From Rummeliibacillus pycnus (lineage in GTDB: Bacteria > Bacillota > Bacilli > Bacillales_A > Planococcaceae), in NCBI RefSeq assembly GCF_002884495.1, contig NZ_KZ614145.1:1178001-1242000 (forward strand): DNA of 64,000 bases, given 5' to 3'. Each line of letters begins with the position of its first letter. The first letter of the stretch is position 1. The notes below the pieces were generated by a model that was not told the origin of the DNA, made no database searches, and worked only from the letters and a program-made list of their open reading frames with translations. This document shows, one piece after another, positions 1-64,000 of this stretch. The position numbers and the translations under genes are program-made.

Positions 1-375
1 AAGATGATGAATGGTATCGGCGGATCTGGAGATTTCGCACGTAATGCTCGCTTAGGTATCTTCGTTACTAAATCCTACGCTAAAGGCGGTTCAATCTCAT
101 CAATCGTACCTATGGTGCCTCATGTTGACCACACAGAACATGATGTTGATGTAATTGTTACAGAACAAGGCGTTGCCGACCTTCGCGGTTTAGCTCCAAA
201 AGAACGTGTACCGTTAATTATTAATAACTGTGCACATCCTGATTTTAGAGAACAACTTTGGGATTATTATAATGCTGCTGTAGAAGCTACAGGCAATGCA
301 CAAACACCACATATTTTAAACCGTGCATTTGAAATGTATGATCAACTTGTGAAAACAGGTTCAATGAAGAAATAA
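1..375 (+). CDS. Acetyl-CoA hydrolase/transferase family protein, C-terminal part
   Basis: The reading frame is open from the first base and the true start lies before the window, so only about 124 C-terminal residues are present. They carry the conserved end of the succinate:acetate or acetyl-CoA hydrolase/transferase family: GGSGDFARNA, then ISSIVPMV, HVDHTEHDVDVIVTEQG and ADLRGLAPKER. The family moves CoA between acetate and short acyl groups in the cytosol. The exact donor and acceptor cannot be read from this end. A hairpin terminator follows the stop by about 15 bases, so this is the last gene of its transcript. Confidence 0.88.
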   Translation, partial: KMMNGIGGSGDFARNARLGIFVTKSYAKGGSISSIVPMVPHVDHTEHDVDVIVTEQGVADLRGLAPKERVPLIINNCAHPDFREQLWDYYNAAVEATGNAQTPHILNRAFEMYDQLVKTGSMKK

Positions 376-388
376 TACATCTCATAAT

Positions 389-425
389 TAGGGGCTGTCC
401 AAAAAATGGATCAGCCCCTCTTTTA
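389..425 (+). terminator. Intrinsic terminator after the CoA-transferase gene
   Basis: GGGGCTG at 391-397 pairs with CAGCCCC at 412-418, extended by TCC/GGA inside the loop, and is followed by a T-rich tract. Confidence 0.85.
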
Positions 426-811
426 TTGAAATCTTTATCATACACTCTTTAGTTTCATTACTTAAAGCAAAAAAGTAAGTGGTTAACTTTTAGAACCTTC
501 AAGAACATCGCTACGAAAAAGCTGTAGGAACCGTAAGAAAGTGAACGCCTGCCCTCCTCTCTTTTATTATAATTTTAATCGTATATTATGTAATTTTAGA
601 TAAAAGGGTTTTTAGCCTATACCTCATCCCTCTCCTGATTAGTTCTTTCTGAAAAAAATATGTAAAATAAATAAATCTCTATAGTAAATTCTTCTTGGTA
701 CTTCATCTTAAATAAGATTTTTTAAACGAACTATTAATGTAAACATAATGCTATAGAGCTTTCCTGGTATCCATGATATAATAGTAGCATTGTGAATAAG
801 GAGGTACTTGC
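426..811. other. Gene-free stretch before the ABC-F gene
   Basis: I see no convincing coding frame here. A TATAAT at 777-782 is a plausible -10 for the following gene, but no good -35 lies 17 bases upstream. A long leader is possible for an ABC-F gene; I could not identify a leader ORF or a clear attenuator. Confidence 0.4.
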
Positions 812-2416
812 ATGATTCAAGTAAGTAACGTAGGTCTTCGCTATGGCGACCGTAAGCTATTTGAAGATGTTAATATTAAATTTACACCTGGTAACTGTTA
901 CGGTTTAATCGGTGCCAATGGTGCGGGTAAATCTACATTTTTGAAAATATTATCTGGAGAAATCGAACCACAAGATGGACATGTTAGTATGAATCCTGGT
1001 GAACGTCTAGCTGTTTTAAAACAAAACCACTTCGAATATGAAGAATTCTCCGTTTTAGAAACAGTTATGATGGGGCACAAACGATTATATGACGTGATGC
1101 AAGAAAAGAATGCCATCTACATGAAAGATCCTTTTACTGATGAGGACGGTATCCGTGCAGCTGAATTAGAGGGTGAATTTGCTGATATGAACGGTTGGGA
1201 AGCAGAATCTGATGCAGCAATTCTACTACAAGGCTTAGGGATTCCGGAAGCAATGCACTATATGAAAATGGCAGAACTCACTGGTTCTGAGAAAGTAAAA
1301 GTATTGCTTGCTCAAGCTTTATTTGGCAAGCCAGATGTTCTTTTACTAGATGAGCCTACTAACCACTTAGATTTAAAAGCAATCCAATGGTTAGAAGAAT
1401 TCCTTATTAACTTTGAGAACACTGTAATTGTCGTATCCCATGACCGTCACTTTTTAAACAAAGTATGTACGCATATTGCAGACCTTGACTACTCTAAAAT
1501 TCAAATTTATGTGGGTAACTATGACTTCTGGTATGAGTCTAGTCAATTAGCTCAAAAAATGTTAGCCGATCAAAATAAGAAAAAAGAAGAAAAGATTAAA
1601 GAATTACAAGAATTCGTTGCTCGTTTCTCTGCGAATGCTTCGAAATCAAAACAAGCTACTTCCCGTAAGAAAATGCTTGAAAAAATTGAACTTGACGACA
1701 TTAAACCATCAAGCCGCAAATATCCTTATATTAACTTCCAAATGGAACGTGAAATTGGTAATGATGTTCTGACAGTTGATGGATTGAGTAAATCAATCGA
1801 AGGTGAAGTTCAGTTTAAAGATTTACGCTTCTCTATGAATAAAGAAGATAAAATTGTTTTACTTGGTAATCCAATTGCTAAAACAGCGTTTCTTAAAATC
1901 ATTGCTGGCGAAGATGAAGCTTTTGAAGGTTCATATAAATGGGGTGTGACAACATCTCAAAGCTACTTCCCTCTTGATAACGAAGAGTTCTTCAAAGGAA
2001 ATGAAAAAACTCTTGTGGAATGGTTACGTCAATTCTCTCCAGAAGATGAAACAGAAACATTCCTACGTGGCTTTTTAGGGCGTATGTTATTTAGTGGTGA
2101 AGAAGTAAAAAAATCACCTTCTGTTCTTTCTGGTGGAGAAAAAGTACGTTGCATGTTATCTAAAATGATGCTTTCTCACTCAAATGTGCTTTTATTAGAC
2201 GAACCGACGAATCACCTTGACCTTGAATCTATTCAAGCGTTAAACGAAGGTCTAATTAACTTTAAGGGTGCTATGATTTTCACATCACATGACCATCAAT
2301 TTATCCAAACTATTGCAAACCGTGTAATTGAAATTCGTAATGACGGATCTATTCTAGATAAACAGCTTACTTATGATGAGTTCTTAGAATGGAAAGAAGC
2401 AAATAATTTGGATTAA
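812..2416 (+). CDS. ykpA: ABC-F type ATPase, YkpA-like
   Basis: Cytosolic protein with two ABC ATPase domains and no membrane segment, as in ABC-F translation factors; overall it reads like B. subtilis YkpA (about 540 residues). Domain 1 has Walker A GANGAGKST (34-42) and LLLDEPTNHLDL near 180. Domain 2 ends with LSGGEK and a second LLLDEPTNHLDL. The sites are asymmetric: the domain 2 Walker A reads GNPIAKTA and the domain 1 signature reads LTGSE, so one composite ATP site is canonical and the other degenerate. AGGAG lies just upstream of the ATG. The gene stands alone and ends at a strong bidirectional terminator. Ribosome-associated function is inferred from the family. Confidence 0.9.
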   Translation: MIQVSNVGLRYGDRKLFEDVNIKFTPGNCYGLIGANGAGKSTFLKILSGEIEPQDGHVSMNPGERLAVLKQNHFEYEEFSVLETVMMGHKRLYDVMQEKNAIYMKDPFTDEDGIRAAELEGEFADMNGWEAESDAAILLQGLGIPEAMHYMKMAELTGSEKVKVLLAQALFGKPDVLLLDEPTNHLDLKAIQWLEEFLINFENTVIVVSHDRHFLNKVCTHIADLDYSKIQIYVGNYDFWYESSQLAQKMLADQNKKKEEKIKELQEFVARFSANASKSKQATSRKKMLEKIELDDIKPSSRKYPYINFQMEREIGNDVLTVDGLSKSIEGEVQFKDLRFSMNKEDKIVLLGNPIAKTAFLKIIAGEDEAFEGSYKWGVTTSQSYFPLDNEEFFKGNEKTLVEWLRQFSPEDETETFLRGFLGRMLFSGEEVKKSPSVLSGGEKVRCMLSKMMLSHSNVLLLDEPTNHLDLESIQALNEGLINFKGAMIFTSHDHQFIQTIANRVIEIRNDGSILDKQLTYDEFLEWKEANNLD

Positions 2417-2425
2417 TCTTTATAA

Positions 2426-2457
2426 AAAAGAGCTGTAGTTATTACTACAGCTCTTTT
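2426..2457. terminator. Bidirectional terminator between convergent genes
   Basis: A perfect 14-bp stem (2426-2439 with 2444-2457) closes a 4-base loop, with A/T tracts on both sides. It serves the ABC-F gene on the plus strand and the atoE-type gene on the minus strand. Confidence 0.92.
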
Positions 2458-2465
2458 CTCATATT

Positions 2466-3788
2466 TTAAAATAGCAGAAATCCTAAACTTATAATAATAC
2501 CAGTAAAGATCAGAACAAAAACACAGAAGCCCATAATATCTTTTGCTTTCAAACCTGCAATTGCAAGTGCCGGTAATGCCCAGAACGGCTGAATCATATT
2601 TGTCCACGCATCTCCCCATGCAATAGCCATTGCTGTTTTTGCATAATCAACACCAAGTACATGCGCTGCGTCTAGCATAATCGGTGCTTGAACAGCCCAC
2701 TGTCCCCCTCCCGATGGAACAAAAATGTTGACAATACCAGCTGCAAAAAACGTAAATAATGGAAAAGTAGTTTCATTTGAAATACGAATAAACCATTCTG
2801 AAATAACGGCTGCCAAACCTGATGCAGTCATCATTCCCATAATACCTGCATAAAAAGGAAATTGAAAAACAATGCCACCAGTAGTTTTAATCGCCTGATT
2901 TACTGCCGCAAGAAATTTTCTAGGTGTTCTATGCAAGATAATTCCTAAAACTACAAAAATCATATTCACTACATTTAAATTGAGATCAAAGCCTCTCGTT
3001 GCAAAGTGCCAAATAAGGTAAATTAATCCTAAAGCACCTATAAACACAGTTAGAATTACACTCGTTTCAGAGCGATTCGAAAAACTATTTTTCTGTTGGA
3101 TCGTATATTCATCTACTTCGACGTCATCGTTTAAAAGTTCAGGATTTACAACAACGGTCTCTTCTTCTTTCGGCATCATCCAACGATTAAAGAATGGTAA
3201 TGTAAGGAAGATCATAATAACAATGAATAAGTTATAAGGTGAAAATATCGTCTCGGTAGTAGGAATAACCCCCATTTTTTCAGCAAATGGATGACCTTCT
3301 GTTGCAATTGATAGCGGTATGGAACCTGCAAGGCCTCCATGCCAAACGATAAAACCAGAATATGCACTTGCAATTAATAATCTGTAATCTATCTTAGGAA
3401 CTTTACGAGCAATTTCCTTTGCAAACAGTGCTCCGATTACGAGGCCAAAACCCCAATTAATCCAACAAGCTATTATAGAGATAAAGCTAACAATAATAAT
3501 AGCACGAGCAGGTGTTTTAACTTTAGATGCCATATTACTAAGAATTTTTTTGAAGAATGGGCTATTTGCTAATACATGCCCTGCAGCTAAAACCACTACC
3601 ATTTGCATAGTGAATGCCAATAATCCCCAAAAACCATCTCCCCAATAAGAAACCATATTCATAGGAGTAGAATCTGTAAATATAAGTCCAAGTATTAAAA
3701 CAAGTGCAGTTAAAATAGCAACAAAAACATATGGATCTGGTAAATACTTTTCCATTAATGCATTAGACCATCTTGTCAAAACTTTCAA
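2466..3788 (-). CDS. atoE: Short-chain fatty acid transporter, AtoE family
   Basis: Integral membrane protein of 440 residues with about ten to twelve hydrophobic segments, matching the AtoE short-chain fatty acid permease family, which imports acetoacetate or butyrate-type acids. Typical family segments are seen: KYLPDPYVFVAILT at the N-terminus, WHGGLAGSIPL in the middle and VPSGGGQWAVQAP in the C-terminal half. The start is TTG, chosen because GGAGGAGGG sits just before it and no ATG is placed as well. It is monocistronic and convergent with the ABC-F gene. The substrate range is inferred from the family only. Confidence 0.87.
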   Translation of the reverse strand: MKVLTRWSNALMEKYLPDPYVFVAILTALVLILGLIFTDSTPMNMVSYWGDGFWGLLAFTMQMVVVLAAGHVLANSPFFKKILSNMASKVKTPARAIIIVSFISIIACWINWGFGLVIGALFAKEIARKVPKIDYRLLIASAYSGFIVWHGGLAGSIPLSIATEGHPFAEKMGVIPTTETIFSPYNLFIVIMIFLTLPFFNRWMMPKEEETVVVNPELLNDDVEVDEYTIQQKNSFSNRSETSVILTVFIGALGLIYLIWHFATRGFDLNLNVVNMIFVVLGIILHRTPRKFLAAVNQAIKTTGGIVFQFPFYAGIMGMMTASGLAAVISEWFIRISNETTFPLFTFFAAGIVNIFVPSGGGQWAVQAPIMLDAAHVLGVDYAKTAMAIAWGDAWTNMIQPFWALPALAIAGLKAKDIMGFCVFVLIFTGIIISLGFLLF

Positions 3789-3970
3789 TATATCCCTCCT
3801 CCGTTAAAATATATGTCATAAAAATTTCATATATCATCGAATTATAGAAATATTGATAGGTATTCTAAATTAGAAAAAACATAAAAATGAAATTCATGTT
3901 GAATGTTTATCATTTTCACAATTACTATGAATGACAAAATTAATGCAGATCATTAAATTTACAAAACAAA

Positions 3971-4003
3971 AAGGAGCATCCCATCATAGGATGCTCCCTT
4001 TTT
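3971..4003. terminator. Bidirectional terminator after the first cold-shock gene
   Basis: GGAGCATCC (3973-3981) pairs with GGATGCTCC (3989-3997) and is flanked by A and T tracts, so it can stop transcripts leaving the minus-strand csp gene. Confidence 0.88.
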
Positions 4004-4012
4004 TAAACGTTA

Positions 4013-4213
4013 TTAGAATTTAGTAACGTTTGCTGCTTGTGGTCCGCGGTTACCTTCAACAACTTCGAATTCAACTTTTTGGCCTTCTTCAAGAGTTTTG
4101 AAGCCTTCACCTTGGATTGCGCTGAAGTGTACGAATACGTCATCTTCACCTTGTACTTCGATAAAACCGAAGCCTTTTTCTGCGTTAAACCATTTTACTG
4201 TACCTTGTTTCAT
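4013..4213 (-). CDS. Cold-shock protein, CspA/CspB family (copy 1)
   Basis: A 66-residue single cold-shock domain that binds single-stranded RNA and DNA and acts as an RNA chaperone. RNP1 KGFGFIEV and RNP2 VFVHFSAI are intact. The start is the ATG of [10 protein letters not shown], with GGAGG about ten bases upstream; a longer in-frame extension lacks a ribosome site. It is 61/66 identical to the neighbouring copy. A long leader upstream holds an inverted repeat closely related to the one before copy 2, which suggests post-transcriptional control at low temperature, as known for csp leaders. Confidence 0.96.
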
Positions 4214-4274
4214 GTGAGAAAACCTCCAAATAAATAAAAAATTTTTAATACGCAATTTTCAACCGAGATGAAAG

Positions 4275-4330
4275 ATTTACATATTACAAAAAGCATCTAT
4301 TCGCCAGCTACTCTTTGTAATACATAAATT
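4275..4330 (-). promoter_or_regulatory. Hairpin leader of csp copy 1
   Basis: Two 24-base arms (4275-4298 and 4307-4330) can pair with a few mismatches and G-U pairs around an 8-base loop. The element lies in the presumed 5' leader. The core TATTACAAA/TTTGTAATA is shared with the leader of copy 2. A role as cold-shock RNA switch is inference. Confidence 0.5.
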
Positions 4331-4362
4331 TAACTTGATCAAAACTATGTATTTAAGTAAAA

Positions 4363-4381
4363 GGGGTAAACAAGTTACCCC
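4363..4381 (-). terminator. Weak terminator after csp copy 2
   Basis: GGGGTAA (4363-4369) pairs with TTACCCC (4375-4381). On the minus strand it is followed by TTTTACTT, a modest U tract. Some read-through into copy 1 is possible. Confidence 0.5.
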
Positions 4382-4397
4382 CCTAATTAGCAGTAAA

Positions 4398-4598
4398 TTA
4401 AAGTTTAGTAACGTTTGCTGCTTGTGGTCCGCGGTTACCTTCAACAACTTCAAATTCTACTTTTTGACCTTCGTCAAGAGTTTTGAAGCCTTCGCCTTGG
4501 ATTGCGCTGAAGTGTACGAATACATCGTTTTCGCCTTCTACTTCGATAAAACCGAAGCCTTTTTCTGAGTTAAACCATTTTACTGTACCTTGTTTCAT
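4398..4598 (-). CDS. Cold-shock protein, CspA/CspB family (copy 2)
   Basis: A 66-residue cold-shock domain with the same RNP1 (KGFGFIEV) and RNP2 (VFVHFSAI) motifs as copy 1. It differs from copy 1 at five residues (Ala/Ser 11, Gln/Glu 21, Asp/Asn 24, Glu/Asp 42, Phe/Leu 66). The ribosome site GGAGG and the sequence up to the ATG are nearly the same as in copy 1. The pair, with matching leaders, looks like a tandem duplication. Both genes are on the minus strand, copy 2 upstream. Confidence 0.96.
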
Positions 4599-4660
4599 GT
4601 GAGAAAACCTCCAAAAAAATTAAAAGTTAACAAATAAAAATTAACAACCCAAAAACAAAA

Positions 4661-4718
4661 ATTCACATATTACATAAAGTACCGATGACAAGCCGATCAC
4701 TTTTTGTAATATGTGAAT
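4661..4718 (-). promoter_or_regulatory. Hairpin leader of csp copy 2
   Basis: Arms at 4661-4680 and 4699-4718 pair at 19 of 20 positions around an 18-base loop. The position and core sequence match the leader element of copy 1. It should form in the transcript well before the ribosome site. Confidence 0.55.
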
Positions 4719-4827
4719 GGAAGTTTGCGGTAAATCAATTTCATTTGTTAAACATATTATACCACGTAAAAAATCAATGTCAATAAAATTGAAGATTTTT
4801 CAAAAAGTTTATTACTTTAAACTTGGG

Positions 4828-5106
4828 TCAATTATTTTCTGTCCAAATGATTCCATGATAGGTCTGAATATCATCATCACATGCTTCACAAAATTGAATT
4901 TCATCATCAGACCAAAACGCCCAAAAACGTTCCTTTTTATGTGCATGATACATATATTTTTCTTCAAACTTTTTTAAAGTTGCATCTAAAAAAATTCTTG
5001 CTTCCTCTTTATTGTCAAAAACTTTTTCCTCTACAATATTCTCTTCCCAACCCTCAAATTGCCACCAAGGTTCATAATCTGCTTTTATATAAATAATCTT
5101 AAACAT
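4828..5106 (-). CDS. DUF1033 family protein
   Basis: A 92-residue acidic, Trp-rich cytosolic protein beginning MFKIIYIKADYEPWWQFEGW, which is the hallmark of the DUF1033 family of Firmicutes. The function is not established. The ATG at 5106 is preferred over the upstream in-frame TTG because AGAAGGA is about nine bases from the ATG and almost touches the TTG. It is divergent from the chemoreceptor gene; an 18-base palindrome lies between the two. No terminator was seen close to its stop, and the csp leader follows. Confidence 0.75.
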   Translation of the reverse strand: MFKIIYIKADYEPWWQFEGWEENIVEEKVFDNKEEARIFLDATLKKFEEKYMYHAHKKERFWAFWSDDEIQFCEACDDDIQTYHGIIWTENN

Positions 5107-5130
5107 CTTTGTCAATCCTTCTAATTATTT

Positions 5131-5148
5131 TTGTGAAACGTTTTACAA
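5131..5148. promoter_or_regulatory. Palindrome between divergent genes
   Basis: An 18-base dyad, TTGTgAAACGTTTtACAA, is symmetric except for one pair. It resembles a catabolite (cre) box but the half-site spacing is off by one base, so the binding protein is unknown. Confidence 0.35.
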
Positions 5149-5233
5149 ATCAACTTAAATCTATCTATAATACAATTAATCTATATGCTAATATTACTAT
5201 ATATACCAATCCAAATGTATCAGGAGGAAATCT

Positions 5234-6961
5234 ATGTTCACATCAATTAGGCCTAAATTAGAAATGAATCAACTTCTAGAAAGAGGTACTGATATTTCAA
5301 TTGAAGGACGTTTTAAAGAAACGTTGGCATTTAATCACTTTACACAGAAAGACGAGCAAACTTTAAAAGAATTATACAAAAAACTAGAAGCTTGTACACC
5401 TTCAATGAAAGAGATTTTTATCTCCTATTTAAAAGAGATTTCTCCAAATAAACAAAACCCAATTGATGAAAAATATATAGAAAGATATTTACATACATTT
5501 TTCAATACTGCACGAAATGAAAAATATGTGGACGAAATTGTTAATTTCTTTTATTTATTTAGACATCATAAATATGAGCCTGGTAAAACAATTGTCTTAT
5601 TTAATCAATTCGCATTTTATATTACTACTCATATATTGTATAACTTTGGCTTTAAACCTGCCAAAGCTTTTGACTTTATGCGTTCTTTCCAATCTGCTGT
5701 TAATATTGATCAAGAATTACTTTTTGAAGTTGCTACAGAACGTATGGTGGAACATTCAGTAACAGAAGTTTCTTCTTTAATGGACACAGCTTCTCAAATT
5801 ATGTTTATGAAAGATTTAGTCCTTAACTTAGATCGTCAATCGGAGGAAATACAATCTTCCACAGCTGCAACAGAACAAATTACAGCTTCAATTAGTGAAG
5901 TTGCAAAAAATTCAAATCGAATCTCTGAAAAGACTTCTGAATCTGTAAAAAATGCAACTAATTCTAAAAATACAATTTCTTTTGCACTTAATGAGATTTT
6001 TAAAACAGGTGAAACATTTACCTCTATTGTGCACTCATTTGATGAATTGCAAAAAAGAGTTAATGAAATTGAAAACGTTGTTACTTTAATTAAAGGAATA
6101 GCTGATCAAACAAATCTACTTGCACTTAATGCTTCTATAGAGGCTGCAAGAGCTGGTGAACATGGTAAGGGATTTGCTGTAGTTGCACATGAAGTTCGAA
6201 AACTTGCAGAAAATACTGTCTCAGCTTTAAGTGAAGTCTCTTCTAATGTTCAACATTTAAAAGAGTACTCTGAAACCGTTGCGACTTCCATTACAGAAAC
6301 AACATCTATTATTAAAGAAGCAACAGGAGAAGCAAAAAACTCTTTACCTCTTTTGACTCAAATTGTTGAAACAATTGAAGACATTAATACGGATGTAACA
6401 AATACGGCTGCTATCTCAGAAGAACAAGCTGCTGCCGCTGATGAAGTTGCAAATCGGATGGTTCAGATAACTGATTTACAAGAAAATATTAGAGAGTTAG
6501 CTCATAATACTTCATCTGGCATTCACCAATTAGGTAATCAAATTAATCATTACAGATTAAGTCTTATTGATGATAATAATGTTCAGCTATCTAGCCTTGC
6601 CTTACTACAATTATCAAAGGCTGATCACATTTTATGGAAATGGCGTATTTACAATCTGTTCTTAGGCTTAGAGAAAATTTCTGAAAATGAAGTTTCCTCT
6701 CATAAAGAATGTCGTTTAGGCAAATGGTACACTTCGAAAAAAGCAACAAATCGATTTGGAAATGAACCCGCATTTAAAGAACTTGATCATTATCATCAAG
6801 AAGTTCATGAACAAGCTAAATTAGCAGTTCAACTATTTAATAATGGTCAATTACATGAAGCAGAAAATGCATTACACAATATTGAAATTTCATCCGTTAA
6901 AGTATTAGATACTATAAATAAACTAGTCGAAAAAATTGAAAAAGAACGAGCAATACTTTAA
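5234..6961 (+). CDS. Soluble chemoreceptor: globin sensor, MCP signalling domain and CZB domain
   Basis: A 575-residue methyl-accepting chemotaxis protein with no membrane segment. Residues 1-180 look like the globin-coupled sensor of HemAT oxygen receptors; His111 or His112 in [10 protein letters not shown] is the best candidate haem ligand by rough alignment. Residues 200-440 are the coiled-coil signalling part, with the tip [20 protein letters not shown] at 288-307 that contacts CheA/CheW. Residues 460-560 fit a chemoreceptor zinc-binding CZB domain: His465-x-x-Trp, Cys493-x-Leu-Gly-x-Trp and His521-x3-His525. It stands alone, after AGGAGG, and ends at a terminator. Gas sensing is inferred; it could have lost haem. 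Confidence 0.85.
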
Positions 6962-6982
6962 ATTTAATAATAAGAAGAAATT

Positions 6983-7013
6983 GAGCCGGCACGGATACTT
7001 CGTCGGCTTTTTC
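6983..7013 (+). terminator. Terminator after the chemoreceptor gene
   Basis: AGCCG near 6984 pairs with CGGCT near 7004, with a small bulge, followed by a T tract. Confidence 0.75.
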
Positions 7014-7163
7014 CTTTCGTACTATTTATATATTAAAATAATATTATGTATCTTTTGTTAAACAATTTCACATATTGAATTAAAACTCTTATTTATACAT
7101 TAGTGAAACTTTCTCACGCTATATTCGTACTTAAAATAAGAGCGTTAGAAGGAGGCAAATTCA

Positions 7164-7814
7164 GTGCTCAAATTTGGACAATTTATCGTAAGAAACTTTC
7201 TAAATATATTCGTTATGCTTACCACATGGATCATCAGTACATGGAACTTTGACGTTAATTTTTGGATAGGTTTCTTATTAGCCATAATAAGTTATTTTCC
7301 ATCTAACTTTATCATTAAGAACATCCAAAAAGTACGTTACTTAAAAAAAGTTGGACTAACTCGTTCAGAATATAAACATATTGAATCACAATTACTGGAA
7401 GCTCAAGGTGAATTAAGAAATTTAAATCGTAATTTCACAAAAGTTCGTTCAATATCAACATTTAAGCAGTTATTAGAAATGAATCGCTTAGCAAAACGAA
7501 TTGTAAACATTGTAAACAAAGATCCCAAAAAATTTTATCATGTAGAACAATTTTTCTACGCTCATCTTCATTCTGCTAGTGAACTAACTGAGAAATATGC
7601 CCTTTTATCTTCTCAGCCACTTAAGAATTCTGAAGTTCACTTAGCTTTACAAGAAACCCGTGAAACTTTAGAAGATTTAAATAATATTATGCAAGAGGAT
7701 CTACATTCAGTACTTGCTACAGATATTGAAGAACTAAAACTGGAGTTGGATTTTGCTCAGCTATCAACAGCCCAAAAACAAACTTCAGCCACTATGAGAG
7801 GAGACTCTAAATGA
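7164..7814 (+). CDS. xpaC: XpaC family membrane protein
   Basis: A 216-residue protein with two hydrophobic segments near the N-terminus (about residues 12-30 and 34-52) followed by a long helical, probably coiled-coil cytosolic part. This matches the XpaC family, named for 5-bromo-4-chloroindolyl phosphate hydrolysis in B. subtilis, whose real function is unclear. The start is GTG with AGAAGGAGG upstream. The last four bases overlap the start of the yaaN-type gene, the same order as xpaC-yaaN in B. subtilis, so the two are translationally coupled and likely work together at the membrane. Confidence 0.85.
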   Translation: MLKFGQFIVRNFLNIFVMLTTWIISTWNFDVNFWIGFLLAIISYFPSNFIIKNIQKVRYLKKVGLTRSEYKHIESQLLEAQGELRNLNRNFTKVRSISTFKQLLEMNRLAKRIVNIVNKDPKKFYHVEQFFYAHLHSASELTEKYALLSSQPLKNSEVHLALQETRETLEDLNNIMQEDLHSVLATDIEELKLELDFAQLSTAQKQTSATMRGDSK

Positions 7815-8995
7815 CCAATTCACCTTCTAATTCATCTAAATCAATAGACGATTTACTTAGTAATCCATTTGAATTACAACCAGAAACACTTCAAGAAAAT
7901 ACTAAGCCAACTGAAGCAAAAACACTTTCAGTACTTGAACGCTTACCGGAGGAAGACCAACAAAAAGCCAAGCAGCTAGCCGAACAAATACCTGTGGGAA
8001 ATTATGAATCGATTTTAACATATGGGGCAAATGCACAAAATGAATTATCCCGTTTCTCTCATCAAATGCTCGACCATGTACAAAGAAAAGATATAGGACC
8101 AGTAGGTGATGTACTAAAAGATTTAATGGACAAATTAAACGAACTTGACCCTGAAGAACTGCAACAAGGAAAAAAAAGTGGTCTTCGCAAATTATTCAGT
8201 CGAGTTTCTCGTTCTTTACAAGAACTGATGACAAAATATCAAAAGCTTAGCACCCAAATAGATCGAATTGGTATCCAACTAGAACACTCTAAAGCAGGAT
8301 TAGTTGAAGACATTCTTATGTTAGATCAACTCTATGAGCAAAACAAAACATATTTTCAAGCTTTAAATGTATATATTGCTGCAGCTGAATTGAAAAAGGA
8401 AGAAATCGTTACAAAATTACTTCCTGCATTAAAACAAAAAGCAGAAAGCTCTCAAGATCAAATGGATGTACAAGAATTAAACGATTTATCTCAATTTGTT
8501 GAACGGCTTGAGAAGCGAGTTTATGATTTACAATTATCACGTCAAATCACATTACAAACTGCACCACAAATTCGTATGATTCAACAAACAAATCAAACAT
8601 TAGCAGAAAAAATCCAATCTTCTATTATGACAGCCATTCCTTTATGGAAGAATCAAATTGCTATTGCTTTAACCTTAAATAATCAACGGAAAGCTGTAGA
8701 AGCACAAAAACAAGTCACAAAAACAACTAATGACTTACTTCTAAAAAACTCAGAAATGTTAAAAGTAAATACAATTGAAACTGCTAAGGAAAATGAACGA
8801 GGTCTAGTGGAAATTGAAACATTAAAGAAAACTCAAGAAAATTTAATTTCTACAATTGAAGAGACATTGCAAATCCAAGCAGACGGACGTCAAAAGCGCA
8901 AAGCAGCAGAAATTGAAATTGCTCGGATGGAAGAAGATTTAAAACAACGATTACTTGCTATTCATACAAAACAACAAGAAAGATCGCCTTACTAA
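7811..8995 (+). CDS. yaaN: TelA/YaaN family, toxic anion resistance-like protein
   Basis: A 394-residue largely helical soluble protein of the TelA/KlaA/YaaN family (toxic anion, for example tellurite, resistance). Typical segments are NELDPEELQQG near residue 115 and the helical core with FVERLEKRVYDLQLSRQITLQ, where Arg and Gln are conserved in the family. ATG overlaps the xpaC stop as ATGA, with AGAGGAGA upstream. The C-terminal third is strongly charged coiled coil. In Bacillus the pair is linked to envelope stress; a direct role in metal-oxyanion resistance is not shown here. A terminator follows. Confidence 0.88.
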   Translation: MTNSPSNSSKSIDDLLSNPFELQPETLQENTKPTEAKTLSVLERLPEEDQQKAKQLAEQIPVGNYESILTYGANAQNELSRFSHQMLDHVQRKDIGPVGDVLKDLMDKLNELDPEELQQGKKSGLRKLFSRVSRSLQELMTKYQKLSTQIDRIGIQLEHSKAGLVEDILMLDQLYEQNKTYFQALNVYIAAAELKKEEIVTKLLPALKQKAESSQDQMDVQELNDLSQFVERLEKRVYDLQLSRQITLQTAPQIRMIQQTNQTLAEKIQSSIMTAIPLWKNQIAIALTLNNQRKAVEAQKQVTKTTNDLLLKNSEMLKVNTIETAKENERGLVEIETLKKTQENLISTIEETLQIQADGRQKRKAAEIEIARMEEDLKQRLLAIHTKQQERSPY

Positions 8996-9080
8996 TAAGC
9001 AGAAAAGCTGTCTATCCAGAAGGAAGTTATTTTGATATGTGGTTGGGTTTATTGTAGAAAAAGTTTTAAAATTGAAAGAA

Positions 9081-9119
9081 AAAAGCGCTTCTCTGTTAAA
9101 ATGAAGAAGCGCTTTTTTT
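9081..9119. terminator. Bidirectional terminator after yaaN
   Basis: A 12-bp stem, AAAAGCGCTTCT (9081-9092) with its complement at 9105-9116, is followed by T tracts on either strand. Confidence 0.9.
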
Positions 9120-9166
9120 AGTCAAACATATCTATTTCTGATTAAAATGAACACTTCCTCTTATAC

Positions 9167-11068
9167 TTATTGGCTTTGAATAACGAGAGTGATCATCTTT
9201 CTCAAAAGTCTTATTGTAACATCCGTAAATTTTTCCACACTATCTGCAGCTACTGTATGTGTGCCATAAATCTTATGGAAAAGTTGTAGCTGTTCTTCAT
9301 TTGGCATCTCTGTATTTAAAAATAGATGCAGTATTTGAATGTTCTCTTTCTCAGCTTCTAGGACGGCTTCTGCAGTGTCTTTTATACCATTTTGCGCATA
9401 ATCAAATGCAGATGGCTCCCCATCAGAAAATACAAGTAAAAAGCGATGTTTTTCACTACGATCGTTTAATCGTTTGGTCATCCAGCGAATGGCAAATCCA
9501 TCACGATTATCTTCATGTGCGGATAGAGACATAATTGCTGTGCCACTATCTGTATGACCATCATCCAATTTATGCAACCATTCAAAAGTATTTGGTTGAA
9601 CTTCCGATGTTGCTTCATAAGCATCCTCGTAAAAAGAAACCATTTCATGTGGGATATTCATTTGTCGTAAAACATCGTGGAATAATAAGACAGCCTTTTT
9701 GGTTTCATCCATTTTATCCATCATAGATGCTGAGCCATCAATAAGTAATCCAAAAACTGCATCCAATGGTTTTGCAGGAGCATTTTTTTGATAAAAAGGT
9801 TTTGGATGATCTTCTAATAAAAAATGGACTAATTTTGAGGAGTCTAATCGCCCTTTCGACAGGTGCTCTCTTTTAGCTATTTCCTTCTGGGTAATTCTTT
9901 TACGAAATTCTGTTGTTAATGCTTTTACACTTGGTGCTTGTTCTGAACGCCATCTTGCCAATGTAGTAAGAACTTGTAAATCTTTTGTCTCTTCAATTCT
10001 TTTTTCTTCAAATACAACATTTACATTTTGTTCACCATATTCTTGCCCTGCCTTCCGTTTACCGCGAGGAATTTTTTTAGCTTCATTCATTTGAGCTCTT
10101 TGTACAGTTGCATTTGTATTAGAAGCCCCACCCGTTCCTTCTTCGGATATATTATTACCATCTTGTCCTTCTTCTGCTTCTAAACTTATCGCTTTTCCTG
10201 CGTTTCCACGTTCTAATTCATAACGCAAATGTACACCTGTTTCTTCCTTTGTTTCTCTATGCCACGTTCGAAACAATTGCTCAATCGTTTCTTTTGATTC
10301 TTTCTGATTGCCACATTCTTGACCTTTTACCCCTTTGTGTTCATGGAATTTTGCAGCTTCTGGGATTGAATCTAACAAAGCATAATAATTTAGCATCAAA
10401 TCTTTTTTAATACTTTCCTCAATGTATGCCATTACTCGAAAAATTAAATTTATGCTATCCAGTGTTGAGTTCACATCGTAAATTTGTTGAAAAGGTAGCA
10501 ATGCAGGTTCAAATTTTTCTGCTACTTCATTTTGAGGTAACTTCATCATCCCATCATGAGCTGCTAAAAAGAGATAATTAACGAAAGCGTCTGCTATAAA
10601 ACCTTTTTGAGAATTGACTTCAAATCGGTGTTTATGAGAATCAATATACGCATTTCTTCTAATTTTAAATGCTTTCGTTGTGCCTGGACGTTTTTTTAAA
10701 ACAATGTCCATTAGTCGAAATTCTTCAACTAGTAGAATGAGCTGCCTGAATAGGTTTCTCAATGGATGAACTTGGATTTCCTCTTCAAAAGTAAGCCAAT
10801 CTTTGACTGAAAACTCTTGCCAATAACCAAGAGTGAGTAAATAGATATCGGAAAGTCGCCCTAAATGCATAATTTCATCATTGCGATGTTGCCAAAAAAC
10901 ACTTATTGCTATTTGATGCTCCTGTGGTTTCAATTCAATTAATTGACGTTCGGTTAAGGATAGATCTGGAGAATTCGAGAGTGCTTTTGCAAGTTGCTCA
11001 TAATGAAGTATTAATCTAGGATCAATTTGTTCATTATTAAATTGGATAAATCGACTTAGTTCGGCCAA
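9167..11068 (-). CDS. yojO: VWA-domain protein, NorD/CobT-like (YojO type)
   Basis: A 633-residue soluble protein whose last 200 residues form a von Willebrand A domain with a MIDAS motif (LLIDGSASMM, then a conserved Thr in DGHTDSGTAI and FSDGEPSA). The middle (about 270-345) is low-complexity and charged, a likely linker. The partner gene just upstream encodes a MoxR-type AAA+ ATPase, and such pairs act as chelatase-like machines that activate or insert cofactors into target proteins. The size and order match B. subtilis YojO/YojN. The start is TTG with GAGG about nine bases upstream, 10 bases after the ATPase stop. The target is unknown; NO-reductase activation is only a family label. Confidence 0.85.
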   Translation of the reverse strand: MAELSRFIQFNNEQIDPRLILHYEQLAKALSNSPDLSLTERQLIELKPQEHQIAISVFWQHRNDEIMHLGRLSDIYLLTLGYWQEFSVKDWLTFEEEIQVHPLRNLFRQLILLVEEFRLMDIVLKKRPGTTKAFKIRRNAYIDSHKHRFEVNSQKGFIADAFVNYLFLAAHDGMMKLPQNEVAEKFEPALLPFQQIYDVNSTLDSINLIFRVMAYIEESIKKDLMLNYYALLDSIPEAAKFHEHKGVKGQECGNQKESKETIEQLFRTWHRETKEETGVHLRYELERGNAGKAISLEAEEGQDGNNISEEGTGGASNTNATVQRAQMNEAKKIPRGKRKAGQEYGEQNVNVVFEEKRIEETKDLQVLTTLARWRSEQAPSVKALTTEFRKRITQKEIAKREHLSKGRLDSSKLVHFLLEDHPKPFYQKNAPAKPLDAVFGLLIDGSASMMDKMDETKKAVLLFHDVLRQMNIPHEMVSFYEDAYEATSEVQPNTFEWLHKLDDGHTDSGTAIMSLSAHEDNRDGFAIRWMTKRLNDRSEKHRFLLVFSDGEPSAFDYAQNGIKDTAEAVLEAEKENIQILHLFLNTEMPNEEQLQLFHKIYGTHTVAADSVEKFTDVTIRLLRKMITLVIQSQ

Positions 11069-11078
11069 TTCGAAAACC

Positions 11079-11942
11079 TCATTTCATCCATGTATTTGCT
11101 AATTCAATAACTAAATCTTTTTCACTTTGGTCATCTAATTTTTCTGCAATAGCATATCGGATTGCTCTAAGAGGATCCATAAATTGTGCTAATTCTGTAG
11201 CATCAAGTAAGCTTCGAATAGAAGCAGCTTCTTCACTTAATAGACCGTTAATAACTTGTTGTTTTAAATCTTCTGCAAGATTCAACATAAGTGTTGCCAA
11301 AACATTTGATAAATTCGGAAATCTCTTTTCCCATAATTCTTTTAGCTGTTCACCATTCAAATATGGAATACTAAAAGAAACGAAGCGATTTTTTAATGCT
11401 TCATTCATTGGTGCTGTTCCAATATAACCTTCATTGATTGCTGCAACAACACTAAAATCAGGATGTGCTTGAATAACTTCACCAGTAAAAGGATTCGTTA
11501 GCATTCTACGATAGTCCAAAACACTATGTAAAATCGGTAAAGTTTCAGCTTTTGCCATATTTATTTCATCGATGTAAAGCAAATGCCCTTGTTTCATCGC
11601 CTTTACAACGGGGCCTTCTTCAAATTCTATGATTGTTTGTCCATTTTTTTGTACAATTGTTTTAAATCCTAGTAAGCTTTCAGCATCCAAATCCACCGAA
11701 CAATTAATACTGTGCATTGGTTGATTAAAAAATTGAGATAATGATTCCGCCATTTTTGTTTTACCAGAACCTGCTGGTCCCTTTAATAACACAGGTTTTT
11801 TTAGTGTTACACTTAGTAAAACATCATCCCATAGGTACTCATTCGGAGAAATATAACCGCCATCCCCTATCAAACGTAAATCTTCATTGGTATGGTTGCG
11901 ATTTTTACGGATTTCTTGCTCATGTTGAATAATTTGTTGCAT
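11079..11942 (-). CDS. yojN: MoxR-family AAA+ ATPase (YojN type)
   Basis: A 287-residue ATPase with Walker A GPAGSGKT, Walker B LLYIDEINMA and sensor motif VVAAINEGYIGTAPM, all typical of MoxR/NorQ ATPases. It is expected to couple ATP hydrolysis to remodelling of a target through the VWA protein encoded next. The ATG of MQQIIQHEQ is chosen because AAAGGAG lies eight bases ahead; a 17-residue longer reading from a TTG has no ribosome site. First gene of a two-gene operon transcribed on the minus strand. Confidence 0.88.
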   Translation of the reverse strand: MQQIIQHEQEIRKNRNHTNEDLRLIGDGGYISPNEYLWDDVLLSVTLKKPVLLKGPAGSGKTKMAESLSQFFNQPMHSINCSVDLDAESLLGFKTIVQKNGQTIIEFEEGPVVKAMKQGHLLYIDEINMAKAETLPILHSVLDYRRMLTNPFTGEVIQAHPDFSVVAAINEGYIGTAPMNEALKNRFVSFSIPYLNGEQLKELWEKRFPNLSNVLATLMLNLAEDLKQQVINGLLSEEAASIRSLLDATELAQFMDPLRAIRYAIAEKLDDQSEKDLVIELANTWMK

Positions 11943-12071
11943 ACTCCTTACTCCTTTCATTTGCTTATGGATGATCACTTTCCTAATTTTCAATTGTTAC
12001 TATTTGAAAAAAACATCCAATACACCTAATTTAGAAATATTGTCGATCTTCCTATCTTTTCGATAAAAAAA

Positions 12072-12103
12072 AGCTTTTCGCCCACGATCAGTAAGCGAAA
12101 AGC
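12072..12103 (-). terminator. Terminator after the 65-residue gene
   Basis: A 10-bp stem AGCTTTTCGC/GCGAAAAGCT is followed by eight T on the minus strand. Confidence 0.9.
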
Positions 12104-12119
12104 TCATACATTACTAAGA

Positions 12120-12317
12120 TTATTCGAAGTAATTTTTGTAATAGCCACCAACATGACCTGTATTATCGATAACGAAATAAAATTCTTCTGTTTCGTTTTT
12201 TACTTCATATTCTTTTCCAACTGTCAGAACATTTGATACTAAATATTTTTTTGCATCTGTATGTTTACAAGTGACTTTTTTGATTGTTGGTGCTTCTTTC
12301 CAATTTAAATGAATCAT
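12120..12317 (-). CDS. Small conserved protein, probably DUF6501
   Basis: A 65-residue cytosolic protein beginning MIHLNWKEAPTIKKVTCKHT and ending FVIDNTGHVGGYYKNYFE. I recall closely similar Bacillaceae proteins classed as DUF6501; no function is known. AGAGG lies about ten bases before the ATG. It is monocistronic, with its own strong terminator. Beta-strand alternation and a conserved KEYEVKNETEEFYFVIDN stretch suggest a small beta-barrel or SH3-like fold, which is inference. Confidence 0.7.
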   Translation of the reverse strand: MIHLNWKEAPTIKKVTCKHTDAKKYLVSNVLTVGKEYEVKNETEEFYFVIDNTGHVGGYYKNYFE

Positions 12318-12536
12318 TCTTTAAAACAACCTCTCTTAACTAAATACATATCTATGTCCTATTTTAAACGATTTCAATATGTTTGTCCTAAAAATAAGAG
12401 GATTTTTTTGAAAAACTTTGGAAATACGGAATTTAAATGCCTTTTAAAGGGAACTAAGAAGAAATTATGCTACTATAGGATAAGAAATTATGGCTGCTAT
12501 TTCAGTGTTTTTAAGAATTGATTGGAGGTGTCTATA

Positions 12537-12632
12537 ATGGCATTTAGTGGTGTACCTTTATGGTTCTTTATCTTGGCTTTTTCCTTTTTTATCTTATTTT
12601 TTATTATTGCTGGATGGCTTACAAGGAAATAA
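12537..12632 (+). CDS. 31-residue single-pass membrane protein
   Basis: A short frame, MAFSGVPLWFFILAFSFF onward to GWLTRK, preceded by TTGGAGGTG at an ideal distance of about seven bases. Nearly the whole protein is one hydrophobic helix, ending in a positively charged tail, so it should sit in the membrane with the C-terminus inside. Small proteins of this type are often missed by gene callers. No family was recognised. The next gene starts about 100 bases downstream on the same strand. Confidence 0.65.
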   Translation: MAFSGVPLWFFILAFSFFILFFIIAGWLTRK

Positions 12633-12733
12633 AGATTTTGGTTATAAATGCTTCTTGTTGTTTAAATATTTGAATGCCGTGGAATACTGACAGCATAATC
12701 AATTTCTGATCTTGCGTAAAGGATGATTTCACT

Positions 12734-13021
12734 ATGAGACTAACTATTCAGGGGAAGAAATTTATCACGAATTTAACTGCTGATAATAAGTACCATTTGC
12801 TTCGCTTTTATGCTGTAGCAGATCGAAACGGGATGCAGTATGCTGCTGATATTGATACCCCAATTCACACTGATATCATAATGGAAGTAGAGGGTATACA
12901 TGTAGCGATATCACCAAAATTACTACCCGTTTTAAAGGACAAAATTATTCATTCTGAAACTGTCAACGGCGTGACAGGAATTGTGTTGTTAGATGAAGAA
13001 CACACACATTTAACTTTATGA
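12734..13021 (+). CDS. HesB/IscA-fold-like protein without cysteines
   Basis: A 95-residue protein. The middle (about 40-85: DIDTPIHTDIIMEVEGIHVAISPKLLPVL) follows the pattern of A-type iron-sulfur carrier/HesB proteins, where a strand, a short helix and a VxVD-like strand alternate. All cysteines that bind the cluster in IscA are absent; the protein has no Cys at all. It therefore would not carry a conventional Fe-S cluster. AAAGGATG precedes the ATG. The stop codon is inside a perfect hairpin shared with the convergent hydrolase gene. The fold assignment is tentative. Confidence 0.5.
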   Translation: MRLTIQGKKFITNLTADNKYHLLRFYAVADRNGMQYAADIDTPIHTDIIMEVEGIHVAISPKLLPVLKDKIIHSETVNGVTGIVLLDEEHTHLTL

Positions 13022-13052
13022 AAGACCGGTATCTTAATGATACCGGTCTTTC
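13020..13052. terminator. Perfect 14-bp hairpin between convergent genes
   Basis: Arms 13020-13033 and 13039-13052 pair perfectly around a 5-base loop and include the stop of the upstream gene. The U tract is poor on both strands, so termination may be partial. Confidence 0.65.
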
Positions 13053-13062
13053 ATATGATAGC

Positions 13063-13842
13063 TTAACTTTTAATATATTCTGCTATTGCTTTTCCAATTT
13101 CAGCTATACATTTTTTTCCCGTAAAACCATCTTCCCAACCTTGAGATAGAACAACAGCATATAGTTGTTTTTCATGATATTGAATGATTGCTACATCATG
13201 ATCAACACCTGTTAAGCCGCCTGTCTTATGATAATAATGAATTTCTTCATCAAAAGTATAAGAAGGTAACATTTCTCGAAATTGTTGGTTTCCCATTATT
13301 CTGAGGGCATCTATTTGCTGTTTTTCATTAAGAAAGTTGTTCTTTTCCCCTATTTGTTGAAGTATCATTATCATATCTTTTGCAGTAGTTACATTGTCTA
13401 AACCTTTTAATACAGCATTTTCATCCATAAAATATCGTTGAATCTTACTATCTTCACAGCCAATATCTTGCATGAATTGATTAACCTTTTCCATGGAAAT
13501 TGCTTTTAACAATGCGTTTGATGCGGTATTATCTGAAACAATAATCATTAATTCCATTAAATTACGGTATGTAAATGGTAAATTGCCCGTTAAGAATGGT
13601 ATGACACCAGCACCTTCAACTATTAGTTCTTCTGGTAAAACAGCTACTGTATCAAGGGCTTTAGAAAGGGTTAGGTAGCTTGTAAGTAGAATGGGGATCT
13701 TCATAACACTTGCAGCTCGGAAGATTGCTTTTTCTTGGTGATAAAAAGTATGCTTCCCATCTAAAATTGCAATTCCTATCTTTGCATCCTTATATTGACC
13801 AATTATCTCATGACATTGTGTAGCAAATTGTTGAAACGTCAT
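13063..13842 (-). CDS. Cytosolic serine hydrolase of beta-lactamase class A fold
   Basis: A 259-residue protein with the three hallmark motifs of penicillin-recognising serine hydrolases: Ser45-Val-Met-Lys48, Ser103-Asp-Asn105 and Lys206-Thr-Gly208. There is no signal peptide or lipobox, so it appears to stay in the cytosol, unlike true beta-lactamases. The Glu166 loop of class A enzymes (ExxLN) is not clearly conserved; the region reads MDENAVLKGLDN. It starts 18 bases after the recQ stop and is likely in the same transcript. It may be a non-lactamase esterase or peptidase; resistance should not be assumed. Confidence 0.75.
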   Translation of the reverse strand: MTFQQFATQCHEIIGQYKDAKIGIAILDGKHTFYHQEKAIFRAASVMKIPILLTSYLTLSKALDTVAVLPEELIVEGAGVIPFLTGNLPFTYRNLMELMIIVSDNTASNALLKAISMEKVNQFMQDIGCEDSKIQRYFMDENAVLKGLDNVTTAKDMIMILQQIGEKNNFLNEKQQIDALRIMGNQQFREMLPSYTFDEEIHYYHKTGGLTGVDHDVAIIQYHEKQLYAVVLSQGWEDGFTGKKCIAEIGKAIAEYIKS

Positions 13843-13860
13843 CTATTAGCCCCCTATCTA

Positions 13861-15627
13861 TTAATTTATTTGAAAATCAGCAATTGCCTTTAAAAACGCT
13901 TCTCCATATTTCTCCAATTTGTTTTCCCCAACTCCATTCACTTCTAAAAATTCTTGCGCACTTGTTGGCTTTTTGGCACACATATCTCGTAGTGATTTAT
14001 CTGAAAAAATAACAAATGGTGGTACATTCGCTTCGTCTGCTAATTTCTTTCGAACAATTCTTAGTGATTCAAATAATGGATCTGTTTCCGCGATTTGCTT
14101 TGTGACGAGGACACCCTTTCTTTTTACATTTAAATTTGCCACTAAGACTTGTTTTCCTTTTGGTGTGACATAAATTGTTGGCATTGTCCCTTGATTCACA
14201 GCTAATAATTCCTCAGCAATCATAAATTCCATAAAATTCGTCACTTCTTTTATAGTCATTTCTTTTAATAGACCATATGTTGATAAACTTTCAAATCCGA
14301 AGCTGCGAATTTTTTGGTTTTTTGAGCCGACTAAGACTTGTGCAACCATTGTTTTCCCAAATTTTTGTCCCATACGAATCACACACGATAATACTTTTTG
14401 GCATTCAACTGTCACATCAAATACTTCGCGATCATCCATACAATTACTACATTTACCACACTTTTCTTCTGTTACATCACTAAAATAATTGACTATATAC
14501 TGTTGTAAGCAATTTTCAGTGTGACAGTAATCCACCATACTTTGTAGCTTTTGTAATTCATTTGGTATCCGTTCTCGGTCATCTGTTTGATCAATGAGGA
14601 AGCGTTGTGTTTGAACGTCTTGTGGAGCATAAAGCAAAATACATTCACTTGGTAACCCATCTCGCCCTGCTCTTCCCGCTTCTTGATAATAACTCTCCAT
14701 ATTCTTAGGTAATTGATAATGAATAACAAATCGAACATTAGACTTATCGATTCCCATTCCAAAGGCATTTGTAGCTACCATTATTGAAGCTTCATCATGT
14801 AAAAATCGATTTTGCTCGTTTTGCCTTAAACCCTCAGATAAACCAGCATGATATTCGGCCACTGAAATGCCTGCTCTTTTTAAAACTTCATAAAGATGAT
14901 CTACTGTTTTTCTAGTAGCTGCATATATAATACCTACTTCATGGTTGTTTTTCTTTACAAAATCTTTAATATAGCGCTCTTTATTTTGGCCGATGATGAC
15001 TGAAAAGCTTAGATTACTCCGAGCAAAACCCGTCATCACTGTGTTTTCTACCGGAATATCTAATTGATGACAAATATCGTCCCGAACTGCTGGCGTCGCA
15101 GTTGCTGTTAGTGCGACGACTACCGGCTTATTGATAAAGCTTTTTGTTAATCTGCCAATCGCTCGATAGCTTGGACGGAAATCATGTCCCCATTGTGAAA
15201 TACAATGGGCTTCATCAACAGCAAGTAATGGTACTTTTAGTGAAGCTATTGTTTTTACAAAAGCAACTGATTCTAAACGTTCAGGAGCTATATAGAGTAG
15301 TTTATAGTGACCTTCTTGCAAATTTTGCATTATTTCCAGTATTTCATTTTGACTTAAGGAAGAATTAATATATGCAGCCTCTATACCCATTTCTACTAAT
15401 GTATCTACTTGATCTTGCATAAGTGAAATTAACGGAGAAATGACAATTGTTGTTCCCTCTAACATTAACGCTGGAATTTGATAACAAATCGATTTTCCTC
15501 CACCTGTTGGCATTACGCATAAGCTCGATTTACCAGCTAGCACTTGTTTAATAATTTTTTCTTGTCCCAATCGAAATTCGCTATAACCAAAATATTGTTG
15601 TAAATAATGCTTTGCGTTTTCAATCAT
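13861..15627 (-). CDS. recQ: ATP-dependent DNA helicase RecQ
   Basis: A 588-residue 3'-5' DNA helicase of the RecQ family, acting in recombinational repair. Seen in order: GQEKII motif 0, Walker A TGGGKS (41-46), DEAH box in AVDEAHCISQWGHDFRP, helicase motif VI QEAGRAGRDG, the zinc-binding Cys cluster (CLQQYI..CGKCSNC), the winged-helix region, and a C-terminal HRDC domain (FESLRIVRKKLADEANVPPF). The ATG at 15627 is preferred over a GTG four codons upstream because AAAGGTG is at normal spacing only for the ATG. It is the first gene of a pair with the serine hydrolase. Confidence 0.96.
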   Translation of the reverse strand: MIENAKHYLQQYFGYSEFRLGQEKIIKQVLAGKSSLCVMPTGGGKSICYQIPALMLEGTTIVISPLISLMQDQVDTLVEMGIEAAYINSSLSQNEILEIMQNLQEGHYKLLYIAPERLESVAFVKTIASLKVPLLAVDEAHCISQWGHDFRPSYRAIGRLTKSFINKPVVVALTATATPAVRDDICHQLDIPVENTVMTGFARSNLSFSVIIGQNKERYIKDFVKKNNHEVGIIYAATRKTVDHLYEVLKRAGISVAEYHAGLSEGLRQNEQNRFLHDEASIMVATNAFGMGIDKSNVRFVIHYQLPKNMESYYQEAGRAGRDGLPSECILLYAPQDVQTQRFLIDQTDDRERIPNELQKLQSMVDYCHTENCLQQYIVNYFSDVTEEKCGKCSNCMDDREVFDVTVECQKVLSCVIRMGQKFGKTMVAQVLVGSKNQKIRSFGFESLSTYGLLKEMTIKEVTNFMEFMIAEELLAVNQGTMPTIYVTPKGKQVLVANLNVKRKGVLVTKQIAETDPLFESLRIVRKKLADEANVPPFVIFSDKSLRDMCAKKPTSAQEFLEVNGVGENKLEKYGEAFLKAIADFQIN

Positions 15628-15856
15628 AAATTCGATCACCTTTCGTTTCTATCCTGTCATTATTGTACCATTTCCATATTATTACCACATTTTTAAATTG
15701 CTCTTTTCTTAAGTAATTGTAAAATAGACTTTTATATTCTAAGTACGAACGTATTTGGAACAGGGATTAAATTTCTTTCAGTGAAAGACCTTTTCACTTG
15801 CTAGATTTAACCGTATAATAGACTAGTTGCAAATTTTTTTAAAGGAGTAAGCTATC

Positions 15857-16765
15857 ATGTGGTTTTTCTTTTCAATATTGACTGCTCTAGCATGGGGCGG
15901 TGCAGACTTATTCTATAAAAAGGGTTCTGACAGTAACGACAAATACAGTCATTTGAAAATTGTTGTGATGGTTGGACTTGTTATGGGAATTCATGCTACA
16001 GGCTATATGCTTTATAAAGGAATCCATTTCCAACCGTTTGATATGGTGAAATACTTACCAGTTTCATTTTTCTATATCGCCTCAATGACAATCGGATATG
16101 TGGGTTTAAGATATTTAGAATTATCCATTTCTTCACCAGTACAAAATTCTTCCGGAGCTATTACAGCTATCTTGTTATTTATATTTTTCCAACAAGATCT
16201 TGATTGGGTTCATATTTTAGGTGTAATCATCATTACAGCAGGTGTAATCGGAATTGCAGTTGTAGAAAAACAAGAAGAAAATAAAGTGATGACATTAAAT
16301 AATGTACAAGTAGATAAAAAATATCAACTTGGATTTATGGCTGTAATGTTCCCGATTATTTACGCATTACTTGATGGGGCCGGTACTTTTGCAGATGGTA
16401 TTTATTTAGATGAATTAAAACTAATGAGTGAAGATGCAGCACTTTTGGCTTATGAATATACATTCTTTATCTGTGCTGCAATTGCCTTTATTTATTTAAA
16501 AGGCATTAAGAAGGTACAATTTAATATATTTAAAGAGCGTAATAAAGCCTGTGCTGCTATTTTAGAAACAACAGGTCAATTTTTCTATGTATACGCTATG
16601 AGCGCCTATGCAATTATTGCCGCTCCCCTTATTGCATCATACAGTATTTTCTCTGTCATTCTTTCTCGAATTTTCTTAAAAGAAAAGTTAACACCAAGAC
16701 ACTACTTTGTCATTGCAGTCGTTATGATTGGGATTATTATTTTAGGCGTTGCTGATGAAATGTAA
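15857..16765 (+). CDS. EamA/DMT-superfamily transporter
   Basis: A 302-residue integral membrane protein with about ten hydrophobic segments arranged as two EamA repeats; it begins MWFFFSILTALAWGGADLFY, and a charged loop follows VEKQEENK near residue 140. Members of the drug/metabolite transporter superfamily export amino acids, sugars or metabolites; the substrate is not readable here. AAAGGAG precedes the ATG. It is monocistronic, divergent from recQ, and ends at a hairpin shared with the next minus-strand gene. Confidence 0.85.
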   Translation: MWFFFSILTALAWGGADLFYKKGSDSNDKYSHLKIVVMVGLVMGIHATGYMLYKGIHFQPFDMVKYLPVSFFYIASMTIGYVGLRYLELSISSPVQNSSGAITAILLFIFFQQDLDWVHILGVIIITAGVIGIAVVEKQEENKVMTLNNVQVDKKYQLGFMAVMFPIIYALLDGAGTFADGIYLDELKLMSEDAALLAYEYTFFICAAIAFIYLKGIKKVQFNIFKERNKACAAILETTGQFFYVYAMSAYAIIAAPLIASYSIFSVILSRIFLKEKLTPRHYFVIAVVMIGIIILGVADEM

Positions 16766-16860
16766 TAATCATAAGCCTATTTAAAAAGGTCACTTTCAAC
16801 GGAAGTATTTCAACATATCTCAACATATCTTATAAAATTGAAAATATACTTATAGGTAAA

Positions 16861-16893
16861 GGGACTGCTCTATTTAAAGACAGTCCCTCTTTG
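16861..16893. terminator. Terminator between convergent genes
   Basis: GGGACTG (16861-16867) pairs with CAGTCCC (16881-16887), followed by a short T-rich tract. An imperfect direct repeat of TCAACATATC lies just before it near 16807-16826. Confidence 0.75.
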
Positions 16894-16894
16894 C

Positions 16895-17329
16895 TTATAC
16901 ATATTTATTTTTAAAATAAAACACTATTAGAATCACCGCTACGATAAATACGGCTACTCCAGCAACCATAATAATCCCCATTGTATTTCCATATAATTTT
17001 ATACGTTCATTTTCGCTTTCACTTAAAAACTGACTTTGATGCTGATCTAAATAACTAGCTACATCTAAAGTATGTAAGAACTTTTCTTTAGAAAAATTAT
17101 TGACTAATTGAATTTGTAAATTTCGGAAATAAATATCTGTCCACTTATTCGGATTCGTTTCAAATGGCTCACCAAGATTTTCTTCCCAAAAAGTCAGATG
17201 ATGTGCAGTTTTATCCATAACCCTTAAAATATGTTCTTTTTCATTTGGATGATCTGTTATGTATCGAACTAACGATTGGTGTAATTCGATTGGATTTTTA
17301 ATGGAAAGGATTTGTTCTAGTACACTCAC
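16895..17329 (-). CDS. Tail-anchored hypothetical protein
   Basis: A protein of 144 residues if the GTG at 17329 is used; this GTG follows GGGGGAG closely, while a longer reading from a TTG has no ribosome site. Residues 1-115 are soluble and helical with a His/Trp-containing centre (TAHHLTFWEENLGEPF). A single hydrophobic segment near the C-terminus, followed by FYFKNKYV, should anchor it in the membrane. No family was recognised. A 10-bp inverted repeat flanks the presumed promoter upstream. Confidence 0.65.
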   Translation of the reverse strand: MSVLEQILSIKNPIELHQSLVRYITDHPNEKEHILRVMDKTAHHLTFWEENLGEPFETNPNKWTDIYFRNLQIQLVNNFSKEKFLHTLDVASYLDQHQSQFLSESENERIKLYGNTMGIIMVAGVAVFIVAVILIVFYFKNKYV

Positions 17330-17339
17330 AGCTCTCCCC

Positions 17340-17391
17340 CTCTCTATGTTTTTTTCTATTGTATGATACAAAATTTATCACACATAGAGAG
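17340..17391. promoter_or_regulatory. Inverted repeat upstream of the tail-anchored gene
   Basis: CTCTCTATGT (17340-17349) and ACATAGAGAG (17382-17391) are exact complements 32 bases apart. They bracket the likely promoter and leader of the gene at 16895-17329, so they could be operator halves or a leader hairpin. Confidence 0.35.
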
Positions 17392-17410
17392 TTCACAAAG
17401 AAGTCAGAAA

Positions 17411-17554
17411 CTATTTCTGCTTTCGTTGAAAATAGAGATGTACAAGTATTACTGCTATAGGTGGAAAGACAAAAAAAATAACATGAGTAATCTTAAAGAT
17501 AATATAGGTTGCAACTAAACTAATTAAAAAACTGATTAAATACCAAAACCACAC
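17411..17554 (-). CDS. 47-residue membrane protein
   Basis: An open frame starting at GTG reads VWFWYLISFLISLVATYIIF, then a second hydrophobic stretch with PPIAVILVH and a basic tail FQRKQK. It has the pattern of a two-helix small membrane protein. TTGGAG lies about eleven bases before the start, a little far. It fills the gap between the lipoprotein gene and the tail-anchored protein gene, all on the minus strand. No family was recognised. Confidence 0.5.
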   Translation of the reverse strand: MWFWYLISFLISLVATYIIFKITHVIFFVFPPIAVILVHLYFQRKQK

Positions 17555-17597
17555 GAAAGTAACACACTCCAACTATTTTTCTTTAAGTATACAACCT

Positions 17598-18005
17598 TCA
17601 TTCCTTTACTTCATCTTTGAACAATAAATTTCTTAGGAATTCAATATCCCCATCTTCGATTTTATAGTATGAATAGGGTCTTACATGGTCAGTAAAAATG
17701 ATACGATTTTTTTGGTTGTCAAACCAAACATTGTAATTACTAATAACCAAATTTTGATTATCATCCTTAAATTGAATATAATGTGTTTTTAAGTTTTTGA
17801 TATCTGCCGGAACGATTTTAATATTTCGACCATTATTAAAAGTTTCAAGGCTTTTTTGATAGATCTCCTCATTCCTCTCTGATTTTAATAATTGAATTGT
17901 ACCATTTTGATCGACTGTTCCCATCTGAACCGAATGAGTAGTTTCCATGCAGCCACTTATTAGTAAGCAAGGAAGGAAAGTAAAAATACATATTATCCAT
18001 TTCAT
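17598..18005 (-). CDS. Small lipoprotein
   Basis: A 135-residue exported protein with a lipoprotein signal peptide: basic start MKW, hydrophobic core and lipobox LISGC with Cys19 as the lipidated residue. The mature part (about 115 residues) is polar and beta-rich, with ISNYNVWFDNQKNRIIF in the centre. I do not recognise the family. AGGAGG is about 13 bases before the ATG, slightly long. It is followed downstream by the 47-residue membrane protein gene, possibly in one transcript. Confidence 0.75.
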   Translation of the reverse strand: MKWIICIFTFLPCLLISGCMETTHSVQMGTVDQNGTIQLLKSERNEEIYQKSLETFNNGRNIKIVPADIKNLKTHYIQFKDDNQNLVISNYNVWFDNQKNRIIFTDHVRPYSYYKIEDGDIEFLRNLLFKDEVKE

Positions 18006-18182
18006 CTCTTTTTGTAATTCCTCCTCTTCCCTTCAATATTTCATTTATCCCCTTTTTCATTTATTTTTATCATTTCAATTTAGTAATTATTGAAAATATT
18101 ATAATTTTTCTTTACTTTGCCACTTTAAAGCGTTAAACTACGATTACTATAAATATAAAATTTTCTTGAAAGGAGAATTTCT

Positions 18183-19217
18183 ATGAAAGAGTTTTTCAAT
18201 AGATTATTGACAGGGATGAGCATTGGAATAGTCGTTTCTTTAATTCCTAATGCATTGGTTGGAGAGATTTTCAAACTTTTAATTCCCCACGCTCCATTTC
18301 TAAAGCCTATCTTAAATCTAACTGTTATTGCTATGAGTATGTTGCCAGCTATGATTGGTGTAATGGTTGGTATGACTTTTAAACTTACACCAATTCAAAC
18401 AGCGAGTGTGGGACTTGCTGCTGTGGTAGGCAGTGGCGTCATTACAATGAAAGATGGCATTATGACATTAGCTGGTATTGGGGTTGTGTTAAATACAGGG
18501 ATTACAGCAGCATTAACTGTATTATTTGTTCAATTCATAGGTGCAAAACTGAAAGACTATACGATTTTATTAATGCCTACATTAGCTATTTTCATCCCTG
18601 GTTTTATCGGATACTCAATTTTACCGTATGTTAAAACCGGAACTGGTGTAATCGGTTTGGGGATTCAACATGTGACAAACTTACAACCTGTTTTAATGGG
18701 TGCAATTATTGCAATTATATTCTGTATTTTAATCTTATCCCCCCTTTCTACAGTAGGTGTTGCAACTGTTATCATGCTTTCAGGAATTGGTGCTGGTGCC
18801 GCAAACCTTGGCATCGTTTCCGCTGGAGTTGGCCTTTGTATAGCAAGTTACAAAGCGAACTCACTAGGCACTGCTCTTGCACACGTACTTGGATCACCCA
18901 AAATTCAAATGCGTAATTTCTTTATGAAACCGAAAATTGCATTTCCGATGCTCATAACTGCAGCTATTCTAGGTGCTTTAGCAGGTATTTTCAATATTCA
19001 AGGAACTCCAATGAGCGCTGGATTTGGATTATCTGGATTAATAGGACCATTAAATTATATCAATTTGACTAATGATGGCTGGACTACGACAAACATAACG
19101 ATTATGATTGCCATATTCTTTGTACTTCCTATCGTATTAAATACGATCTTACTTCGATTATTTGAACATAAATTTAAAATGATTGAAGCCAAAGATTATA
19201 AAATTTCAATTGAATAA
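18183..19217 (+). CDS. PTS EIIC-like membrane protein
   Basis: A 344-residue polytopic membrane protein with eight to ten hydrophobic segments, matching the PTS_EIIC type 2 family (sugar-transport subunit IIC). No IIA or IIB domain is fused and none is encoded nearby, so it is an orphan subunit. Such orphans may transport without phosphorylation or borrow partners; the substrate is unknown. AAAGGAGAA precedes the ATG. It is monocistronic and ends at a strong two-level hairpin. Confidence 0.78.
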   Translation: MKEFFNRLLTGMSIGIVVSLIPNALVGEIFKLLIPHAPFLKPILNLTVIAMSMLPAMIGVMVGMTFKLTPIQTASVGLAAVVGSGVITMKDGIMTLAGIGVVLNTGITAALTVLFVQFIGAKLKDYTILLMPTLAIFIPGFIGYSILPYVKTGTGVIGLGIQHVTNLQPVLMGAIIAIIFCILILSPLSTVGVATVIMLSGIGAGAANLGIVSAGVGLCIASYKANSLGTALAHVLGSPKIQMRNFFMKPKIAFPMLITAAILGALAGIFNIQGTPMSAGFGLSGLIGPLNYINLTNDGWTTTNITIMIAIFFVLPIVLNTILLRLFEHKFKMIEAKDYKISIE

Positions 19218-19250
19218 AATTTTCATAGTTTAGCAATGAAAACGAAGTTT

Positions 19251-19297
19251 AAAGGACTGTCACATAAGGTTTTCACTTATGATACAGTCCTTTCTTG
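19251..19297 (+). terminator. Terminator after the EIIC-like gene
   Basis: An 18-base arm at 19251-19268 pairs with 19276-19293 (one bulge or mismatch), with a 7-base loop and trailing T residues. Confidence 0.85.
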
Positions 19298-19370
19298 ATG
19301 CTCTGTTACATAATCAAACATTTGTTCTAATTCACCTTTTCATGCTAAAGTATATTTAGGAGGAGTTTAC

Positions 19371-20261
19371 ATGAAAAGAATTCAAGCTATATTTTTTACC
19401 CTTATTAGCATCTTATTGCTAACAGGTTGTACAAATGCATTAAATGAAGGAACCTCAACAGATCATTCTACTGCAAAACCGGTAACATCTTCAAATGATC
19501 AAGTAAGTGTACATATCATTGATATTGGACAAGGGGATTCTATTTTTATCCAAAGTCCAGAGGAAAATTTGTTAATTGATGGAGGTAACAAAGGGAAAGG
19601 TGAAACTGTTATCGAATACTTAAAACAACAGGGTGTACAACAACTGGATGATGTTATCTCTACACATCCTGACGCTGATCATCTTGGTGGTTTAGCTGAT
19701 ATCATCAATGCTTTCACTGTTAAATCTGTTTACGCACCTCGTGTTACACATACTACTATCGCCTATCGGAATTTTCTACAAGCGGTAAAAGCACAGGGTC
19801 TAAAAATTAAAGTTGCAAAAGAAGGTGTTGAAATTCCGGTTAAAGAACAATCATTAGATCTACACTTTATTGGCCCAGTTAAAGACTACTCTAAAAGTGA
19901 TTTAAATGACTGGAGCGGCGTTCTGCTCATGCAACATGGTGATAAAAAATTCTTATTTACAGGAGACGCAGAAACACCTGCAGAGGAAGATATGCTACAT
20001 GCTGGTGTCGTCCCAAAAGTAGATGTTTTAAAAGTAAGTCATCATGGTGCAAAAGAAGCTACAAATACTGACTTTTTAGCAGTGGCAAAACCAACTTATG
20101 CAGCTATCAGTGTGGGTGAAGGCAATCGTTATCATCACCCTACTGCTGAAGCATTACGCCGTTTAAATGCGGTACATGCAAAAATATATCGTACTGATGA
20201 ACACGGAACTATTGTCTTTACATCAAATGGGTCAACAATTTCTGTAAAGGTGGAGAAATAA
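19371..20261 (+). CDS. Exported ComEC-like metallo-beta-lactamase-fold lipoprotein
   Basis: A 296-residue lipoprotein (lipobox LTGC, Cys20) carrying a metallo-hydrolase domain like the C-terminal domain of ComEC/Rec2. Metal-binding motifs are visible: THPDADHLGG (97-106), FTGDAE and VSHHGA. Related exported enzymes act on nucleic acids or phosphodiesters on the outer face of the membrane, which is the likely role. AGGAGG precedes the ATG. The DUF3006 gene begins directly at the stop codon, so the two are translationally coupled. Confidence 0.87.
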   Translation: MKRIQAIFFTLISILLLTGCTNALNEGTSTDHSTAKPVTSSNDQVSVHIIDIGQGDSIFIQSPEENLLIDGGNKGKGETVIEYLKQQGVQQLDDVISTHPDADHLGGLADIINAFTVKSVYAPRVTHTTIAYRNFLQAVKAQGLKIKVAKEGVEIPVKEQSLDLHFIGPVKDYSKSDLNDWSGVLLMQHGDKKFLFTGDAETPAEEDMLHAGVVPKVDVLKVSHHGAKEATNTDFLAVAKPTYAAISVGEGNRYHHPTAEALRRLNAVHAKIYRTDEHGTIVFTSNGSTISVKVEK

Positions 20262-20477
20262 TTGCAAAATGGAATAATCGACCGATTCGAAGGAGATTTA
20301 GCTGTCATCGAATTAGAACAAAGTACAATCGACATCCCAAGAGAGAAATTACCTAAAAACGCAAATGTCGGTGACCAAATTATTATCGATGGCGATCATA
20401 TTACATTAGATGTTGAAAATACAAAGAAAATAAGAGAAGAAATTGACGCTTTAGCAAAAGATTTATTTGAGGAATAA
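20262..20477 (+). CDS. DUF3006 family protein
   Basis: A 71-residue acidic protein of the DUF3006 family (GIIDRFEGDLAVIELE near the N-terminus). The start is TTG, immediately after the TAA of the metallo-hydrolase gene, with GGTGGAG inside the end of that gene. DUF3006 genes commonly sit beside ComEC-like hydrolase genes, which supports a shared, still unknown, job. The beta-rich first 50 residues suggest a small barrel. Confidence 0.82.
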   Translation: MQNGIIDRFEGDLAVIELEQSTIDIPREKLPKNANVGDQIIIDGDHITLDVENTKKIREEIDALAKDLFEE

Positions 20478-20580
20478 GAAGTTTAATTCATAGGATGCTA
20501 AATATAGATTGCTTTCTATTATTGTATCTGTTATGATTACAAAACATAGGTAAACAATTTAGTTAATATCATAAAAATGG

Positions 20581-20612
20581 GAGTGAGAAATACTTTAATT
20601 TCTCACTCTTTT
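20581..20612 (+). terminator. Terminator after DUF3006 gene
   Basis: GAGTGAGAAAT (20581-20591) pairs with 20598-20608 and is followed by a T tract, about 100 bases after the stop. Confidence 0.85.
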
Positions 20613-20744
20613 CTATTTATCCTAGCTTAACATTACTGTTAGATATGTTAATGTAGTCTCAAAAATGTTAAAAACATTATGCATTTTAGAATATGAAAAT
20701 CTCCTTACACTAGCTGTTTAAACTCAACAATTAAATCGAAAATT

Positions 20745-20781
20745 AAAAAAGACGTCCAAATAATTTTGGACATCTTTTTTA
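20745..20781 (-). terminator. Terminator of the tRNA cluster
   Basis: AAAAAAGAcGTCCAAA pairs with TTGGACaTCTTTTTT around a short loop; on the minus strand it ends in six T just after the tRNA-Phe gene. Confidence 0.88.
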
Positions 20782-20854
20782 TGGGTCGGGACAGAATCGA
20801 ACTGCCGACACTTAGAGCTTCAATCTAATGCTCTACCAACTGAGCTACCGACCC
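20782..20854 (-). tRNA. tRNA-Phe (anticodon GAA)
   Basis: A 73-base cloverleaf on the minus strand. Acceptor GGGTCGG/CCGACCC, D arm GCTCAGTTGGTAGAGC, anticodon stem TTAGA/TCTAA with loop TTGAAGC, and T arm with GTTCGATTC. CCA is not encoded. Last gene of a four-tRNA cluster. Confidence 0.93.
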
Positions 20855-20858
20855 GATA

Positions 20859-20951
20859 TGGAGGAGGAAGAGGGATTCGAACCCCCGCGCGGTTTGACCC
20901 GCCTGTCGGTTTTCAAGACCGATCCCTTCAGCCAGACTTGGGTATTCCTCC
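20859..20951 (-). tRNA. tRNA-Ser (anticodon UGA)
   Basis: A 93-base class II tRNA with a long variable arm. Acceptor GGAGGAA/TTCCTCC, anticodon loop CTTGAAA between TCGGT and ACCGA, T arm GGTTCGAATCC. CCA appears encoded after discriminator T. Confidence 0.93.
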
Positions 20952-20956
20952 ATTTG

Positions 20957-21031
20957 TGGAGCGGAAGACGGGGTTCGAACCCGCGACCCCCACCTTGGCA
21001 AGGTGATGTTCTACCACTGAACTACTTCCGC
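20957..21031 (-). tRNA. tRNA-Gly (anticodon GCC)
   Basis: A 75-base tRNA with acceptor GCGGAAG/CTTCCGC, anticodon loop TTGCCAA between CACC and GGTG, and encoded CCA after discriminator T. Confidence 0.94.
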
Positions 21032-21164
21032 ATATCATCATTATTATTTCGACAAAAATATATTAACATAATAACTAAAATTGCGCAATACTTTATTATG
21101 ATTAATATATCTCAAATTAAGTATAAGGTAACTCGTAATCTAACTAAATAGATACTAAACTAAT

Positions 21165-21239
21165 TGGAGCGGAAGACGGGGATCGAACCCGCGACCCTCA
21201 CCTTGGGAAGGTGATGTTCTACCACTAAACTACTTCCGC
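21165..21239 (-). tRNA. tRNA-Gly (anticodon CCC)
   Basis: A 75-base tRNA almost identical to the tRNA-Gly(GCC) 133 bases downstream, with anticodon loop TTCCCAA. About four bases differ, one being the first anticodon base. First gene of the cluster. CCA is encoded. Confidence 0.93.
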
Positions 21240-21395
21240 AAATCCAATAACTTTTGGACAATAATTATTATACCATTGGATTTTAATCCACGCTAGTACT
21301 TTTCATCACGTAATCGAAATCTAAAGAATCTAAACGAACTTCTTGAAGCTTTGATAATAATTCAAGATTGTATAAACTAAATACTATTACTGATT

Positions 21396-21436
21396 AACCA
21401 TGAGCATCCAATAAATTTTATTGGATGCTCATGGTT
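21396..21436 (-). terminator. Twenty-bp hairpin terminator after the PH-domain gene
   Basis: Arms 21396-21415 and 21417-21436 are complementary along their whole length and reach the stop codon of the gene. T-rich DNA follows on the minus strand only weakly, but the stem is very stable. Confidence 0.7.
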
Positions 21437-21813
21437 TATTTTAATACATAATCAGCTAATACACTTTGAATTTTATAGATGTTGAGTGTTTTATTAAATT
21501 TCTTTTCGATTGGATCAGAACCGTTTGAAAGCCAAATCTTTAATTCTGCTTCAAAATCAAAAGTACCTGCTGTTTCAACGGAGAAGTGTACTACACTCTT
21601 GTATGGAATTGAATGATATTCGGTTTTTTTACCAGTCATACCTTGTTTATCAATCAAAAGTAAACGTTTATCAGTAAAAACAAACAAATCTCGGATTAAT
21701 TTATAGGCTTGCTCTACTCTTTCATTCTTTGACAATAAATCTTTTACCTCAGATTCGATTACACTTAAATTCACTTCTGATGCATTTCCCATTAAACCGT
21801 CAAATAATCCCAT
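21436..21813 (-). CDS. Bacterial PH-domain protein
   Basis: A 125-residue soluble protein of the bacterial pleckstrin-homology family formerly called DUF1696 (YozO/YvbH-like). Typical features are the start MGLFDGLMGNASEV, then FVFTDKRLLLIDKQGMTGKKTEY and SIPYKSVVHFSVETAGTFD. The ATG at 21813 is chosen because AAGGAG lies about six bases ahead; a TTG two codons earlier is too close to that site. It is monocistronic. The function of the family is unknown. Confidence 0.85.
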   Translation of the reverse strand: MGLFDGLMGNASEVNLSVIESEVKDLLSKNERVEQAYKLIRDLFVFTDKRLLLIDKQGMTGKKTEYHSIPYKSVVHFSVETAGTFDFEAELKIWLSNGSDPIEKKFNKTLNIYKIQSVLADYVLK

Positions 21814-21930
21814 ACACAACTCCTTTTTGTTTTATTAAGATTCTTTTTAAAATCTGACATTCAAAAAACGACTAAATCAGATAAATTGAAGAATCTTTCC
21901 CCTACTATTTTATTCACGATTATTCCCTTA

Positions 21931-23538
21931 TTATTCTGTAATATTTGATCTTGCACAAATAAATTTCAATAATTCATAGAGTAATTGTGGCATTTCCTCA
22001 AATGCACTTTTGACATGTAATCGTTCCGAAATTTGATGAGGATCTTTACCAAAAGGTCCTACATTCAATACTGGCGCTGAAAACTGAGCTATTTCTTCGA
22101 ATGGAATATCATAGGTTTTCCCCCATACAGGTGTGTTTTTTTCAAATGTTTGCCAATCCTTATCATTATAAAATTGACAGTAACTCAAATCACAAATTCC
22201 ATTAAAATAATGAATTTGTTTTAATGGAATATTGTATTTCTTAGATTCCTCAAGCAATAAAGAGATGGCCTCTTTAATGAATGGATGATCTGATGAATTA
22301 GCAGGTGGATAATATGGAGGTGCAAATAAAAGTACTACTGCAGGAGCTAGTTCTTTACAATGAATCATGAGTTGATCTGCTATACGGAACGATTTTTCAC
22401 GATCATCTAATGATTGGTTTTCAGTTACACTATCCGTTAACTCAGATACCTTTTTAATGCCCAGCTTTTTTACTGCATAGTTATATAATTCTTCAAAACG
22501 TAGTACTTCTATTTTCCCTACTCCTGTTATCCTTTGTTTCCTACAAATTTCATCATACCGTAATTGACATTTTTCCATTGCTTCGTTTGCGACATTTTCA
22601 AAAATAGACATAATCTCTTCTGCACTTCGTTTCATCAAGAATACATTGTACATAGCAACTGCTCGATAGGGAGTTTGCGTTGAGTATTGGTCTTTTAAAT
22701 CTTTTAGTTGTAATGACACAGGAAGTGGTGTGACCTCATCGTATGCACTCTCTAAAAACCGATCATTCCACTCCATTTCTGTGGTTAGAAAAGCGCTCAT
22801 AAATGGTGCAGTTATTCCTTTCAACGGCTCACCAACATGTGTTTCCTTGCCATAGAATAATGCTGCAGGCATGATTTTTCCAATTGTCCCTGAATAAATA
22901 TATTCCTGTAGGTCTGCTGGATCTTGTGAAAAAGAAGGTTCACTATTCAAAAATAATATAATTTCTAAATCATGTTTTCTTTGTAATTCAGCGATATGTT
23001 TTACTGCTTGACGCATGCCAGCAGAGTTTACCTCTTCATCAGGTACTGTTACCAGTAATAGATTTATCGGCCATTGTTCTTCAATTGCACGTTCAATCAT
23101 TTGCATATGAAGTGCCAGGCCCATTTTCATATCCATTACGCCTCTACCGAACAAGTAATCCCCAGATTCCAAGTCTTTTCTAGCAGACTTATTTAACATA
23201 TCTAAATTAGATTTAAATGCTTTTGTTAGTTCTTCTGGCATTGTAGCTAATGGCATTAATGATCCATATTCTTGAATTTGTACTGTATCAAAATGACTGA
23301 TCAATACAACTGTATCCTTATTAGGTGAATTTTTATATATAGCCGAAACTACCTGTCTACCATAATCAACCTCACAAAAATCTAAAAGTGTTGGATGATC
23401 TTTAAAATATTGAAGTTGTTGCAATTTTGCTAAGAACTTTTTTGAAAATTGTTGTTCCCCTTTAGTCAATGTTTGGCTTTCCCAACTAACAAGCTCATAA
23501 AGCAACTTACGTAATTTATCAGGAGAATTCCATATCAT
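21931..23538 (-). CDS. M20-type peptidase, RocB-like
   Basis: A 535-residue zinc-dependent hydrolase resembling RocB, a member of the M20/ArgE family linked to arginine use in Bacillus. Metal-ligand motifs are visible: ISHFDTVQ near residue 80, GRGVMDMKMG near 130, and VPDEEVNSAGM near 165. The C-terminal half is longer than in ordinary M20 enzymes, as in RocB. No rocA, rocD or rocR-like gene is next to it, so the arginine link is by family only. The gene is monocistronic on the minus strand. Confidence 0.78.
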   Translation of the reverse strand: MIWNSPDKLRKLLYELVSWESQTLTKGEQQFSKKFLAKLQQLQYFKDHPTLLDFCEVDYGRQVVSAIYKNSPNKDTVVLISHFDTVQIQEYGSLMPLATMPEELTKAFKSNLDMLNKSARKDLESGDYLFGRGVMDMKMGLALHMQMIERAIEEQWPINLLLVTVPDEEVNSAGMRQAVKHIAELQRKHDLEIILFLNSEPSFSQDPADLQEYIYSGTIGKIMPAALFYGKETHVGEPLKGITAPFMSAFLTTEMEWNDRFLESAYDEVTPLPVSLQLKDLKDQYSTQTPYRAVAMYNVFLMKRSAEEIMSIFENVANEAMEKCQLRYDEICRKQRITGVGKIEVLRFEELYNYAVKKLGIKKVSELTDSVTENQSLDDREKSFRIADQLMIHCKELAPAVVLLFAPPYYPPANSSDHPFIKEAISLLLEESKKYNIPLKQIHYFNGICDLSYCQFYNDKDWQTFEKNTPVWGKTYDIPFEEIAQFSAPVLNVGPFGKDPHQISERLHVKSAFEEMPQLLYELLKFICARSNITE

Positions 23539-23915
23539 GACCCCACCATCCCTCTAATTATGGTTTTCTTCTCCTTTAATGGTAAAACACCATAAAAAGG
23601 AAATAGAGTAATTTGAATATATGAAAATTTCCATTAGAGGTCAATAGCATCTTAATACGCAAATTTATTTTTTCTATCATAGTTACGAAATGTATATTTA
23701 TGGTAGAATAACCATTAATGTTCCTCATTTTATAACGTGTTAACATAGCTTTCTATTGATCATTTAAATTAACATGATGGTGATTTTCCTTCCTTATTTA
23801 AGGTTGGATGGAAGAAAAAATAACATCTAAAATTAAATTTTAGATGTTTTATGATTTCAAAAAAATCTTGCAGATATTAATGTGACTTTTATTTCTAACT
23901 TAGAGGTGAATTTTA
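23539..23915. other. Leader region before the GNAT gene
   Basis: There is no standard gene. A perfect 13-bp hairpin (23822-23834 with 23836-23848) followed by TTT could act as a terminator or attenuator. A short frame from ATG at 23774 to a TAA inside the left arm of this hairpin would encode about 18 residues, but it lacks a good ribosome site, so the leader-peptide reading is weak. Confidence 0.35.
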
Positions 23916-24398
23916 ATGATTGAAACCAAAAGATGTAGACTTTTTACCGTTAATCAAGAGCATTATCAAAACATTCAACAACTATATAAGAATCATGATG
24001 TTCGAAAATATCTTGGAGGGATTGTGAATGATGAGACTTTCAAAGAAGTATTTTCCCAAATGATTCATGCACCTACTAAGTCTTTTTATTGGATTATAAA
24101 TGAGAAACAACTCAATACTTTTATCGGATTAATCTCATTAGATCTCCATCATGACGGGGAAAGTACTGAAATTTCCTATCAGTTCCTCCCAAACTGGTGG
24201 CATAAAGGTTATGCAACGGAGGTAGTTTGTGAAATATTATTATTTGGTTTTCATACATTAAACCTTGAATATATCGTTGCTGAAACACAATTTGCTAATA
24301 TCGCTTCTCGAAAACTATTAGAAAAAGTAGGAATGCAGTTAAAGGAAACGACCGAGCGATTTGGAGAACTTCAAGCAATATATTTTATTAATAAATAA
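23916..24398 (+). CDS. GNAT family N-acetyltransferase (RimJ/RimL-like)
   Basis: A 160-residue acetyltransferase starting MIETKRCRLFTVNQEHYQ, typical of the RimJ/RimL branch. The acetyl-CoA binding region is near YQFLPNWWHKGYATEVV, followed by ANIASRKLLEKVGM and the C-terminal strand. It probably acetylates a protein N-terminus or small amine using acetyl-CoA; the substrate is unknown. AGAGGTG precedes the ATG. It is monocistronic. Confidence 0.83.
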   Translation: MIETKRCRLFTVNQEHYQNIQQLYKNHDVRKYLGGIVNDETFKEVFSQMIHAPTKSFYWIINEKQLNTFIGLISLDLHHDGESTEISYQFLPNWWHKGYATEVVCEILLFGFHTLNLEYIVAETQFANIASRKLLEKVGMQLKETTERFGELQAIYFINK

Positions 24399-24475
24399 GC
24401 AATTATTAACAAATTACTCTATTAAAAATTGATCATCTTCAATAGCTACAATCCTTCCAATTTTTAAGAAATTCA

Positions 24476-25180
24476 CTATTTCTTTTGATTTTTAGGGATA
24501 TTATATGCTCTTTGAAGATTTGCTATTTTTTCAGGATATTTTTCATTTAGATAGTTCATTGCATTTTGTTCTAGAGAAGTTCTTACATGTAATTCGTAAG
24601 CGTCTTTATGTTGTTTAGAATAATCAGAAACAAGTCGATCAAAAGCTGCAGTTTTTATGGCTTGTGGTTTTAAATATTGATCAATTATTTGTTGTTCACT
24701 TAATTTTAAAACCCCAAGCAATTCTTTAAAGTCTTCCCACTTTTTAGGGTCTTGCTTTAGTTCCTGAAGATTCTCCAGAAATTCCTCTTCTTTTTTATTT
24801 ATCTCATTTTCAGTTAATACAATTCCTTTACTTAAGGCATAAGCATAATCTGCATCAAGCTGTAAAGTATCATTAAATGCTTTATATTTGGCCTCTTCTA
24901 CTGATAATGTATTCTGATGTATTTGGGATTTTATGTTGATCTCATAGAAATTTTTATCCAGGATTGGAACATCATTTGCAGTATGTTTCGGGTAATTATT
25001 TATTTGGGTGAAAATAAATAGAAACATACAACCAGTTACTATAAGTGTTACGATACTGTAGCCCCAATTAAATTTATTTTTTTGTGTGGATTGATTTTCA
25101 ATATTTCTTAAAACATTCCTCACAACTTTTTCTTTACTCTTAGTAAGATTATTTAGGTCTTCAAAATATGTTTTACTCAT
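24476..25180 (-). CDS. Membrane-anchored partner of the ECF sigma factor (putative anti-sigma factor)
   Basis: A 234-residue protein with a short cytosolic N-terminus (about 40 residues), one membrane segment near residues 41-60 (YSIVTLIVTGCMFLFIF) and a charged, helical extracytoplasmic domain. It starts inside the last 8 bases of the ECF sigma gene with GGGAGGTG, the classic arrangement of an anti-sigma factor. The helical outer domain with LTENEINKKEEEFLE resembles SurA-type chaperone helices, which may be a coincidence. The anti-sigma role is inferred from position and topology. Confidence 0.7.
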   Translation of the reverse strand: MSKTYFEDLNNLTKSKEKVVRNVLRNIENQSTQKNKFNWGYSIVTLIVTGCMFLFIFTQINNYPKHTANDVPILDKNFYEINIKSQIHQNTLSVEEAKYKAFNDTLQLDADYAYALSKGIVLTENEINKKEEEFLENLQELKQDPKKWEDFKELLGVLKLSEQQIIDQYLKPQAIKTAAFDRLVSDYSKQHKDAYELHVRTSLEQNAMNYLNEKYPEKIANLQRAYNIPKNQKK

Positions 25181-25700
25181 TTAAAAGCACCTCCCAATCG
25201 CAATTCTGCAATTGTGTTTTCAACAGTTCTTTGCTTCTCCTAAGTCTAGTTTTTACCGTACTTTCTGGAATTTCTAATAATCTAGAAATTTCTTTAATAG
25301 TCATATCTTCAAAATAAAAATAGATAAGCGGTTCTCTATGCTTCAATGGAAGCTTTAAAATAGCTTCTCCTACAATTGTTTCTTCATCTTTTCTAATTAG
25401 ATTGTCCATTTTCATTTGTCCGTGTATACTAAACAACTTATTTTGCAAACTGATTTTCCGATATGACCAGCTTTTCAAATAATCTTTACTTTTATTCACA
25501 ACCATTCTTGAGAGATAAGCGTTCAATTCACCACGTTCTTCATAACTATTTTTGCTAGCATAGAATTTTATAAATGTTTCTTGAACAATGTCTTCAGCAA
25601 TTTGTAAATCTTTTACGTAATAATAAGATAAACGTAATAATGATTCTGTATGTTGATGCATTATTCGTTCTAATTCTACAATATTTACCAAATTTACCAT
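25173..25700 (-). CDS. ECF-type RNA polymerase sigma factor
   Basis: A 175-residue sigma factor. Region 2 is visible as LLRLSYYYVKDLQIAEDIVQETFIKFY split around residues 20-50, and region 4 as LPLKHREPLIYFYFEDMT followed by the helix-turn-helix IPESTVKTRLRRSKELL. AAAGGAG precedes the ATG. It is the first gene of a pair with a membrane-anchored probable anti-sigma factor. A candidate ECF-type promoter, AAAC then CGTT, sits just upstream, in keeping with autoregulation. The stimulus is unknown. Confidence 0.9.
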   Translation of the reverse strand: MVNLVNIVELERIMHQHTESLLRLSYYYVKDLQIAEDIVQETFIKFYASKNSYEERGELNAYLSRMVVNKSKDYLKSWSYRKISLQNKLFSIHGQMKMDNLIRKDEETIVGEAILKLPLKHREPLIYFYFEDMTIKEISRLLEIPESTVKTRLRRSKELLKTQLQNCDWEVLLNE

Positions 25701-25720
25701 CTACTCCTTTCTTTGTATTT

Positions 25721-25747
25721 TAAACGAACCTCAATATGTAAAAGTTT
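25721..25747 (-). promoter_or_regulatory. Candidate ECF promoter of the sigma operon
   Basis: On the minus strand AAACTTTT is followed after 13 bases by CGTTT, about 20 bases before the ribosome site. This fits the general AAC(N~16)CGT layout of ECF promoters, such as those of SigX, SigW and SigM. It is seen by eye only. Confidence 0.4.
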
Positions 25748-25772
25748 GTTTTATGTAAAAATTTTTAAATAA

Positions 25773-25812
25773 AAAATCCTACATTCGACTTTTACATCGC
25801 ATGTAGGATTTT
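25773..25812 (-). terminator. Terminator after the YdhK-like gene
   Basis: AAAATCCTACAT (25773-25784) pairs with 25801-25812, followed on the minus strand by a T tract. Confidence 0.85.
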
Positions 25813-25822
25813 AGAAATGCTC

Positions 25823-26470
25823 TTACTTAACCGGTGATAGTTCACTTTCGATTAACCATTTATGATTTTTAACTTCAGCACCACCATTAGTTGGGGTGTA
25901 ATTCACCATATAAACGGTTGTTTTCTTACCAGAATCAATTGTGGCCATTGCACCTTTCATCCCTGGTAAATGGTCTGCTTCCAGTGTTACTTTAGCTCCT
26001 GGTTGAAGTGTTTTATTATCCGCACTTCTGATCTCTTCCTGGATTACCCATTTGTGATTTTTTACTACGGCACCACCAGTTGTCGGTGTGTATGTTACTG
26101 CATAGGCAATCGTGTCATATGCACCAACAATAGTAGCCTTCGCCCCATTCATGCCCTCCACATGGTTGGCATTGATTGTTACTTGACTTCCAACAGGATA
26201 CGTAGGATTTGTAGCCTTTTTTACGCCATTCGGTACGATACCTGTATTCGAATGATTGATATCGGTATCAGTATTGTCATTTGTAAGCGTATGATCTGGT
26301 GCTGTTGGGCTTGGGGCTGGAGTTGTATTTGGAGCTGTATTCATAGTATCATCAGGAGCTACGTTTACATTCCTATTTACTTCGTTCTTTCCTGTGTTAG
26401 TCGTACCACAAGCAACTAAAGCAAAAACTGCCACAAAAGATAGGATTACCATTAATACATTCTTTTTCAT
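25823..26470 (-). CDS. YdhK family lipoprotein with two DUF1541 repeats
   Basis: A 215-residue exported lipoprotein. The lipobox is ALVAC, with Cys21 as lipid anchor; a Pro/Thr/Asn-rich linker of about 60 residues follows. Then two copies of the DUF1541 domain: the first from YPVGSQVTINANHVEGM, the second from LQPGAKVTLEADHLPGM, each ending VKNHKWxIxxE. Related proteins are called YdhK in B. subtilis and often occur near metal or oxidative-stress genes. The function is unknown. It is monocistronic, next to the ECF sigma operon. Confidence 0.87.
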   Translation of the reverse strand: MKKNVLMVILSFVAVFALVACGTTNTGKNEVNRNVNVAPDDTMNTAPNTTPAPSPTAPDHTLTNDNTDTDINHSNTGIVPNGVKKATNPTYPVGSQVTINANHVEGMNGAKATIVGAYDTIAYAVTYTPTTGGAVVKNHKWVIQEEIRSADNKTLQPGAKVTLEADHLPGMKGAMATIDSGKKTTVYMVNYTPTNGGAEVKNHKWLIESELSPVK

Positions 26471-26627
26471 GCTATTCCTCCATATATTCAGCTTTTATTA
26501 ACCTTACACTAAAATTATTCCCAACCACTCGAATATTAAACATAGGTCAATAAAGTCAAATGAAAAATTTTAAAAGCATGATTTAAGAGTAATTAGAATG
26601 AATGTTGTATAAAATAGTAGATATCCG

Positions 26628-27296
26628 TTAATCGTTTTCAAGAATCAATTCTATTTGTGCGATAATTTCTATTCCATGTATTGCTTGTGTAGCAAGTCTA
26701 TCTGCTTCGGTATTCATTTTTCTTGATACATGTTCGTATTCAGGTTGAATGCCTAATTTCTTTAACTGATCATCAATGCGATCAGCCCACTTTGCCAACT
26801 CAGGTTCGAGCACTGCCCATTCACCGTTCATCTGACTAATTACTACTTGAGAATCTCCGATGAACCTGATTGGCATTGTTTTTACATTTAAGAGTTCTAA
26901 TTCAACAATACTTAAATGAAGTGCTGCATATTCTGCTTCATTATTCGAATTCAATCCAACTGTTTGTGCGTTTTTTCGAACACGATAAGGTTTTCCATTC
27001 TGTTCAAAGTAAATAACACATCCTAATCCCGAGATACCTGTTCCGATATCAAATCCACCATCAAAATAAACGGTAATATTATGAGGTTCTCCTTCGACTT
27101 CCTTTAAATATTTTTTCATTTCTTTGATGGTCCAAGTGCTATCAAACTGATCGATAAAAGTAATACTCTTCGCACGGCCCGTTTTTTCTAAATCTTGTGC
27201 AATCTTTAGTCCTTGTTCTGCTGGTATTTCGTCTGAACGAAATACTGTCTCCGTTCCTTTTGGCGTCCTGTATACCCATTCAATAATAATCTTCAT
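26628..27296 (-). CDS. RNase H-like protein with extra N-terminal domain
   Basis: A 222-residue protein. Residues 1-70 form a small basic domain (MKIIIEWVYRTPKGTETVF) that I do not recognise by name; residues 72-205 are a ribonuclease HI fold. The four acidic active-site positions appear present: Asp79, Glu122, Asp148 and Asp199. It should cleave the RNA strand of RNA-DNA hybrids. The ATG at 27296 is chosen because AAGGAG is ten bases ahead; a longer reading has no ribosome site. Related to the YpdQ/YpeP group of Bacillus. Confidence 0.82.
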   Translation of the reverse strand: MKIIIEWVYRTPKGTETVFRSDEIPAEQGLKIAQDLEKTGRAKSITFIDQFDSTWTIKEMKKYLKEVEGEPHNITVYFDGGFDIGTGISGLGCVIYFEQNGKPYRVRKNAQTVGLNSNNEAEYAALHLSIVELELLNVKTMPIRFIGDSQVVISQMNGEWAVLEPELAKWADRIDDQLKKLGIQPEYEHVSRKMNTEADRLATQAIHGIEIIAQIELILEND

Positions 27297-27449
27297 AACA
27301 GGCCTCTCCTTCTTATATCCATCGAATTTTTTCCTTTTTATTTTCTCCAGTGTAGTCAATAATTATGAAAAAGATTTGATACAGTAGATAACAATACCCC
27401 TACCTTACTTTCACCCATCTTTTTATCATACGAGAGACGGTTTCGTGCA

Positions 27450-28370
27450 TTAATGAAATTGCAATTTTTTTTGCTCTACAAAAACACTTACTACTCCAAA
27501 AAACAAAAGTAATACTACGCCAAGGAGCGTAATATTTGACCATTGTAACCTTGGATTGAAAAGTTGGAAAAAGAATGTAAAAACAGGAATGAAACATAAT
27601 GACATCATTACTAAAAAAACTTCACAATATTGAATACCTTTTTGAAGTAGATACATCGGTATTAAAACACCAATGACCGTCATTACTAAAATCCAACTAA
27701 TATTTTCGACTGAATAGGTGAACATTACATCATAGGTAAATATAAACGAAAGCAAAATAATGCCGTAAAATCTTTTTGACAAAATCATCGAAGTTGTCCA
27801 TCCTACTTCACTTAATTGCTTAGAATAGACTGTACATAACACAGCACCAAGTCCACATAATATACTAGCCCCAACGCCAATAATACTATATTGATCCCAA
27901 GTTCGTACTGCAGACTGTCCCGAAAAGATGGCAACAATAAGTAATATACAGGCGCCAAAAATCCCGAGTGCAATCCCCCACTGTGCATTTATTACTCGTT
28001 TCTTTTGTTGAATTGTTAGTAGCAATACAAATAATGGTCCTAATCCCATCTCAAGCGAACTCACAATCGCTGGTTCAATATATTTTAATGCAAAATAAAA
28101 TCCCATGAAAGCTAAAATAGAAGCAATGTTTAACTTAAATAACGATGATCTTGCCTCTTTCCAGCGTGGCTCTACTTTTTGCTTACTTGTGATGAGTTGA
28201 AAAAAGACTGTCGTTATGAAAAAACTTATTCCTGTAAATAGAAATGGGTGTACTGTCTGCACACGATACCCATAATAGACTTGACTGACTGAGGTTAAAA
28301 TTGCTGACAGTAATAAACTTAATACGCCAATCGAATACATTTTGCGTTTATCTTCAACTACAATTTTCAT
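27450..28370 (-). CDS. EamA-family transporter
   Basis: A 306-residue membrane protein with about ten hydrophobic segments in two EamA halves. GFYFALKYIEPAIVSSLEMG near residue 105 is the usual EamA pattern at the end of the first half. The substrate is unknown. The ATG at 28370 sits just after GGGGGA; an ATG four codons upstream is possible but has no ribosome site. It is monocistronic on the minus strand. Confidence 0.8.
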   Translation of the reverse strand: MKIVVEDKRKMYSIGVLSLLLSAILTSVSQVYYGYRVQTVHPFLFTGISFFITTVFFQLITSKQKVEPRWKEARSSLFKLNIASILAFMGFYFALKYIEPAIVSSLEMGLGPLFVLLLTIQQKKRVINAQWGIALGIFGACILLIVAIFSGQSAVRTWDQYSIIGVGASILCGLGAVLCTVYSKQLSEVGWTTSMILSKRFYGIILLSFIFTYDVMFTYSVENISWILVMTVIGVLIPMYLLQKGIQYCEVFLVMMSLCFIPVFTFFFQLFNPRLQWSNITLLGVVLLLFFGVVSVFVEQKKLQFH

Positions 28371-28539
28371 AAATTCCCCCATAAGTGAAAATTTTTATCT
28401 CGAATATGTAGTAAATTGTTCAATCTTCATATACTCTTTTATTCATTTAATACTTCATTAATTGAAAACACTTAAGATCCAAAGACAAAAAACTATAAAT
28501 AAACTTTTAACTAATAAGTTTACCTACAGTTTTTTAGTG

Positions 28540-29169
28540 TTACTTCCTTGTCATTATAAATAAACCTCCGCAATGTGAAATCGGATGAAATTCACATTGC
28601 GAGAATTCTTTCAATACTGGATATAGCTCTTCTTCAACAAAATAATATTCCTCATCGTCCCAATAATTTATACTGTCTCTTCTACAAGTTTCGAGTCGAT
28701 CTCTTGTTTTGAAGGCAATATCACCGATTATTATTTTACCTTCCTCTGATAGTAGAGTTAGTAAGTTTTTAATAAAAGGAATTTTTTCCTCATCTGATAA
28801 GTGGTGCAATGCATAGGTACTGATGATAAAGTCATACTTATTGTTCTTGAAAGAATCAGGGAATCCCTTCGAGATATCCCATTCCATTAAATGTGCAGTC
28901 GGCATTTTAGCTTGTGCAATTTTAATCATCTCTGAAGAAAAGTCTAGACCATCTATAGTGTGTCCCTCTTCATAAAGCTTACTTGTAAGAACAGCTGTTC
29001 CAAATCCTATATCCAAAACTTTCGATTGACTTTTTTGCATAATTTCATTGAAAATAGTATTTAAAATTGTTTTATATCCTGCAAATGGATATTGATTACT
29101 TTCTTCACTCAATTGTACTGTATGATCATAATTATTTGCCCATAGATTAAAACCTTGTTTATTTAACAT
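28540..29169 (-). CDS. Class I SAM-dependent methyltransferase
   Basis: A 209-residue methyltransferase with motif I VLDIGFGTAVLTSKL (about residues 51-65), acidic GLDFSSEMI, and motif IV YDFIISTYALHHL. The fold uses S-adenosylmethionine; the methyl acceptor cannot be told, though the layout resembles small-molecule (UbiE/YrrT type) enzymes rather than Erm rRNA methylases. AGGAGGAG precedes the ATG. A 19-codon leader ORF with strong ribosome site ends 44 bases upstream, and alternative hairpins lie between, suggesting control by translation of the leader. Confidence 0.83.
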   Translation of the reverse strand: MLNKQGFNLWANNYDHTVQLSEESNQYPFAGYKTILNTIFNEIMQKSQSKVLDIGFGTAVLTSKLYEEGHTIDGLDFSSEMIKIAQAKMPTAHLMEWDISKGFPDSFKNNKYDFIISTYALHHLSDEEKIPFIKNLLTLLSEEGKIIIGDIAFKTRDRLETCRRDSINYWDDEEYYFVEEELYPVLKEFSQCEFHPISHCGGLFIMTRK

Positions 29170-29182
29170 GTATGCTCCTCCT

Positions 29183-29222
29183 ATTATTCAAGCGAATAAT
29201 TGAGCACATTTTATTATTCGCT
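29183..29222 (-). promoter_or_regulatory. Alternative hairpins between leader ORF and methyltransferase
   Basis: Arm L (29213-29222) pairs perfectly with arm M (29191-29200). Arm M can instead pair with arm R (29183-29189), which touches the AGGAGGAG of the methyltransferase. L contains the last sense codons and stop of the leader ORF. L:M and M:R are mutually exclusive. The pairing is visible; regulation is inferred. Confidence 0.5.
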
Positions 29223-29273
29223 AAGTTTTCCCTTTACATGTTTGTTCTCTTTCATATCAATAACATTTTTCAT
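29214..29273 (-). CDS. 19-residue leader peptide upstream of the methyltransferase
   Basis: A short frame MKNVIDMKENKHVKGKLSE with GGAGG seven bases before the ATG, an ideal ribosome site. Its stop codon lies in the left arm of a 10-bp hairpin. Forty-four bases separate the stop from the methyltransferase ATG. The arrangement resembles the leader peptides of ribosome-controlled genes. The peptide is basic and soluble, so it is not a membrane toxin. Translation is likely from the ribosome site but unproven. Confidence 0.5.
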   Translation of the reverse strand: MKNVIDMKENKHVKGKLSE

Positions 29274-29357
29274 AATTATTCCTCCTTACATAATAATTAG
29301 AATATTACCATAATTATGTATAATTTTAAACAATTAATTTAATACGCATTTTTAAAG

Positions 29358-29384
29358 AAAAAGCCTCTTCCTAATGAAGAGGCA
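29358..29384 (-). terminator. Terminator after the nitronate monooxygenase gene
   Basis: GCCTCTTC (29363-29370) pairs with GAAGAGGC (29376-29383); on the minus strand TTTTTC follows. Confidence 0.88.
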
Positions 29385-29395
29385 AAATTGGTACA

Positions 29396-30355
29396 TTATA
29401 AAATATTATTTATTCGTCTTTTTCCTTCGTTCGCTGTATAAATGATCTCATCAAACAATTCCTGTACAGTAGGAATATTATTAATCAGTCCCATAACCTG
29501 ACCTGCCCAACCAAAACCTTCTTCAATTTTACCTTCGTAAATATATTTGCGATTTGCTCTACCGCTAATCATATCTTTTAAATCTTCATAGGTAGCTTCT
29601 TTTTGTTCACGGTTGACAATTTCTTCGGTAAAACTTGTTTTTAAAGCACGACCTGGAGTACCCAACGATCTCTCGATTACGATTGTATCTGTTTCTTTTG
29701 CATTTATAATTGCTTCTTTATATACATTATTTGCATGAATACATTCTTTTGTCGCAATAAAGCGGGTACCCATTTCTATCCCTTCAGCACCCAGTGCAAA
29801 TGCAGCAAGCAAGCCTCTTCCATCACCAAATCCACCACTAGCTAAAACTGGTATCGATACAGATTCTACTATCCGTGGTACAAGTACAATAGTGCCAATA
29901 TCTTCCCTGCCTAAATGTCCACCGCCTTCTTGTCCAACTGCCATGACAAGATCAGCACCAAGTTGTTCTGCCTTTTGTGCTTGTCTAACACCAGAAACAA
30001 GAACCATTGTTTTGATGCCTTCATCCTTTACTCTTTCAAGCACTGACTTCGGATTACCTCCTGTAATTGAAATGGCTGGCACCTTTTCTTCAATTGCTAC
30101 TTCCAACAAATCTTCGTGTTTTTGATCATGTCTTGAAATTGCAAAATTCACACCAAACGGATTGTTTGTTAAAGTGCGTACCTTGCGAATCTCTTCTCTA
30201 AGTTTTTCTGGAGTTCCTAAAGTTGCAGCAGTAATTTGGCCTAAACCACCTGCATTTGATACAGCTGCAGCAAGTTCTGCATAAGCTAAATAAGCAAGTC
30301 CCCCTTGAATAATTGGATACTTAATCCCAAGTAAATCTGTTACACGTGTTTTCAA
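29396..30355 (-). CDS. Nitronate monooxygenase / FabK-like flavoprotein
   Basis: A 319-residue TIM-barrel FMN enzyme of the nitronate monooxygenase (2-nitropropane dioxygenase) and enoyl-ACP reductase II family. It begins MKTRVTDLLGIKYPIIQGGL and shows the FMN-phosphate loop regions ASGGFGDGRGLLAAFALGA and GTRFIATKE, with QEGGGHLGR near residue 142. It oxidises nitronates or, less likely, acts in fatty-acid synthesis: no fab genes are nearby. It is monocistronic, upstream of the methyltransferase leader. Confidence 0.85.
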   Translation of the reverse strand: MKTRVTDLLGIKYPIIQGGLAYLAYAELAAAVSNAGGLGQITAATLGTPEKLREEIRKVRTLTNNPFGVNFAISRHDQKHEDLLEVAIEEKVPAISITGGNPKSVLERVKDEGIKTMVLVSGVRQAQKAEQLGADLVMAVGQEGGGHLGREDIGTIVLVPRIVESVSIPVLASGGFGDGRGLLAAFALGAEGIEMGTRFIATKECIHANNVYKEAIINAKETDTIVIERSLGTPGRALKTSFTEEIVNREQKEATYEDLKDMISGRANRKYIYEGKIEEGFGWAGQVMGLINNIPTVQELFDEIIYTANEGKRRINNIL

Positions 30356-30435
30356 ACATTACACCCCCGATGTCATTTAAAACATGATTTAACACCATTA
30401 ATTATACATAATATTCCGAAATTACAATATACTTT

Positions 30436-31158
30436 TTAAACCGCTTTTCTTTGAAAATAGATGTATCCACAAAGAAAGAACAAAATAAATCCCCCTCCGA
30501 CTACGGATATCAATTGTTCCCACGGAATAAAAAAGATATCGTCTGTTTTTCCACCAATATACATCATCGAAAAAGGTTGTGCCCATAGATAGTAGGGTCC
30601 AATATGTTCAGAATTTATTGCTAATATTGACGGTAATGTGAAGATAACATTAACAGCAAAAGGTGCTGCAAAACTATTAAATAACATCGACATCCATAAT
30701 TGCAAAGCAACTAATGGAAAGGTTGCTACCCACCCACCTAAAATACTTTTCCATATAATTTCAATAGGGAAAGGTTCGCTAAATCCTTTAATACTCCCCA
30801 CTGCAACTAACGCGCAAAGATAGAGTAGTTGAATGACCAATACAAGTATTACCAATACAATATATTTAGCGACAAATACTTGCCCCCTTGAAACAGGTAA
30901 CGCCAAAAGTTGTTTCCATCCACCTGCTTGATGTTCATATCTACAAATCAAACTAGACAGCACTCCAGTAATTAGAGGGAGAAATAATAAAGCATACGTT
31001 AAATTCATATATAGTAATGCTTGTTCCCATTCACTTACTTTTACTTCAATAGGTGAATTAATACCTGTCATTAGACCGATTAATGGTCCTATCATAAGAA
31101 TGAATGTTATTTTGGATTTACGTAATTTAAACCATTCTGATTGTAAAATAGCTATCAT
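30436..31158 (-). CDS. ABC transporter permease, lantibiotic-immunity type (second)
   Basis: A 240-residue integral membrane protein with about six segments, beginning MIAILQSEWFKLRKSKIT, characteristic of ABC-2 permeases of the lantibiotic immunity (EpiG/MutG, CprC) type. LLALPVSRGQVFVAKY after the second segment is conserved between the two permeases of this operon. It starts next to the stop of the first permease. Third gene of a three-gene ABC operon, close to a two-component system; the likely job is removal of membrane-active peptides. Confidence 0.8.
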   Translation of the reverse strand: MIAILQSEWFKLRKSKITFILMIGPLIGLMTGINSPIEVKVSEWEQALLYMNLTYALLFLPLITGVLSSLICRYEHQAGGWKQLLALPVSRGQVFVAKYIVLVILVLVIQLLYLCALVAVGSIKGFSEPFPIEIIWKSILGGWVATFPLVALQLWMSMLFNSFAAPFAVNVIFTLPSILAINSEHIGPYYLWAQPFSMMYIGGKTDDIFFIPWEQLISVVGGGFILFFLCGYIYFQRKAV

Positions 31159-31869
31159 TTATTTCACGTCCCTTCTATTAAAATCAAGCATACCGACAAT
31201 ATAAAGCATGCATCCAATAGTTATTCCAAAAACAACATTTAGTATTGGGTTGTCCCATTCATTCACCAAAGATGGCCATTTCCAAATCATCCAATCCGGT
31301 AATGCTGATCCTGTAAAAGCTAAAATCGTTCCAACAATTCCTATAGTAATTGGAATTCCTTGATTTTGACTAACAACTGCAATCCATAATTGTAAGGCTA
31401 ATACTGGAAATGCAGCTAAGAAAGGATAAAAACTATATTTAAATATCTCAAAATATGGAATTGGTTTTCCTAAATCCAGAAACACACCAAATCCAAGTGT
31501 AAAGATCATTAAAAAGCATGATGAAAAAAATAACAAACTAAAAACCACTGCAAATTTGGATAAGTAAACATTTATTTTGCTTACGGGTAGCGCAATCAAC
31601 TGCTTCCACGCATTCGTTTCATCTTCTACACTAACGATTAAAGATGTTAATATGGCAATTCCCAGTACAATTGCAAGTGGTGTAAATGTACTGACATTAT
31701 CTAAATAATATCCCCAATCATCATTACTTTGCTTTAATAGATAATCTTTTCGCACACCGTAATTAACCATTTGCATTGCAACAACACCTAATGGACCTAG
31801 AAATGATAAAAGCCAAAAACCTTTTCGTTTTATTTTAAGAAAATCAGTCACGATTAGATTTCGAATCAT
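31159..31869 (-). CDS. ABC transporter permease, lantibiotic-immunity type (first)
   Basis: A 236-residue permease with about six hydrophobic segments, beginning MIRNLIVTDFLKIKRKGFW and carrying WKQLIALPVSKINVYLSKF, the same pattern as its partner. The two permeases probably form a heterodimer powered by the ATPase encoded upstream. The start overlaps the end of the ATPase gene by four bases, so they are translationally coupled. The family handles lantibiotics and other cationic peptides. Confidence 0.8.
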   Translation of the reverse strand: MIRNLIVTDFLKIKRKGFWLLSFLGPLGVVAMQMVNYGVRKDYLLKQSNDDWGYYLDNVSTFTPLAIVLGIAILTSLIVSVEDETNAWKQLIALPVSKINVYLSKFAVVFSLLFFSSCFLMIFTLGFGVFLDLGKPIPYFEIFKYSFYPFLAAFPVLALQLWIAVVSQNQGIPITIGIVGTILAFTGSALPDWMIWKWPSLVNEWDNPILNVVFGITIGCMLYIVGMLDFNRRDVK

Positions 31870-32777
31870 ACTAATTTCTCTCCCCTTGTCATTTGAAGGA
31901 AGATTTCTTCTAATGATCTTTTTTCTTCTTCAACTCTGTAGATAGATAATCCGTTATGAACTAACGTTTCTACAATTTGTGCAACATTTTCATTTGAACA
32001 ATCAGAAAGGTAAATTAGGTCATCCTTATAAGTAGTGTTTATTCCTCTAGCTAGTAATGATCGCCAAGCCTTCTCACCATCATTCACTTTGAGTGATACA
32101 GATTGATGAGCATATAAACGCATTGCATCTATTGAATCTTGAAATATTAATTTTCCTTTATTTAATATACCTACTGTTGTTGCTATCTGATCAATCTCAG
32201 ATAGTAAATGACTTGATATCAGAACAGTCATATCATATTTTGAAGGAAGGCTCTTGATCAATTCCCTTATCTCAATAATTCCAGATGGATCTAATCCATT
32301 CGTTGGTTCATCTAAAATTAACAATTCTGGATTATGTAATAATGCTGCCGCAATTCCTAACCGTTGCTTCATTCCCAGAGAAAAACCCTTAACCTTCTTA
32401 TTACTTACATTTGTTAAACGTACAATTTCTAATACTTTATGAATTCTTGAAGGTGGTACATTTAAAATCTTTCGAATAGCTTCCAAATTTTCATATGCAG
32501 TCAAATGTGGATAGTATGAAGGGTTTTCAACTAATGCTCCAACTTTTTGTAAAATCTTGATTCTATCCTTTTTTAAATCTTTTCCAAATATGTGGATGTC
32601 TCCAGAGGTTGGCTTCATCAAACCTAAAAGCATGCGAATGGTTGTCGTCTTTCCAGCTCCATTCGGCCCCAGGAATCCATATATTTCCCTTTTGGGTATT
32701 TTTAACTCTACTCCATCAACTGCTTTTTCATTTCCAAAACTTTTTGACAAGTTCTCCGTATGTACTATATATTCCAT
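31866..32777 (-). CDS. ABC transporter ATP-binding protein, BcrA/lantibiotic-immunity type
   Basis: A 303-residue ATPase with Walker A GPNGAGKTTT, signature FSLGMKQRLGIAAALL, Walker B LLILDEPTNGLDP and the H-loop SSHLLSEI. The C-terminal 80 residues are typical of the BcrA/NodI group. The ATG of MEYIVHTENL is preferred over a GTG three codons earlier because AGAGG is correctly spaced for the ATG. First gene of a three-gene operon; three perfect 11-bp repeats lie upstream and are probably bound by the nearby response regulator. Confidence 0.88.
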   Translation of the reverse strand: MEYIVHTENLSKSFGNEKAVDGVELKIPKREIYGFLGPNGAGKTTTIRMLLGLMKPTSGDIHIFGKDLKKDRIKILQKVGALVENPSYYPHLTAYENLEAIRKILNVPPSRIHKVLEIVRLTNVSNKKVKGFSLGMKQRLGIAAALLHNPELLILDEPTNGLDPSGIIEIRELIKSLPSKYDMTVLISSHLLSEIDQIATTVGILNKGKLIFQDSIDAMRLYAHQSVSLKVNDGEKAWRSLLARGINTTYKDDLIYLSDCSNENVAQIVETLVHNGLSIYRVEEEKRSLEEIFLQMTRGEKLV

Positions 32778-32796
32778 TTTCCTCACCTCTTGTTCT

Positions 32797-32825
32797 ATAT
32801 TAGAAAATCTAGGTTAAAACTAGGT
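32797..32825 (-). promoter_or_regulatory. Promoter of the ABC operon
   Basis: TAATAT at 32797-32802 (minus strand) is a fair -10. The hexamer 17 bases upstream (ACCTAG) is far from TTGACA, as expected for an activator-dependent promoter. CCTAG occurs twice, 11 bases apart, within it. Confidence 0.45.
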
Positions 32826-32834
32826 AAGAAGGAA

Positions 32835-32867
32835 GTTTAAATTTTGTTTAAATTTTGTTTAAATTTT
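32835..32867 (-). repeat. Three perfect 11-bp direct repeats, likely response-regulator site
   Basis: GTTTAAATTTT (plus strand) occurs three times without a gap. The block begins about 10 bp upstream of the -35 position of the ABC operon. OmpR-family regulators bind direct repeats spaced about one helical turn, so the regulator encoded at 34743-35411 is the natural candidate. Confidence 0.65.
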
Positions 32868-32904
32868 CTATTTCAAATAATCTAAAAATCCCATTAATAA
32901 AAAA

Positions 32905-32931
32905 ATGATTTCTGCACAAGACAGAAATCAT
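32905..32931 (-). terminator. Terminator between regulatory and ABC operons
   Basis: ATGATTTCTG (32905-32914) pairs with CAGAAATCAT (32922-32931), followed on the minus strand by a T tract. Confidence 0.88.
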
Positions 32932-33052
32932 CTTTCGAATAACTAAGATACTGTACAACCTAAATGCATTTCAGGTAATCAACTAAGGGAACAAGTATAA
33001 AAAACTCGACCTTTTTAAGTTCCAATAACCACCCGTTTAGAGACCTTCAAGC

Positions 33053-33244
33053 TTAATTTGCTAATCTAATTGAATACATATGAATTACAAATAACATTAC
33101 TCCGATTACTAAAAATGGAAGTAATAAAGCAATTAAAAATGGAAGTGAAAATGAAAACATACAAATTATTAGTCCGCCTATAACAAATAGATTACCACTA
33201 AATCTTTGTACTTTATTCCAGTTACTTTCATTATTACTTTGCAT
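33053..33244 (-). CDS. Small two-helix membrane protein
   Basis: A protein of about 63 residues from the ATG of MQSNNESNWNKVQRFSG; a TTG eight codons earlier is also possible. It has two closely spaced hydrophobic segments (FVIGGLIICMFSFSLPF and the following LIALLLPFLVIGVMLFVI). I do not recognise the family. It lies behind the histidine kinase gene on the same strand and before a terminator, so it probably belongs to the regulatory operon; it could tune the kinase or be a small envelope protein. No strong ribosome site is seen. Confidence 0.5.
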   Translation of the reverse strand: MQSNNESNWNKVQRFSGNLFVIGGLIICMFSFSLPFLIALLLPFLVIGVMLFVIHMYSIRLAN

Positions 33245-33326
33245 CAATCCATTTAACTTGTTCCTCAACTGTTTGTGTAAATTCGTCTATTGGTTCTGCT
33301 AAAACACTTTGTTGAATAGTTAGCAT
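33234..33326 (-). CDS. Possible small ORF between kinase and membrane protein
   Basis: An open frame encodes MLTIQQSVLAEPIDEFTQTV and ends VKWIDAK, 30 residues from its ATG. The same frame stays open about 20 codons further upstream (NAYKIRLDEAKGAEK), right after a GAGGGTG ribosome site, but with no start codon there; a different-frame ATG at that place stops after six codons. It may be a frameshifted small gene. Low certainty. Confidence 0.3.
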   Translation of the reverse strand: MLTIQQSVLAEPIDEFTQTVEEQVKWIDAK

Positions 33327-33390
33327 TTTTTCAGCACCCTTTGCTTCATCTAATCTAATTTTGTAAGCATTGAAATCACCCTCTTCTTAT

Positions 33391-34746
33391 CTAAGAATTT
33401 TTCATAATTGTAATCGTTGTACCATTTATGGTTGATTCTATTTGCCATTCAAGCTCCATATTTTTTATCATTAAGTCTATAATTGATAACCCTATCCCTT
33501 CACCTTTTTCGTTTGAGATTGCGTTCATGCCTTTTCCCCGGTCCGAAATAACAATAGCATCATATTGAGTGGTAGATATGGTTTTAACACTTACAAATAA
33601 ACCTTCCTTTGCATGACGGAGTACATTTTGAAGTATATTATCTAATATTCTCCCCAACCAGATGGGGTCAACTTGCCAATATTGAAGGTCAAAAGATTGT
33701 AAGTCTACTTCAATCGTAAATCCTTCTTTTTCAAATACAGGATACCAACTGGCAATACTTTCTCGAACTTGACGTACTATATCCACTTGGTCAGGATTAA
33801 ACTTATATTTACTTGCCATCAATAACGTATATGACATTAAGTTTTCAATTAGATGATCAATATTTAAAACAGATTTTTCTAATGCTTTTACTGTTTTTTT
33901 TCCTTCTTGTGTTAACTCTTCCTTACTTATCGTATAAGTTTGTGCACGAATTTTCGTTAAAGGTGTTCGTAAGTCATGTGAGAGGTTTGCGATTAACTCT
34001 CTTCTTAGTTTTTCTTCTTTCTGTTCACGCTGTTTACTTTCTCTTAACTCTACAACCATTTGATTAAATGTCTGTTCTAGTTGTCCAATTTCATCTTTCT
34101 TTTTTACCTCTATCTCTATGGGGAGCTGATCGACATCCCGAATTGTCATGGCATCTTGTAAATGTAACAATCTCTTTCGAATACTTTTGAAAAAAAAGAA
34201 AGAAACAATGATAAAAAGAATGATAATCGATAACATTACTATAGCTAACAATGTGCCATATTTTTCGTTGGCTTTAACTATTGGTGGATTAAATGTTTTT
34301 CTTGGGATTTGTAAAACAACAAAACCATGAGATGTATCTTTTCCTACAAACGCAATAACTGTATATGGATCACTAGCATAACTTTCTTTCATAAATTTTG
34401 CAGTATATGCTGGACCCCATTTATTTGACATTCGGGGTTTAACATTTACTTTTTCTGACAAAACGCCATTCTGATCGATCCAAAACATTGTTGCTTCTGG
34501 ATAATTCTTTTTCCATTTTTTAAAAAGACTACGGACATTTTGACTGGTGTCACTTTTTATATTATTAGCAGCTTTATGCCATTTCTCTTCAACTAATTCT
34601 GGGCTATTTTTATTACTATTTTCTAAATGATTATCTATATTAACAATAAATATTGCGATTCCTAAATAAGCTATTTGAACAATTGATATAGCCATCAATA
34701 TAATCAGCATATATTTTGCTAATAGAGACCGAAAGAATTTTTTCAT
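33391..34746 (-). CDS. Sensor histidine kinase
   Basis: A 451-residue membrane kinase. First membrane helix about 12-36, an extracytoplasmic sensor loop of about 130 residues, second helix about 165-188, HAMP, then the dimerisation/phosphoacceptor region with His257 in ANLSHDLRTPLTK, and an ATPase domain with N box NILQNVLRHA and G boxes DRGKGMN and GEGIGLSI. It overlaps the response-regulator gene by four bases and is coupled to it. The neighbouring lantibiotic-type ABC operon suggests it senses cell-envelope peptides. Confidence 0.92.
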   Translation of the reverse strand: MKKFFRSLLAKYMLIILMAISIVQIAYLGIAIFIVNIDNHLENSNKNSPELVEEKWHKAANNIKSDTSQNVRSLFKKWKKNYPEATMFWIDQNGVLSEKVNVKPRMSNKWGPAYTAKFMKESYASDPYTVIAFVGKDTSHGFVVLQIPRKTFNPPIVKANEKYGTLLAIVMLSIIILFIIVSFFFFKSIRKRLLHLQDAMTIRDVDQLPIEIEVKKKDEIGQLEQTFNQMVVELRESKQREQKEEKLRRELIANLSHDLRTPLTKIRAQTYTISKEELTQEGKKTVKALEKSVLNIDHLIENLMSYTLLMASKYKFNPDQVDIVRQVRESIASWYPVFEKEGFTIEVDLQSFDLQYWQVDPIWLGRILDNILQNVLRHAKEGLFVSVKTISTTQYDAIVISDRGKGMNAISNEKGEGIGLSIIDLMIKNMELEWQIESTINGTTITIMKNS

Positions 34747-35411
34747 TGTTTCACCCTGTACCCAATTCCACGAATTGTTTCAATTATTGTTGGGTTGGAG
34801 GGGTTTTCTTCTATTTTTTCTCTCAAATAACGAATATGTACCATTAATGTTTTATCACCTTCTATATAAGGTTCTCCCCAGACTCCTTCAAATAGTTGTT
34901 CTTTCGTTAAAATCTGATTTAAATGCCGGATAAAATACTGAAATAAAAAATATTGCTTGCCTGTTAATTGAATTTCTTCATTATCTTTTTGATTAATAAT
35001 ACGTAAATCTTTTGTGTGAATTTTAAGATGACCAATTTCTAAAATATCAGCACCTTTTTGGAACCTTCTTAATAAGACCTCAAGTCTCGCTGAAAGTTCA
35101 TCTGGATGAAACGGCTTTGTTAAATAATCGTCTGCAAAACTGAGACCTTCTATTTTGTCCTCTAGAGCCGTACGTGCAGATAGCATTAATATTGGTAAAT
35201 GATCATATTCCTTTTTAATGCGTTTACCAATAGAGAAACCATCTAATCCTGGTAACATGACATCTAAAATGACAATATCAACTGTCGAAACATATTCTTC
35301 TACTTTTTCTCCAGATTTCAGCCATGTCACTTCAAAACCTCTATCTTTTAAATCTTTAGTGACCCAACTTCCAATTTCATCTTCATCTTCTATGTATAAT
35401 ATATGAACCAT
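34743..35411 (-). CDS. OmpR-family response regulator
   Basis: A 222-residue two-domain regulator. The receiver domain has acidic pocket EDEDE (8-12), phosphoacceptor Asp50 in VILDVMLPG and the Lys of YLTKPF near residue 100. The C-terminal winged helix ends in TIRGIGYRVKQ, with VWGEPYIEGDKTLMVHIR as recognition region. First gene of the operon with the histidine kinase. Its likely target is the three 11-bp repeats before the ABC operon. Confidence 0.94.
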   Translation of the reverse strand: MVHILYIEDEDEIGSWVTKDLKDRGFEVTWLKSGEKVEEYVSTVDIVILDVMLPGLDGFSIGKRIKKEYDHLPILMLSARTALEDKIEGLSFADDYLTKPFHPDELSARLEVLLRRFQKGADILEIGHLKIHTKDLRIINQKDNEEIQLTGKQYFLFQYFIRHLNQILTKEQLFEGVWGEPYIEGDKTLMVHIRYLREKIEENPSNPTIIETIRGIGYRVKQ

Positions 35412-35520
35412 TTAGGCTCACCTCATTTTCCATATGTATTTATGATAGTACTATATCATAGTAACAGATTTTATTGACTTTAATATTCCATCTAACATAG
35501 ATTAAATTCTCGATCAATCA

Positions 35521-35574
35521 TAAAAGGACATTCTTGAAAAAAGCCCCAATACTTTTTCCAAGAATGTCCTTTTA
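35521..35574 (-). terminator. Terminator after pgcA
   Basis: TAAAAGGACATTCTTG (35521-35536) pairs with 35559-35574; a T tract follows on the minus strand. Confidence 0.85.
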
Positions 35575-35594
35575 GAATATTACTGTCTACAAAT

Positions 35595-37325
35595 CTATTT
35601 TAAATTTCCATCCATTACTTTTATAAAAGCTTTTTTTATTTTGTTTAGCTGCTCTGTTGCTGCTTCTTCTGTTTTATTTTTTACACCTATATAATATTTA
35701 ATCTTCGGTTCTGTTCCACTTGGACGTACACAAACCCAAGAATCATATTCTAATATATATTTTAGAACATTGGATTTTGGTAATGCGATTTTTTCGCTTG
35801 AAGCTCCATTTGTATAAGTGATTGTTTGTGTTGAATAGTCTTCAATACTTGTTACATGTAAATCACCGATTTTTTCTAAAGGTACTTCACGAAGTTTTGT
35901 TAGTGCATTTTTGATTTGTTTTGCACCCTCAATTCCTTTTTTCGTTATAGATACGAGTGTTTCTTTATAGTAACCGTGTTCTTTATATAGGGTTTTTAAG
36001 ACATCTAAAAGTGATTTGCCTTGTTTTTTAAAGTAAGCGGCTGCCTCTGTTACTAATAGAATTGCTTGATTTGCATCTTTGTCTCGAGCAAAGTCTTTAA
36101 CTAAATACCCGTAACTTTCTTCATATCCAAATAAGATTTTGTAGTCACCTGATTGATGGTATTGTTCGATTTTTTCACCGATGAATTTAAATCCTGTAAG
36201 AACATTTTCTGTACTAATACCGAAATGATTGGCGATGGATTTTCCAAATTCGGAGGTAACAATCGTTTTAATGATGCGCCCATTTTGGGGTAATTCATCA
36301 AATTCCTCCATGCGTGATAGTAAATAATAGAGCATAATTGCGCCTGTTTGGTTCCCTGTTAATAATTGATAATCACCCCTTTGTCTTACAGCAACCCCCA
36401 ATCGATCGCCATCTGGATCAATGGCAAGAAGTAAATCAGCTTGAACTTTGTATCCATCTCTTATTGCGTATTCGAATGCAGACTTTTCTTCAGGATTAGC
36501 AGATACAACCGTTGGAAAATCTCCATTTGGATTCAATTGTTCTTGAACAATAGCCATCCCTTTGAATTGTAATCGCTTGAAAATTTGTTGAACTGTGTAA
36601 CCTGAAATACCATGCAGCGGTGTAAATGTTACTTGCAAATCAGTTGTTTTGAAAAGTGATGCTTCAAATGGAATTGTTAATAGCTGATTAAAATAGTCCT
36701 CATCTATTTCTGTTGTGATAATTTGAATGAGACCACTTTTTACATAATCATCAAAATCCCCCTCTGGTAATTGAAGCTCGTCCCCTACTTTTTCTACATA
36801 AGAGATTACTTCTTTAGCCTTTTCTAAATTCAATTGAGCTCCGTCTTCTCCATAAACTTTATAGCCATTATATTCTGGCGGATTGTGGCTAGCTGTAATC
36901 ATCACGCCCATAAAAGTATTCAGTTTTCTAACGGAGTAAGACAATTGAGGTGTTGTGCGGGAGTCTTTGTATAAAAAAGTTTTGATACCATTTTGTGCAA
37001 AAGTTGTAGCTGTTTCGATTGCGAATTCTTTAGACATATGTCGACTATCAAAGGATATTACTACTCCTTGATCAGCTTTCTGCTGACCACAATTTCGAAT
37101 ATAAACCGCAATCCCTTTTGTAGCTTTACGAATGGTAAAAAGGTTTAAGCGATTCGTTCCTGCTCCCATTTCACCACGGATTCCACCCGTTCCAAAAGAT
37201 AACGTTTTACCAAATGCATCTTCTTTCTTCGACTCGTCATGAGCCATTTTATGTAAATCTAATCGTAAATCTTCTGGAAGTACTGTTTTTGTTTGCCATT
37301 TTTTAAAAGCCTCTTGATAATTCAT
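35595..37325 (-). CDS. pgcA: Phospho-sugar mutase (alpha-phosphoglucomutase, PgcA)
   Basis: A 576-residue phosphohexomutase interconverting glucose 6-phosphate and glucose 1-phosphate, feeding UDP-glucose for glycolipid anchors and teichoic acid. Visible motifs: active-site TASHNPPEYNGYK with phospho-Ser146, metal-binding DPDGDR (303-308), sugar-specificity loop GYEESYGYL, and phosphate-binding RPSGTEPKIK near the C-terminus. GAGGGTG precedes the ATG. The length matches B. subtilis PgcA. It is monocistronic. Confidence 0.93.
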   Translation of the reverse strand: MNYQEAFKKWQTKTVLPEDLRLDLHKMAHDESKKEDAFGKTLSFGTGGIRGEMGAGTNRLNLFTIRKATKGIAVYIRNCGQQKADQGVVISFDSRHMSKEFAIETATTFAQNGIKTFLYKDSRTTPQLSYSVRKLNTFMGVMITASHNPPEYNGYKVYGEDGAQLNLEKAKEVISYVEKVGDELQLPEGDFDDYVKSGLIQIITTEIDEDYFNQLLTIPFEASLFKTTDLQVTFTPLHGISGYTVQQIFKRLQFKGMAIVQEQLNPNGDFPTVVSANPEEKSAFEYAIRDGYKVQADLLLAIDPDGDRLGVAVRQRGDYQLLTGNQTGAIMLYYLLSRMEEFDELPQNGRIIKTIVTSEFGKSIANHFGISTENVLTGFKFIGEKIEQYHQSGDYKILFGYEESYGYLVKDFARDKDANQAILLVTEAAAYFKKQGKSLLDVLKTLYKEHGYYKETLVSITKKGIEGAKQIKNALTKLREVPLEKIGDLHVTSIEDYSTQTITYTNGASSEKIALPKSNVLKYILEYDSWVCVRPSGTEPKIKYYIGVKNKTEEAATEQLNKIKKAFIKVMDGNLK

Positions 37326-37527
37326 GTAAACACCCTCTTCGGTTTATGCAAATCTATTACTTCATTGCTTGAATACTTGCAAATGATTATTCTTTGTATA
37401 TAATTTATACTCTAAAAGTACCCCTAGTAATTACTTTATATTCGATATTTTTGAGGAAAATGAATCCTCCTTGTATCAAATATATTGATATAATAAATGA
37501 TACTATAGCTTTTCAGGAGGAAGACCT

Positions 37528-38346
37528 TTGGATTTTATTGCACTAGAAATAGAAACTGCCAATCAGTGGAGAGATAGTATTTGTTCAATTGGATTAGTAA
37601 AAGTCAAAAATGATAAAATTATCGATTCACTCTTCACATTTATTAACCCTAACCAGCCATTTGATGAATATTATATAGCCCAGCATGGAATTACAGAAGA
37701 AATGGTGAAATTTTCACCAACATTTGAAGAGTTTTATCCTCTATTAAATAAATGGCTAACTAATCAAACCGTCGTTGGCTATTATAGAAATTATGATCAA
37801 TCGGTTTTAGAAGAATCTTGCCTATCTATCAATCAACTTGTTCCCTTTTGCAAATTTGGATGTATTCTTCAATTCGCAAGAAATAAGTTGAACAATGAAA
37901 GACATTTTTCTCTCCTAACTCTTGCACATCTATTTGGGATTCCACTTCATTTGGAACGCGCTGAAATAATTGCTAACCTTGTACTAAGCTTCGAAGAAAA
38001 ATTTAAAGAATTTACATTACATGATCTAACCAACTCCTCAAAAAAGATCGCTTCGCATAATCCAATATTCACCGATTCTTACTTTCAAGGTAAAAATATC
38101 GTTTTCACAGGTGCACTTGAAGGGGTAACAAGATCGATGGCTGCAAAGAAAATCCGTTCAATTGGCGGGATATTTAGCAATACTGTAACAAAACAAACTA
38201 ATATTCTTATTGTTAGTAATAGTAGTTGGGCTAAAGCTGAGAGTGGTCATAAAAGTTCGAAATTCCATAAAGCTGAACAATTTCAATCAATGGGCTACCC
38301 AATTGAAATTATTCAAGAAGAAAAAATTCGACCATACTTAAAATAA
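37528..38346 (+). CDS. DnaQ-like exonuclease domain with eroded active site, fused to BRCT
   Basis: A 272-residue protein. Residues 1-165 follow the DEDD exonuclease family (epsilon-like) in order and spacing, but the first acidic motif reads ALEIETA where family members have DxE; Glu7 replaces Asp. The third motif lacks the usual His and Asp (HLERAEIIAN). The second keeps an Asp (NYDQSVLEE). Residues 185-270 are a BRCT domain (GKNIVFTGALEG, IRSIGGIF). It may be a DNA-binding or adaptor protein rather than a nuclease. The start is TTG after CAGGAGGAAG. Confidence 0.75.
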   Translation: MDFIALEIETANQWRDSICSIGLVKVKNDKIIDSLFTFINPNQPFDEYYIAQHGITEEMVKFSPTFEEFYPLLNKWLTNQTVVGYYRNYDQSVLEESCLSINQLVPFCKFGCILQFARNKLNNERHFSLLTLAHLFGIPLHLERAEIIANLVLSFEEKFKEFTLHDLTNSSKKIASHNPIFTDSYFQGKNIVFTGALEGVTRSMAAKKIRSIGGIFSNTVTKQTNILIVSNSSWAKAESGHKSSKFHKAEQFQSMGYPIEIIQEEKIRPYLK

Positions 38347-38515
38347 GAAATAAAACCATATGTATATATTAACTTTTTTGGAAATTTGATAATAAGACTT
38401 GCGATTAATATGTAATCAATGCAATAATTACCTTCAATACAAACTCTTACCTTTCATTAAGACTTACAATCTAACTTTCTAAACAATGAAATATTTTATT
38501 TCCTGGGAGGTTATT

Positions 38516-40243
38516 ATGCATCAAATTGATAATGGATTATTGAAACAATGGCAAGCTTTTATCGATATCACAAAAAACATAAAAAAAATGGATAACAATA
38601 AGAGTGTACAGGAAATTATAGAAGTAGTCATTAATACAATTGAAAAAGTCGATGGCGGTTTTCTTCTTTTATGGAATACAAAACAAAATGCTTTATCGAT
38701 TGAAGCCGCTGTAAATTTTAAAGAGGAATATTATATTCATAATAAGCTAGCACCTGGTGAGGGAATCTCAGGTACAGTATTTAAAACAGGAAAGACAATA
38801 GTAATCTATGGTGAGGAAGAAATAAAAAAAGCCATGCAGTCCATGAAAGAACCAAACTATCAATACTTTTTAAAATCCTCTGTTCAAGATGATCCTCCCA
38901 AAAGTTGTTTATCTGTTCCAATTACATATAAAAATGAGAAAATCGGCGTTTTAACATTAGATAACTTCTTTTCCGAAGAACGTTTCACAGACGAAGAAAT
39001 CGGATTTGTGGAGGCAATTGCAACTCAAATTGCAATGGTTATAACCCTTAGTCAAGAACTTAACGAAAGAGAACAAAGTGCACAAACACTTAAATTAACA
39101 TTATCTTCTCATCATCTTTTAAACGATCTTATGTTAAATGATCGAGGTTCAAAGCAAATAATAGAAACCTTAGCTAAGCTTATTGATAACCCAATAATAT
39201 ACCTCGATCCAAAAGGAGAATTTCTTTTTACAAGTAATCCTAATGATCCATTTGAATTAACCTTGAAAGACTGGATAAAAAAATGCATTCATCAGTTTCC
39301 AACTGAACAACAGGACTTTGAATTCTTACTACCCAATCAATTATTAGGTCATATTTTCAAAATCGCTTCTTCATATGGCGTGATTGGATATTTACTTGTA
39401 ATTTGCAATTCAAAATCTCTTGATGTTTATACAAAATTAACATTATCACATAGTACTGCTATTATGGCTATTGAACAAATGAAAGAGCAAAAGAAACTCG
39501 AATCAAGAATTCAAAAAAGACAATTACTTTTAAAACAATTTCACGAAGAAAATAGTTTTACTAGCTTACACAATCTACTTGAAATCAAATATTATAATGC
39601 TTTCTTATTTCTACTTTATAAAAGAGAAAATTACTTAGAAAATAATTATTCTGAAATGTTCCATTATGAGAGAGATTATAAATTGAAACTACAATCCATT
39701 GGAAATTGTCTATTATTTCCGAATCGCGATTCATTAATCGTTCTAATTGCATTACGTGACACTCAAAGTGAAGTTGAAAAGAAATTAGAGGAAATCTTTT
39801 TATTCAATCAGGATGAGCGAATCTTAATTGGTCGTAAAGTTGATCGTATTGATCAATTGCATTTATCGTTTCAAGATATTGAACGATTAAAACATTGTAT
39901 AAAAAATCTCGATGGACAAATTATATCTTACGAAAAACTTGGACTATATAGATATTTACTCTCTATGACAGATTCTGAGCAAAAGCATTTTGTGGAAGAA
40001 ATACTAGGTCCCATCCTTCCTTCATCTATAAAACAATCGTCTAATAATGAATTAATCCATACATTAATGGAATATTTTAAATATAATAAAAACGTTATAA
40101 AAACAGCTGAAGCAATGCATGTCCACCAAAATACCATTTACTATCGAATTGTACAAATTGAAGAAAAGTTAAACGTGGATTTAAATGATTTTAATTATGC
40201 AATGAATATTCATGCAGCTATATTTTTATATAATCTCCGTTAA
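38516..40243 (+). CDS. GAF-domain PucR/CdaR-type transcriptional regulator
   Basis: A 575-residue regulator. Residues 10-190 form a GAF sensor domain (LAPGEGISGTVFKTGKTIV, then SVPITYKNEKIGVLTLDNFF). The last 60 residues are the PucR/CdaR helix-turn-helix (TAEAMHVHQNTIYYRIVQIE). The ATG at 38516 follows GGGAGG; an extra ten residues upstream have no ribosome site. It converges on the amidohydrolase/AbgT operon and is probably its activator; an inverted repeat upstream of that operon is a possible target. Confidence 0.85.
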   Translation: MHQIDNGLLKQWQAFIDITKNIKKMDNNKSVQEIIEVVINTIEKVDGGFLLLWNTKQNALSIEAAVNFKEEYYIHNKLAPGEGISGTVFKTGKTIVIYGEEEIKKAMQSMKEPNYQYFLKSSVQDDPPKSCLSVPITYKNEKIGVLTLDNFFSEERFTDEEIGFVEAIATQIAMVITLSQELNEREQSAQTLKLTLSSHHLLNDLMLNDRGSKQIIETLAKLIDNPIIYLDPKGEFLFTSNPNDPFELTLKDWIKKCIHQFPTEQQDFEFLLPNQLLGHIFKIASSYGVIGYLLVICNSKSLDVYTKLTLSHSTAIMAIEQMKEQKKLESRIQKRQLLLKQFHEENSFTSLHNLLEIKYYNAFLFLLYKRENYLENNYSEMFHYERDYKLKLQSIGNCLLFPNRDSLIVLIALRDTQSEVEKKLEEIFLFNQDERILIGRKVDRIDQLHLSFQDIERLKHCIKNLDGQIISYEKLGLYRYLLSMTDSEQKHFVEEILGPILPSSIKQSSNNELIHTLMEYFKYNKNVIKTAEAMHVHQNTIYYRIVQIEEKLNVDLNDFNYAMNIHAAIFLYNLR

Positions 40244-40260
40244 ACAATTTAAAATATAAA

Positions 40261-40297
40261 AAATGCCACTAGGAAACTTCGAACCTTGTGGCATTTC
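40261..40297. terminator. Terminator between convergent genes
   Basis: AAATGCCAC near 40261 pairs with GTGGCATTT near 40288 with one internal mismatch, flanked by A/T tracts. Confidence 0.8.
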
Positions 40298-40307
40298 ATT
40301 TATTTAA

Positions 40308-41483
40308 TTAGTGCTCTTTTAAAAATTGTAAGGCTGCTGTACCTAAAGTATTTCCTGCGATTAACAACGCCCTTTCATCAAAGTTAAACTTTGGATGATG
40401 GTGAGGATAAGTTTCTTCCACATCCGGATTTTGTGCACCAGTAAAGAAAAATGCTCCAGGAACATGTTGTAAATAATAGGCAAAATCCTCGCCCCCCATT
40501 AAAGGAGCACAAATATGAACGTTTTCCACACCCGAAACTTGTGGAGCCAAGTCAACTAAGAATGCTGTTTCCTCTTTATGATTGATCACTGCTGGATAAC
40601 CACGTACATAATCATATTCATAATCTGCTTTTGTGAGATAACATGATGCTTTTAACATCTCTTCTATTTCCTTTTCAAGTAGATTCCTGGTTTCGTCGTC
40701 AAATGTACGTACAGTGCCTTTCATTTTAACTGAGTCTGCAATTACATTAAAGGGATTCAAAGCCTCTATATGTCCAATTGAAACTACTGCTGATTCAGTT
40801 GGATTGACACGTCTAGATACTAACTGTTGAAGATTAGTGATAAATTGTGCGGCAATTAAAATAGAATCTTTGGTATTACTTGGGTCTGAGCCATGCCCTC
40901 CCTTCCCTTTGACATTAATATATATACCGTCTGCTGCAGCCATTAAAGGTCCTTCTTTTAGCATAATATTCCCGAGAGGTTCTGTAGACCATAAATGAGT
41001 CCCAAAGATGACATCAACACCTTCTAAACAACCGTCTTTAATCATGGAAATCGCACCTCCTGGAGCAATTTCTTCTGCATGTTGGTGGATGAAAACAATT
41101 GTTCCTTCAATTTCATCTCTCAGTTTGTTAAGTACTTTTGCTAATACCAAAAGTGTTGCAGTATGCCCATCATGACCACAAGCATGCATAACACCATCCA
41201 CTTTTGATTTATAAGGAAGTTCGTTTTGTTCTTGAATTGCTAAAGCATCAAAATCAGCTCTTAGTGCAACTGTTTTGCCAGTTTTTGCACCGTGCAATTT
41301 TGCTACTACACCACGACCACCCACACCTTCTTTAACTTCATGTCCAAGAGCTCGGTGATATGCGGCAATATATTTTGGTGTATTAACTTCCTGAAATGAT
41401 AGTTCTGGATTCTCATGCAAATAGCGTCGAATTTCAACCATCTCATCATAGTGTTCTTCTAACAAATTATATAATTTTTCCAT
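40308..41483 (-). CDS. M20 amidohydrolase (aminoacylase/AbgB-like)
   Basis: A 391-residue metal-dependent amidohydrolase of the M20D group. Ligand motifs: MHACGHDGHTA (99-109) with Cys102 and His104, HQHAEE (133-138), the lid-domain GKGGHGSDP, and GGEDFAYY near the end. Such enzymes cut N-acyl amino acids, hippurate or p-aminobenzoyl-glutamate. It starts nine bases after the AbgT transporter stop, which points to p-aminobenzoyl-glutamate or another small amide taken up by that transporter. GAGGG precedes the ATG. Confidence 0.88.
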   Translation of the reverse strand: MEKLYNLLEEHYDEMVEIRRYLHENPELSFQEVNTPKYIAAYHRALGHEVKEGVGGRGVVAKLHGAKTGKTVALRADFDALAIQEQNELPYKSKVDGVMHACGHDGHTATLLVLAKVLNKLRDEIEGTIVFIHQHAEEIAPGGAISMIKDGCLEGVDVIFGTHLWSTEPLGNIMLKEGPLMAAADGIYINVKGKGGHGSDPSNTKDSILIAAQFITNLQQLVSRRVNPTESAVVSIGHIEALNPFNVIADSVKMKGTVRTFDDETRNLLEKEIEEMLKASCYLTKADYEYDYVRGYPAVINHKEETAFLVDLAPQVSGVENVHICAPLMGGEDFAYYLQHVPGAFFFTGAQNPDVEETYPHHHPKFNFDERALLIAGNTLGTAALQFLKEH

Positions 41484-41492
41484 TTATTTCCC

Positions 41493-43022
41493 TCACTTTA
41501 AATAGATTGAATCTCCAGGACCTAAAGGAAGTCCGAGTAAGAACCATATGCTAAACAATATGATCCAACCAATTGAAAATACAACAGAATAAGGAAGTAA
41601 TGATGAGATAAGTGTCCCAATTCCAATATTCTTATCATATCTTTTAGCAAAAGCGAGTAAAATCGCAAAATAAGCTAACATTGGTGTTATTGGATTTGTA
41701 ATAGAATCTCCTACACGATAGACTGCTTGAGTTAGCGCTGGGCTATAATTTAAATACATAAACATTGGAACAAATATAGGCGCTAATAATGCCCACTTTG
41801 CTGAAGCACTTGCAACCAATAAGTTAATACCAGCACAAATAATAATAAAACCGATAATCATTGGTAATCCTGTGAAATTCATTGCCTGTAATGCTTCTGC
41901 ACCTTTAATCGCCATAATTGGTCCGATATTACTCCAGCCAAAATAAGCAATCATCTGTGCAGCTACAAATGCCAACACAATAAACGAAGACATATCTGCG
42001 ATAGATTTGAACATTTTATCTGCAACATCTTTATCACTTTTTAGAACTTTTGTCACAATACCATATGCCAAGGCTGGTAATAAGAATAGGAATAACATAA
42101 TCGGTACGATACCTGTCATGAAAGGAGATGATAAAAAACCACCAGTCTTAGGATCACGTAAAATACCATTTGATGGAACAACTGCAATAAGAATAATGAT
42201 CACATAAATAGCTGTTACAATACCTGCCCATTTAAGTCCCTTTGCTTCTAATGGTGTAATTGGCTCAAGTTTCTCAGCTTCTCCTTGATATTCACCAAAT
42301 CTAGGAATTGTAAACTTATGTGCCACAAATGTACCTAATGCAACTAATACAAAAGTAGATGCGATTAAGAAATAATAGTTCATCGTTGCTCGACCTATGT
42401 AGCCAGGTTCAACTAAGTGTGCGGCAGATTCCGTAATGCCAAGAAGTAGAACATCAAGAGAACTGATCAACAAATTTGCACTAAATCCTCCTGCAATAGC
42501 TGCGTATGTTATGATTAAACCAACAATTGGGTTTCGCCCAATACTCATAAATATCAAAGCGGCAATTGGAGGTAAAACGATAAAAGCTGCATCTGCTGCT
42601 AAATTACCAACTAACCCTGTTAAGATTAAAAAAGGGATGATTAACTTTTGTGGAGCACTCATCACAGATTTCTTCATCAATGCTGCTATTAATCCTGTTT
42701 GTTCAGCGAGACCGATGCCAAGCATAGAGACAATCACCATTCCTAACGGAGGAAAAGAGGTGAAATTTGTTAACATCTCATTTAATATTTTGATGAGTCC
42801 TTGTTGATTCAGTAAATTAACAACCTCAATTCTCTCATTAGTGCCTGGTTTTACTGCAGAAACATGAAACTGTGCTAAAATCCAAGACAAACCCAAAATA
42901 ACGAACGCCATGATTACAAAAAGCGTTACTGGATCAGGTAATTTGTTTCCTGCCTTTTCTACTCCATCCAAGAATCGCTCGATCAAAGATTTTTTCTTTT
43001 GAACACTTACTACATTTTCCAT
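41493..43022 (-). CDS. AbgT family transporter
   Basis: A 509-residue integral membrane protein with about twelve helices, matching the AbgT family (p-aminobenzoyl-glutamate uptake; some members export sulfonamides). Recognisable stretches are DGVEKAGNKLPDPVTLFV at the N-terminus and NLLVASASAKWALLAPIFVPM in the second half. First gene of an operon with the amidohydrolase: import and then cleavage is the natural reading. GGGGG precedes the ATG. Confidence 0.9.
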   Translation of the reverse strand: MENVVSVQKKKSLIERFLDGVEKAGNKLPDPVTLFVIMAFVILGLSWILAQFHVSAVKPGTNERIEVVNLLNQQGLIKILNEMLTNFTSFPPLGMVIVSMLGIGLAEQTGLIAALMKKSVMSAPQKLIIPFLILTGLVGNLAADAAFIVLPPIAALIFMSIGRNPIVGLIITYAAIAGGFSANLLISSLDVLLLGITESAAHLVEPGYIGRATMNYYFLIASTFVLVALGTFVAHKFTIPRFGEYQGEAEKLEPITPLEAKGLKWAGIVTAIYVIIILIAVVPSNGILRDPKTGGFLSSPFMTGIVPIMLFLFLLPALAYGIVTKVLKSDKDVADKMFKSIADMSSFIVLAFVAAQMIAYFGWSNIGPIMAIKGAEALQAMNFTGLPMIIGFIIICAGINLLVASASAKWALLAPIFVPMFMYLNYSPALTQAVYRVGDSITNPITPMLAYFAILLAFAKRYDKNIGIGTLISSLLPYSVVFSIGWIILFSIWFLLGLPLGPGDSIYLK

Positions 43023-43112
43023 ATGGTTCCCCCTTTTTATTTTCTGAATATTTAGATTATATATAATATTAATTACTATTAATATAGTGAACTCTATAAA
43101 AATCCTTTCTGA

Positions 43113-43134
43113 TTTTTGTAGTTTTCTACAAAAA
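43113..43134. promoter_or_regulatory. Inverted repeat upstream of the AbgT operon
   Basis: TTTTTGTAG and CTACAAAAA flank a 4-base centre; perfect 9-bp arms about 90 bases before the ATG. It is a possible site for the PucR-type regulator. The rest of the 360-bp gap shows an AT-rich promoter region but no gene. Confidence 0.4.
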
Positions 43135-43323
43135 ACAATCTGATAATGGTGTTATTTTGTATATTATTCTCAAAAGTTAGTAGCCTGTATCTGACTCTCG
43201 CTTACCATACATATCAATCGAGAAAGTTTTCTAATGACTCGTTCCATATTTTAAAATCTCTTTACTTGGACAAATACTAAAATATTTTAACCAAAAAAAT
43301 TTTTTCTTTAATTGAACAAAAAA

Positions 43324-43362
43324 ATTGAACACAAACTCCTAATTTTAGAGTTTGTGTTCAAT
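43324..43362 (-). terminator. Terminator after the MFS gene
   Basis: A perfect 15-bp stem (43324-43338 with 43348-43362) is followed on the minus strand by seven T. Confidence 0.92.
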
Positions 43363-43382
43363 CTACATGATCATAATGAATA

Positions 43383-44561
43383 TTATCTTTCTGAAATACT
43401 TTTTACTCTTTTTCCATATACCAAATAATAAACGAATAAACAAACGAATATCCAAATCGCAACAATTCCATACACCATTTTAAGTGGTATAAATGTTACC
43501 ATAACACCTACTAAATAAGGCCCTATCCCATTTGATAAATCTAAAAACATAAAGAATGTTGAAGTAGCTAGTGATTTTCGATGTGACGGGGATTCTTGTA
43601 TTGCAATTGCTTGAAAATTGGAAATAAGTGTTCCATAACCAATTCCAATAAATACAGCAGATAGTAAAAACATAAAACTATTTTGCACCATACATAATAG
43701 AAAGAAACCTACTGCCACAACTAATAACAATGGATAGTTCAAGCGATTTGCGCCAAATAAATCAAACCATTTCCCCGTAAATGGTCTTGTAATAATGAGT
43801 GCCAATGCATAAACGATAAAGAAGAAACTAGAAGCTGAAACAAGATGGATGTCTCTTGCATATTGTGTCAAGAAAGATATCAAACTTGCATAAGCCAATG
43901 TAATGAGGAAGACTGAAGCAGAAATAGGAACAGCTTTTGGTTCTATGAAATCTTTTAAATAGAAACCTTTCTGATGTTCTTCTATCATTACTTTTTGAGG
44001 AGGTTTTAAAAAACATATAACGATTAGATCGAACAACGATACGACAATTCCTACCATGAAAATAACTGTGAAAGAAGTACGTTCATAAAGAAACATTCCT
44101 AAAAATGGCCCAAATGCCATTGCAATATTCATCGCGGTCGAATAGTAGCCTGTTCCTTCACCACGGCGATCATCAGGTATTAAATCTGCAGCAATTGCAC
44201 CTGCCGCGGTTGTAATGCATCCATGCATTGCACCGTGAATAAATCGAATGATCAATAAAAAATACAACTGATCTGCATATAAATGTAAAATCATTGCAAT
44301 GACAAAAACTATTAATGAATAGACTAACATTTTCTTTCGACCAAAGCGATCCAAGTATTTTCCTGTAAAGATTCGAGCAAGTAGTGATGCTAATACAAAA
44401 ATACCAGTTGCAAATCCTGCTACGCTTTGACTTACATTAAACTTTGTTGCAGTGAAAATTGCAATCATTACCATTAAGAGATAGAAAACTACATGTGTAA
44501 AAAAATTCGTTAAAAAGATAATGATAAAATCTTTTGTCCAAAGTTTGGATGACTGTGTCAA
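43383..44561 (-). CDS. Major facilitator superfamily transporter
   Basis: A 392-residue protein with twelve hydrophobic segments. The MFS loop 2-3 motif GKYLDRFGRKKML (around residue 70) and a related GKWFDLFGANRLN after helix 8 are clear. It probably exports a small toxic compound. The start is TTG with GAAGGAG ahead. The promoter just upstream has the 19-bp spacer and dyad of MerR-type promoters, and the merR gene adjoins it, so induction by a drug-like ligand is likely. Confidence 0.88.
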   Translation of the reverse strand: MTQSSKLWTKDFIIIFLTNFFTHVVFYLLMVMIAIFTATKFNVSQSVAGFATGIFVLASLLARIFTGKYLDRFGRKKMLVYSLIVFVIAMILHLYADQLYFLLIIRFIHGAMHGCITTAAGAIAADLIPDDRRGEGTGYYSTAMNIAMAFGPFLGMFLYERTSFTVIFMVGIVVSLFDLIVICFLKPPQKVMIEEHQKGFYLKDFIEPKAVPISASVFLITLAYASLISFLTQYARDIHLVSASSFFFIVYALALIITRPFTGKWFDLFGANRLNYPLLLVVAVGFFLLCMVQNSFMFLLSAVFIGIGYGTLISNFQAIAIQESPSHRKSLATSTFFMFLDLSNGIGPYLVGVMVTFIPLKMVYGIVAIWIFVCLFVYYLVYGKRVKSISER

Positions 44562-44599
44562 AAGCCAACTCCTTCTTTCAATTAATTTTTACATTATCT

Positions 44600-44630
44600 A
44601 TCGTAAACCCTCCCCTTAATGGAGAGTCAA
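44600..44630 (-). promoter_or_regulatory. MerR-type promoter and operator of the MFS gene
   Basis: TTGACT (44625-44630, minus strand) and TACGAT (44600-44605) are separated by 19 bases, the over-long spacing typical of MerR-family targets. The spacer carries the dyad CTCC/GGGGAG. The -35 overlaps the last codons of the merR gene. Confidence 0.8.
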
Positions 44631-45446
44631 CGGGGTGACTTTTATCCGTATTTCTTTCAGCCATTCTTCTGAATGATTTGAAATAATCCCATCAACAATT
44701 TTTCGAATATATAAAGGACCCTCTGTTTGATACTTGTTTATTTCGATAAAACGTAATAGTTTTTCTATGTATTGAAAATCTTCATCCATTTTCTCTCTCC
44801 ATCTAATTACTACGAAATCTCCTGCTTCAACATGGGTTATCGTATCCAATTGTTTATGAACGGGTTGATCAACTAATAAGAAAATGCCATTGTATGATGA
44901 TGGTTTATATTCTTGATTTTCAATATACATTAAATAGCCAACATTGCCAATTACGATAGGTACTATATGTTCATAGTGCGTTTTCAATTGACGAAGTTCG
45001 GCTTCAATTTCTTTTAGTGATCCGACTTTTTTGTTCACTTGAATCATGTTGTGCGATTCAATATGTTGAACATAAGGTTTCCCAATTACGGTATCATCTT
45101 TGGTATTTTCTAATTCCAAAACACGAGAGAATAAACTTTTCTCGATTCGTTTTAATACCTCGATTTTCTCACGTGTAATTTTTCTAACATTTTCTAATAT
45201 AGATATAAAATCATCTAAACTACGATTCTCGAGCTGTCTTTTAATATCTTTTAGTGGTACCCCCATCATTTTCAGGTATAAAATGATATCCAATTCTTTA
45301 AATTGTTCGATAGAATAGTAACGATACCCAGTCCCTAAATCCACTTCATAAGGTCGAAACAACCCAATTTCATCATAATAACGGAGCGTTTTAATGGAAA
45401 TATTATTCAGTCTCGCCATCTGACCAATCGAAAGTTTATTTTTCAT
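44616..45446 (-). CDS. MerR-family regulator with effector-binding domain
   Basis: A 276-residue BmrR-like activator. The winged helix-turn-helix is MKNKLSIGQMARLNNISIKT followed by LRYYDEIGLFRP and GYRYY; a coiled-coil dimerisation helix follows, then a GyrI-like effector domain (about 125-270). The ATG at 45446 has GAGAGGA ahead; 18 more codons upstream have none. The last codons (VTPLTLH) encode the -35 box and first half of the MFS operator, so gene and target are physically merged. The ligand is unknown. Confidence 0.9.
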   Translation of the reverse strand: MKNKLSIGQMARLNNISIKTLRYYDEIGLFRPYEVDLGTGYRYYSIEQFKELDIILYLKMMGVPLKDIKRQLENRSLDDFISILENVRKITREKIEVLKRIEKSLFSRVLELENTKDDTVIGKPYVQHIESHNMIQVNKKVGSLKEIEAELRQLKTHYEHIVPIVIGNVGYLMYIENQEYKPSSYNGIFLLVDQPVHKQLDTITHVEAGDFVVIRWREKMDEDFQYIEKLLRFIEINKYQTEGPLYIRKIVDGIISNHSEEWLKEIRIKVTPLTLH

Positions 45447-45584
45447 GTTTGATCCTCTCTTTATACTTCTGTTGATCCTATTATAAGATATCCCTATCAA
45501 TAATTTACAATATTTTCTGTATTTCCTTCAAATTTTCTATTTTTCTCTATTTTTTTAAGATAAAAGAATAATTCTATAAAAAAA

Positions 45585-45611
45585 GAGCAAAGAGTTATGT
45601 CCTCTTTGCTC
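45585..45611 (-). terminator. Terminator of the TetR-ABC-OsmC operon
   Basis: GAGCAAAGAG (45585-45594) pairs with CTCTTTGCTC (45602-45611), then seven T on the minus strand. Confidence 0.92.
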
Positions 45612-45625
45612 AATGTTCACATATT

Positions 45626-46048
45626 CTATTCAATCGGTACATTTTCTCCATTTAAAATAAGAGAGTGAGTAATTTCTGCTTTTAATGATGCAGAGACTGC
45701 ACAATATTTTTCTTCTCCTAATTTGATGGCTCTCCATACTTTATGTGCGTCGATCTCTCCATCTACTTTAAAAGTAAGGTGTACTGCTGTGAATGCTGTA
45801 GGCATTTCTTCACGTCGCGTACCATCTACAACAATGTCTAAATTAGCGATTTTGTCTAAATGTGGTTTTAATATCATCGTGACGTCTATACCAATACATC
45901 CTGCTAAAGAGCTTAAAAGCATTTCAGTTGGAGTTGGCGCCTTGCCATCTCCACCATAATTAGCTGTTGCATCCATAGCCATTTTGTATCCTGATGCACC
46001 TACTGCTTCAAATGCACGACCACCTTGCCATTTTGCTGTAACTTGCAT
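45626..46048 (-). CDS. OsmC family peroxidase-like protein
   Basis: A 140-residue OsmC/Ohr-fold protein with both family cysteines, Cys51 in AGCIGID and Cys116 in EKYCAVS, which reduce organic hydroperoxides or handle sulfur species. It is the last gene of a five-gene operon led by a TetR regulator and an amino-acid ABC transporter, 12 bases behind the ATPase. The pairing suggests the imported compound is a sulfur-containing or redox-active amino acid such as cystine; this is inference. Confidence 0.86.
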   Translation of the reverse strand: MQVTAKWQGGRAFEAVGASGYKMAMDATANYGGDGKAPTPTEMLLSSLAGCIGIDVTMILKPHLDKIANLDIVVDGTRREEMPTAFTAVHLTFKVDGEIDAHKVWRAIKLGEEKYCAVSASLKAEITHSLILNGENVPIE

Positions 46049-46060
46049 GCTTGTTCCTCC

Positions 46061-46807
46061 TTAGAATTCGTTTACTTGCTTCAAAAATTGTTGGGCTCTT
46101 TCTGTTTGCGGATGTTCAAAAAATACTTTTGGCTCTGCATCTTCTACAATTACTCCATCTGCCATAAATAAAATTCGATCTGCTACATGTTTTGCGAAGT
46201 TCATCTCATGTGTAACAATCATCATAGTCATGCCTTCTTCCGCTAGACTTTTCATGACTTTTAGAACTTCACCAACTAGTTCTGGATCGAGTGCTGAAGT
46301 AGGTTCATCAAATAGCATAAGTTGAGGTTCCATTGCTAAGGCTCTTGCGATGGCTACACGTTGCTGTTGACCACCTGAAAGTTGAGATGGGTAGCTATCT
46401 TCTTTATCCGCTAATCCAACTCTTTGCAACAAATTAGAAGCAATTTGATATGCTTGATCTTTTTGCATTTTCTTGACAACTAATAATGCTTCCATTACAT
46501 TTTCTGCAACTGTTTTATGCGGATATAAATTAAATTGCTGGAACACCATTCCTGTTTCTTGCCGAATCGCATAAATCGCCTTTTGCAGAACTTTTTTTGG
46601 AGCTTTTGCATCAATTTCATGTTGATTTATAATGATCTTACCTGCAGTAATTTTTTCTAAGCCATTGATACATCTTAAGAATGTACTTTTACCAGAACCA
46701 CTAGGTCCAATAACAGCTACTACTTGATGTGCAGGAATGGATAATGTTAAATTCTTTAATACTTCATGACTACCATAGTTTTTGTATAATTGTTGAATTT
46801 CTATCAT
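46061..46807 (-). CDS. Amino-acid ABC transporter ATP-binding protein
   Basis: A 248-residue ATPase of the polar amino-acid (GlnQ/HisP) class: Walker [11 protein letters not shown]-loop [12 protein letters not shown], signature [15 protein letters not shown], Walker [14 protein letters not shown] and H-loop VTHEM. The ATG of [10 protein letters not shown] is preferred since AGGAGGT is seven bases ahead. It powers the permease encoded just upstream; substrate class inferred from family. Confidence 0.93.
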
Positions 46808-46819
46808 TTTCCGCACCTC

Positions 46820-47461
46820 CTAGTAAACCGATAACCGTTTTTCTATTTTGTTTAATATAAATGTAAAGAGTGTACTCATGATCCAATACATAATTCCGAT
46901 TGAAAGATAAAACGGCATGTATACATAATATTGTGCAACTAATAGTTGTGCTGAACGCATCAGCTCTGTTACTGCTATGACTGAAACCAAAGATGTTTCT
47001 TTTAGCATACCGACAAATGTATTACCAAGAGGTGGAATTGCATAGCGAATAGCTTGAGGGATAATAATACGGCGCATTGCTTGCTTTTCTGTCATCCCTG
47101 TTGCTAAAGCTGCCTCTGTTTGCCCCTTTGGTACAGATTGAATAGCACCTCGGAAAGCTTCTGATACATATGCACCGATATTAATACTCAAAGCAATATA
47201 AGCTGCTGTTAATGGGCCAAGTTCTATTCCGTAATCAACCAAACCATAATAGACAATGACAATTTGTACAAGTGGTGGTGTTCCTCGAATAATCGATACA
47301 TAGGCTCTAGCAATATTACGCAGAAAGCGATTGCCCTTAATACGAGCAATCGCAGCAAGTAAGCCTATTATTAAGCCAAAGAACATGGATACCACTGTAA
47401 TCAATAATGTGTAATATGCCCCTTTTAAAAGAAAGGGAATATTTTCAATGACTAAATCCAT
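46820..47461 (-). CDS. Amino-acid ABC transporter permease
   Basis: A 213-residue permease of the His/Glu/Gln/Arg family with about five membrane helices. The EAA loop that docks to the ATPase is seen as EAALATGMTEKQAMRRIIIP, and RGTPPLVQIVIVYYG is typical of the family. It probably acts as a homodimer. It is third gene of the TetR-led operon, between binding protein and ATPase genes. Confidence 0.92.
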   Translation of the reverse strand: MDLVIENIPFLLKGAYYTLLITVVSMFFGLIIGLLAAIARIKGNRFLRNIARAYVSIIRGTPPLVQIVIVYYGLVDYGIELGPLTAAYIALSINIGAYVSEAFRGAIQSVPKGQTEAALATGMTEKQAMRRIIIPQAIRYAIPPLGNTFVGMLKETSLVSVIAVTELMRSAQLLVAQYYVYMPFYLSIGIMYWIMSTLFTFILNKIEKRLSVY

Positions 47462-47479
47462 GTATGTTTCCTACTTTCC

Positions 47480-48310
47480 TTATTCTGCCGGTGGTTCTTC
47501 ACCAAACCATTTAACGAAGATTTTTTTATAAGTACCGTCATTTTTCATATCTTCTAATGCTTTGTTAATCGCTTTAACTAATTTTGGATTTCCTTTTTTC
47601 ACAGCAACTGCCGCTTTGTCAGCTTTAATTGCATCGCCGACAGCTTTAATTTTATAGCCATTTTTTTCGACGATTGGTTTTAATGCATAGACATTATTGA
47701 TGGTTGCATCAATTCGGCCTGCATCTAAATCTTTTAATGTTGTGATGACATCATCGTATGTGTTAATTTTGAAGTCACCAACTTTAGGCATTAAATCATT
47801 CCGTAAATAAGTTTCATCGTTTGTTCCTAGACCTACACCAATTGTTTTACCTTTGAAGTCATTTACTGATTTGATGTTCGTGTTATCAGCTTTTACAATT
47901 GCCTTCACTTCATTTGTAATATAAGGGTCAGAGAAGTCGATTGCTCTTTTACGTTCATCTGTAATGGTCACTTGACTGACAAGTGCATCAAATTTTCCTT
48001 TTTGTAATCCTGGGATTAATCCTGAAAAATCTTGTGCAACAAATTTTGCTTTAACATTCATACGTTTTGCAATTTCTTTAGCAATATCTACGTCAAATCC
48101 AGTATATTGATGATCTTTTCCCATGAAGTTGTATGGAGCATAAGTCCCCATAATCCCAATAGTCATTTCACCTTTGTCTTGAATATTTTGTAGTTGATCT
48201 GTGTAATTGTTACCGTGATTAACATCTTTTTTAGCACCCATACTTCCGCAAGCACTTAGAATCAGTACTGCTACGGCAACAAAACTTATTAACCATTTTG
48301 TTTTTTTCAC
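47480..48310 (-). CDS. Amino-acid ABC transporter substrate-binding lipoprotein
   Basis: A 276-residue lipoprotein with signal peptide and lipobox LSAC (Cys21), followed by the two-lobed family 3 solute-binding fold: APYNFMGKDHQYTGFDVDIA, the family signature, sits near residue 58, and GKTIGVGLGTNDE near 155. It captures a polar amino acid outside the membrane. It follows the TetR gene by 16 bases. Confidence 0.92.
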   Translation of the reverse strand: MKKTKWLISFVAVAVLILSACGSMGAKKDVNHGNNYTDQLQNIQDKGEMTIGIMGTYAPYNFMGKDHQYTGFDVDIAKEIAKRMNVKAKFVAQDFSGLIPGLQKGKFDALVSQVTITDERKRAIDFSDPYITNEVKAIVKADNTNIKSVNDFKGKTIGVGLGTNDETYLRNDLMPKVGDFKINTYDDVITTLKDLDAGRIDATINNVYALKPIVEKNGYKIKAVGDAIKADKAAVAVKKGNPKLVKAINKALEDMKNDGTYKKIFVKWFGEEPPAE

Positions 48311-48326
48311 TTGTTATCCTCCTATT

Positions 48327-48953
48327 TCATACACCGAAAATACCAAAAAATTCAAAGTGTACAGTTTCCTCAATTAATTCTTGTAATGATTTGTCAGCAA
48401 ATGGATGATTTTCGCTTCGTTCGTTAAATAACCATCTAGATAGCACACCTTCCAGCAAACTCATGATAAACACAGCTTGCATTTTAGGTTCAATAGGTTG
48501 ATTAAGCATGCCTAATTCTTTTGCTCTTCTAATATTATTGGCAAAAGCTGCTTCCATATCAGCTTTAATTTCATCCACTTTTTGTTGTAACAACGGCTGA
48601 GAATGGATTCCTTTTAACAGTATGTGCATTAAATAAGAATTTTCCTCGGCAAAACGAAAAATATGTACAAATAAATGACTAGAGGACACGACCGATTCTT
48701 GAACCGAAGCTTTCGATTTTCGATAGCCAATCGCAATTGCCTCTAAAATATTTTTACGTCCGTCTTCTAGCATCTTCAATGCAATGGCTTCTTTACTTTT
48801 GAAATACCAGTAAAACGTACCTTGCGAAACATTCGCCTGGGCTACAATATCCGAAATTTTCGTATTCTCATAACCAACAGTAGCGAATAATTCAAGTGCT
48901 ACCTTAATCAATTGTTGCTCTCTCTCTTGTCTACGAACATCTGCCTGCACCAT
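48327..48953 (-). CDS. TetR-family transcriptional regulator
   Basis: A 208-residue repressor-type regulator. The N-terminal helix-turn-helix is visible as LFATVGYENTKISDIVAQAN followed by VSQGTFYWYFKSKEAI. The ligand domain is unlike others I know. The ATG at 48953 follows GAGGTG; a longer reading adds ten residues without a ribosome site. First gene of a five-gene operon; a palindrome between its promoter and start suggests autorepression. Confidence 0.92.
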   Translation of the reverse strand: MVQADVRRQEREQQLIKVALELFATVGYENTKISDIVAQANVSQGTFYWYFKSKEAIALKMLEDGRKNILEAIAIGYRKSKASVQESVVSSSHLFVHIFRFAEENSYLMHILLKGIHSQPLLQQKVDEIKADMEAAFANNIRRAKELGMLNQPIEPKMQAVFIMSLLEGVLSRWLFNERSENHPFADKSLQELIEETVHFEFFGIFGV

Positions 48954-48968
48954 TTTGTTCACCTCGAC

Positions 48969-49016
48969 TGACTCATTAGTCAATTAAATCCTATAAGATT
49001 ACTATATATTAGTCAA
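48969..49016 (-). promoter_or_regulatory. Promoter and probable TetR operator
   Basis: TTGACT (49011-49016) and TAGGAT (48988-48993) lie 17 bases apart on the minus strand. Just downstream, 48969-48982 is the palindrome TGACTaaTgAGTCA. TTGACTAAT occurs at both the -35 and the operator, so the regulator may bind two sites. Confidence 0.65.
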
Positions 49017-49078
49017 TAGTTTTGACTTAATTTTTTTAGAAAAATAAATAAAATGTAAATGTATTCATATAATTAATA

Positions 49079-49117
49079 AAAAAAGACTGCCAACAAACTG
49101 GAGTTCGTCTACAGTCT
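49079..49117 (-). terminator. Terminator after the C39-like gene
   Basis: AGACTG/CAGTCT outer stem with inner ACGAAC/GTTTGT; six or more T follow on the minus strand. Confidence 0.82.
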
Positions 49118-49159
49118 AAGTACTATTGTTAAGAATAATTCTCTGTATTCTAACTTTAA

Positions 49160-49693
49160 TTACATGAAAACAATTCCACGACCTGTAAAGCTAGCTAAGA
49201 ATCTTTTTTCTGGTACACTGCTATTGGATTTCCCCCATTTTGATGGATCTCGGAAGGTAATCTTATATTCACCGTTTTCTTTGTGTCTTCCACACGCAAC
49301 GATCAGGTGCCCTCCTTTTCGACCATCTTCCGCAAGTTGACCAGTGACGGAGACAATAACAGGTCCGTTATTTGTTAGTAATTTTTCAAGTTCTTCGCCA
49401 TCTTGTATAGCAATAGGTTTTGCTTTCAAGCCAAAATTTGTGGCAATATTTGCTAAACCTTGATGAATCCATCCTTTTTCACAATATGCATTTAATTGGA
49501 TACCTTCCGTGAGTAGTTCATAAGACGAAGCAACACGTATTTGATAATGCCCCATAATCATACGAATACATGCTAGACCACAAACACTTTCTCCCCAGTA
49601 ATCGGCATCTTTTCCTTCAACAAGTACATTTTCTGGCCATTCGCCTTTTTCAAAATGCTGCCCGAAACGTGGTATATTCAGACAATAGTTCAA
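49160..49693 (-). CDS. Peptidase C39-like cysteine peptidase
   Basis: A 177-residue papain-fold protein (Peptidase_C39_2 type). The catalytic Cys38 lies in ESVCGLACIRMI, the His in GGHLIVACGR and an Asp in FRDPSKWG. There is no signal peptide or membrane segment, so it acts in the cytosol, unlike bacteriocin-processing C39 domains fused to ABC exporters. The start is TTG with GGGAG ahead. The substrate is unknown. It is monocistronic. Confidence 0.8.
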   Translation of the reverse strand: MNYCLNIPRFGQHFEKGEWPENVLVEGKDADYWGESVCGLACIRMIMGHYQIRVASSYELLTEGIQLNAYCEKGWIHQGLANIATNFGLKAKPIAIQDGEELEKLLTNNGPVIVSVTGQLAEDGRKGGHLIVACGRHKENGEYKITFRDPSKWGKSNSSVPEKRFLASFTGRGIVFM

Positions 49694-49842
49694 AATTGTT
49701 TTCTCCCTTCAAAATAACAATATGTAATGATTTTTTTAAAGAATTCGCATTAGTATATATCTTAATGATAGGTGGCGTTCGCAATAGAGTTCTACTATGT
49801 AAAAGGGAAGCACACATTTAAATATGGCTTCCCTCCGTATGT

Positions 49843-50562
49843 TTACTCTTGTTCAAGCGGACAATAACCACAAGCACCGAGTCCTGGAATATCCTTTGAT
49901 AAACAGCATGATTTTCGAATTGGCTGATTAACTAACGATGAAGGTGCTAACCCTTTTGTATACTCATAAAATAAGGATTTTTCGCTAAAACGGGCCCATA
50001 CTTCTTTTGATTCTAACATTTCTAAATCATCCATTGCACGGTCAGCAAGTAATGGATCATCAAGCAATTTTGCATACACACCTACGATATGAACGAAAAA
50101 ATTATCCCATATAACACGGGGTGAAATAGATGTTGTATTGCGTAAATCCTGGACAATTTGATAGCACTGTTTGTATAAAATCGTTGACATCACATATTCA
50201 CGTTCGGAATCATTGACATAACGCCAGTCATTTGGATTGGCAAACATACAAACCGTATAGAGGCCATTTTCTTTCGTAGCATCAAATTGTAAATCACGTT
50301 CATGGCCATCCCAAATTTCATCGTAAGCCGTAAGCATATAAAATTGCATTGCGATAAATTGTCCGTAGCGTTTTGAAAAATGCGAAATGGCTGCTGTTTT
50401 CGATGCGGCATTCGTAATGCCAAGCATTAAGTCAGCAAACTCTCCTTCTTGGAAAAATTCTTTGTGCACTCGTTCAAGTGTAAAAAGAGAGCGTTTTGGT
50501 ATTGTTGTATAAACATTGTACGAATCAAGCATTAAAACTTGATCCATTGTAAGTGTTGGCAT
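49843..50562 (-). CDS. FhuF-like [2Fe-2S] iron reductase
   Basis: A 239-residue protein whose C-terminus has the FhuF cluster motif Cys219-Cys220-x10-Cys231-x2-Cys234 (KSCCLSKDIPGLGACGYCPL). FhuF-family proteins reduce ferric siderophores in the cytosol. The N-terminal 200 residues are helical, as in the family. No siderophore uptake genes or clear Fur box are next to it. A decayed preQ1-like element lies 200 bases upstream; there is no evidence it controls this gene. Confidence 0.82.
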   Translation of the reverse strand: MPTLTMDQVLMLDSYNVYTTIPKRSLFTLERVHKEFFQEGEFADLMLGITNAASKTAAISHFSKRYGQFIAMQFYMLTAYDEIWDGHERDLQFDATKENGLYTVCMFANPNDWRYVNDSEREYVMSTILYKQCYQIVQDLRNTTSISPRVIWDNFFVHIVGVYAKLLDDPLLADRAMDDLEMLESKEVWARFSEKSLFYEYTKGLAPSSLVNQPIRKSCCLSKDIPGLGACGYCPLEQE

Positions 50563-50767
50563 TGTATCACCTGTTTATTTCATAATATTTCTTCTCTATC
50601 ATATTACAATTTTTGATTTTTAGCTAAAATGATACTTTCTCGGGAAAATGGGATGAGCACTATTGATAGACTCAAACTATTTCAATTTTTTCTCCGATAT
50701 GTATCAATGTCTTTAATGACTTTACTTGCTACTAAATCATCAATTCATTTGAGATGATTGAACAAAT

Positions 50768-50848
50768 GAAAAATGCCATGAGCACAAAAGTGGGCATGGC
50801 ATTTTTCTGTTCCATAGTCTTATAGAGAGGTTTTACGATGAACCTCTT
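50768..50848 (-). promoter_or_regulatory. Decayed preQ1-I riboswitch with intact terminator
   Basis: On the minus strand AGAGGTTC opens a P1 hairpin closed by CCTCT, followed by an A-rich tail and CTA, then a terminator ATGCCATG/CATGGCAT with T tract (50768-50806). It aligns over about 85 bases with the intact element at 52694-52778. Two key features are lost: the base before CCTCT is A instead of the ligand-pairing C, and the pseudoknot TAG reads TCG. Confidence 0.65.
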
Positions 50849-50959
50849 AAAATTTAATCTTTTAAACTTAATCGTTAATCAAGAATTTGTATTGTCCTCA
50901 ATTACATTAAATGATTTACTTGGAAATTTAAAATGGATATGTAGCAAAATTGAATCTAC

Positions 50960-51622
50960 TTATTTTGCATACTTATCAACACGTTCTTCTAATTTTTCTC
51001 TCCATTTGTCAGCTAGTTCTGATACGTTTAGAATTTTTTTCATAGCTTCGACATCATTTGTGCGGTGAAAGTAAGTATCCATACAAAATAGAACAGAGAC
51101 CTCTTCGGGATGTCTTTTCACTAAAGAAATCTTGGAATCACTGCTTACAGTACCTTCCTTTAAGACTCTACATAAATAACCTACAAATCCAGTCTCCACA
51201 AGTCTCTTTAAAATAAGTGGATGACCTACTCTCCTTGAAATGGTGTTACATGGAATTCTCCCTTGTGTAATCTGAATGATGGCATCCCCAACCTGAAAAA
51301 TATCGCCAATACAAACGTTTTCCTCTAACATATTAGTAACCGTTAAATTTTCTCCAAAAGCAGCTGCATCTAAGGGTTTTCCAAATTCTTTTTCCCATTT
51401 TGCATAATGTTCAAATGGGTAAATACATACCGCTCTATCAAGTCCACCATGATGTTTTAAGTCTGCTACACCATCCCCACGAAATCCATCTTTTGTTAAA
51501 TATGCTTCATGAATCGCTTGTTTACAAATTCCTGTATCCATTACTTGATCTTTTCCATATCTCATTTCCTTCGGTAAACCTATTGAAAAATTTACGATCT
51601 TTGCTATGTTATGCACTTCCAT
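50960..51622 (-). CDS. MOSC-domain protein
   Basis: A 220-residue protein with a MOSC domain (YiiM/YflK type). Typical segments are GVADLKHHGGLDRAVCIYPF, AFGENLTV and ITQGRIPCNTI, followed by a C-terminal three-helix part. MOSC proteins bind molybdenum cofactor and reduce N-hydroxylated compounds or transfer sulfur. The conserved Cys of RIPC is present. It is monocistronic; its transcript would run into the decayed riboswitch terminator. Confidence 0.88.
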   Translation of the reverse strand: MEVHNIAKIVNFSIGLPKEMRYGKDQVMDTGICKQAIHEAYLTKDGFRGDGVADLKHHGGLDRAVCIYPFEHYAKWEKEFGKPLDAAAFGENLTVTNMLEENVCIGDIFQVGDAIIQITQGRIPCNTISRRVGHPLILKRLVETGFVGYLCRVLKEGTVSSDSKISLVKRHPEEVSVLFCMDTYFHRTNDVEAMKKILNVSELADKWREKLEERVDKYAK

Positions 51623-52083
51623 CTGTTGTACCCCCTTATGTAACTAAAATACTGAAAATTTTCAATTATCATTAGTTCCTAATTATACCATATCCTCAAC
51701 CTTTTTCGTTTATATACTTAAACTCTCGCTTTCATCTAGGATGTTTATAGTAATTTTCATAACCCTGCCATGAACAACAAGAACTAGAGATATTGTGAGA
51801 GCAGTTTTTGGAAAACGCAGCTTCTATTCCCCCGTATCTTACTAATATCTGCATAAAAAAGGTACAGTCTCAAATAGAATCCTCATTGTGCATCATCATG
51901 ACATCTCCAATGGAATTTGATAACGAGCATTTTGCTTATAATAAAACAAAGACGAGAATATTGGTACATCCACATTCTCGTCTTCTTGTCATAACCCTAT
52001 CTATTAACAACGCATGAATAACCTGTCACGATAGCTAGCAATATTTGTACTTTGTTCCATTACCTTATCCAAGTAATGGAATT
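51623..52083. other. Gene-free stretch between queF and MOSC genes
   Basis: I find no supported gene; a 69-codon open frame here has no ribosome site or family. A terminator-like hairpin lies at 51949-51986 (AAGACGAGAAT/ATTCTCGTCTT, T-rich after), without an obvious gene to serve, and a smaller CCATTAC/GTAATGG hairpin at 52057-52079 just behind queF. Part of the region may be gene remnant. Confidence 0.4.
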
Positions 52084-52587
52084 TTATCGATTATCCACTT
52101 TTTCTGGATAAAGGTCGTGATTCATCAAGCGATGCTCAGCCATTTTCTCGTATTTTGTATTTGGGCGGCCATAATTACTCCATGGATCAATTGACAAACC
52201 ACCTCTAGGTGTAAATTTACCCCATACCTCAATATAACGAGGATCTAGTAGTTTAATCAAATCTTTCATAATAATATTGACACAGTCCTCATGGAAATCT
52301 CCATGATTTCGAAAACTGAACAAATACAACTTCAATGACTTACTTTCAACCAACTTCTTATCAGGGATGAAAGAAATATAAATAGTTGCAAAGTCTGGTT
52401 GACCTGTCATCGGACATAGACTTGTAAATTCTGGGCAATTGAATTTCACAAAGAAATCGTTCTCCGTATGTAAATTATCAACTGCTTCCAGTACGTCTGG
52501 ATTATATTCATATGAGTATTTTGTATTTTGATTGCCTAGTAGCGTTAAATCTTTTAATCCCTGTTCATTTGTTCTTCCTGACATCAT
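52084..52587 (-). CDS. queF: NADPH-dependent preQ0 reductase QueF
   Basis: A 167-residue enzyme of the tunnelling fold that reduces 7-cyano-7-deazaguanine (preQ0) to preQ1 on the way to queuosine in tRNA. The active-site Cys58 lies in [13 protein letters not shown] with Asp65, and the QueF signature ESKSLK is at 81-86. AAGGAGG precedes the ATG. A clear preQ1-I riboswitch with terminator lies upstream, giving feedback by the product. No other queuosine genes are in the window. Confidence 0.96.
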
Positions 52588-52693
52588 GTTGCCTCCTTAA
52601 ATCGTAAAGATGCGCATAACTTAAACACCCCAAAACTAATATGAAAACTCCTTTATTTCAATAACCGGGTAATGAGAGCATCTGAAGCATAAT

Positions 52694-52778
52694 AAAAAAG
52701 CCATGTCCGCAAAAGTGGACATGGCATTATTCACATGCTCCATAGTTTTTTAGAGAGGGTTTGCGCTATGAACCTCTT
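52694..52778 (-). promoter_or_regulatory. preQ1-I riboswitch with terminator, controlling queF
   Basis: On the minus strand the aptamer (52742-52778) has P1 AGAGG/CCTCT, UUC after the first arm, C just before CCTCT for pairing with preQ1, and TAG able to form the pseudoknot with CTA in the A-rich tail. A terminator GCCATGTCC/GGACATGGC with six T follows (52694-52725). Ligand binding should favour termination. Confidence 0.9.
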
Positions 52779-52856
52779 ATTATTTTCATTAATATGATAC
52801 TTAACAATTTTAGGTTCGTCAAGAAAATATAGATGCTATCATTTTAAGGAGTACAT

Positions 52857-53183
52857 CTAATCATCCTCTACCTCTAAAAGATAGATTCCTTTTGTAAAAC
52901 CCCCCCGCTGTTCCTTTTTTGTCAAACGTATTTGTTCCAACTCTTGAAAAGAAACATTGTATACACTTAATGCAGCATGAACAAGTTCTAACACATCTGC
53001 TAATTCTTCTAATTCATCTTGTTGGCTAACTGATTCCTTAAATTCTAGTGCTTCTTCTTGCATTTTCAACTTAATTTCTGCTAAGTGCACTTCTGGAGCT
53101 AAAACTTTAGTTGTATATTGCTTACCATTCTTCGCAATTACTTCTGGTATTAAATCACGTACTAATTTATTGTATATTGGCAT
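52857..53183 (-). CDS. MazG-like nucleotide pyrophosphohydrolase
   Basis: A 108-residue all-alpha NTP pyrophosphatase relative. It begins MPIYNKLVRDLIPEVIAKNG and has the acidic metal-binding pair of helices: KMQEEALEFKES and DELEELADVLELVHA. It likely removes unwanted nucleotides. The family is sometimes labelled phosphoribosyl-ATP pyrophosphohydrolase-like. Upstream of it (53184-53222) is a short gap to the amidohydrolase gene on the same strand, so the two may be cotranscribed. Confidence 0.82.
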   Translation of the reverse strand: MPIYNKLVRDLIPEVIAKNGKQYTTKVLAPEVHLAEIKLKMQEEALEFKESVSQQDELEELADVLELVHAALSVYNVSFQELEQIRLTKKEQRGGFTKGIYLLEVEDD

Positions 53184-53222
53184 TTTGGATTCACCTCTTT
53201 TAAACCATTACATTCATGCTTT

Positions 53223-54413
53223 TTAGTCTTTCTTTTGTTGATAGACATCCAACAAATCCATTGCAAGTCTACTAAAAACTTCAGCACCTCTAGCCAAGAC
53301 CCGATCATCAAAGTGAAATTGAGGATGATGTAAATCTAGATACCCTGAATCCTCTTTTGCTATTCCTAATCTAAAATAGAGTGCTGGGATTTGATCTGCA
53401 TAGTAGCCGAAATCATCGCCACCCATTGACGGCTCTTTTAAAACTTCAATTTCATTTTCTGCCATGAATTTTTTTGCACTATTCTCTAATTGTTCTGCTA
53501 AAAAGAAATCGTTAAAGATATGGGGTGCTCCGAATTTCATTTGATACTCTATTTGCACATTCCACATATTCGATAAGTTTTCACATATATTTTTGATCTC
53601 TGCATCAATTTGTTGTCGAAGCACTTTAGAATAGGATCTCGATGTTCCTGTCAACACAAGTTCGTCTGCTACTACATTTGCTGCGTTTCCACCATGAATG
53701 GAGCCAACATGAATGACATGTGGCTCTAAGGGATTAAATTTCTTAATATTAATGTGATTCATATGCTGGATCAATTCAGTCCCTATTACAATTGCATCTA
53801 TTGCTTGATGAGGACGAGCACTATGTCCTCCCTTACCTTTTATATGGATAGAAAATGTATCACATGCAGCAGTTGCATTCCCTTTTTTAATACCGATATG
53901 TCCAAAAGGTAGATGCGGCCATAAATGCAAACCAATAATCGATTTTACCTTTGGATTTTGCAATACGCCCTCGTTTACTAGACGTAAAGCAGCTCCATCT
54001 GCTTCCTCTCCAGGCTGAAAAATACAACGAACTGTTCCTTTTATAAGTGATCGATTATCGTATAAGCTTTTTACAGCTCCAAGTAAAATAGCTGTATGAC
54101 CGTCATGACCACATGCATGCATAACACCTTCATTTTGTGATTGATATTCACTTACATATTCTTCTTTAATAGGTAGTGCATCTATATCTGCTCTTAAAGC
54201 AATCGTTTCTCCTTTATGTTCACCGACAATATCGACAAATACACCTGTATTTGCAATTTCTTTATAGGATATTCCCCAATCCATTAATGTCTTTTTGATC
54301 ATAGCTGCTGTTTCATATTCCTGAAAAGATAACTCTGGATTTTTGTGCAGATGACGTCTTATTTTTATTAAAGTATCTGCTAAGGTTGGATCGATTTTCA
54401 TCACATTCTTCAC
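53223..54413 (-). CDS. M20 amidohydrolase
   Basis: A 396-residue enzyme of the M20D group (N-acyl amino acid or hippurate hydrolase type), like the one at 40308-41483. The metal motifs are HACGHDGHTA, FQPGEEADGA, GKGGHSARPH and GGDDFGYY. The start is ATG. The substrate is unknown; no linked transporter is present here, so the role may be general peptide or acyl-amino-acid turnover. Confidence 0.86.
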   Translation of the reverse strand: MKNVMKIDPTLADTLIKIRRHLHKNPELSFQEYETAAMIKKTLMDWGISYKEIANTGVFVDIVGEHKGETIALRADIDALPIKEEYVSEYQSQNEGVMHACGHDGHTAILLGAVKSLYDNRSLIKGTVRCIFQPGEEADGAALRLVNEGVLQNPKVKSIIGLHLWPHLPFGHIGIKKGNATAACDTFSIHIKGKGGHSARPHQAIDAIVIGTELIQHMNHINIKKFNPLEPHVIHVGSIHGGNAANVVADELVLTGTSRSYSKVLRQQIDAEIKNICENLSNMWNVQIEYQMKFGAPHIFNDFFLAEQLENSAKKFMAENEIEVLKEPSMGGDDFGYYADQIPALYFRLGIAKEDSGYLDLHHPQFHFDDRVLARGAEVFSRLAMDLLDVYQQKKD

Positions 54414-54750
54414 TCCTTTTCTTTACGCGATATGTAAAAACTTCTGTAAAAATATTTTTCTATATTCTTTACAATATGTTCTAGTAATATCCCATAATCC
54501 CTTTAAATTTTTTAGTTCTTTAAAAAGAAAGATCGTCCAATTAATCGAACGATCTCTACTGTTTATTGTAATTTAAGATTTCTTCATGTTCTCCCCATTA
54601 AATCAATTATCCAGAACGAAGCAAAGGAAGAAGCTACATCTTACGCACACGGAAAACATTCTTCTGAACCAGATTCCCTTTCTTCACATAAAAAAGTACA
54701 ATTCAAAAATTGAATTGTACTTTTAGGGTAGCCCTTTTTATGAATTATCA
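54414..54750. other. Intergenic stretch with two hairpins
   Basis: No gene is seen. A hairpin AGATCGT/ACGATCT at 54530-54555 has a T tract on the minus strand. A perfect 15-bp stem at 54694-54726 with T residues on both sides is the terminator of the CoA-disulfide reductase gene. Confidence 0.6.
54694..54726 (-). terminator. Terminator after the CoA-disulfide reductase gene
   Basis: AAAAGTACAATTCAA (54694-54708) pairs with 54712-54726; the stem is perfect and followed by T residues on the minus strand. Confidence 0.88.
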
Positions 54751-56445
54751 TTATTTAAAATTGTACGCTGTTACGATTTTTTCTCGACCTGTTGTTGTAT
54801 CATCGAAATATTCATACAAACAAATACCAAGGAATGATCCTGATACGTTCCAAACATTGTGGTAACCTGAATTTTGAAGTGCCATTACAGCGTTATAGCT
54901 GCGTTGACCAGAACGACAATGAACATAAACTGGGATATCTTTTGGAATTTCATCCATACGTTCGCGTAGTTCACTTAGTGGAATATTGACTGCACCTTTT
55001 AAATGTCCATTTTCAAACTCATTTTTTTCACGTACATCTACAATACAGGCATTTTTCTCCACTAGTTCACGAACTTGTGAAACAGCAACTTGACGATAAC
55101 GACCATATAACAAGTTTAATCCAACTAAAGCCGCAAGATTCACGACATCTCTTGCTGTGCTATACATTGGTGAATAAGATAATTCTAATTCTTTCAGATC
55201 TTCTAGTGTGCCACCCATTGTAATCAAAGTAGCAATTACATCGATTCGCTTATCTGCATTACCTTTACCAATAGCTTGGGCACCTAAAATTCTTCCAGTT
55301 GGTACTTCATATACTAATTTAAAGTGTAATGGATGACTATTTGGCATAAGTCCTACTTTATCTGGTGCGATTAAGTATACACTATTTACGTTAAAACCAG
55401 CATCTTTTGCTGTTTTTTCATTGAGTCCTGTTACTGCACAATTTAAATCAAATAGTTGAATACTAGATGAACCTATTACACCCGTGTTTCGATTCGGTAT
55501 ATTGTACATATGATTTGCAGCTGCACGTGCTTGTCGTTGTGCAGGACCTGCAAGTGCAAGTCTTGTTTGTTTGTGTGTTAAGCGGTGATAGACTTCAATT
55601 GCATCACCTACAGCATAGATGGATGGATCCGATGTAACATAATTTTGGTTTACTTTTATCCCACCAAGCTCACCGATTTCAAGTCCAGCGTCTTTCGCTA
55701 AAGAAATTTCTGGTCGAACACCAATTGCTAGTACAATTGCTTGGGCTTTCACTTGTTTGCCAGAGTTTAATTCGACATAATCATCTGCTACTTTTGAGAG
55801 CGCATCATTAACAATTAGCTGTACACCTTGATCAATCATTTCTTTGTGTAAAATTTGTGCCATGTCATAATCAAATGGAGTCAAAATTTGATTTCTCGAT
55901 TGCACTAATGATACATTCTTACCTGACAAGTGTAGATTTTCGGCTACTTCTATCCCAATAAATCCTCCACCAATAACTGCAATGTCTTGCACATCATCAT
56001 TTTTTACATATTGGTTTAAACGTTCGATATCTGTAACGTTTCTTACTGTAAAGACATGAGGAGCATGTATTCCTTCAATATCTGGAATGATTGGACTTGC
56101 ACCTGGTGATAACACTAAATAATCGTAGTTTTCGTCATATTGTTCATCTGTTAATAAATTTTTGACTGTAACTGTTTTAGCTTCACGATTGATAGCAATA
56201 ACTTCTTGTTGCACACGTGCTTCAATATTGTATTTTGTTTTAAAAGCGGTTGGATTCATTAATACCAATCTTTTGCTATTTTCAACAATTCCACTTAAAT
56301 GGAAAGGTAATGAACAATTTGAAAATGAAACATGTGGTCCTTTTTCAAACATAATAATTTCGGCTTGTTCATCTAAACGACGAATTCGTGCAGCAGTAGA
56401 AGCGCCACCTGCTACGCCACCAACGACTAGAATCTTTTTCCCCAT
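54751..56445 (-). CDS. CoA-disulfide reductase fused to rhodanese domain
   Basis: A 564-residue flavoprotein. FAD-binding GGVAGGASTAAR (9-20), active Cys44 in SFSNCSLPF, NAD(P)H-binding GGGFIGIEVAEN, then FAD site YAVGDAIEV. The C-terminal 100 residues are a rhodanese domain with active Cys510 in HCRSGQRS. Such fusions reduce CoA disulfide and per- or polysulfides using NAD(P)H, handling reactive sulfur. A palindromic operator lies in the promoter. The start is ATG; no neighbour on the same operon. Confidence 0.93.
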   Translation of the reverse strand: MGKKILVVGGVAGGASTAARIRRLDEQAEIIMFEKGPHVSFSNCSLPFHLSGIVENSKRLVLMNPTAFKTKYNIEARVQQEVIAINREAKTVTVKNLLTDEQYDENYDYLVLSPGASPIIPDIEGIHAPHVFTVRNVTDIERLNQYVKNDDVQDIAVIGGGFIGIEVAENLHLSGKNVSLVQSRNQILTPFDYDMAQILHKEMIDQGVQLIVNDALSKVADDYVELNSGKQVKAQAIVLAIGVRPEISLAKDAGLEIGELGGIKVNQNYVTSDPSIYAVGDAIEVYHRLTHKQTRLALAGPAQRQARAAANHMYNIPNRNTGVIGSSSIQLFDLNCAVTGLNEKTAKDAGFNVNSVYLIAPDKVGLMPNSHPLHFKLVYEVPTGRILGAQAIGKGNADKRIDVIATLITMGGTLEDLKELELSYSPMYSTARDVVNLAALVGLNLLYGRYRQVAVSQVRELVEKNACIVDVREKNEFENGHLKGAVNIPLSELRERMDEIPKDIPVYVHCRSGQRSYNAVMALQNSGYHNVWNVSGSFLGICLYEYFDDTTTGREKIVTAYNFK

Positions 56446-56496
56446 ATCAACAACCCCTTAACTTTTTAACTTCAAATTTCTATTTCAACCTCAATT

Positions 56497-56521
56497 TATA
56501 CCCCATAAGGTATAGTGTCAA
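56497..56521 (-). promoter_or_regulatory. Palindromic operator in the CoA-disulfide reductase promoter
   Basis: TATACC-CCATAA-GGTATA (56497-56514) lies directly behind a minus-strand TTGACA (56516-56521) and overlaps a TATAAA. The site is like those of CsoR/CstR-family repressors that sense persulfides or copper; the position is right for repression. Confidence 0.55.
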
Positions 56522-56585
56522 GAAAATATATGTAACGGTCATAAACTTTTCTAAATTTCAACATTCTCTCTAATTAATTTTCTAA

Positions 56586-56634
56586 AAAAAGAAACTTATT
56601 CTGATTGTTGATGAAACAGAATAAGTTTCTTTTT
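56586..56634 (-). terminator. Terminator after the LytTR-ABC operon
   Basis: AGAAACTTATTCTG near 56590 pairs with CAGAATAAGTTTCT near 56617; T residues follow on the minus strand. Confidence 0.88.
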
Positions 56635-56725
56635 AACTAAATTCATTTTTAGTTTTGAAATAAGGACATTTTAACACGCGACATTCTTAATTCCCAGAAA
56701 AATCTATGAAATTGATACTTTATTT

Positions 56726-57598
56726 TTAACGATTTCTTGCTCTAAAAATCAAAACAGCAATGAAACAAAATATAATAGATGCTCCTACAATAACCGACAA
56801 ATGCGCTGTTTGAGTCATAATTTGGTTATGCCAATCATAGGTAACCCCAAATATGGACATATATTCTTCCTTCGCTTGAGAAGCACCTTTAAAGACTTTG
56901 TCTAATGAATTGCTCATAAATAGCTCTCTTAACATAACAGTTGGATGGCTTAAAGGAAAATAGATCATAAACTTTTGAACGTAATCAGGAAGTTCACCCA
57001 TTGGGACATAAACGCCACATAAGAATCCAATTACAGTCCCAATAATCGTACTTAAAGTTGAAAAAGCGGTTTGTGATTCTACTATCAGTGTACAAAGTAA
57101 ATTAAACGTACTCGCTAATGTCACAGCTAGTAACAACACACCCATAATTTTAAGGAAAGTTGAAAAGTCAACCCATTCACCACCAGAAGAAACAAGGAAA
57201 ATCTCACATCCAATAAAAGCAATAATTGAAAATACACTACCAATGATAAATGCATTGATAACGTAACTTACTAGGAGCGTACCTCTAGAAATAGGCATCG
57301 TTAAAAAATCTTCTGCTCTTTTCGTTTCTAAATCACGAACGTAGATACCGAATGCACCCAGTGTTGTAGTAATTGCTATGATTGATAGTAAACCTGCTAC
57401 CATCCACTCATTCACCATTGTTTCGATATCATTTGTAACTTTTACCATTTGTGAAATGGAATCAATTTGTGTTTTTTGTAAAAATAAAGCATAAAGCAGA
57501 ATCACAATGATTACTGATAAAAGAGAGAAGAAGACTGTTGTTCGCTCTCTCCTAAAGACTTTCGAGTGTCTGCTTACTAAGCTCATTACCATTGTCAT
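56726..57598 (-). CDS. ABC-2 type permease
   Basis: A 290-residue permease with six hydrophobic segments and a large outside loop, of the ABC-2 (DrrB-like) exporter class; LETKRAEDFLTMPISRGTLLVSY is typical. The ATG at 57598 is preferred: AAGGGG sits nine bases ahead. It overlaps the end of the ATPase gene by 47 bases in another frame. Last gene of the four-gene operon LytTR, DUF3021, ATPase, permease. The substrate is unknown. Confidence 0.82.
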   Translation of the reverse strand: MTMVMSLVSRHSKVFRRERTTVFFSLLSVIIVILLYALFLQKTQIDSISQMVKVTNDIETMVNEWMVAGLLSIIAITTTLGAFGIYVRDLETKRAEDFLTMPISRGTLLVSYVINAFIIGSVFSIIAFIGCEIFLVSSGGEWVDFSTFLKIMGVLLLAVTLASTFNLLCTLIVESQTAFSTLSTIIGTVIGFLCGVYVPMGELPDYVQKFMIYFPLSHPTVMLRELFMSNSLDKVFKGASQAKEEYMSIFGVTYDWHNQIMTQTAHLSVIVGASIIFCFIAVLIFRARNR

Positions 57599-58511
57599 GA
57601 AGTATTTCCCCTTCCTCATTGATTCTAATAAACACATCATCCATCGATCCTTTGATGACCTCAAACGATTGAATCACTGGCTCTATTCTCTTTAATATCG
57701 TAAGTGCATCCTTCGTTGTTTTTAAAGGTATAACAAATGTATCCTGTTTTTGCTTGTATTTATAGGGAGATAAATATCTAACCACGTCAACATTTTCATG
57801 AAATACAATCAGTAATTGATCGTATGCATACTGTTCTTTGAGCTGATTGGGTGTTCCTTGTGCTACAATTGAACCTTTCTTGATCACAACAATCTCATCT
57901 GCAACTGCTGCTTCCTCCATATAATGAGTTGTCAAAAATACCGTCATATTCGTTTCTTCTTGTAGTTGTTTAATGGCTTGCCAAACAAATTGTCTGGTCT
58001 TCGGATCAAGTCCTGTTGTTGGTTCATCTAAGAAGAGAATGGACGGACGATGGATCATTGCACGCGCTATATCGGCACGACGTCTCTGACCACCAGAAAG
58101 TTTGCCGTACTTTTTCTTTTCTATATCTTCTAAATGTAAATACGTTGCGACAAATTTATAATTTGCTTTTAACTCTTCCTTCTTTAAGCCGTAGGTAACC
58201 CCTCTATGCCATATATTTTCATAAACGGTTAGTCGTTCATCTAATAAGCTATCCTGAAAAACAACGCCGATTTCTTTACGAATTTGATCATTCTCGTGAT
58301 TTTTTCCAATTGTATGACCGGCTATTTTTACCGTACCAGTTGTCTTTTCTGTTAATGTACATAGTATATCGATAGTTGTTGACTTGCCTGCTCCATTCGT
58401 ACCTAAAAATGCAAATAGTGAACCTTGTTTAACAGTAAAGGTAATCCCCTTAACGGCTTCAACATCACGAAAGTTCTTTTTCAAGTTCTGAACTTCAATA
58501 ATATTTGTCAT
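57552..58511 (-). CDS. ABC transporter ATP-binding protein (DrrA-like)
   Basis: A 319-residue ATPase with Walker A GTNGAGKST, signature LSGGQRRRADIARAM, Walker B LFLDEPTTGLDP and H-loop TTHYMEEA, followed by a C-terminal extension of about 90 residues typical of the daunorubicin-resistance (DrrA) class. AGGAG precedes the ATG, one base after the DUF3021 stop. It drives the permease encoded next. Confidence 0.9.
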   Translation of the reverse strand: MTNIIEVQNLKKNFRDVEAVKGITFTVKQGSLFAFLGTNGAGKSTTIDILCTLTEKTTGTVKIAGHTIGKNHENDQIRKEIGVVFQDSLLDERLTVYENIWHRGVTYGLKKEELKANYKFVATYLHLEDIEKKKYGKLSGGQRRRADIARAMIHRPSILFLDEPTTGLDPKTRQFVWQAIKQLQEETNMTVFLTTHYMEEAAVADEIVVIKKGSIVAQGTPNQLKEQYAYDQLLIVFHENVDVVRYLSPYKYKQKQDTFVIPLKTTKDALTILKRIEPVIQSFEVIKGSMDDVFIRINEEGEILHDNGNELSKQTLESL

Positions 58512-58512
58512 T

Positions 58513-58932
58513 TTACATCTCCTGCCTTTTTTGAATTAATTCGTTCATCTCTCGAATATGATGCTTTGTATTTGTATAGAAAAAGAGCCATATAAAAATA
58601 TAGATAATCAATTCACATATAAACACATTGAAGAAGGATTGATAGTTATTGGCTTCAAACCAATGACCAAAATAACCTGCAATTCCTACGAAAATAGTAA
58701 CTAATATAAAGTGAATGATAATTTGAGCTAGAAATGACAAGTGCTCTACTTGATAAATAAGTGTACTAATGCCAATAGCAATACCTAGTACTGCTGCAAC
58801 AACCACTTGGTCTAAAAGTTCCTGCCCACTAATTGAGCCATTTGCTTTTAATACATCTAGAGTAACCATGCAGTAAGAGGTACTAAGGCTGAACAGAAAG
58901 CCTATTAAGGCAGATCGAAATGCTATCCACAT
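58513..58932 (-). CDS. DUF3021 membrane protein
   Basis: A 139-residue membrane protein with four hydrophobic segments (SALIGFLFSLSTSYCMV first), of the DUF3021 family. It begins one base after the LytTR gene stop, with GGGAGGGAG ahead. In HPK-independent LytTR systems the membrane partner holds the LytTR protein inactive at the membrane. That role is inferred here from the gene pair. Confidence 0.82.
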   Translation of the reverse strand: MWIAFRSALIGFLFSLSTSYCMVTLDVLKANGSISGQELLDQVVVAAVLGIAIGISTLIYQVEHLSFLAQIIIHFILVTIFVGIAGYFGHWFEANNYQSFFNVFICELIIYIFIWLFFYTNTKHHIREMNELIQKRQEM

Positions 58933-58933
58933 A

Positions 58934-59380
58934 TTACTCCCTCCCAATTCCTAATTTCTTCTTCAAATCTTTTAAAAATTTGCGACTAATATGGACAGTG
59001 GCTCCATTATGCAAGATTAGTTCAGTCGAACCGAGTATATTTAGTTGAAATGATCGAATATGGTCTACATTGACGAGCATCGATTTATTGACTCGTGCAA
59101 ATTGATTTTCAAACAATTTCTCAATCTCAAACAATTTCTTTTTGGATTGATATTCTTCTTCATCTGTTTGAAAATACACTTTTCCCTCTTCTACATACAC
59201 TGTATATATTTCTACAACTTTTAACATTCGAATTTCTTGATCAATATAACCATCAATTACACTGGTTGTTGGCGTTTTTAGTTTATTCATAAGCTGATGC
59301 ACTTCTTCATCAAAACTGCGCGCATTAATGTTCACTTCAATTTCTTCATATTTATCATCCAATGTGACCTGAACCTTCAT
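58934..59380 (-). CDS. LytTR-domain DNA-binding regulator
   Basis: A 148-residue protein with a C-terminal LytTR DNA-binding domain (about 50-145) shown by VYFQTDEEEYQSKKKLFEIEKLFE split pattern, FARVNKSMLVNVDHIRSF and HISRKFLKDLKKKLG. No receiver domain precedes it, so phosphorylation is not the trigger. The ATG at 59380 follows GGGGAG. First gene of the operon; paired with DUF3021 membrane protein and an ABC exporter. Probably autoregulated through the sequence upstream. Confidence 0.86.
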   Translation of the reverse strand: MKVQVTLDDKYEEIEVNINARSFDEEVHQLMNKLKTPTTSVIDGYIDQEIRMLKVVEIYTVYVEEGKVYFQTDEEEYQSKKKLFEIEKLFENQFARVNKSMLVNVDHIRSFQLNILGSTELILHNGATVHISRKFLKDLKKKLGIGRE

Positions 59381-59518
59381 CAGTTGCTCCCCTTTCTTCA
59401 TTTTGAATATAACATATAAAATTCTGTATTTTCTTATTTTTCATCAAGTGGATAAAATTTTGGTTTAAGTGGTTGCTATTGTATATTAAGTTGCAATTGC
59501 ACAAAAAATGAACATAAG

Positions 59519-59555
59519 AAAAAAGCTGATTTGTCCACGGACTGATCAGCTTTTT
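59519..59555 (-). terminator. Terminator upstream of the LytTR promoter
   Basis: AAAAGCTGAT (59521-59530) pairs with ATCAGCTTTT near 59545 and is flanked by T tracts; it terminates the gene at 59630-59983. Confidence 0.85.
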
Positions 59556-59629
59556 AACTTATTATTTATTTAAGTTTTTTAATATTCTATATTTAGATAT
59601 TCCGCTTCAGATGGTGCTTCCTACGATCT

Positions 59630-59983
59630 TTATAATCCTGTTTTAAGTTCTACTTTTATATCCTTCATATCCATTTTTTTCGCTATTTCATTAATTTGTT
59701 TTTTTATTTGTATTTGATTTTTTGCGATAAATTCTTGATTTTTAACTTTGACTGTCAGTATCCGTTCATCAGGTGAGAAACTTAATACTAAATCTCCATA
59801 ATTTTTTTCTAACTCTTTATAAAGTGTTTCTAATAATTCCTCAACCTTATAATTTTCATCAAAAGATACAGCCATACTTTGAACAACTGTTTGTTCCTCT
59901 TGATAAATTTTAATGGAAGTAAACAAAATAATGATTGCACTTGAAAATATAATTCCTAGAAGAATAAGTCGTTTTTTTCTCAT
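59630..59983 (-). CDS. Single-pass membrane protein of unknown function
   Basis: A 117-residue protein with a basic start MRKKRL, one membrane helix (about 5-25, LILLGIIFSSAIIILFTSI) and an acidic, helix-rich outer part of about 90 residues. The ATG at 59983 follows TTTGGAGG; six residues more upstream lack a site. No family was recognised. It lies upstream of the LytTR promoter but has its own terminator. Confidence 0.7.
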   Translation of the reverse strand: MRKKRLILLGIIFSSAIIILFTSIKIYQEEQTVVQSMAVSFDENYKVEELLETLYKELEKNYGDLVLSFSPDERILTVKVKNQEFIAKNQIQIKKQINEIAKKMDMKDIKVELKTGL

Positions 59984-60092
59984 ACTTTGACCTCCAAACA
60001 AAATTTTTCTTCCATCAATAGTATGTTTGGATAAACTTTCACAGAACTTCAGAGAAATTACCGTAAAGTATGTTTTCGTAAAGCTTTATTCG

Positions 60093-60725
60093 TTATGCTT
60101 TTTCGGTTGCAATACGGATACCGATTAATACTAGTACGATTCCCGTTGTTTTGTTAAAAGCAGCTTGTACAGTTGGTTTCATAAACCACTTACGAATGAT
60201 GTTTATGACTAGAATCACTATTGTCAGCCAGACAATGGATAAAATAACTAGAATAAATGCTAGTAAAATAAGCTGCATATTGATATTAGCCGATGGATCG
60301 ATAAATTGTGGCATTAATGTCACATATAATAGTAATGTTTTAGGATTTAATAAATCGGTTGTAATCCCTTGTGTCAAACAGTTGAATGATGAATTTTTAT
60401 CTTTGGACTCATCATTTGGTTCAGGATTATGTAATTCCATATTTTGTGCTCTTGCTCTCCATGATTGAATACCAAGCCACACTAAATAAGCTGCACCAGC
60501 ATATTTCACAATATTGAACAGTAACATGGACTTAGAAACAAGTGTTGCTAATCCAAATACTGCAAGCGCCGTCCAGATAAATAGCGAAAAGATTATACCG
60601 ATCATTGTGAAATAGCCAGCCTTTTTCCCATGCACCATCGTGTTTTTTAACACAAGTAAAGAATCCACCCCAGGAACCATTACAATCAGTAGTGCTACAG
60701 CTGTAAACATTAAAACTTCATGCAT
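60093..60725 (-). CDS. LysE-family amino-acid exporter
   Basis: A 210-residue membrane protein with six helices, of the LysE/RhtB family. The early motif MVPGVDSLLVLKNTMVHGKKAG and LNPKTLLLYVTLMPQFID are diagnostic. It exports amino acids such as lysine, threonine or homoserine. GAAGGAG precedes the ATG. It is monocistronic. Confidence 0.9.
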   Translation of the reverse strand: MHEVLMFTAVALLIVMVPGVDSLLVLKNTMVHGKKAGYFTMIGIIFSLFIWTALAVFGLATLVSKSMLLFNIVKYAGAAYLVWLGIQSWRARAQNMELHNPEPNDESKDKNSSFNCLTQGITTDLLNPKTLLLYVTLMPQFIDPSANINMQLILLAFILVILSIVWLTIVILVINIIRKWFMKPTVQAAFNKTTGIVLVLIGIRIATEKA

Positions 60726-60864
60726 GATAAAACTCCTTCAAATCTTTATTAGCCGATAAATAATAGATTTCTACATACCGTTATAAACTATTATATTGTA
60801 AGTATGGATTATTGAAAATTACACTCTTAGATTCTTGGAGTAAAACAAATCGCCCATTTAAAAT

Positions 60865-60936
60865 GTCTTCAACCTAAGAAGGATTGAAGACTTTATTTAT
60901 ATTATTTTCCGAATAGTTTGGGTACCTGGCACCCAA
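60865..60936. repeat. Hairpin and REP-like palindrome
   Basis: GTCTTCAA/TTGAAGAC at 60865-60891 forms a hairpin. TTGGGT-ACCTGGC-ACCCAA at 60918-60936 is a palindrome of the GGTACC/TGGCACC kind often scattered between Bacillaceae genes; a T tract follows. Confidence 0.45.
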
Positions 60937-61022
60937 CTCTTTTTTTAATTTAAATTATTAAATACGCACAAAAAAACAAACTAATAGTTTCTTTGGCGCT
61001 CATATTTTAGCTATTTCGATTT

Positions 61023-61408
61023 TCAGTTTGGTTCTACTATGTTTTCAATCTCAAGTTTAAACCAGTGTTTTGTAGAATAAATGATTGTAATAATAATTCC
61101 AATAAAACCTATTAAACTTAAAAGGATTACATTAGAAAAACCGCCTAAAAATACGACAATTAGAGAAATAAGATAGAACATTATTGCTTTACTATTTATT
61201 TTGATATCAACTGTACTACCTTTTTCGACTTTTTTTCTTCACTTCCGAAAAACCATTGATTCGCTTTAACATTTGCTTTTTCTGAATCTGAAGAGATTGT
61301 ATATTCCTCATTATTTTTTAACTTTTTAACTACTTGACTGTTTACTTGTAAAGATACAGGCGATGCTCCACCCATCATGCCCGTATTTCTTTTAACTTTT
61401 AACTCAAT
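61023..61408 (-). pseudogene. Frameshifted small membrane protein gene
   Basis: Two overlapping frames together encode one protein: ELKVKRNTGMMGGASPVSL onward to WFFGSEEKK, and, in the next frame, VEKGSTVDIKINSKAIMFYL with two membrane helices ending LEIENIVEPN. The join is at a run of seven A on the minus strand (61230-61236); eight A would restore the frame. AAAGGAGG lies at the right distance before an ATT rather than ATG, GTG or TTG. Whether it is dead, slippery or a sequencing error is open. Confidence 0.65.
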
Positions 61409-61478
61409 CCATCCCCCTCCTTTAGCAATAAAAATTATAAAAACTACTTCAAAAAAATGGAACGTACTTTCACTTAAT

Positions 61479-61605
61479 TTACACTAAATCATTAGGATCA
61501 ACTGGTTCTTTTTCTTCTATTAAAATGACATCACTTTTAGGAACCCATCCGAGTTATGAATCTGTGTCAACTCTTGGTAAGTCTAGTTTAGAGCACTGTC
61601 AAAAC
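61479..61605 (-). pseudogene. Gene remnant with in-frame stop
   Basis: Minus-strand translation gives LDLPRVDTDS, a stop, then LGWVPKSDVILIEEKEPVDP before a normal stop. TAA at the break would be GAA by one change. It looks like the 3' end of a decayed protein gene, family unknown. Confidence 0.35.
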
Positions 61606-61629
61606 TTTCATTATACTAAAAAATTAATT

Positions 61630-61884
61630 CTACATAAAATAACCTTTTTTAAGTAATCGATTTAATGATTCAAGTCTTGATATAAAATTATCAAGAGCTT
61701 CTTCTTCTGAATCGAAAATTTTTATTCCTGAAATAACTCCTCTTTCTTATGTACTAAATACTTCATAGGAATTATCCTTTCTTAATATTCCCACATGATT
61801 TGATTCATAGTTAGGAGTTTGAAAAAACAAGTAATTTTTTAACTTTCGGTCTAGTTGTATACGTTTCACTTCTTCATATTGCAT
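61630..61884 (-). pseudogene. Immunity-protein-like gene (Imm59 type) with internal stop
   Basis: An 84-residue frame from ATG (MQYEEVKRIQLDRKLKNYLF) continues through a TAA at codon 46 (61747-61749) to IFDSEEEALDNFISRLESLN and a final stop. The pattern resembles Imm59 family immunity proteins of polymorphic toxin systems, by memory of that family. A functional copy would need one base change at the stop. The gene lies in a decaying region with another immunity gene at the window end. Confidence 0.55.
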
Positions 61885-61929
61885 ACAGCGAACACCTCTT
61901 ATATCATTAAAATATGAAAATAGAGCTTG

Positions 61930-62097
61930 TCAGGAAAAAAAACGGAGAAATGAAATTAAAAACTGCGCCAACGCTCGTCGTTTATTTTCAAATTTTATTT
62001 CCTTTAGCTTCTCTTGCCAACAATTAATGACCACCGCCACATGGTGTTGCTTATGCAAGTCTACTCCAACATACAAATGTTTCTGTTTTTCGTGCAT
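61930..62097 (-). mobile_element. IS110-family transposase, N-terminal stub
   Basis: A 55-residue frame MHEKQKHLYVGVDLHKQHHV, then AVVINCWQEKLKEIKFENKR, has the first catalytic Asp motif (VGVDLHK) of IS110-family DEDD transposases, then diverges into a stop. Full transposases have about 400 residues, so only the start remains. AGGAGG precedes the ATG. The break point joins unrelated sequence. Confidence 0.75.
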
Positions 62098-62240
62098 TGA
62101 CTTATCCTCCTATTCAATTAAATGAAAATGCCGGCAACCTTAGTTCGAGCGTTCACCAACTGGTGCGCATTGGTACGAAAGCCTATCCATTTTCACCTTT
62201 ACATAGGGATATATAAGAAAATGAATCCCTTTTTTAAGTA
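62098..62240 (-). mobile_element. Presumed left-end non-coding region of the IS110 remnant
   Basis: This stretch upstream of the transposase stub is GC-richer than its surroundings, has no ORF and may contain the remains of the element's non-coding guide (bridge) RNA region, which in IS110 elements lies on this side. The assignment is inference from position. A 16-bp direct repeat, CCTTTTTTAAGTAATC, occurs at 62228-62243 and again at 61643-61658. Confidence 0.35.
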
Positions 62241-62245
62241 ATCTT

Positions 62246-63022
62246 TTAAATTATTGCATCATGTTTGCCATTTGCTTGTATTTGTCCGTATGTATATATC
62301 CCTTGATAAAAACTTTCTCGGTCTAAAATACGTTTCACTTGTACTTTCGTAAATGCTTTCCCTTGCGTAGTTTGATAGCCTTCTTTATTCAATGCTTCCG
62401 CTAACCTAGATAGTGACCATTTTCTATGTAAGTGTTTCAACTCAAACAACCGTTTCACTACTTCTGCATGCCCGTTATGTATCTTTAGTTCCTTCTCACC
62501 TTTTTCTTTGGTATAACCAAAGGTAGCTTTTCCCCCTGCATAACCGCCTTCCTTTGCCTTTTTATTTCTCCCTTTTGTTAGTTTGAGCGCTATTTCAAGC
62601 CGTTGGTATTGGTCTAACAATTCCATTAAGCCGTTTACCAAGAAATCATTAGGGTCTTTTTTATGGATACTGTAAAATGGCTGTTCAATGCTTTTAATGT
62701 CACAGCCATATTTCTTTAGCTCTCGTTGTATCAGTACCTTTACAATATCTGACCTCCATAATCGGCTTGTGTTCAGCACCACCACATAATCAATTTGGAC
62801 AGACGAAAGGTGAGCCAACATTTCCTGTAAGCCCACCCTGTCAATTTCTAATGCTTCTTCATTTAGTTTTGCGCCACTAATTCCTTCATCTCTAAAAATA
62901 TGGATCAAGTTCCAGCCGTGTTCTTCACAGTATGCTTTTATTTCATCTTCTTGATATTTCAAGCTGTATCCATCTTTTGCTTGCCCTTGTGTCGAGACAC
63001 GTATATACCCAACAACGTTCAA
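62246..63022 (-). CDS. Small serine recombinase
   Basis: A 258-residue site-specific recombinase. The resolvase domain has the catalytic Ser in GYIRVSTQGQ (Ser10) and the Arg-bearing LNTSRLWRSDIV; the recombinase domain follows (about 155-250, GYAGGKATFGYT, VKRILDRESFYQGIY). Proteins of this length and ending occur in Bacillaceae, so it is probably complete, not truncated. The start is TTG with GGAGGG ahead. It neighbours decayed IS and immunity genes; its att site is not evident. Confidence 0.88.
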   Translation of the reverse strand: MNVVGYIRVSTQGQAKDGYSLKYQEDEIKAYCEEHGWNLIHIFRDEGISGAKLNEEALEIDRVGLQEMLAHLSSVQIDYVVVLNTSRLWRSDIVKVLIQRELKKYGCDIKSIEQPFYSIHKKDPNDFLVNGLMELLDQYQRLEIALKLTKGRNKKAKEGGYAGGKATFGYTKEKGEKELKIHNGHAEVVKRLFELKHLHRKWSLSRLAEALNKEGYQTTQGKAFTKVQVKRILDRESFYQGIYTYGQIQANGKHDAII

Positions 63023-63134
63023 CTTCTCACCCTCCGTTACATAAATTTTAATTTGTGTAACGCTTTTTAACGAATAGCGAGTATTATACGACCCTCTCTA
63101 GTAAAAATACAACCCAATTTTTGTCTGCCCTGAT

Positions 63135-63615
63135 GCTAAACTAGTAACCTTCTTACGTAACCTACCTTTTATCGCCAAGAGCTTTGTCATTCTCGTTAGT
63201 TTTTTAGCCATTCCCTGTCATAACTACCCCTGCCATATAAAATGTCATCTCGCCTAATTATCGTACTTTTCTTACTATCCAAGTATTAAAACGATACTCC
63301 TTGATGGTACAACCATCATGAGCTTTCGATTTTCATGTAAATCATTTTCTTTTTGTCTCACTCAAAAATTCTCACTTTCTTTTTATTCACTAGATTTATG
63401 TATCTGTATCGTTACCCCTTTATCATTACGAGTTTTGTCATTTTCATTAGTTTGTGTGTTTTGCAGTATCATAAGTCCTCTTGGAATGTAAAATGTCATC
63501 TCGTCTGGTTATCGTGCTTCTCGCAAAATCCAAATATTAAATCAATACTCCATTATGGTACTACCTTCATGAGCTTTGAATTTCAAACTGGTCTCATTCA
63601 TGTTGTTCTTACTTC
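63135..63615. repeat. Two degenerate tandem repeats, 251 bp apart
   Basis: About 225 bp starting near 63135 is repeated starting near 63386. The best part, 63241-63326 against 63492-63577, aligns without gaps at about 80 percent identity and ends TCATGAGCTTT in both. No ORF is conserved between the copies. Function unknown. Confidence 0.75.
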
Positions 63616-63625
63616 ACCAAAAACA

Positions 63626-63661
63626 AAAGCACCTGTTGCCTAAAAGGCAACCAAGTGCTTT
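63626..63661 (-). terminator. Terminator after the YezG-like gene
   Basis: AAAGCAC/GTGCTTT outer stem and TTGCC/GGCAA inner stem; a T-rich tract follows on the minus strand. Confidence 0.85.
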
Positions 63662-63666
63662 ATAGT

Positions 63667-64000
63667 TTACTTTTCTTCAAATTCCTTCATTCTCTCTAAT
63701 AAATCAAAATCTAGCTGTTCTTTGTTTTGACTTATATATTTATATTCAAAATACTTAATTCTATCTGTTGGACCAAATTCACTTTCATGCCAATTTGCAT
63801 AATCAAAATGTACGTTTAATTTACCTGTATCATTTAATATTAATGTCACTGAAAACCAAGGTTCTTGGTCATTATCAGTAAAAACTTTTTGGAGTTCAAC
63901 AGTAAGTTGAAATAATTTATGTAGTTCTTTATTATAAGCCCTCTTATCTACACTATATAATTTTGGAATATAATGTGAAAAAATGTGTTGTTCCTCACCT
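63667..64000 (-). CDS. YezG-family (DUF600) immunity protein, C-terminal part
   Basis: An open minus-strand frame runs from the window edge to the stop at 63667, giving about 110 C-terminal residues; the start is outside. HIFSHYIPKLYSVDKRAYN, QEPWFSVTLILNDTGK and DYANWHESEFGPTDRIKYFE are typical of the YezG/DUF600 family, antitoxins of the YeeF-type LXG nuclease toxins. The toxin would lie further right. The family neutralises the toxin by direct binding in the cytosol. Confidence 0.85.
   Translation of the reverse strand, partial: GEEQHIFSHYIPKLYSVDKRAYNKELHKLFQLTVELQKVFTDNDQEPWFSVTLILNDTGKLNVHFDYANWHESEFGPTDRIKYFEYKYISQNKEQLDFDLLERMKEFEEK

Follow-up and report, generated by a model that had tools for sequence, protein, structure and literature searches.

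Introduction

The preQ1-I riboswitch (Rfam RF00522), and within it the type II subgroup with AC before the 3′ strand of P1 (PMC11625349), is the described system closest to the element analyzed here. The C that immediately precedes the P1 3′ strand pairs with preQ1 and is strictly conserved in class I (PMC11625349). We analyzed a stretch of 64,000 nucleotides of Rummeliibacillus pycnus DNA (the window), in which an initial annotation had recognized a decayed preQ1-I copy (copy2) 1.9 kb from the intact riboswitch of queF (copy1). An identity of 80% between the two, together with the loss of several features in copy2, bore this out.

Like preQ1-I riboswitches, copy2 has a P1 stem (AGAGG/CCUCU), the loop sequence UUC, a CUAUGG 3′ strand and a downstream terminator, and it is paralogous to the queF copy. 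Unlike them, it has an A at the specificity C, has lost AG from its pseudoknot strand and has an interrupted L3. It also has neither a promoter-like site nor a queuosine gene behind it, and its antiterminator is weakened. Copy2 also resembles an ordinary intrinsic (rho-independent) terminator in its long, stable stem, its U run and the same-strand gene before it, but differs from one in that its 5′ part is recognisable as a dead aptamer.

Results

Copy2 is related to the queF riboswitch along its whole length

The two elements and their parts are as follows.

50848-50768, minus strand: copy2, a preQ1-I riboswitch paralogue and relative of copy1
50812..50848, minus strand: decayed preQ1-I aptamer of copy2 (from alignment, shuffles and folding)
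50847-50843 and 50830-50826: 5′ and 3′ arms of copy2 P1
50842-50831: loop of copy2
50825-50818: L3 of copy2
50817-50812, minus strand: 3′ strand of the copy2 pseudoknot, with GG
50768..50807, minus strand: copy2 terminator hairpin, with a T run in the 3′ arm
52700..52777, minus strand: copy1, the preQ1-I riboswitch before queF (RF00522, 36.4 bits, E 4.1e-5)
52725-52700, minus strand: copy1 terminator, 9-bp stem
52822-52794, minus strand: copy1 promoter, TTGACG-17-TATCAT, near-consensus

A regional DNA search aligned copy2 with copy1 over 92 nt at 80.4% identity (E 5.9e-17). Genome-wide the match had an E of 1.1e-16, against 0.097 for the runner-up elsewhere. The similarity extends beyond the terminator, since the 37-nt aptamer without it reached a local score of 47, while dinucleotide shuffles gave a mean of 11.9 and a maximum of 26 (n = 5,000) and the best score in shuffled 10.5-kb regions was 27. 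Chance similarity outside the terminator, which had been named as an outcome that would overturn the annotation, was ruled out in this way, as the aptamer part exceeded all 5,000 shuffles.

Against RF00522, copy2 alone scored 18.2 bits, below the Rfam gathering cut-off of 39 bits and close to the background in the source genome (up to 17.9 bits), and it was absent from the matches at E ≤ 10 in a 2.5-kb search. The cut-off is a weak test on its own, because copy1, which bears all core preQ1-I features, also falls just under it.

Aptamer, promoter and antiterminator of copy2 are damaged

We compared copy2 with 22 intact elements: copy1, those of two congeners, three others of the same genome and 16 from related genomes. 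The three same-genome riboswitches stand before queT, queCDE and a VUT-type transporter (gene names read from translations). With queF, each of these genes has its own intact riboswitch, so that none of them needs copy2. At two loci of related genera (L079 1449-2127 and L077 1438-2166), queF is flanked by two tandem preQ1-I riboswitches, one before queF and the second, with a shorter loop and a CUAAG tail, between queF and queCDE.

The specificity base (C17 equivalent) is an A at position 50831 in copy2, as initially annotated; each of the 22 intact elements has a C. Its presence in the riboswitches of both congeners marks C as the ancestral state, which argues for decay in the source lineage. 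The pseudoknot is indeed broken, although by a different change from the TAG-to-TCG substitution first proposed: alignment with three intact orthologues favored a 2-nt deletion of AG, by which CATAGCGC became CAT--CGT. The queF-type pseudoknot comprises 5 bp (CAUAG/CUAUG), of which copy2 retains at most 3 (CAU/AUG). The L3 of copy2, CTATAAGA, carries two substitutions relative to xTAAAAAA (the A-rich UAAAAAA of preQ1-I riboswitches) and lacks the run of at least six A found in the other 22 elements. P1 was kept and is predicted to extend to 7 bp (−7.9 kcal/mol, versus −4.2 kcal/mol in copy1); the C-to-A change lets the loop UU pair with AA, so that a closed hairpin is predicted. Judged by its sequence, copy2 lacks the hallmarks of a functional preQ1-I aptamer, as its specificity base, pseudoknot and L3 are all altered.

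The damage extends to both sides of the aptamer.

50856..50882, minus strand: copy2 promoter remains, with a −35-like TTGATT at 50882-50877

There was no acceptable −10 element at 16–18 nt from TTGATT, the sigma-A −10 box being gone, and several nucleotides have been lost between the promoter remains and the aptamer. For comparison, the intact element of the congener Rummeliibacillus sp. POC4 (G001) has TTGACT-17-TATGAT. The antiterminator strand ACAUG (partner CAUGU) was damaged by the loss of 3 nt immediately before the terminator hairpin, and the best antiterminator computed for copy2 had −2.8 kcal/mol, versus −6.1 to −7.7 kcal/mol in intact elements.

A congener has one riboswitch that matches both copies

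The order in the window is ABC2, three other genes, copy1, queF, MOSC, copy2 and FhuF.

56729-57598: ABC2 gene, on the far side of copy1
52084..52587, minus strand: queF (preQ0 reductase), behind copy1 (Pfam PF14489, E 3.3e-33)
50960..51622, minus strand: MOSC-domain gene, upstream of copy2 (Pfam PF03473, E 1.2e-32)
49843..50562, minus strand: FhuF-like gene, downstream of copy2, with a C-terminal cysteine motif in its sequence

Copy2 thus lies where the initial annotation had placed it, between MOSC and FhuF genes, both on the minus strand. The FhuF-like gene, which had no Pfam match at 1e-3 and was assigned from its sequence, stands next to copy2 in place of a queuosine or preQ1 gene. In POC4, the coding strand carries ABC2, MOSC, riboswitch and queF in succession, then FhuF, with a hydrolase gene on the opposite strand between queF and FhuF. 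The synteny comparison proposed with the annotation hence gave an answer: the POC4 riboswitch occupies the place of copy2, and queF stands directly behind it. In DNA alignments, window 50762-51595 (copy2 and MOSC) was contiguous with the POC4 locus L066 at 2970-3782, and window 52084-52803 (queF and copy1) with the same locus at 2369-3085. These two blocks overlap on one locus, so that the single riboswitch of POC4 matches both window copies, which makes copy2 a riboswitch fossil.

A second congener (G003) has the order ABC2, riboswitch, queF and FhuF, but MOSC is missing and FhuF is preceded by other genes; the CoA-disulfide reductase-like gene lies on the other side of FhuF there, which indicates that the neighborhood was reshuffled. 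Two Bacillaceae-1 RNA elements (RF01690, 70-72 bits) lie near riboswitch-queF in G003, at L070 2059-2126 and 2656-2722. With the limits used, searches of a third congener (G002, 3.3 Mb) for queF, MOSC, the ABC2 permease and the FhuF-like gene all came back without a match, and the whole neighborhood seems to be absent from it. Beyond copy1, window 52857-56445 holds MazG-like, M20 peptidase and CoA-disulfide reductase-like genes, which are absent between riboswitch and ABC2 in both POC4 and G003.

DNA-level searches of 261 family genomes for copy2-like elements returned only the queF riboswitches of the congeners and two short partial matches to the terminator half; plasmids carried no copies. 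The source species is represented by one genome. At eleven MOSC loci of other genera, no preQ1 riboswitch accompanied the MOSC gene.

Upstream of the FhuF-like gene, a stretch of 68 bp (50563-50630) was 84% conserved in POC4 and G003, above other intergenic DNA here, and is probably the promoter and operator of that gene. The gene keeps this stretch of its own in all three species, so there is no indication that it took over copy2. DNA and protein searches of the 137 bp between copy2 and this conserved region recognized no remains of queF or of any other gene. With no relic visible, gene order is what points to the loss of a queF behind copy2. A protein-like 20-codon open stretch, IDDLVASKVIKDIDTYRRKN (window 50744-50685), was rejected as a gene remnant, having no relative in 60 other genomes.

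Copy2 has more unique changes than copy1 and has kept a strong predicted terminator

With both congeners agreeing as outgroups, a relative-rate count gave 11 unique changes in copy2 versus two in copy1 (p 0.022), which points, modestly but consistently, to relaxed constraint on copy2. Four-fold degenerate sites are near saturation between the species (35-51% identical in queF and 30-49% in FhuF), whereas the identity of copy2 to copy1 remains at 80%. Constraint would therefore have been lost after the species separated, or lost only in part. A sequence evolving freely since that separation should differ more than copy2 does, so by this comparison the decay of copy2 must be fairly recent or the element partly constrained.

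The terminator, at first described as intact, is strong but altered in sequence. The computed stability of its hairpin is −21 to −22.5 kcal/mol with AUUUUUC in the 3′ arm, giving it the stable hairpin and U run of an intrinsic terminator. It stays strong because A/U changes lengthened the outer stem, now 13 bp, while the inner stem gained a 2×2 internal loop, on account of which a simple terminator scan missed the hairpin. No other terminator-like structure was seen between MOSC and the FhuF-like gene.

Could copy2 be a fossil with no function at all, whose hairpin persists owing to chance and a recent origin? Six substitutions in the terminator are unique to copy2, as many as the changes in the aptamer (four plus a deletion), and the decay postdates the species split, both of which would suit such a relic. 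However, eight changes in the terminator stretch should have weakened the hairpin to about −10 kcal/mol, whereas that of copy2 is stronger than the ancestral form. In a post hoc simulation with indels limited to one fixed deletion, eight random substitutions from the ancestral form gave a mean of −9.8 kcal/mol, and 0.5% of the outcomes were as stable as copy2. This low frequency is suggestive, though not proof, of selection on the terminator, and copy2 is the only such structure between the two genes. We therefore consider a wholly functionless copy2 possible but doubtful. A hairpin rebuilt rather than lost makes it probable, on the strength of these computed structures, that copy2 acts as a plain terminator of MOSC transcription.

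Discussion

Copy2 is, in all likelihood, a dead remnant of a preQ1-I riboswitch of the queF type, one that acted by transcription termination; it would have been left by tandem duplication and gene loss and now probably serves as the MOSC terminator. The fossil and the left-over terminator, offered as separate readings in the initial annotation, are both supported by the synteny with POC4 and G003 and become parts of one history. The ancestral order would have been ABC2, MOSC, riboswitch, queF and FhuF. In the simplest history, the queF-riboswitch-MOSC segment was duplicated in tandem in the source lineage, and loss of queF behind one riboswitch and of MOSC beside the other presumably came next. 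The sequence shows what the orphan aptamer would then have lost: promoter, specificity base and antiterminator, along with part of the pseudoknot. The computed structures predict that the remainder, with no ligand bound, forms fixed hairpins, of which the last would be a rho-independent terminator ending transcription from MOSC.

The same end state could have arisen if a riboswitch-queF piece had transposed across MOSC to its other side, without tandem duplication and reciprocal loss. Such a move yields the identical final gene order, and remains of a duplicate MOSC or queF are not visible. It needs special steps, though, with the riboswitch copied and queF moved, whereas tandem duplication with loss needs none, and we regard it as unlikely.

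That copy2 is a riboswitch of changed specificity controlling the FhuF-like gene, or an aptamer in transit to a new ligand in which the A in place of C and the loss of two loop bases form a different small pocket gating that gene, is in either form highly improbable: P1, the loop UUC, the CUAUGG strand and the terminator are retained, and some guanine-class riboswitches have switched ligand through changes of key recognition bases (PMC11625349), but the pocket is predicted to be closed by UU/AA pairing, the pseudoknot has at most 3 bp, the antiterminator is weak, no promoter-like site stands in front, no recruited gene is evident, the FhuF upstream region is conserved in congeners without a riboswitch directly before FhuF, and the family genomes searched held no second example, the A occurring in no other element found. 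This part of the initial annotation gained no positive support.

Copy2 adds one more case to a type of event already known, and is not a new system. Searches of the open literature for riboswitch remnants or pseudogenes under those phrases found no publications, which does not prove their absence. Copy2 shows an orderly death of a riboswitch, in which duplication and gene loss were followed by loss of the promoter, the pocket and the antiterminator, and through which the terminator hairpin persisted and was even strengthened. With the intact parent 1.9 kb away and the ancestral arrangement in a congener, each step of this decay can be tested. The locus also calls for caution, as riboswitch-like sequences without a gene need to be examined for synteny before a new ligand is proposed.
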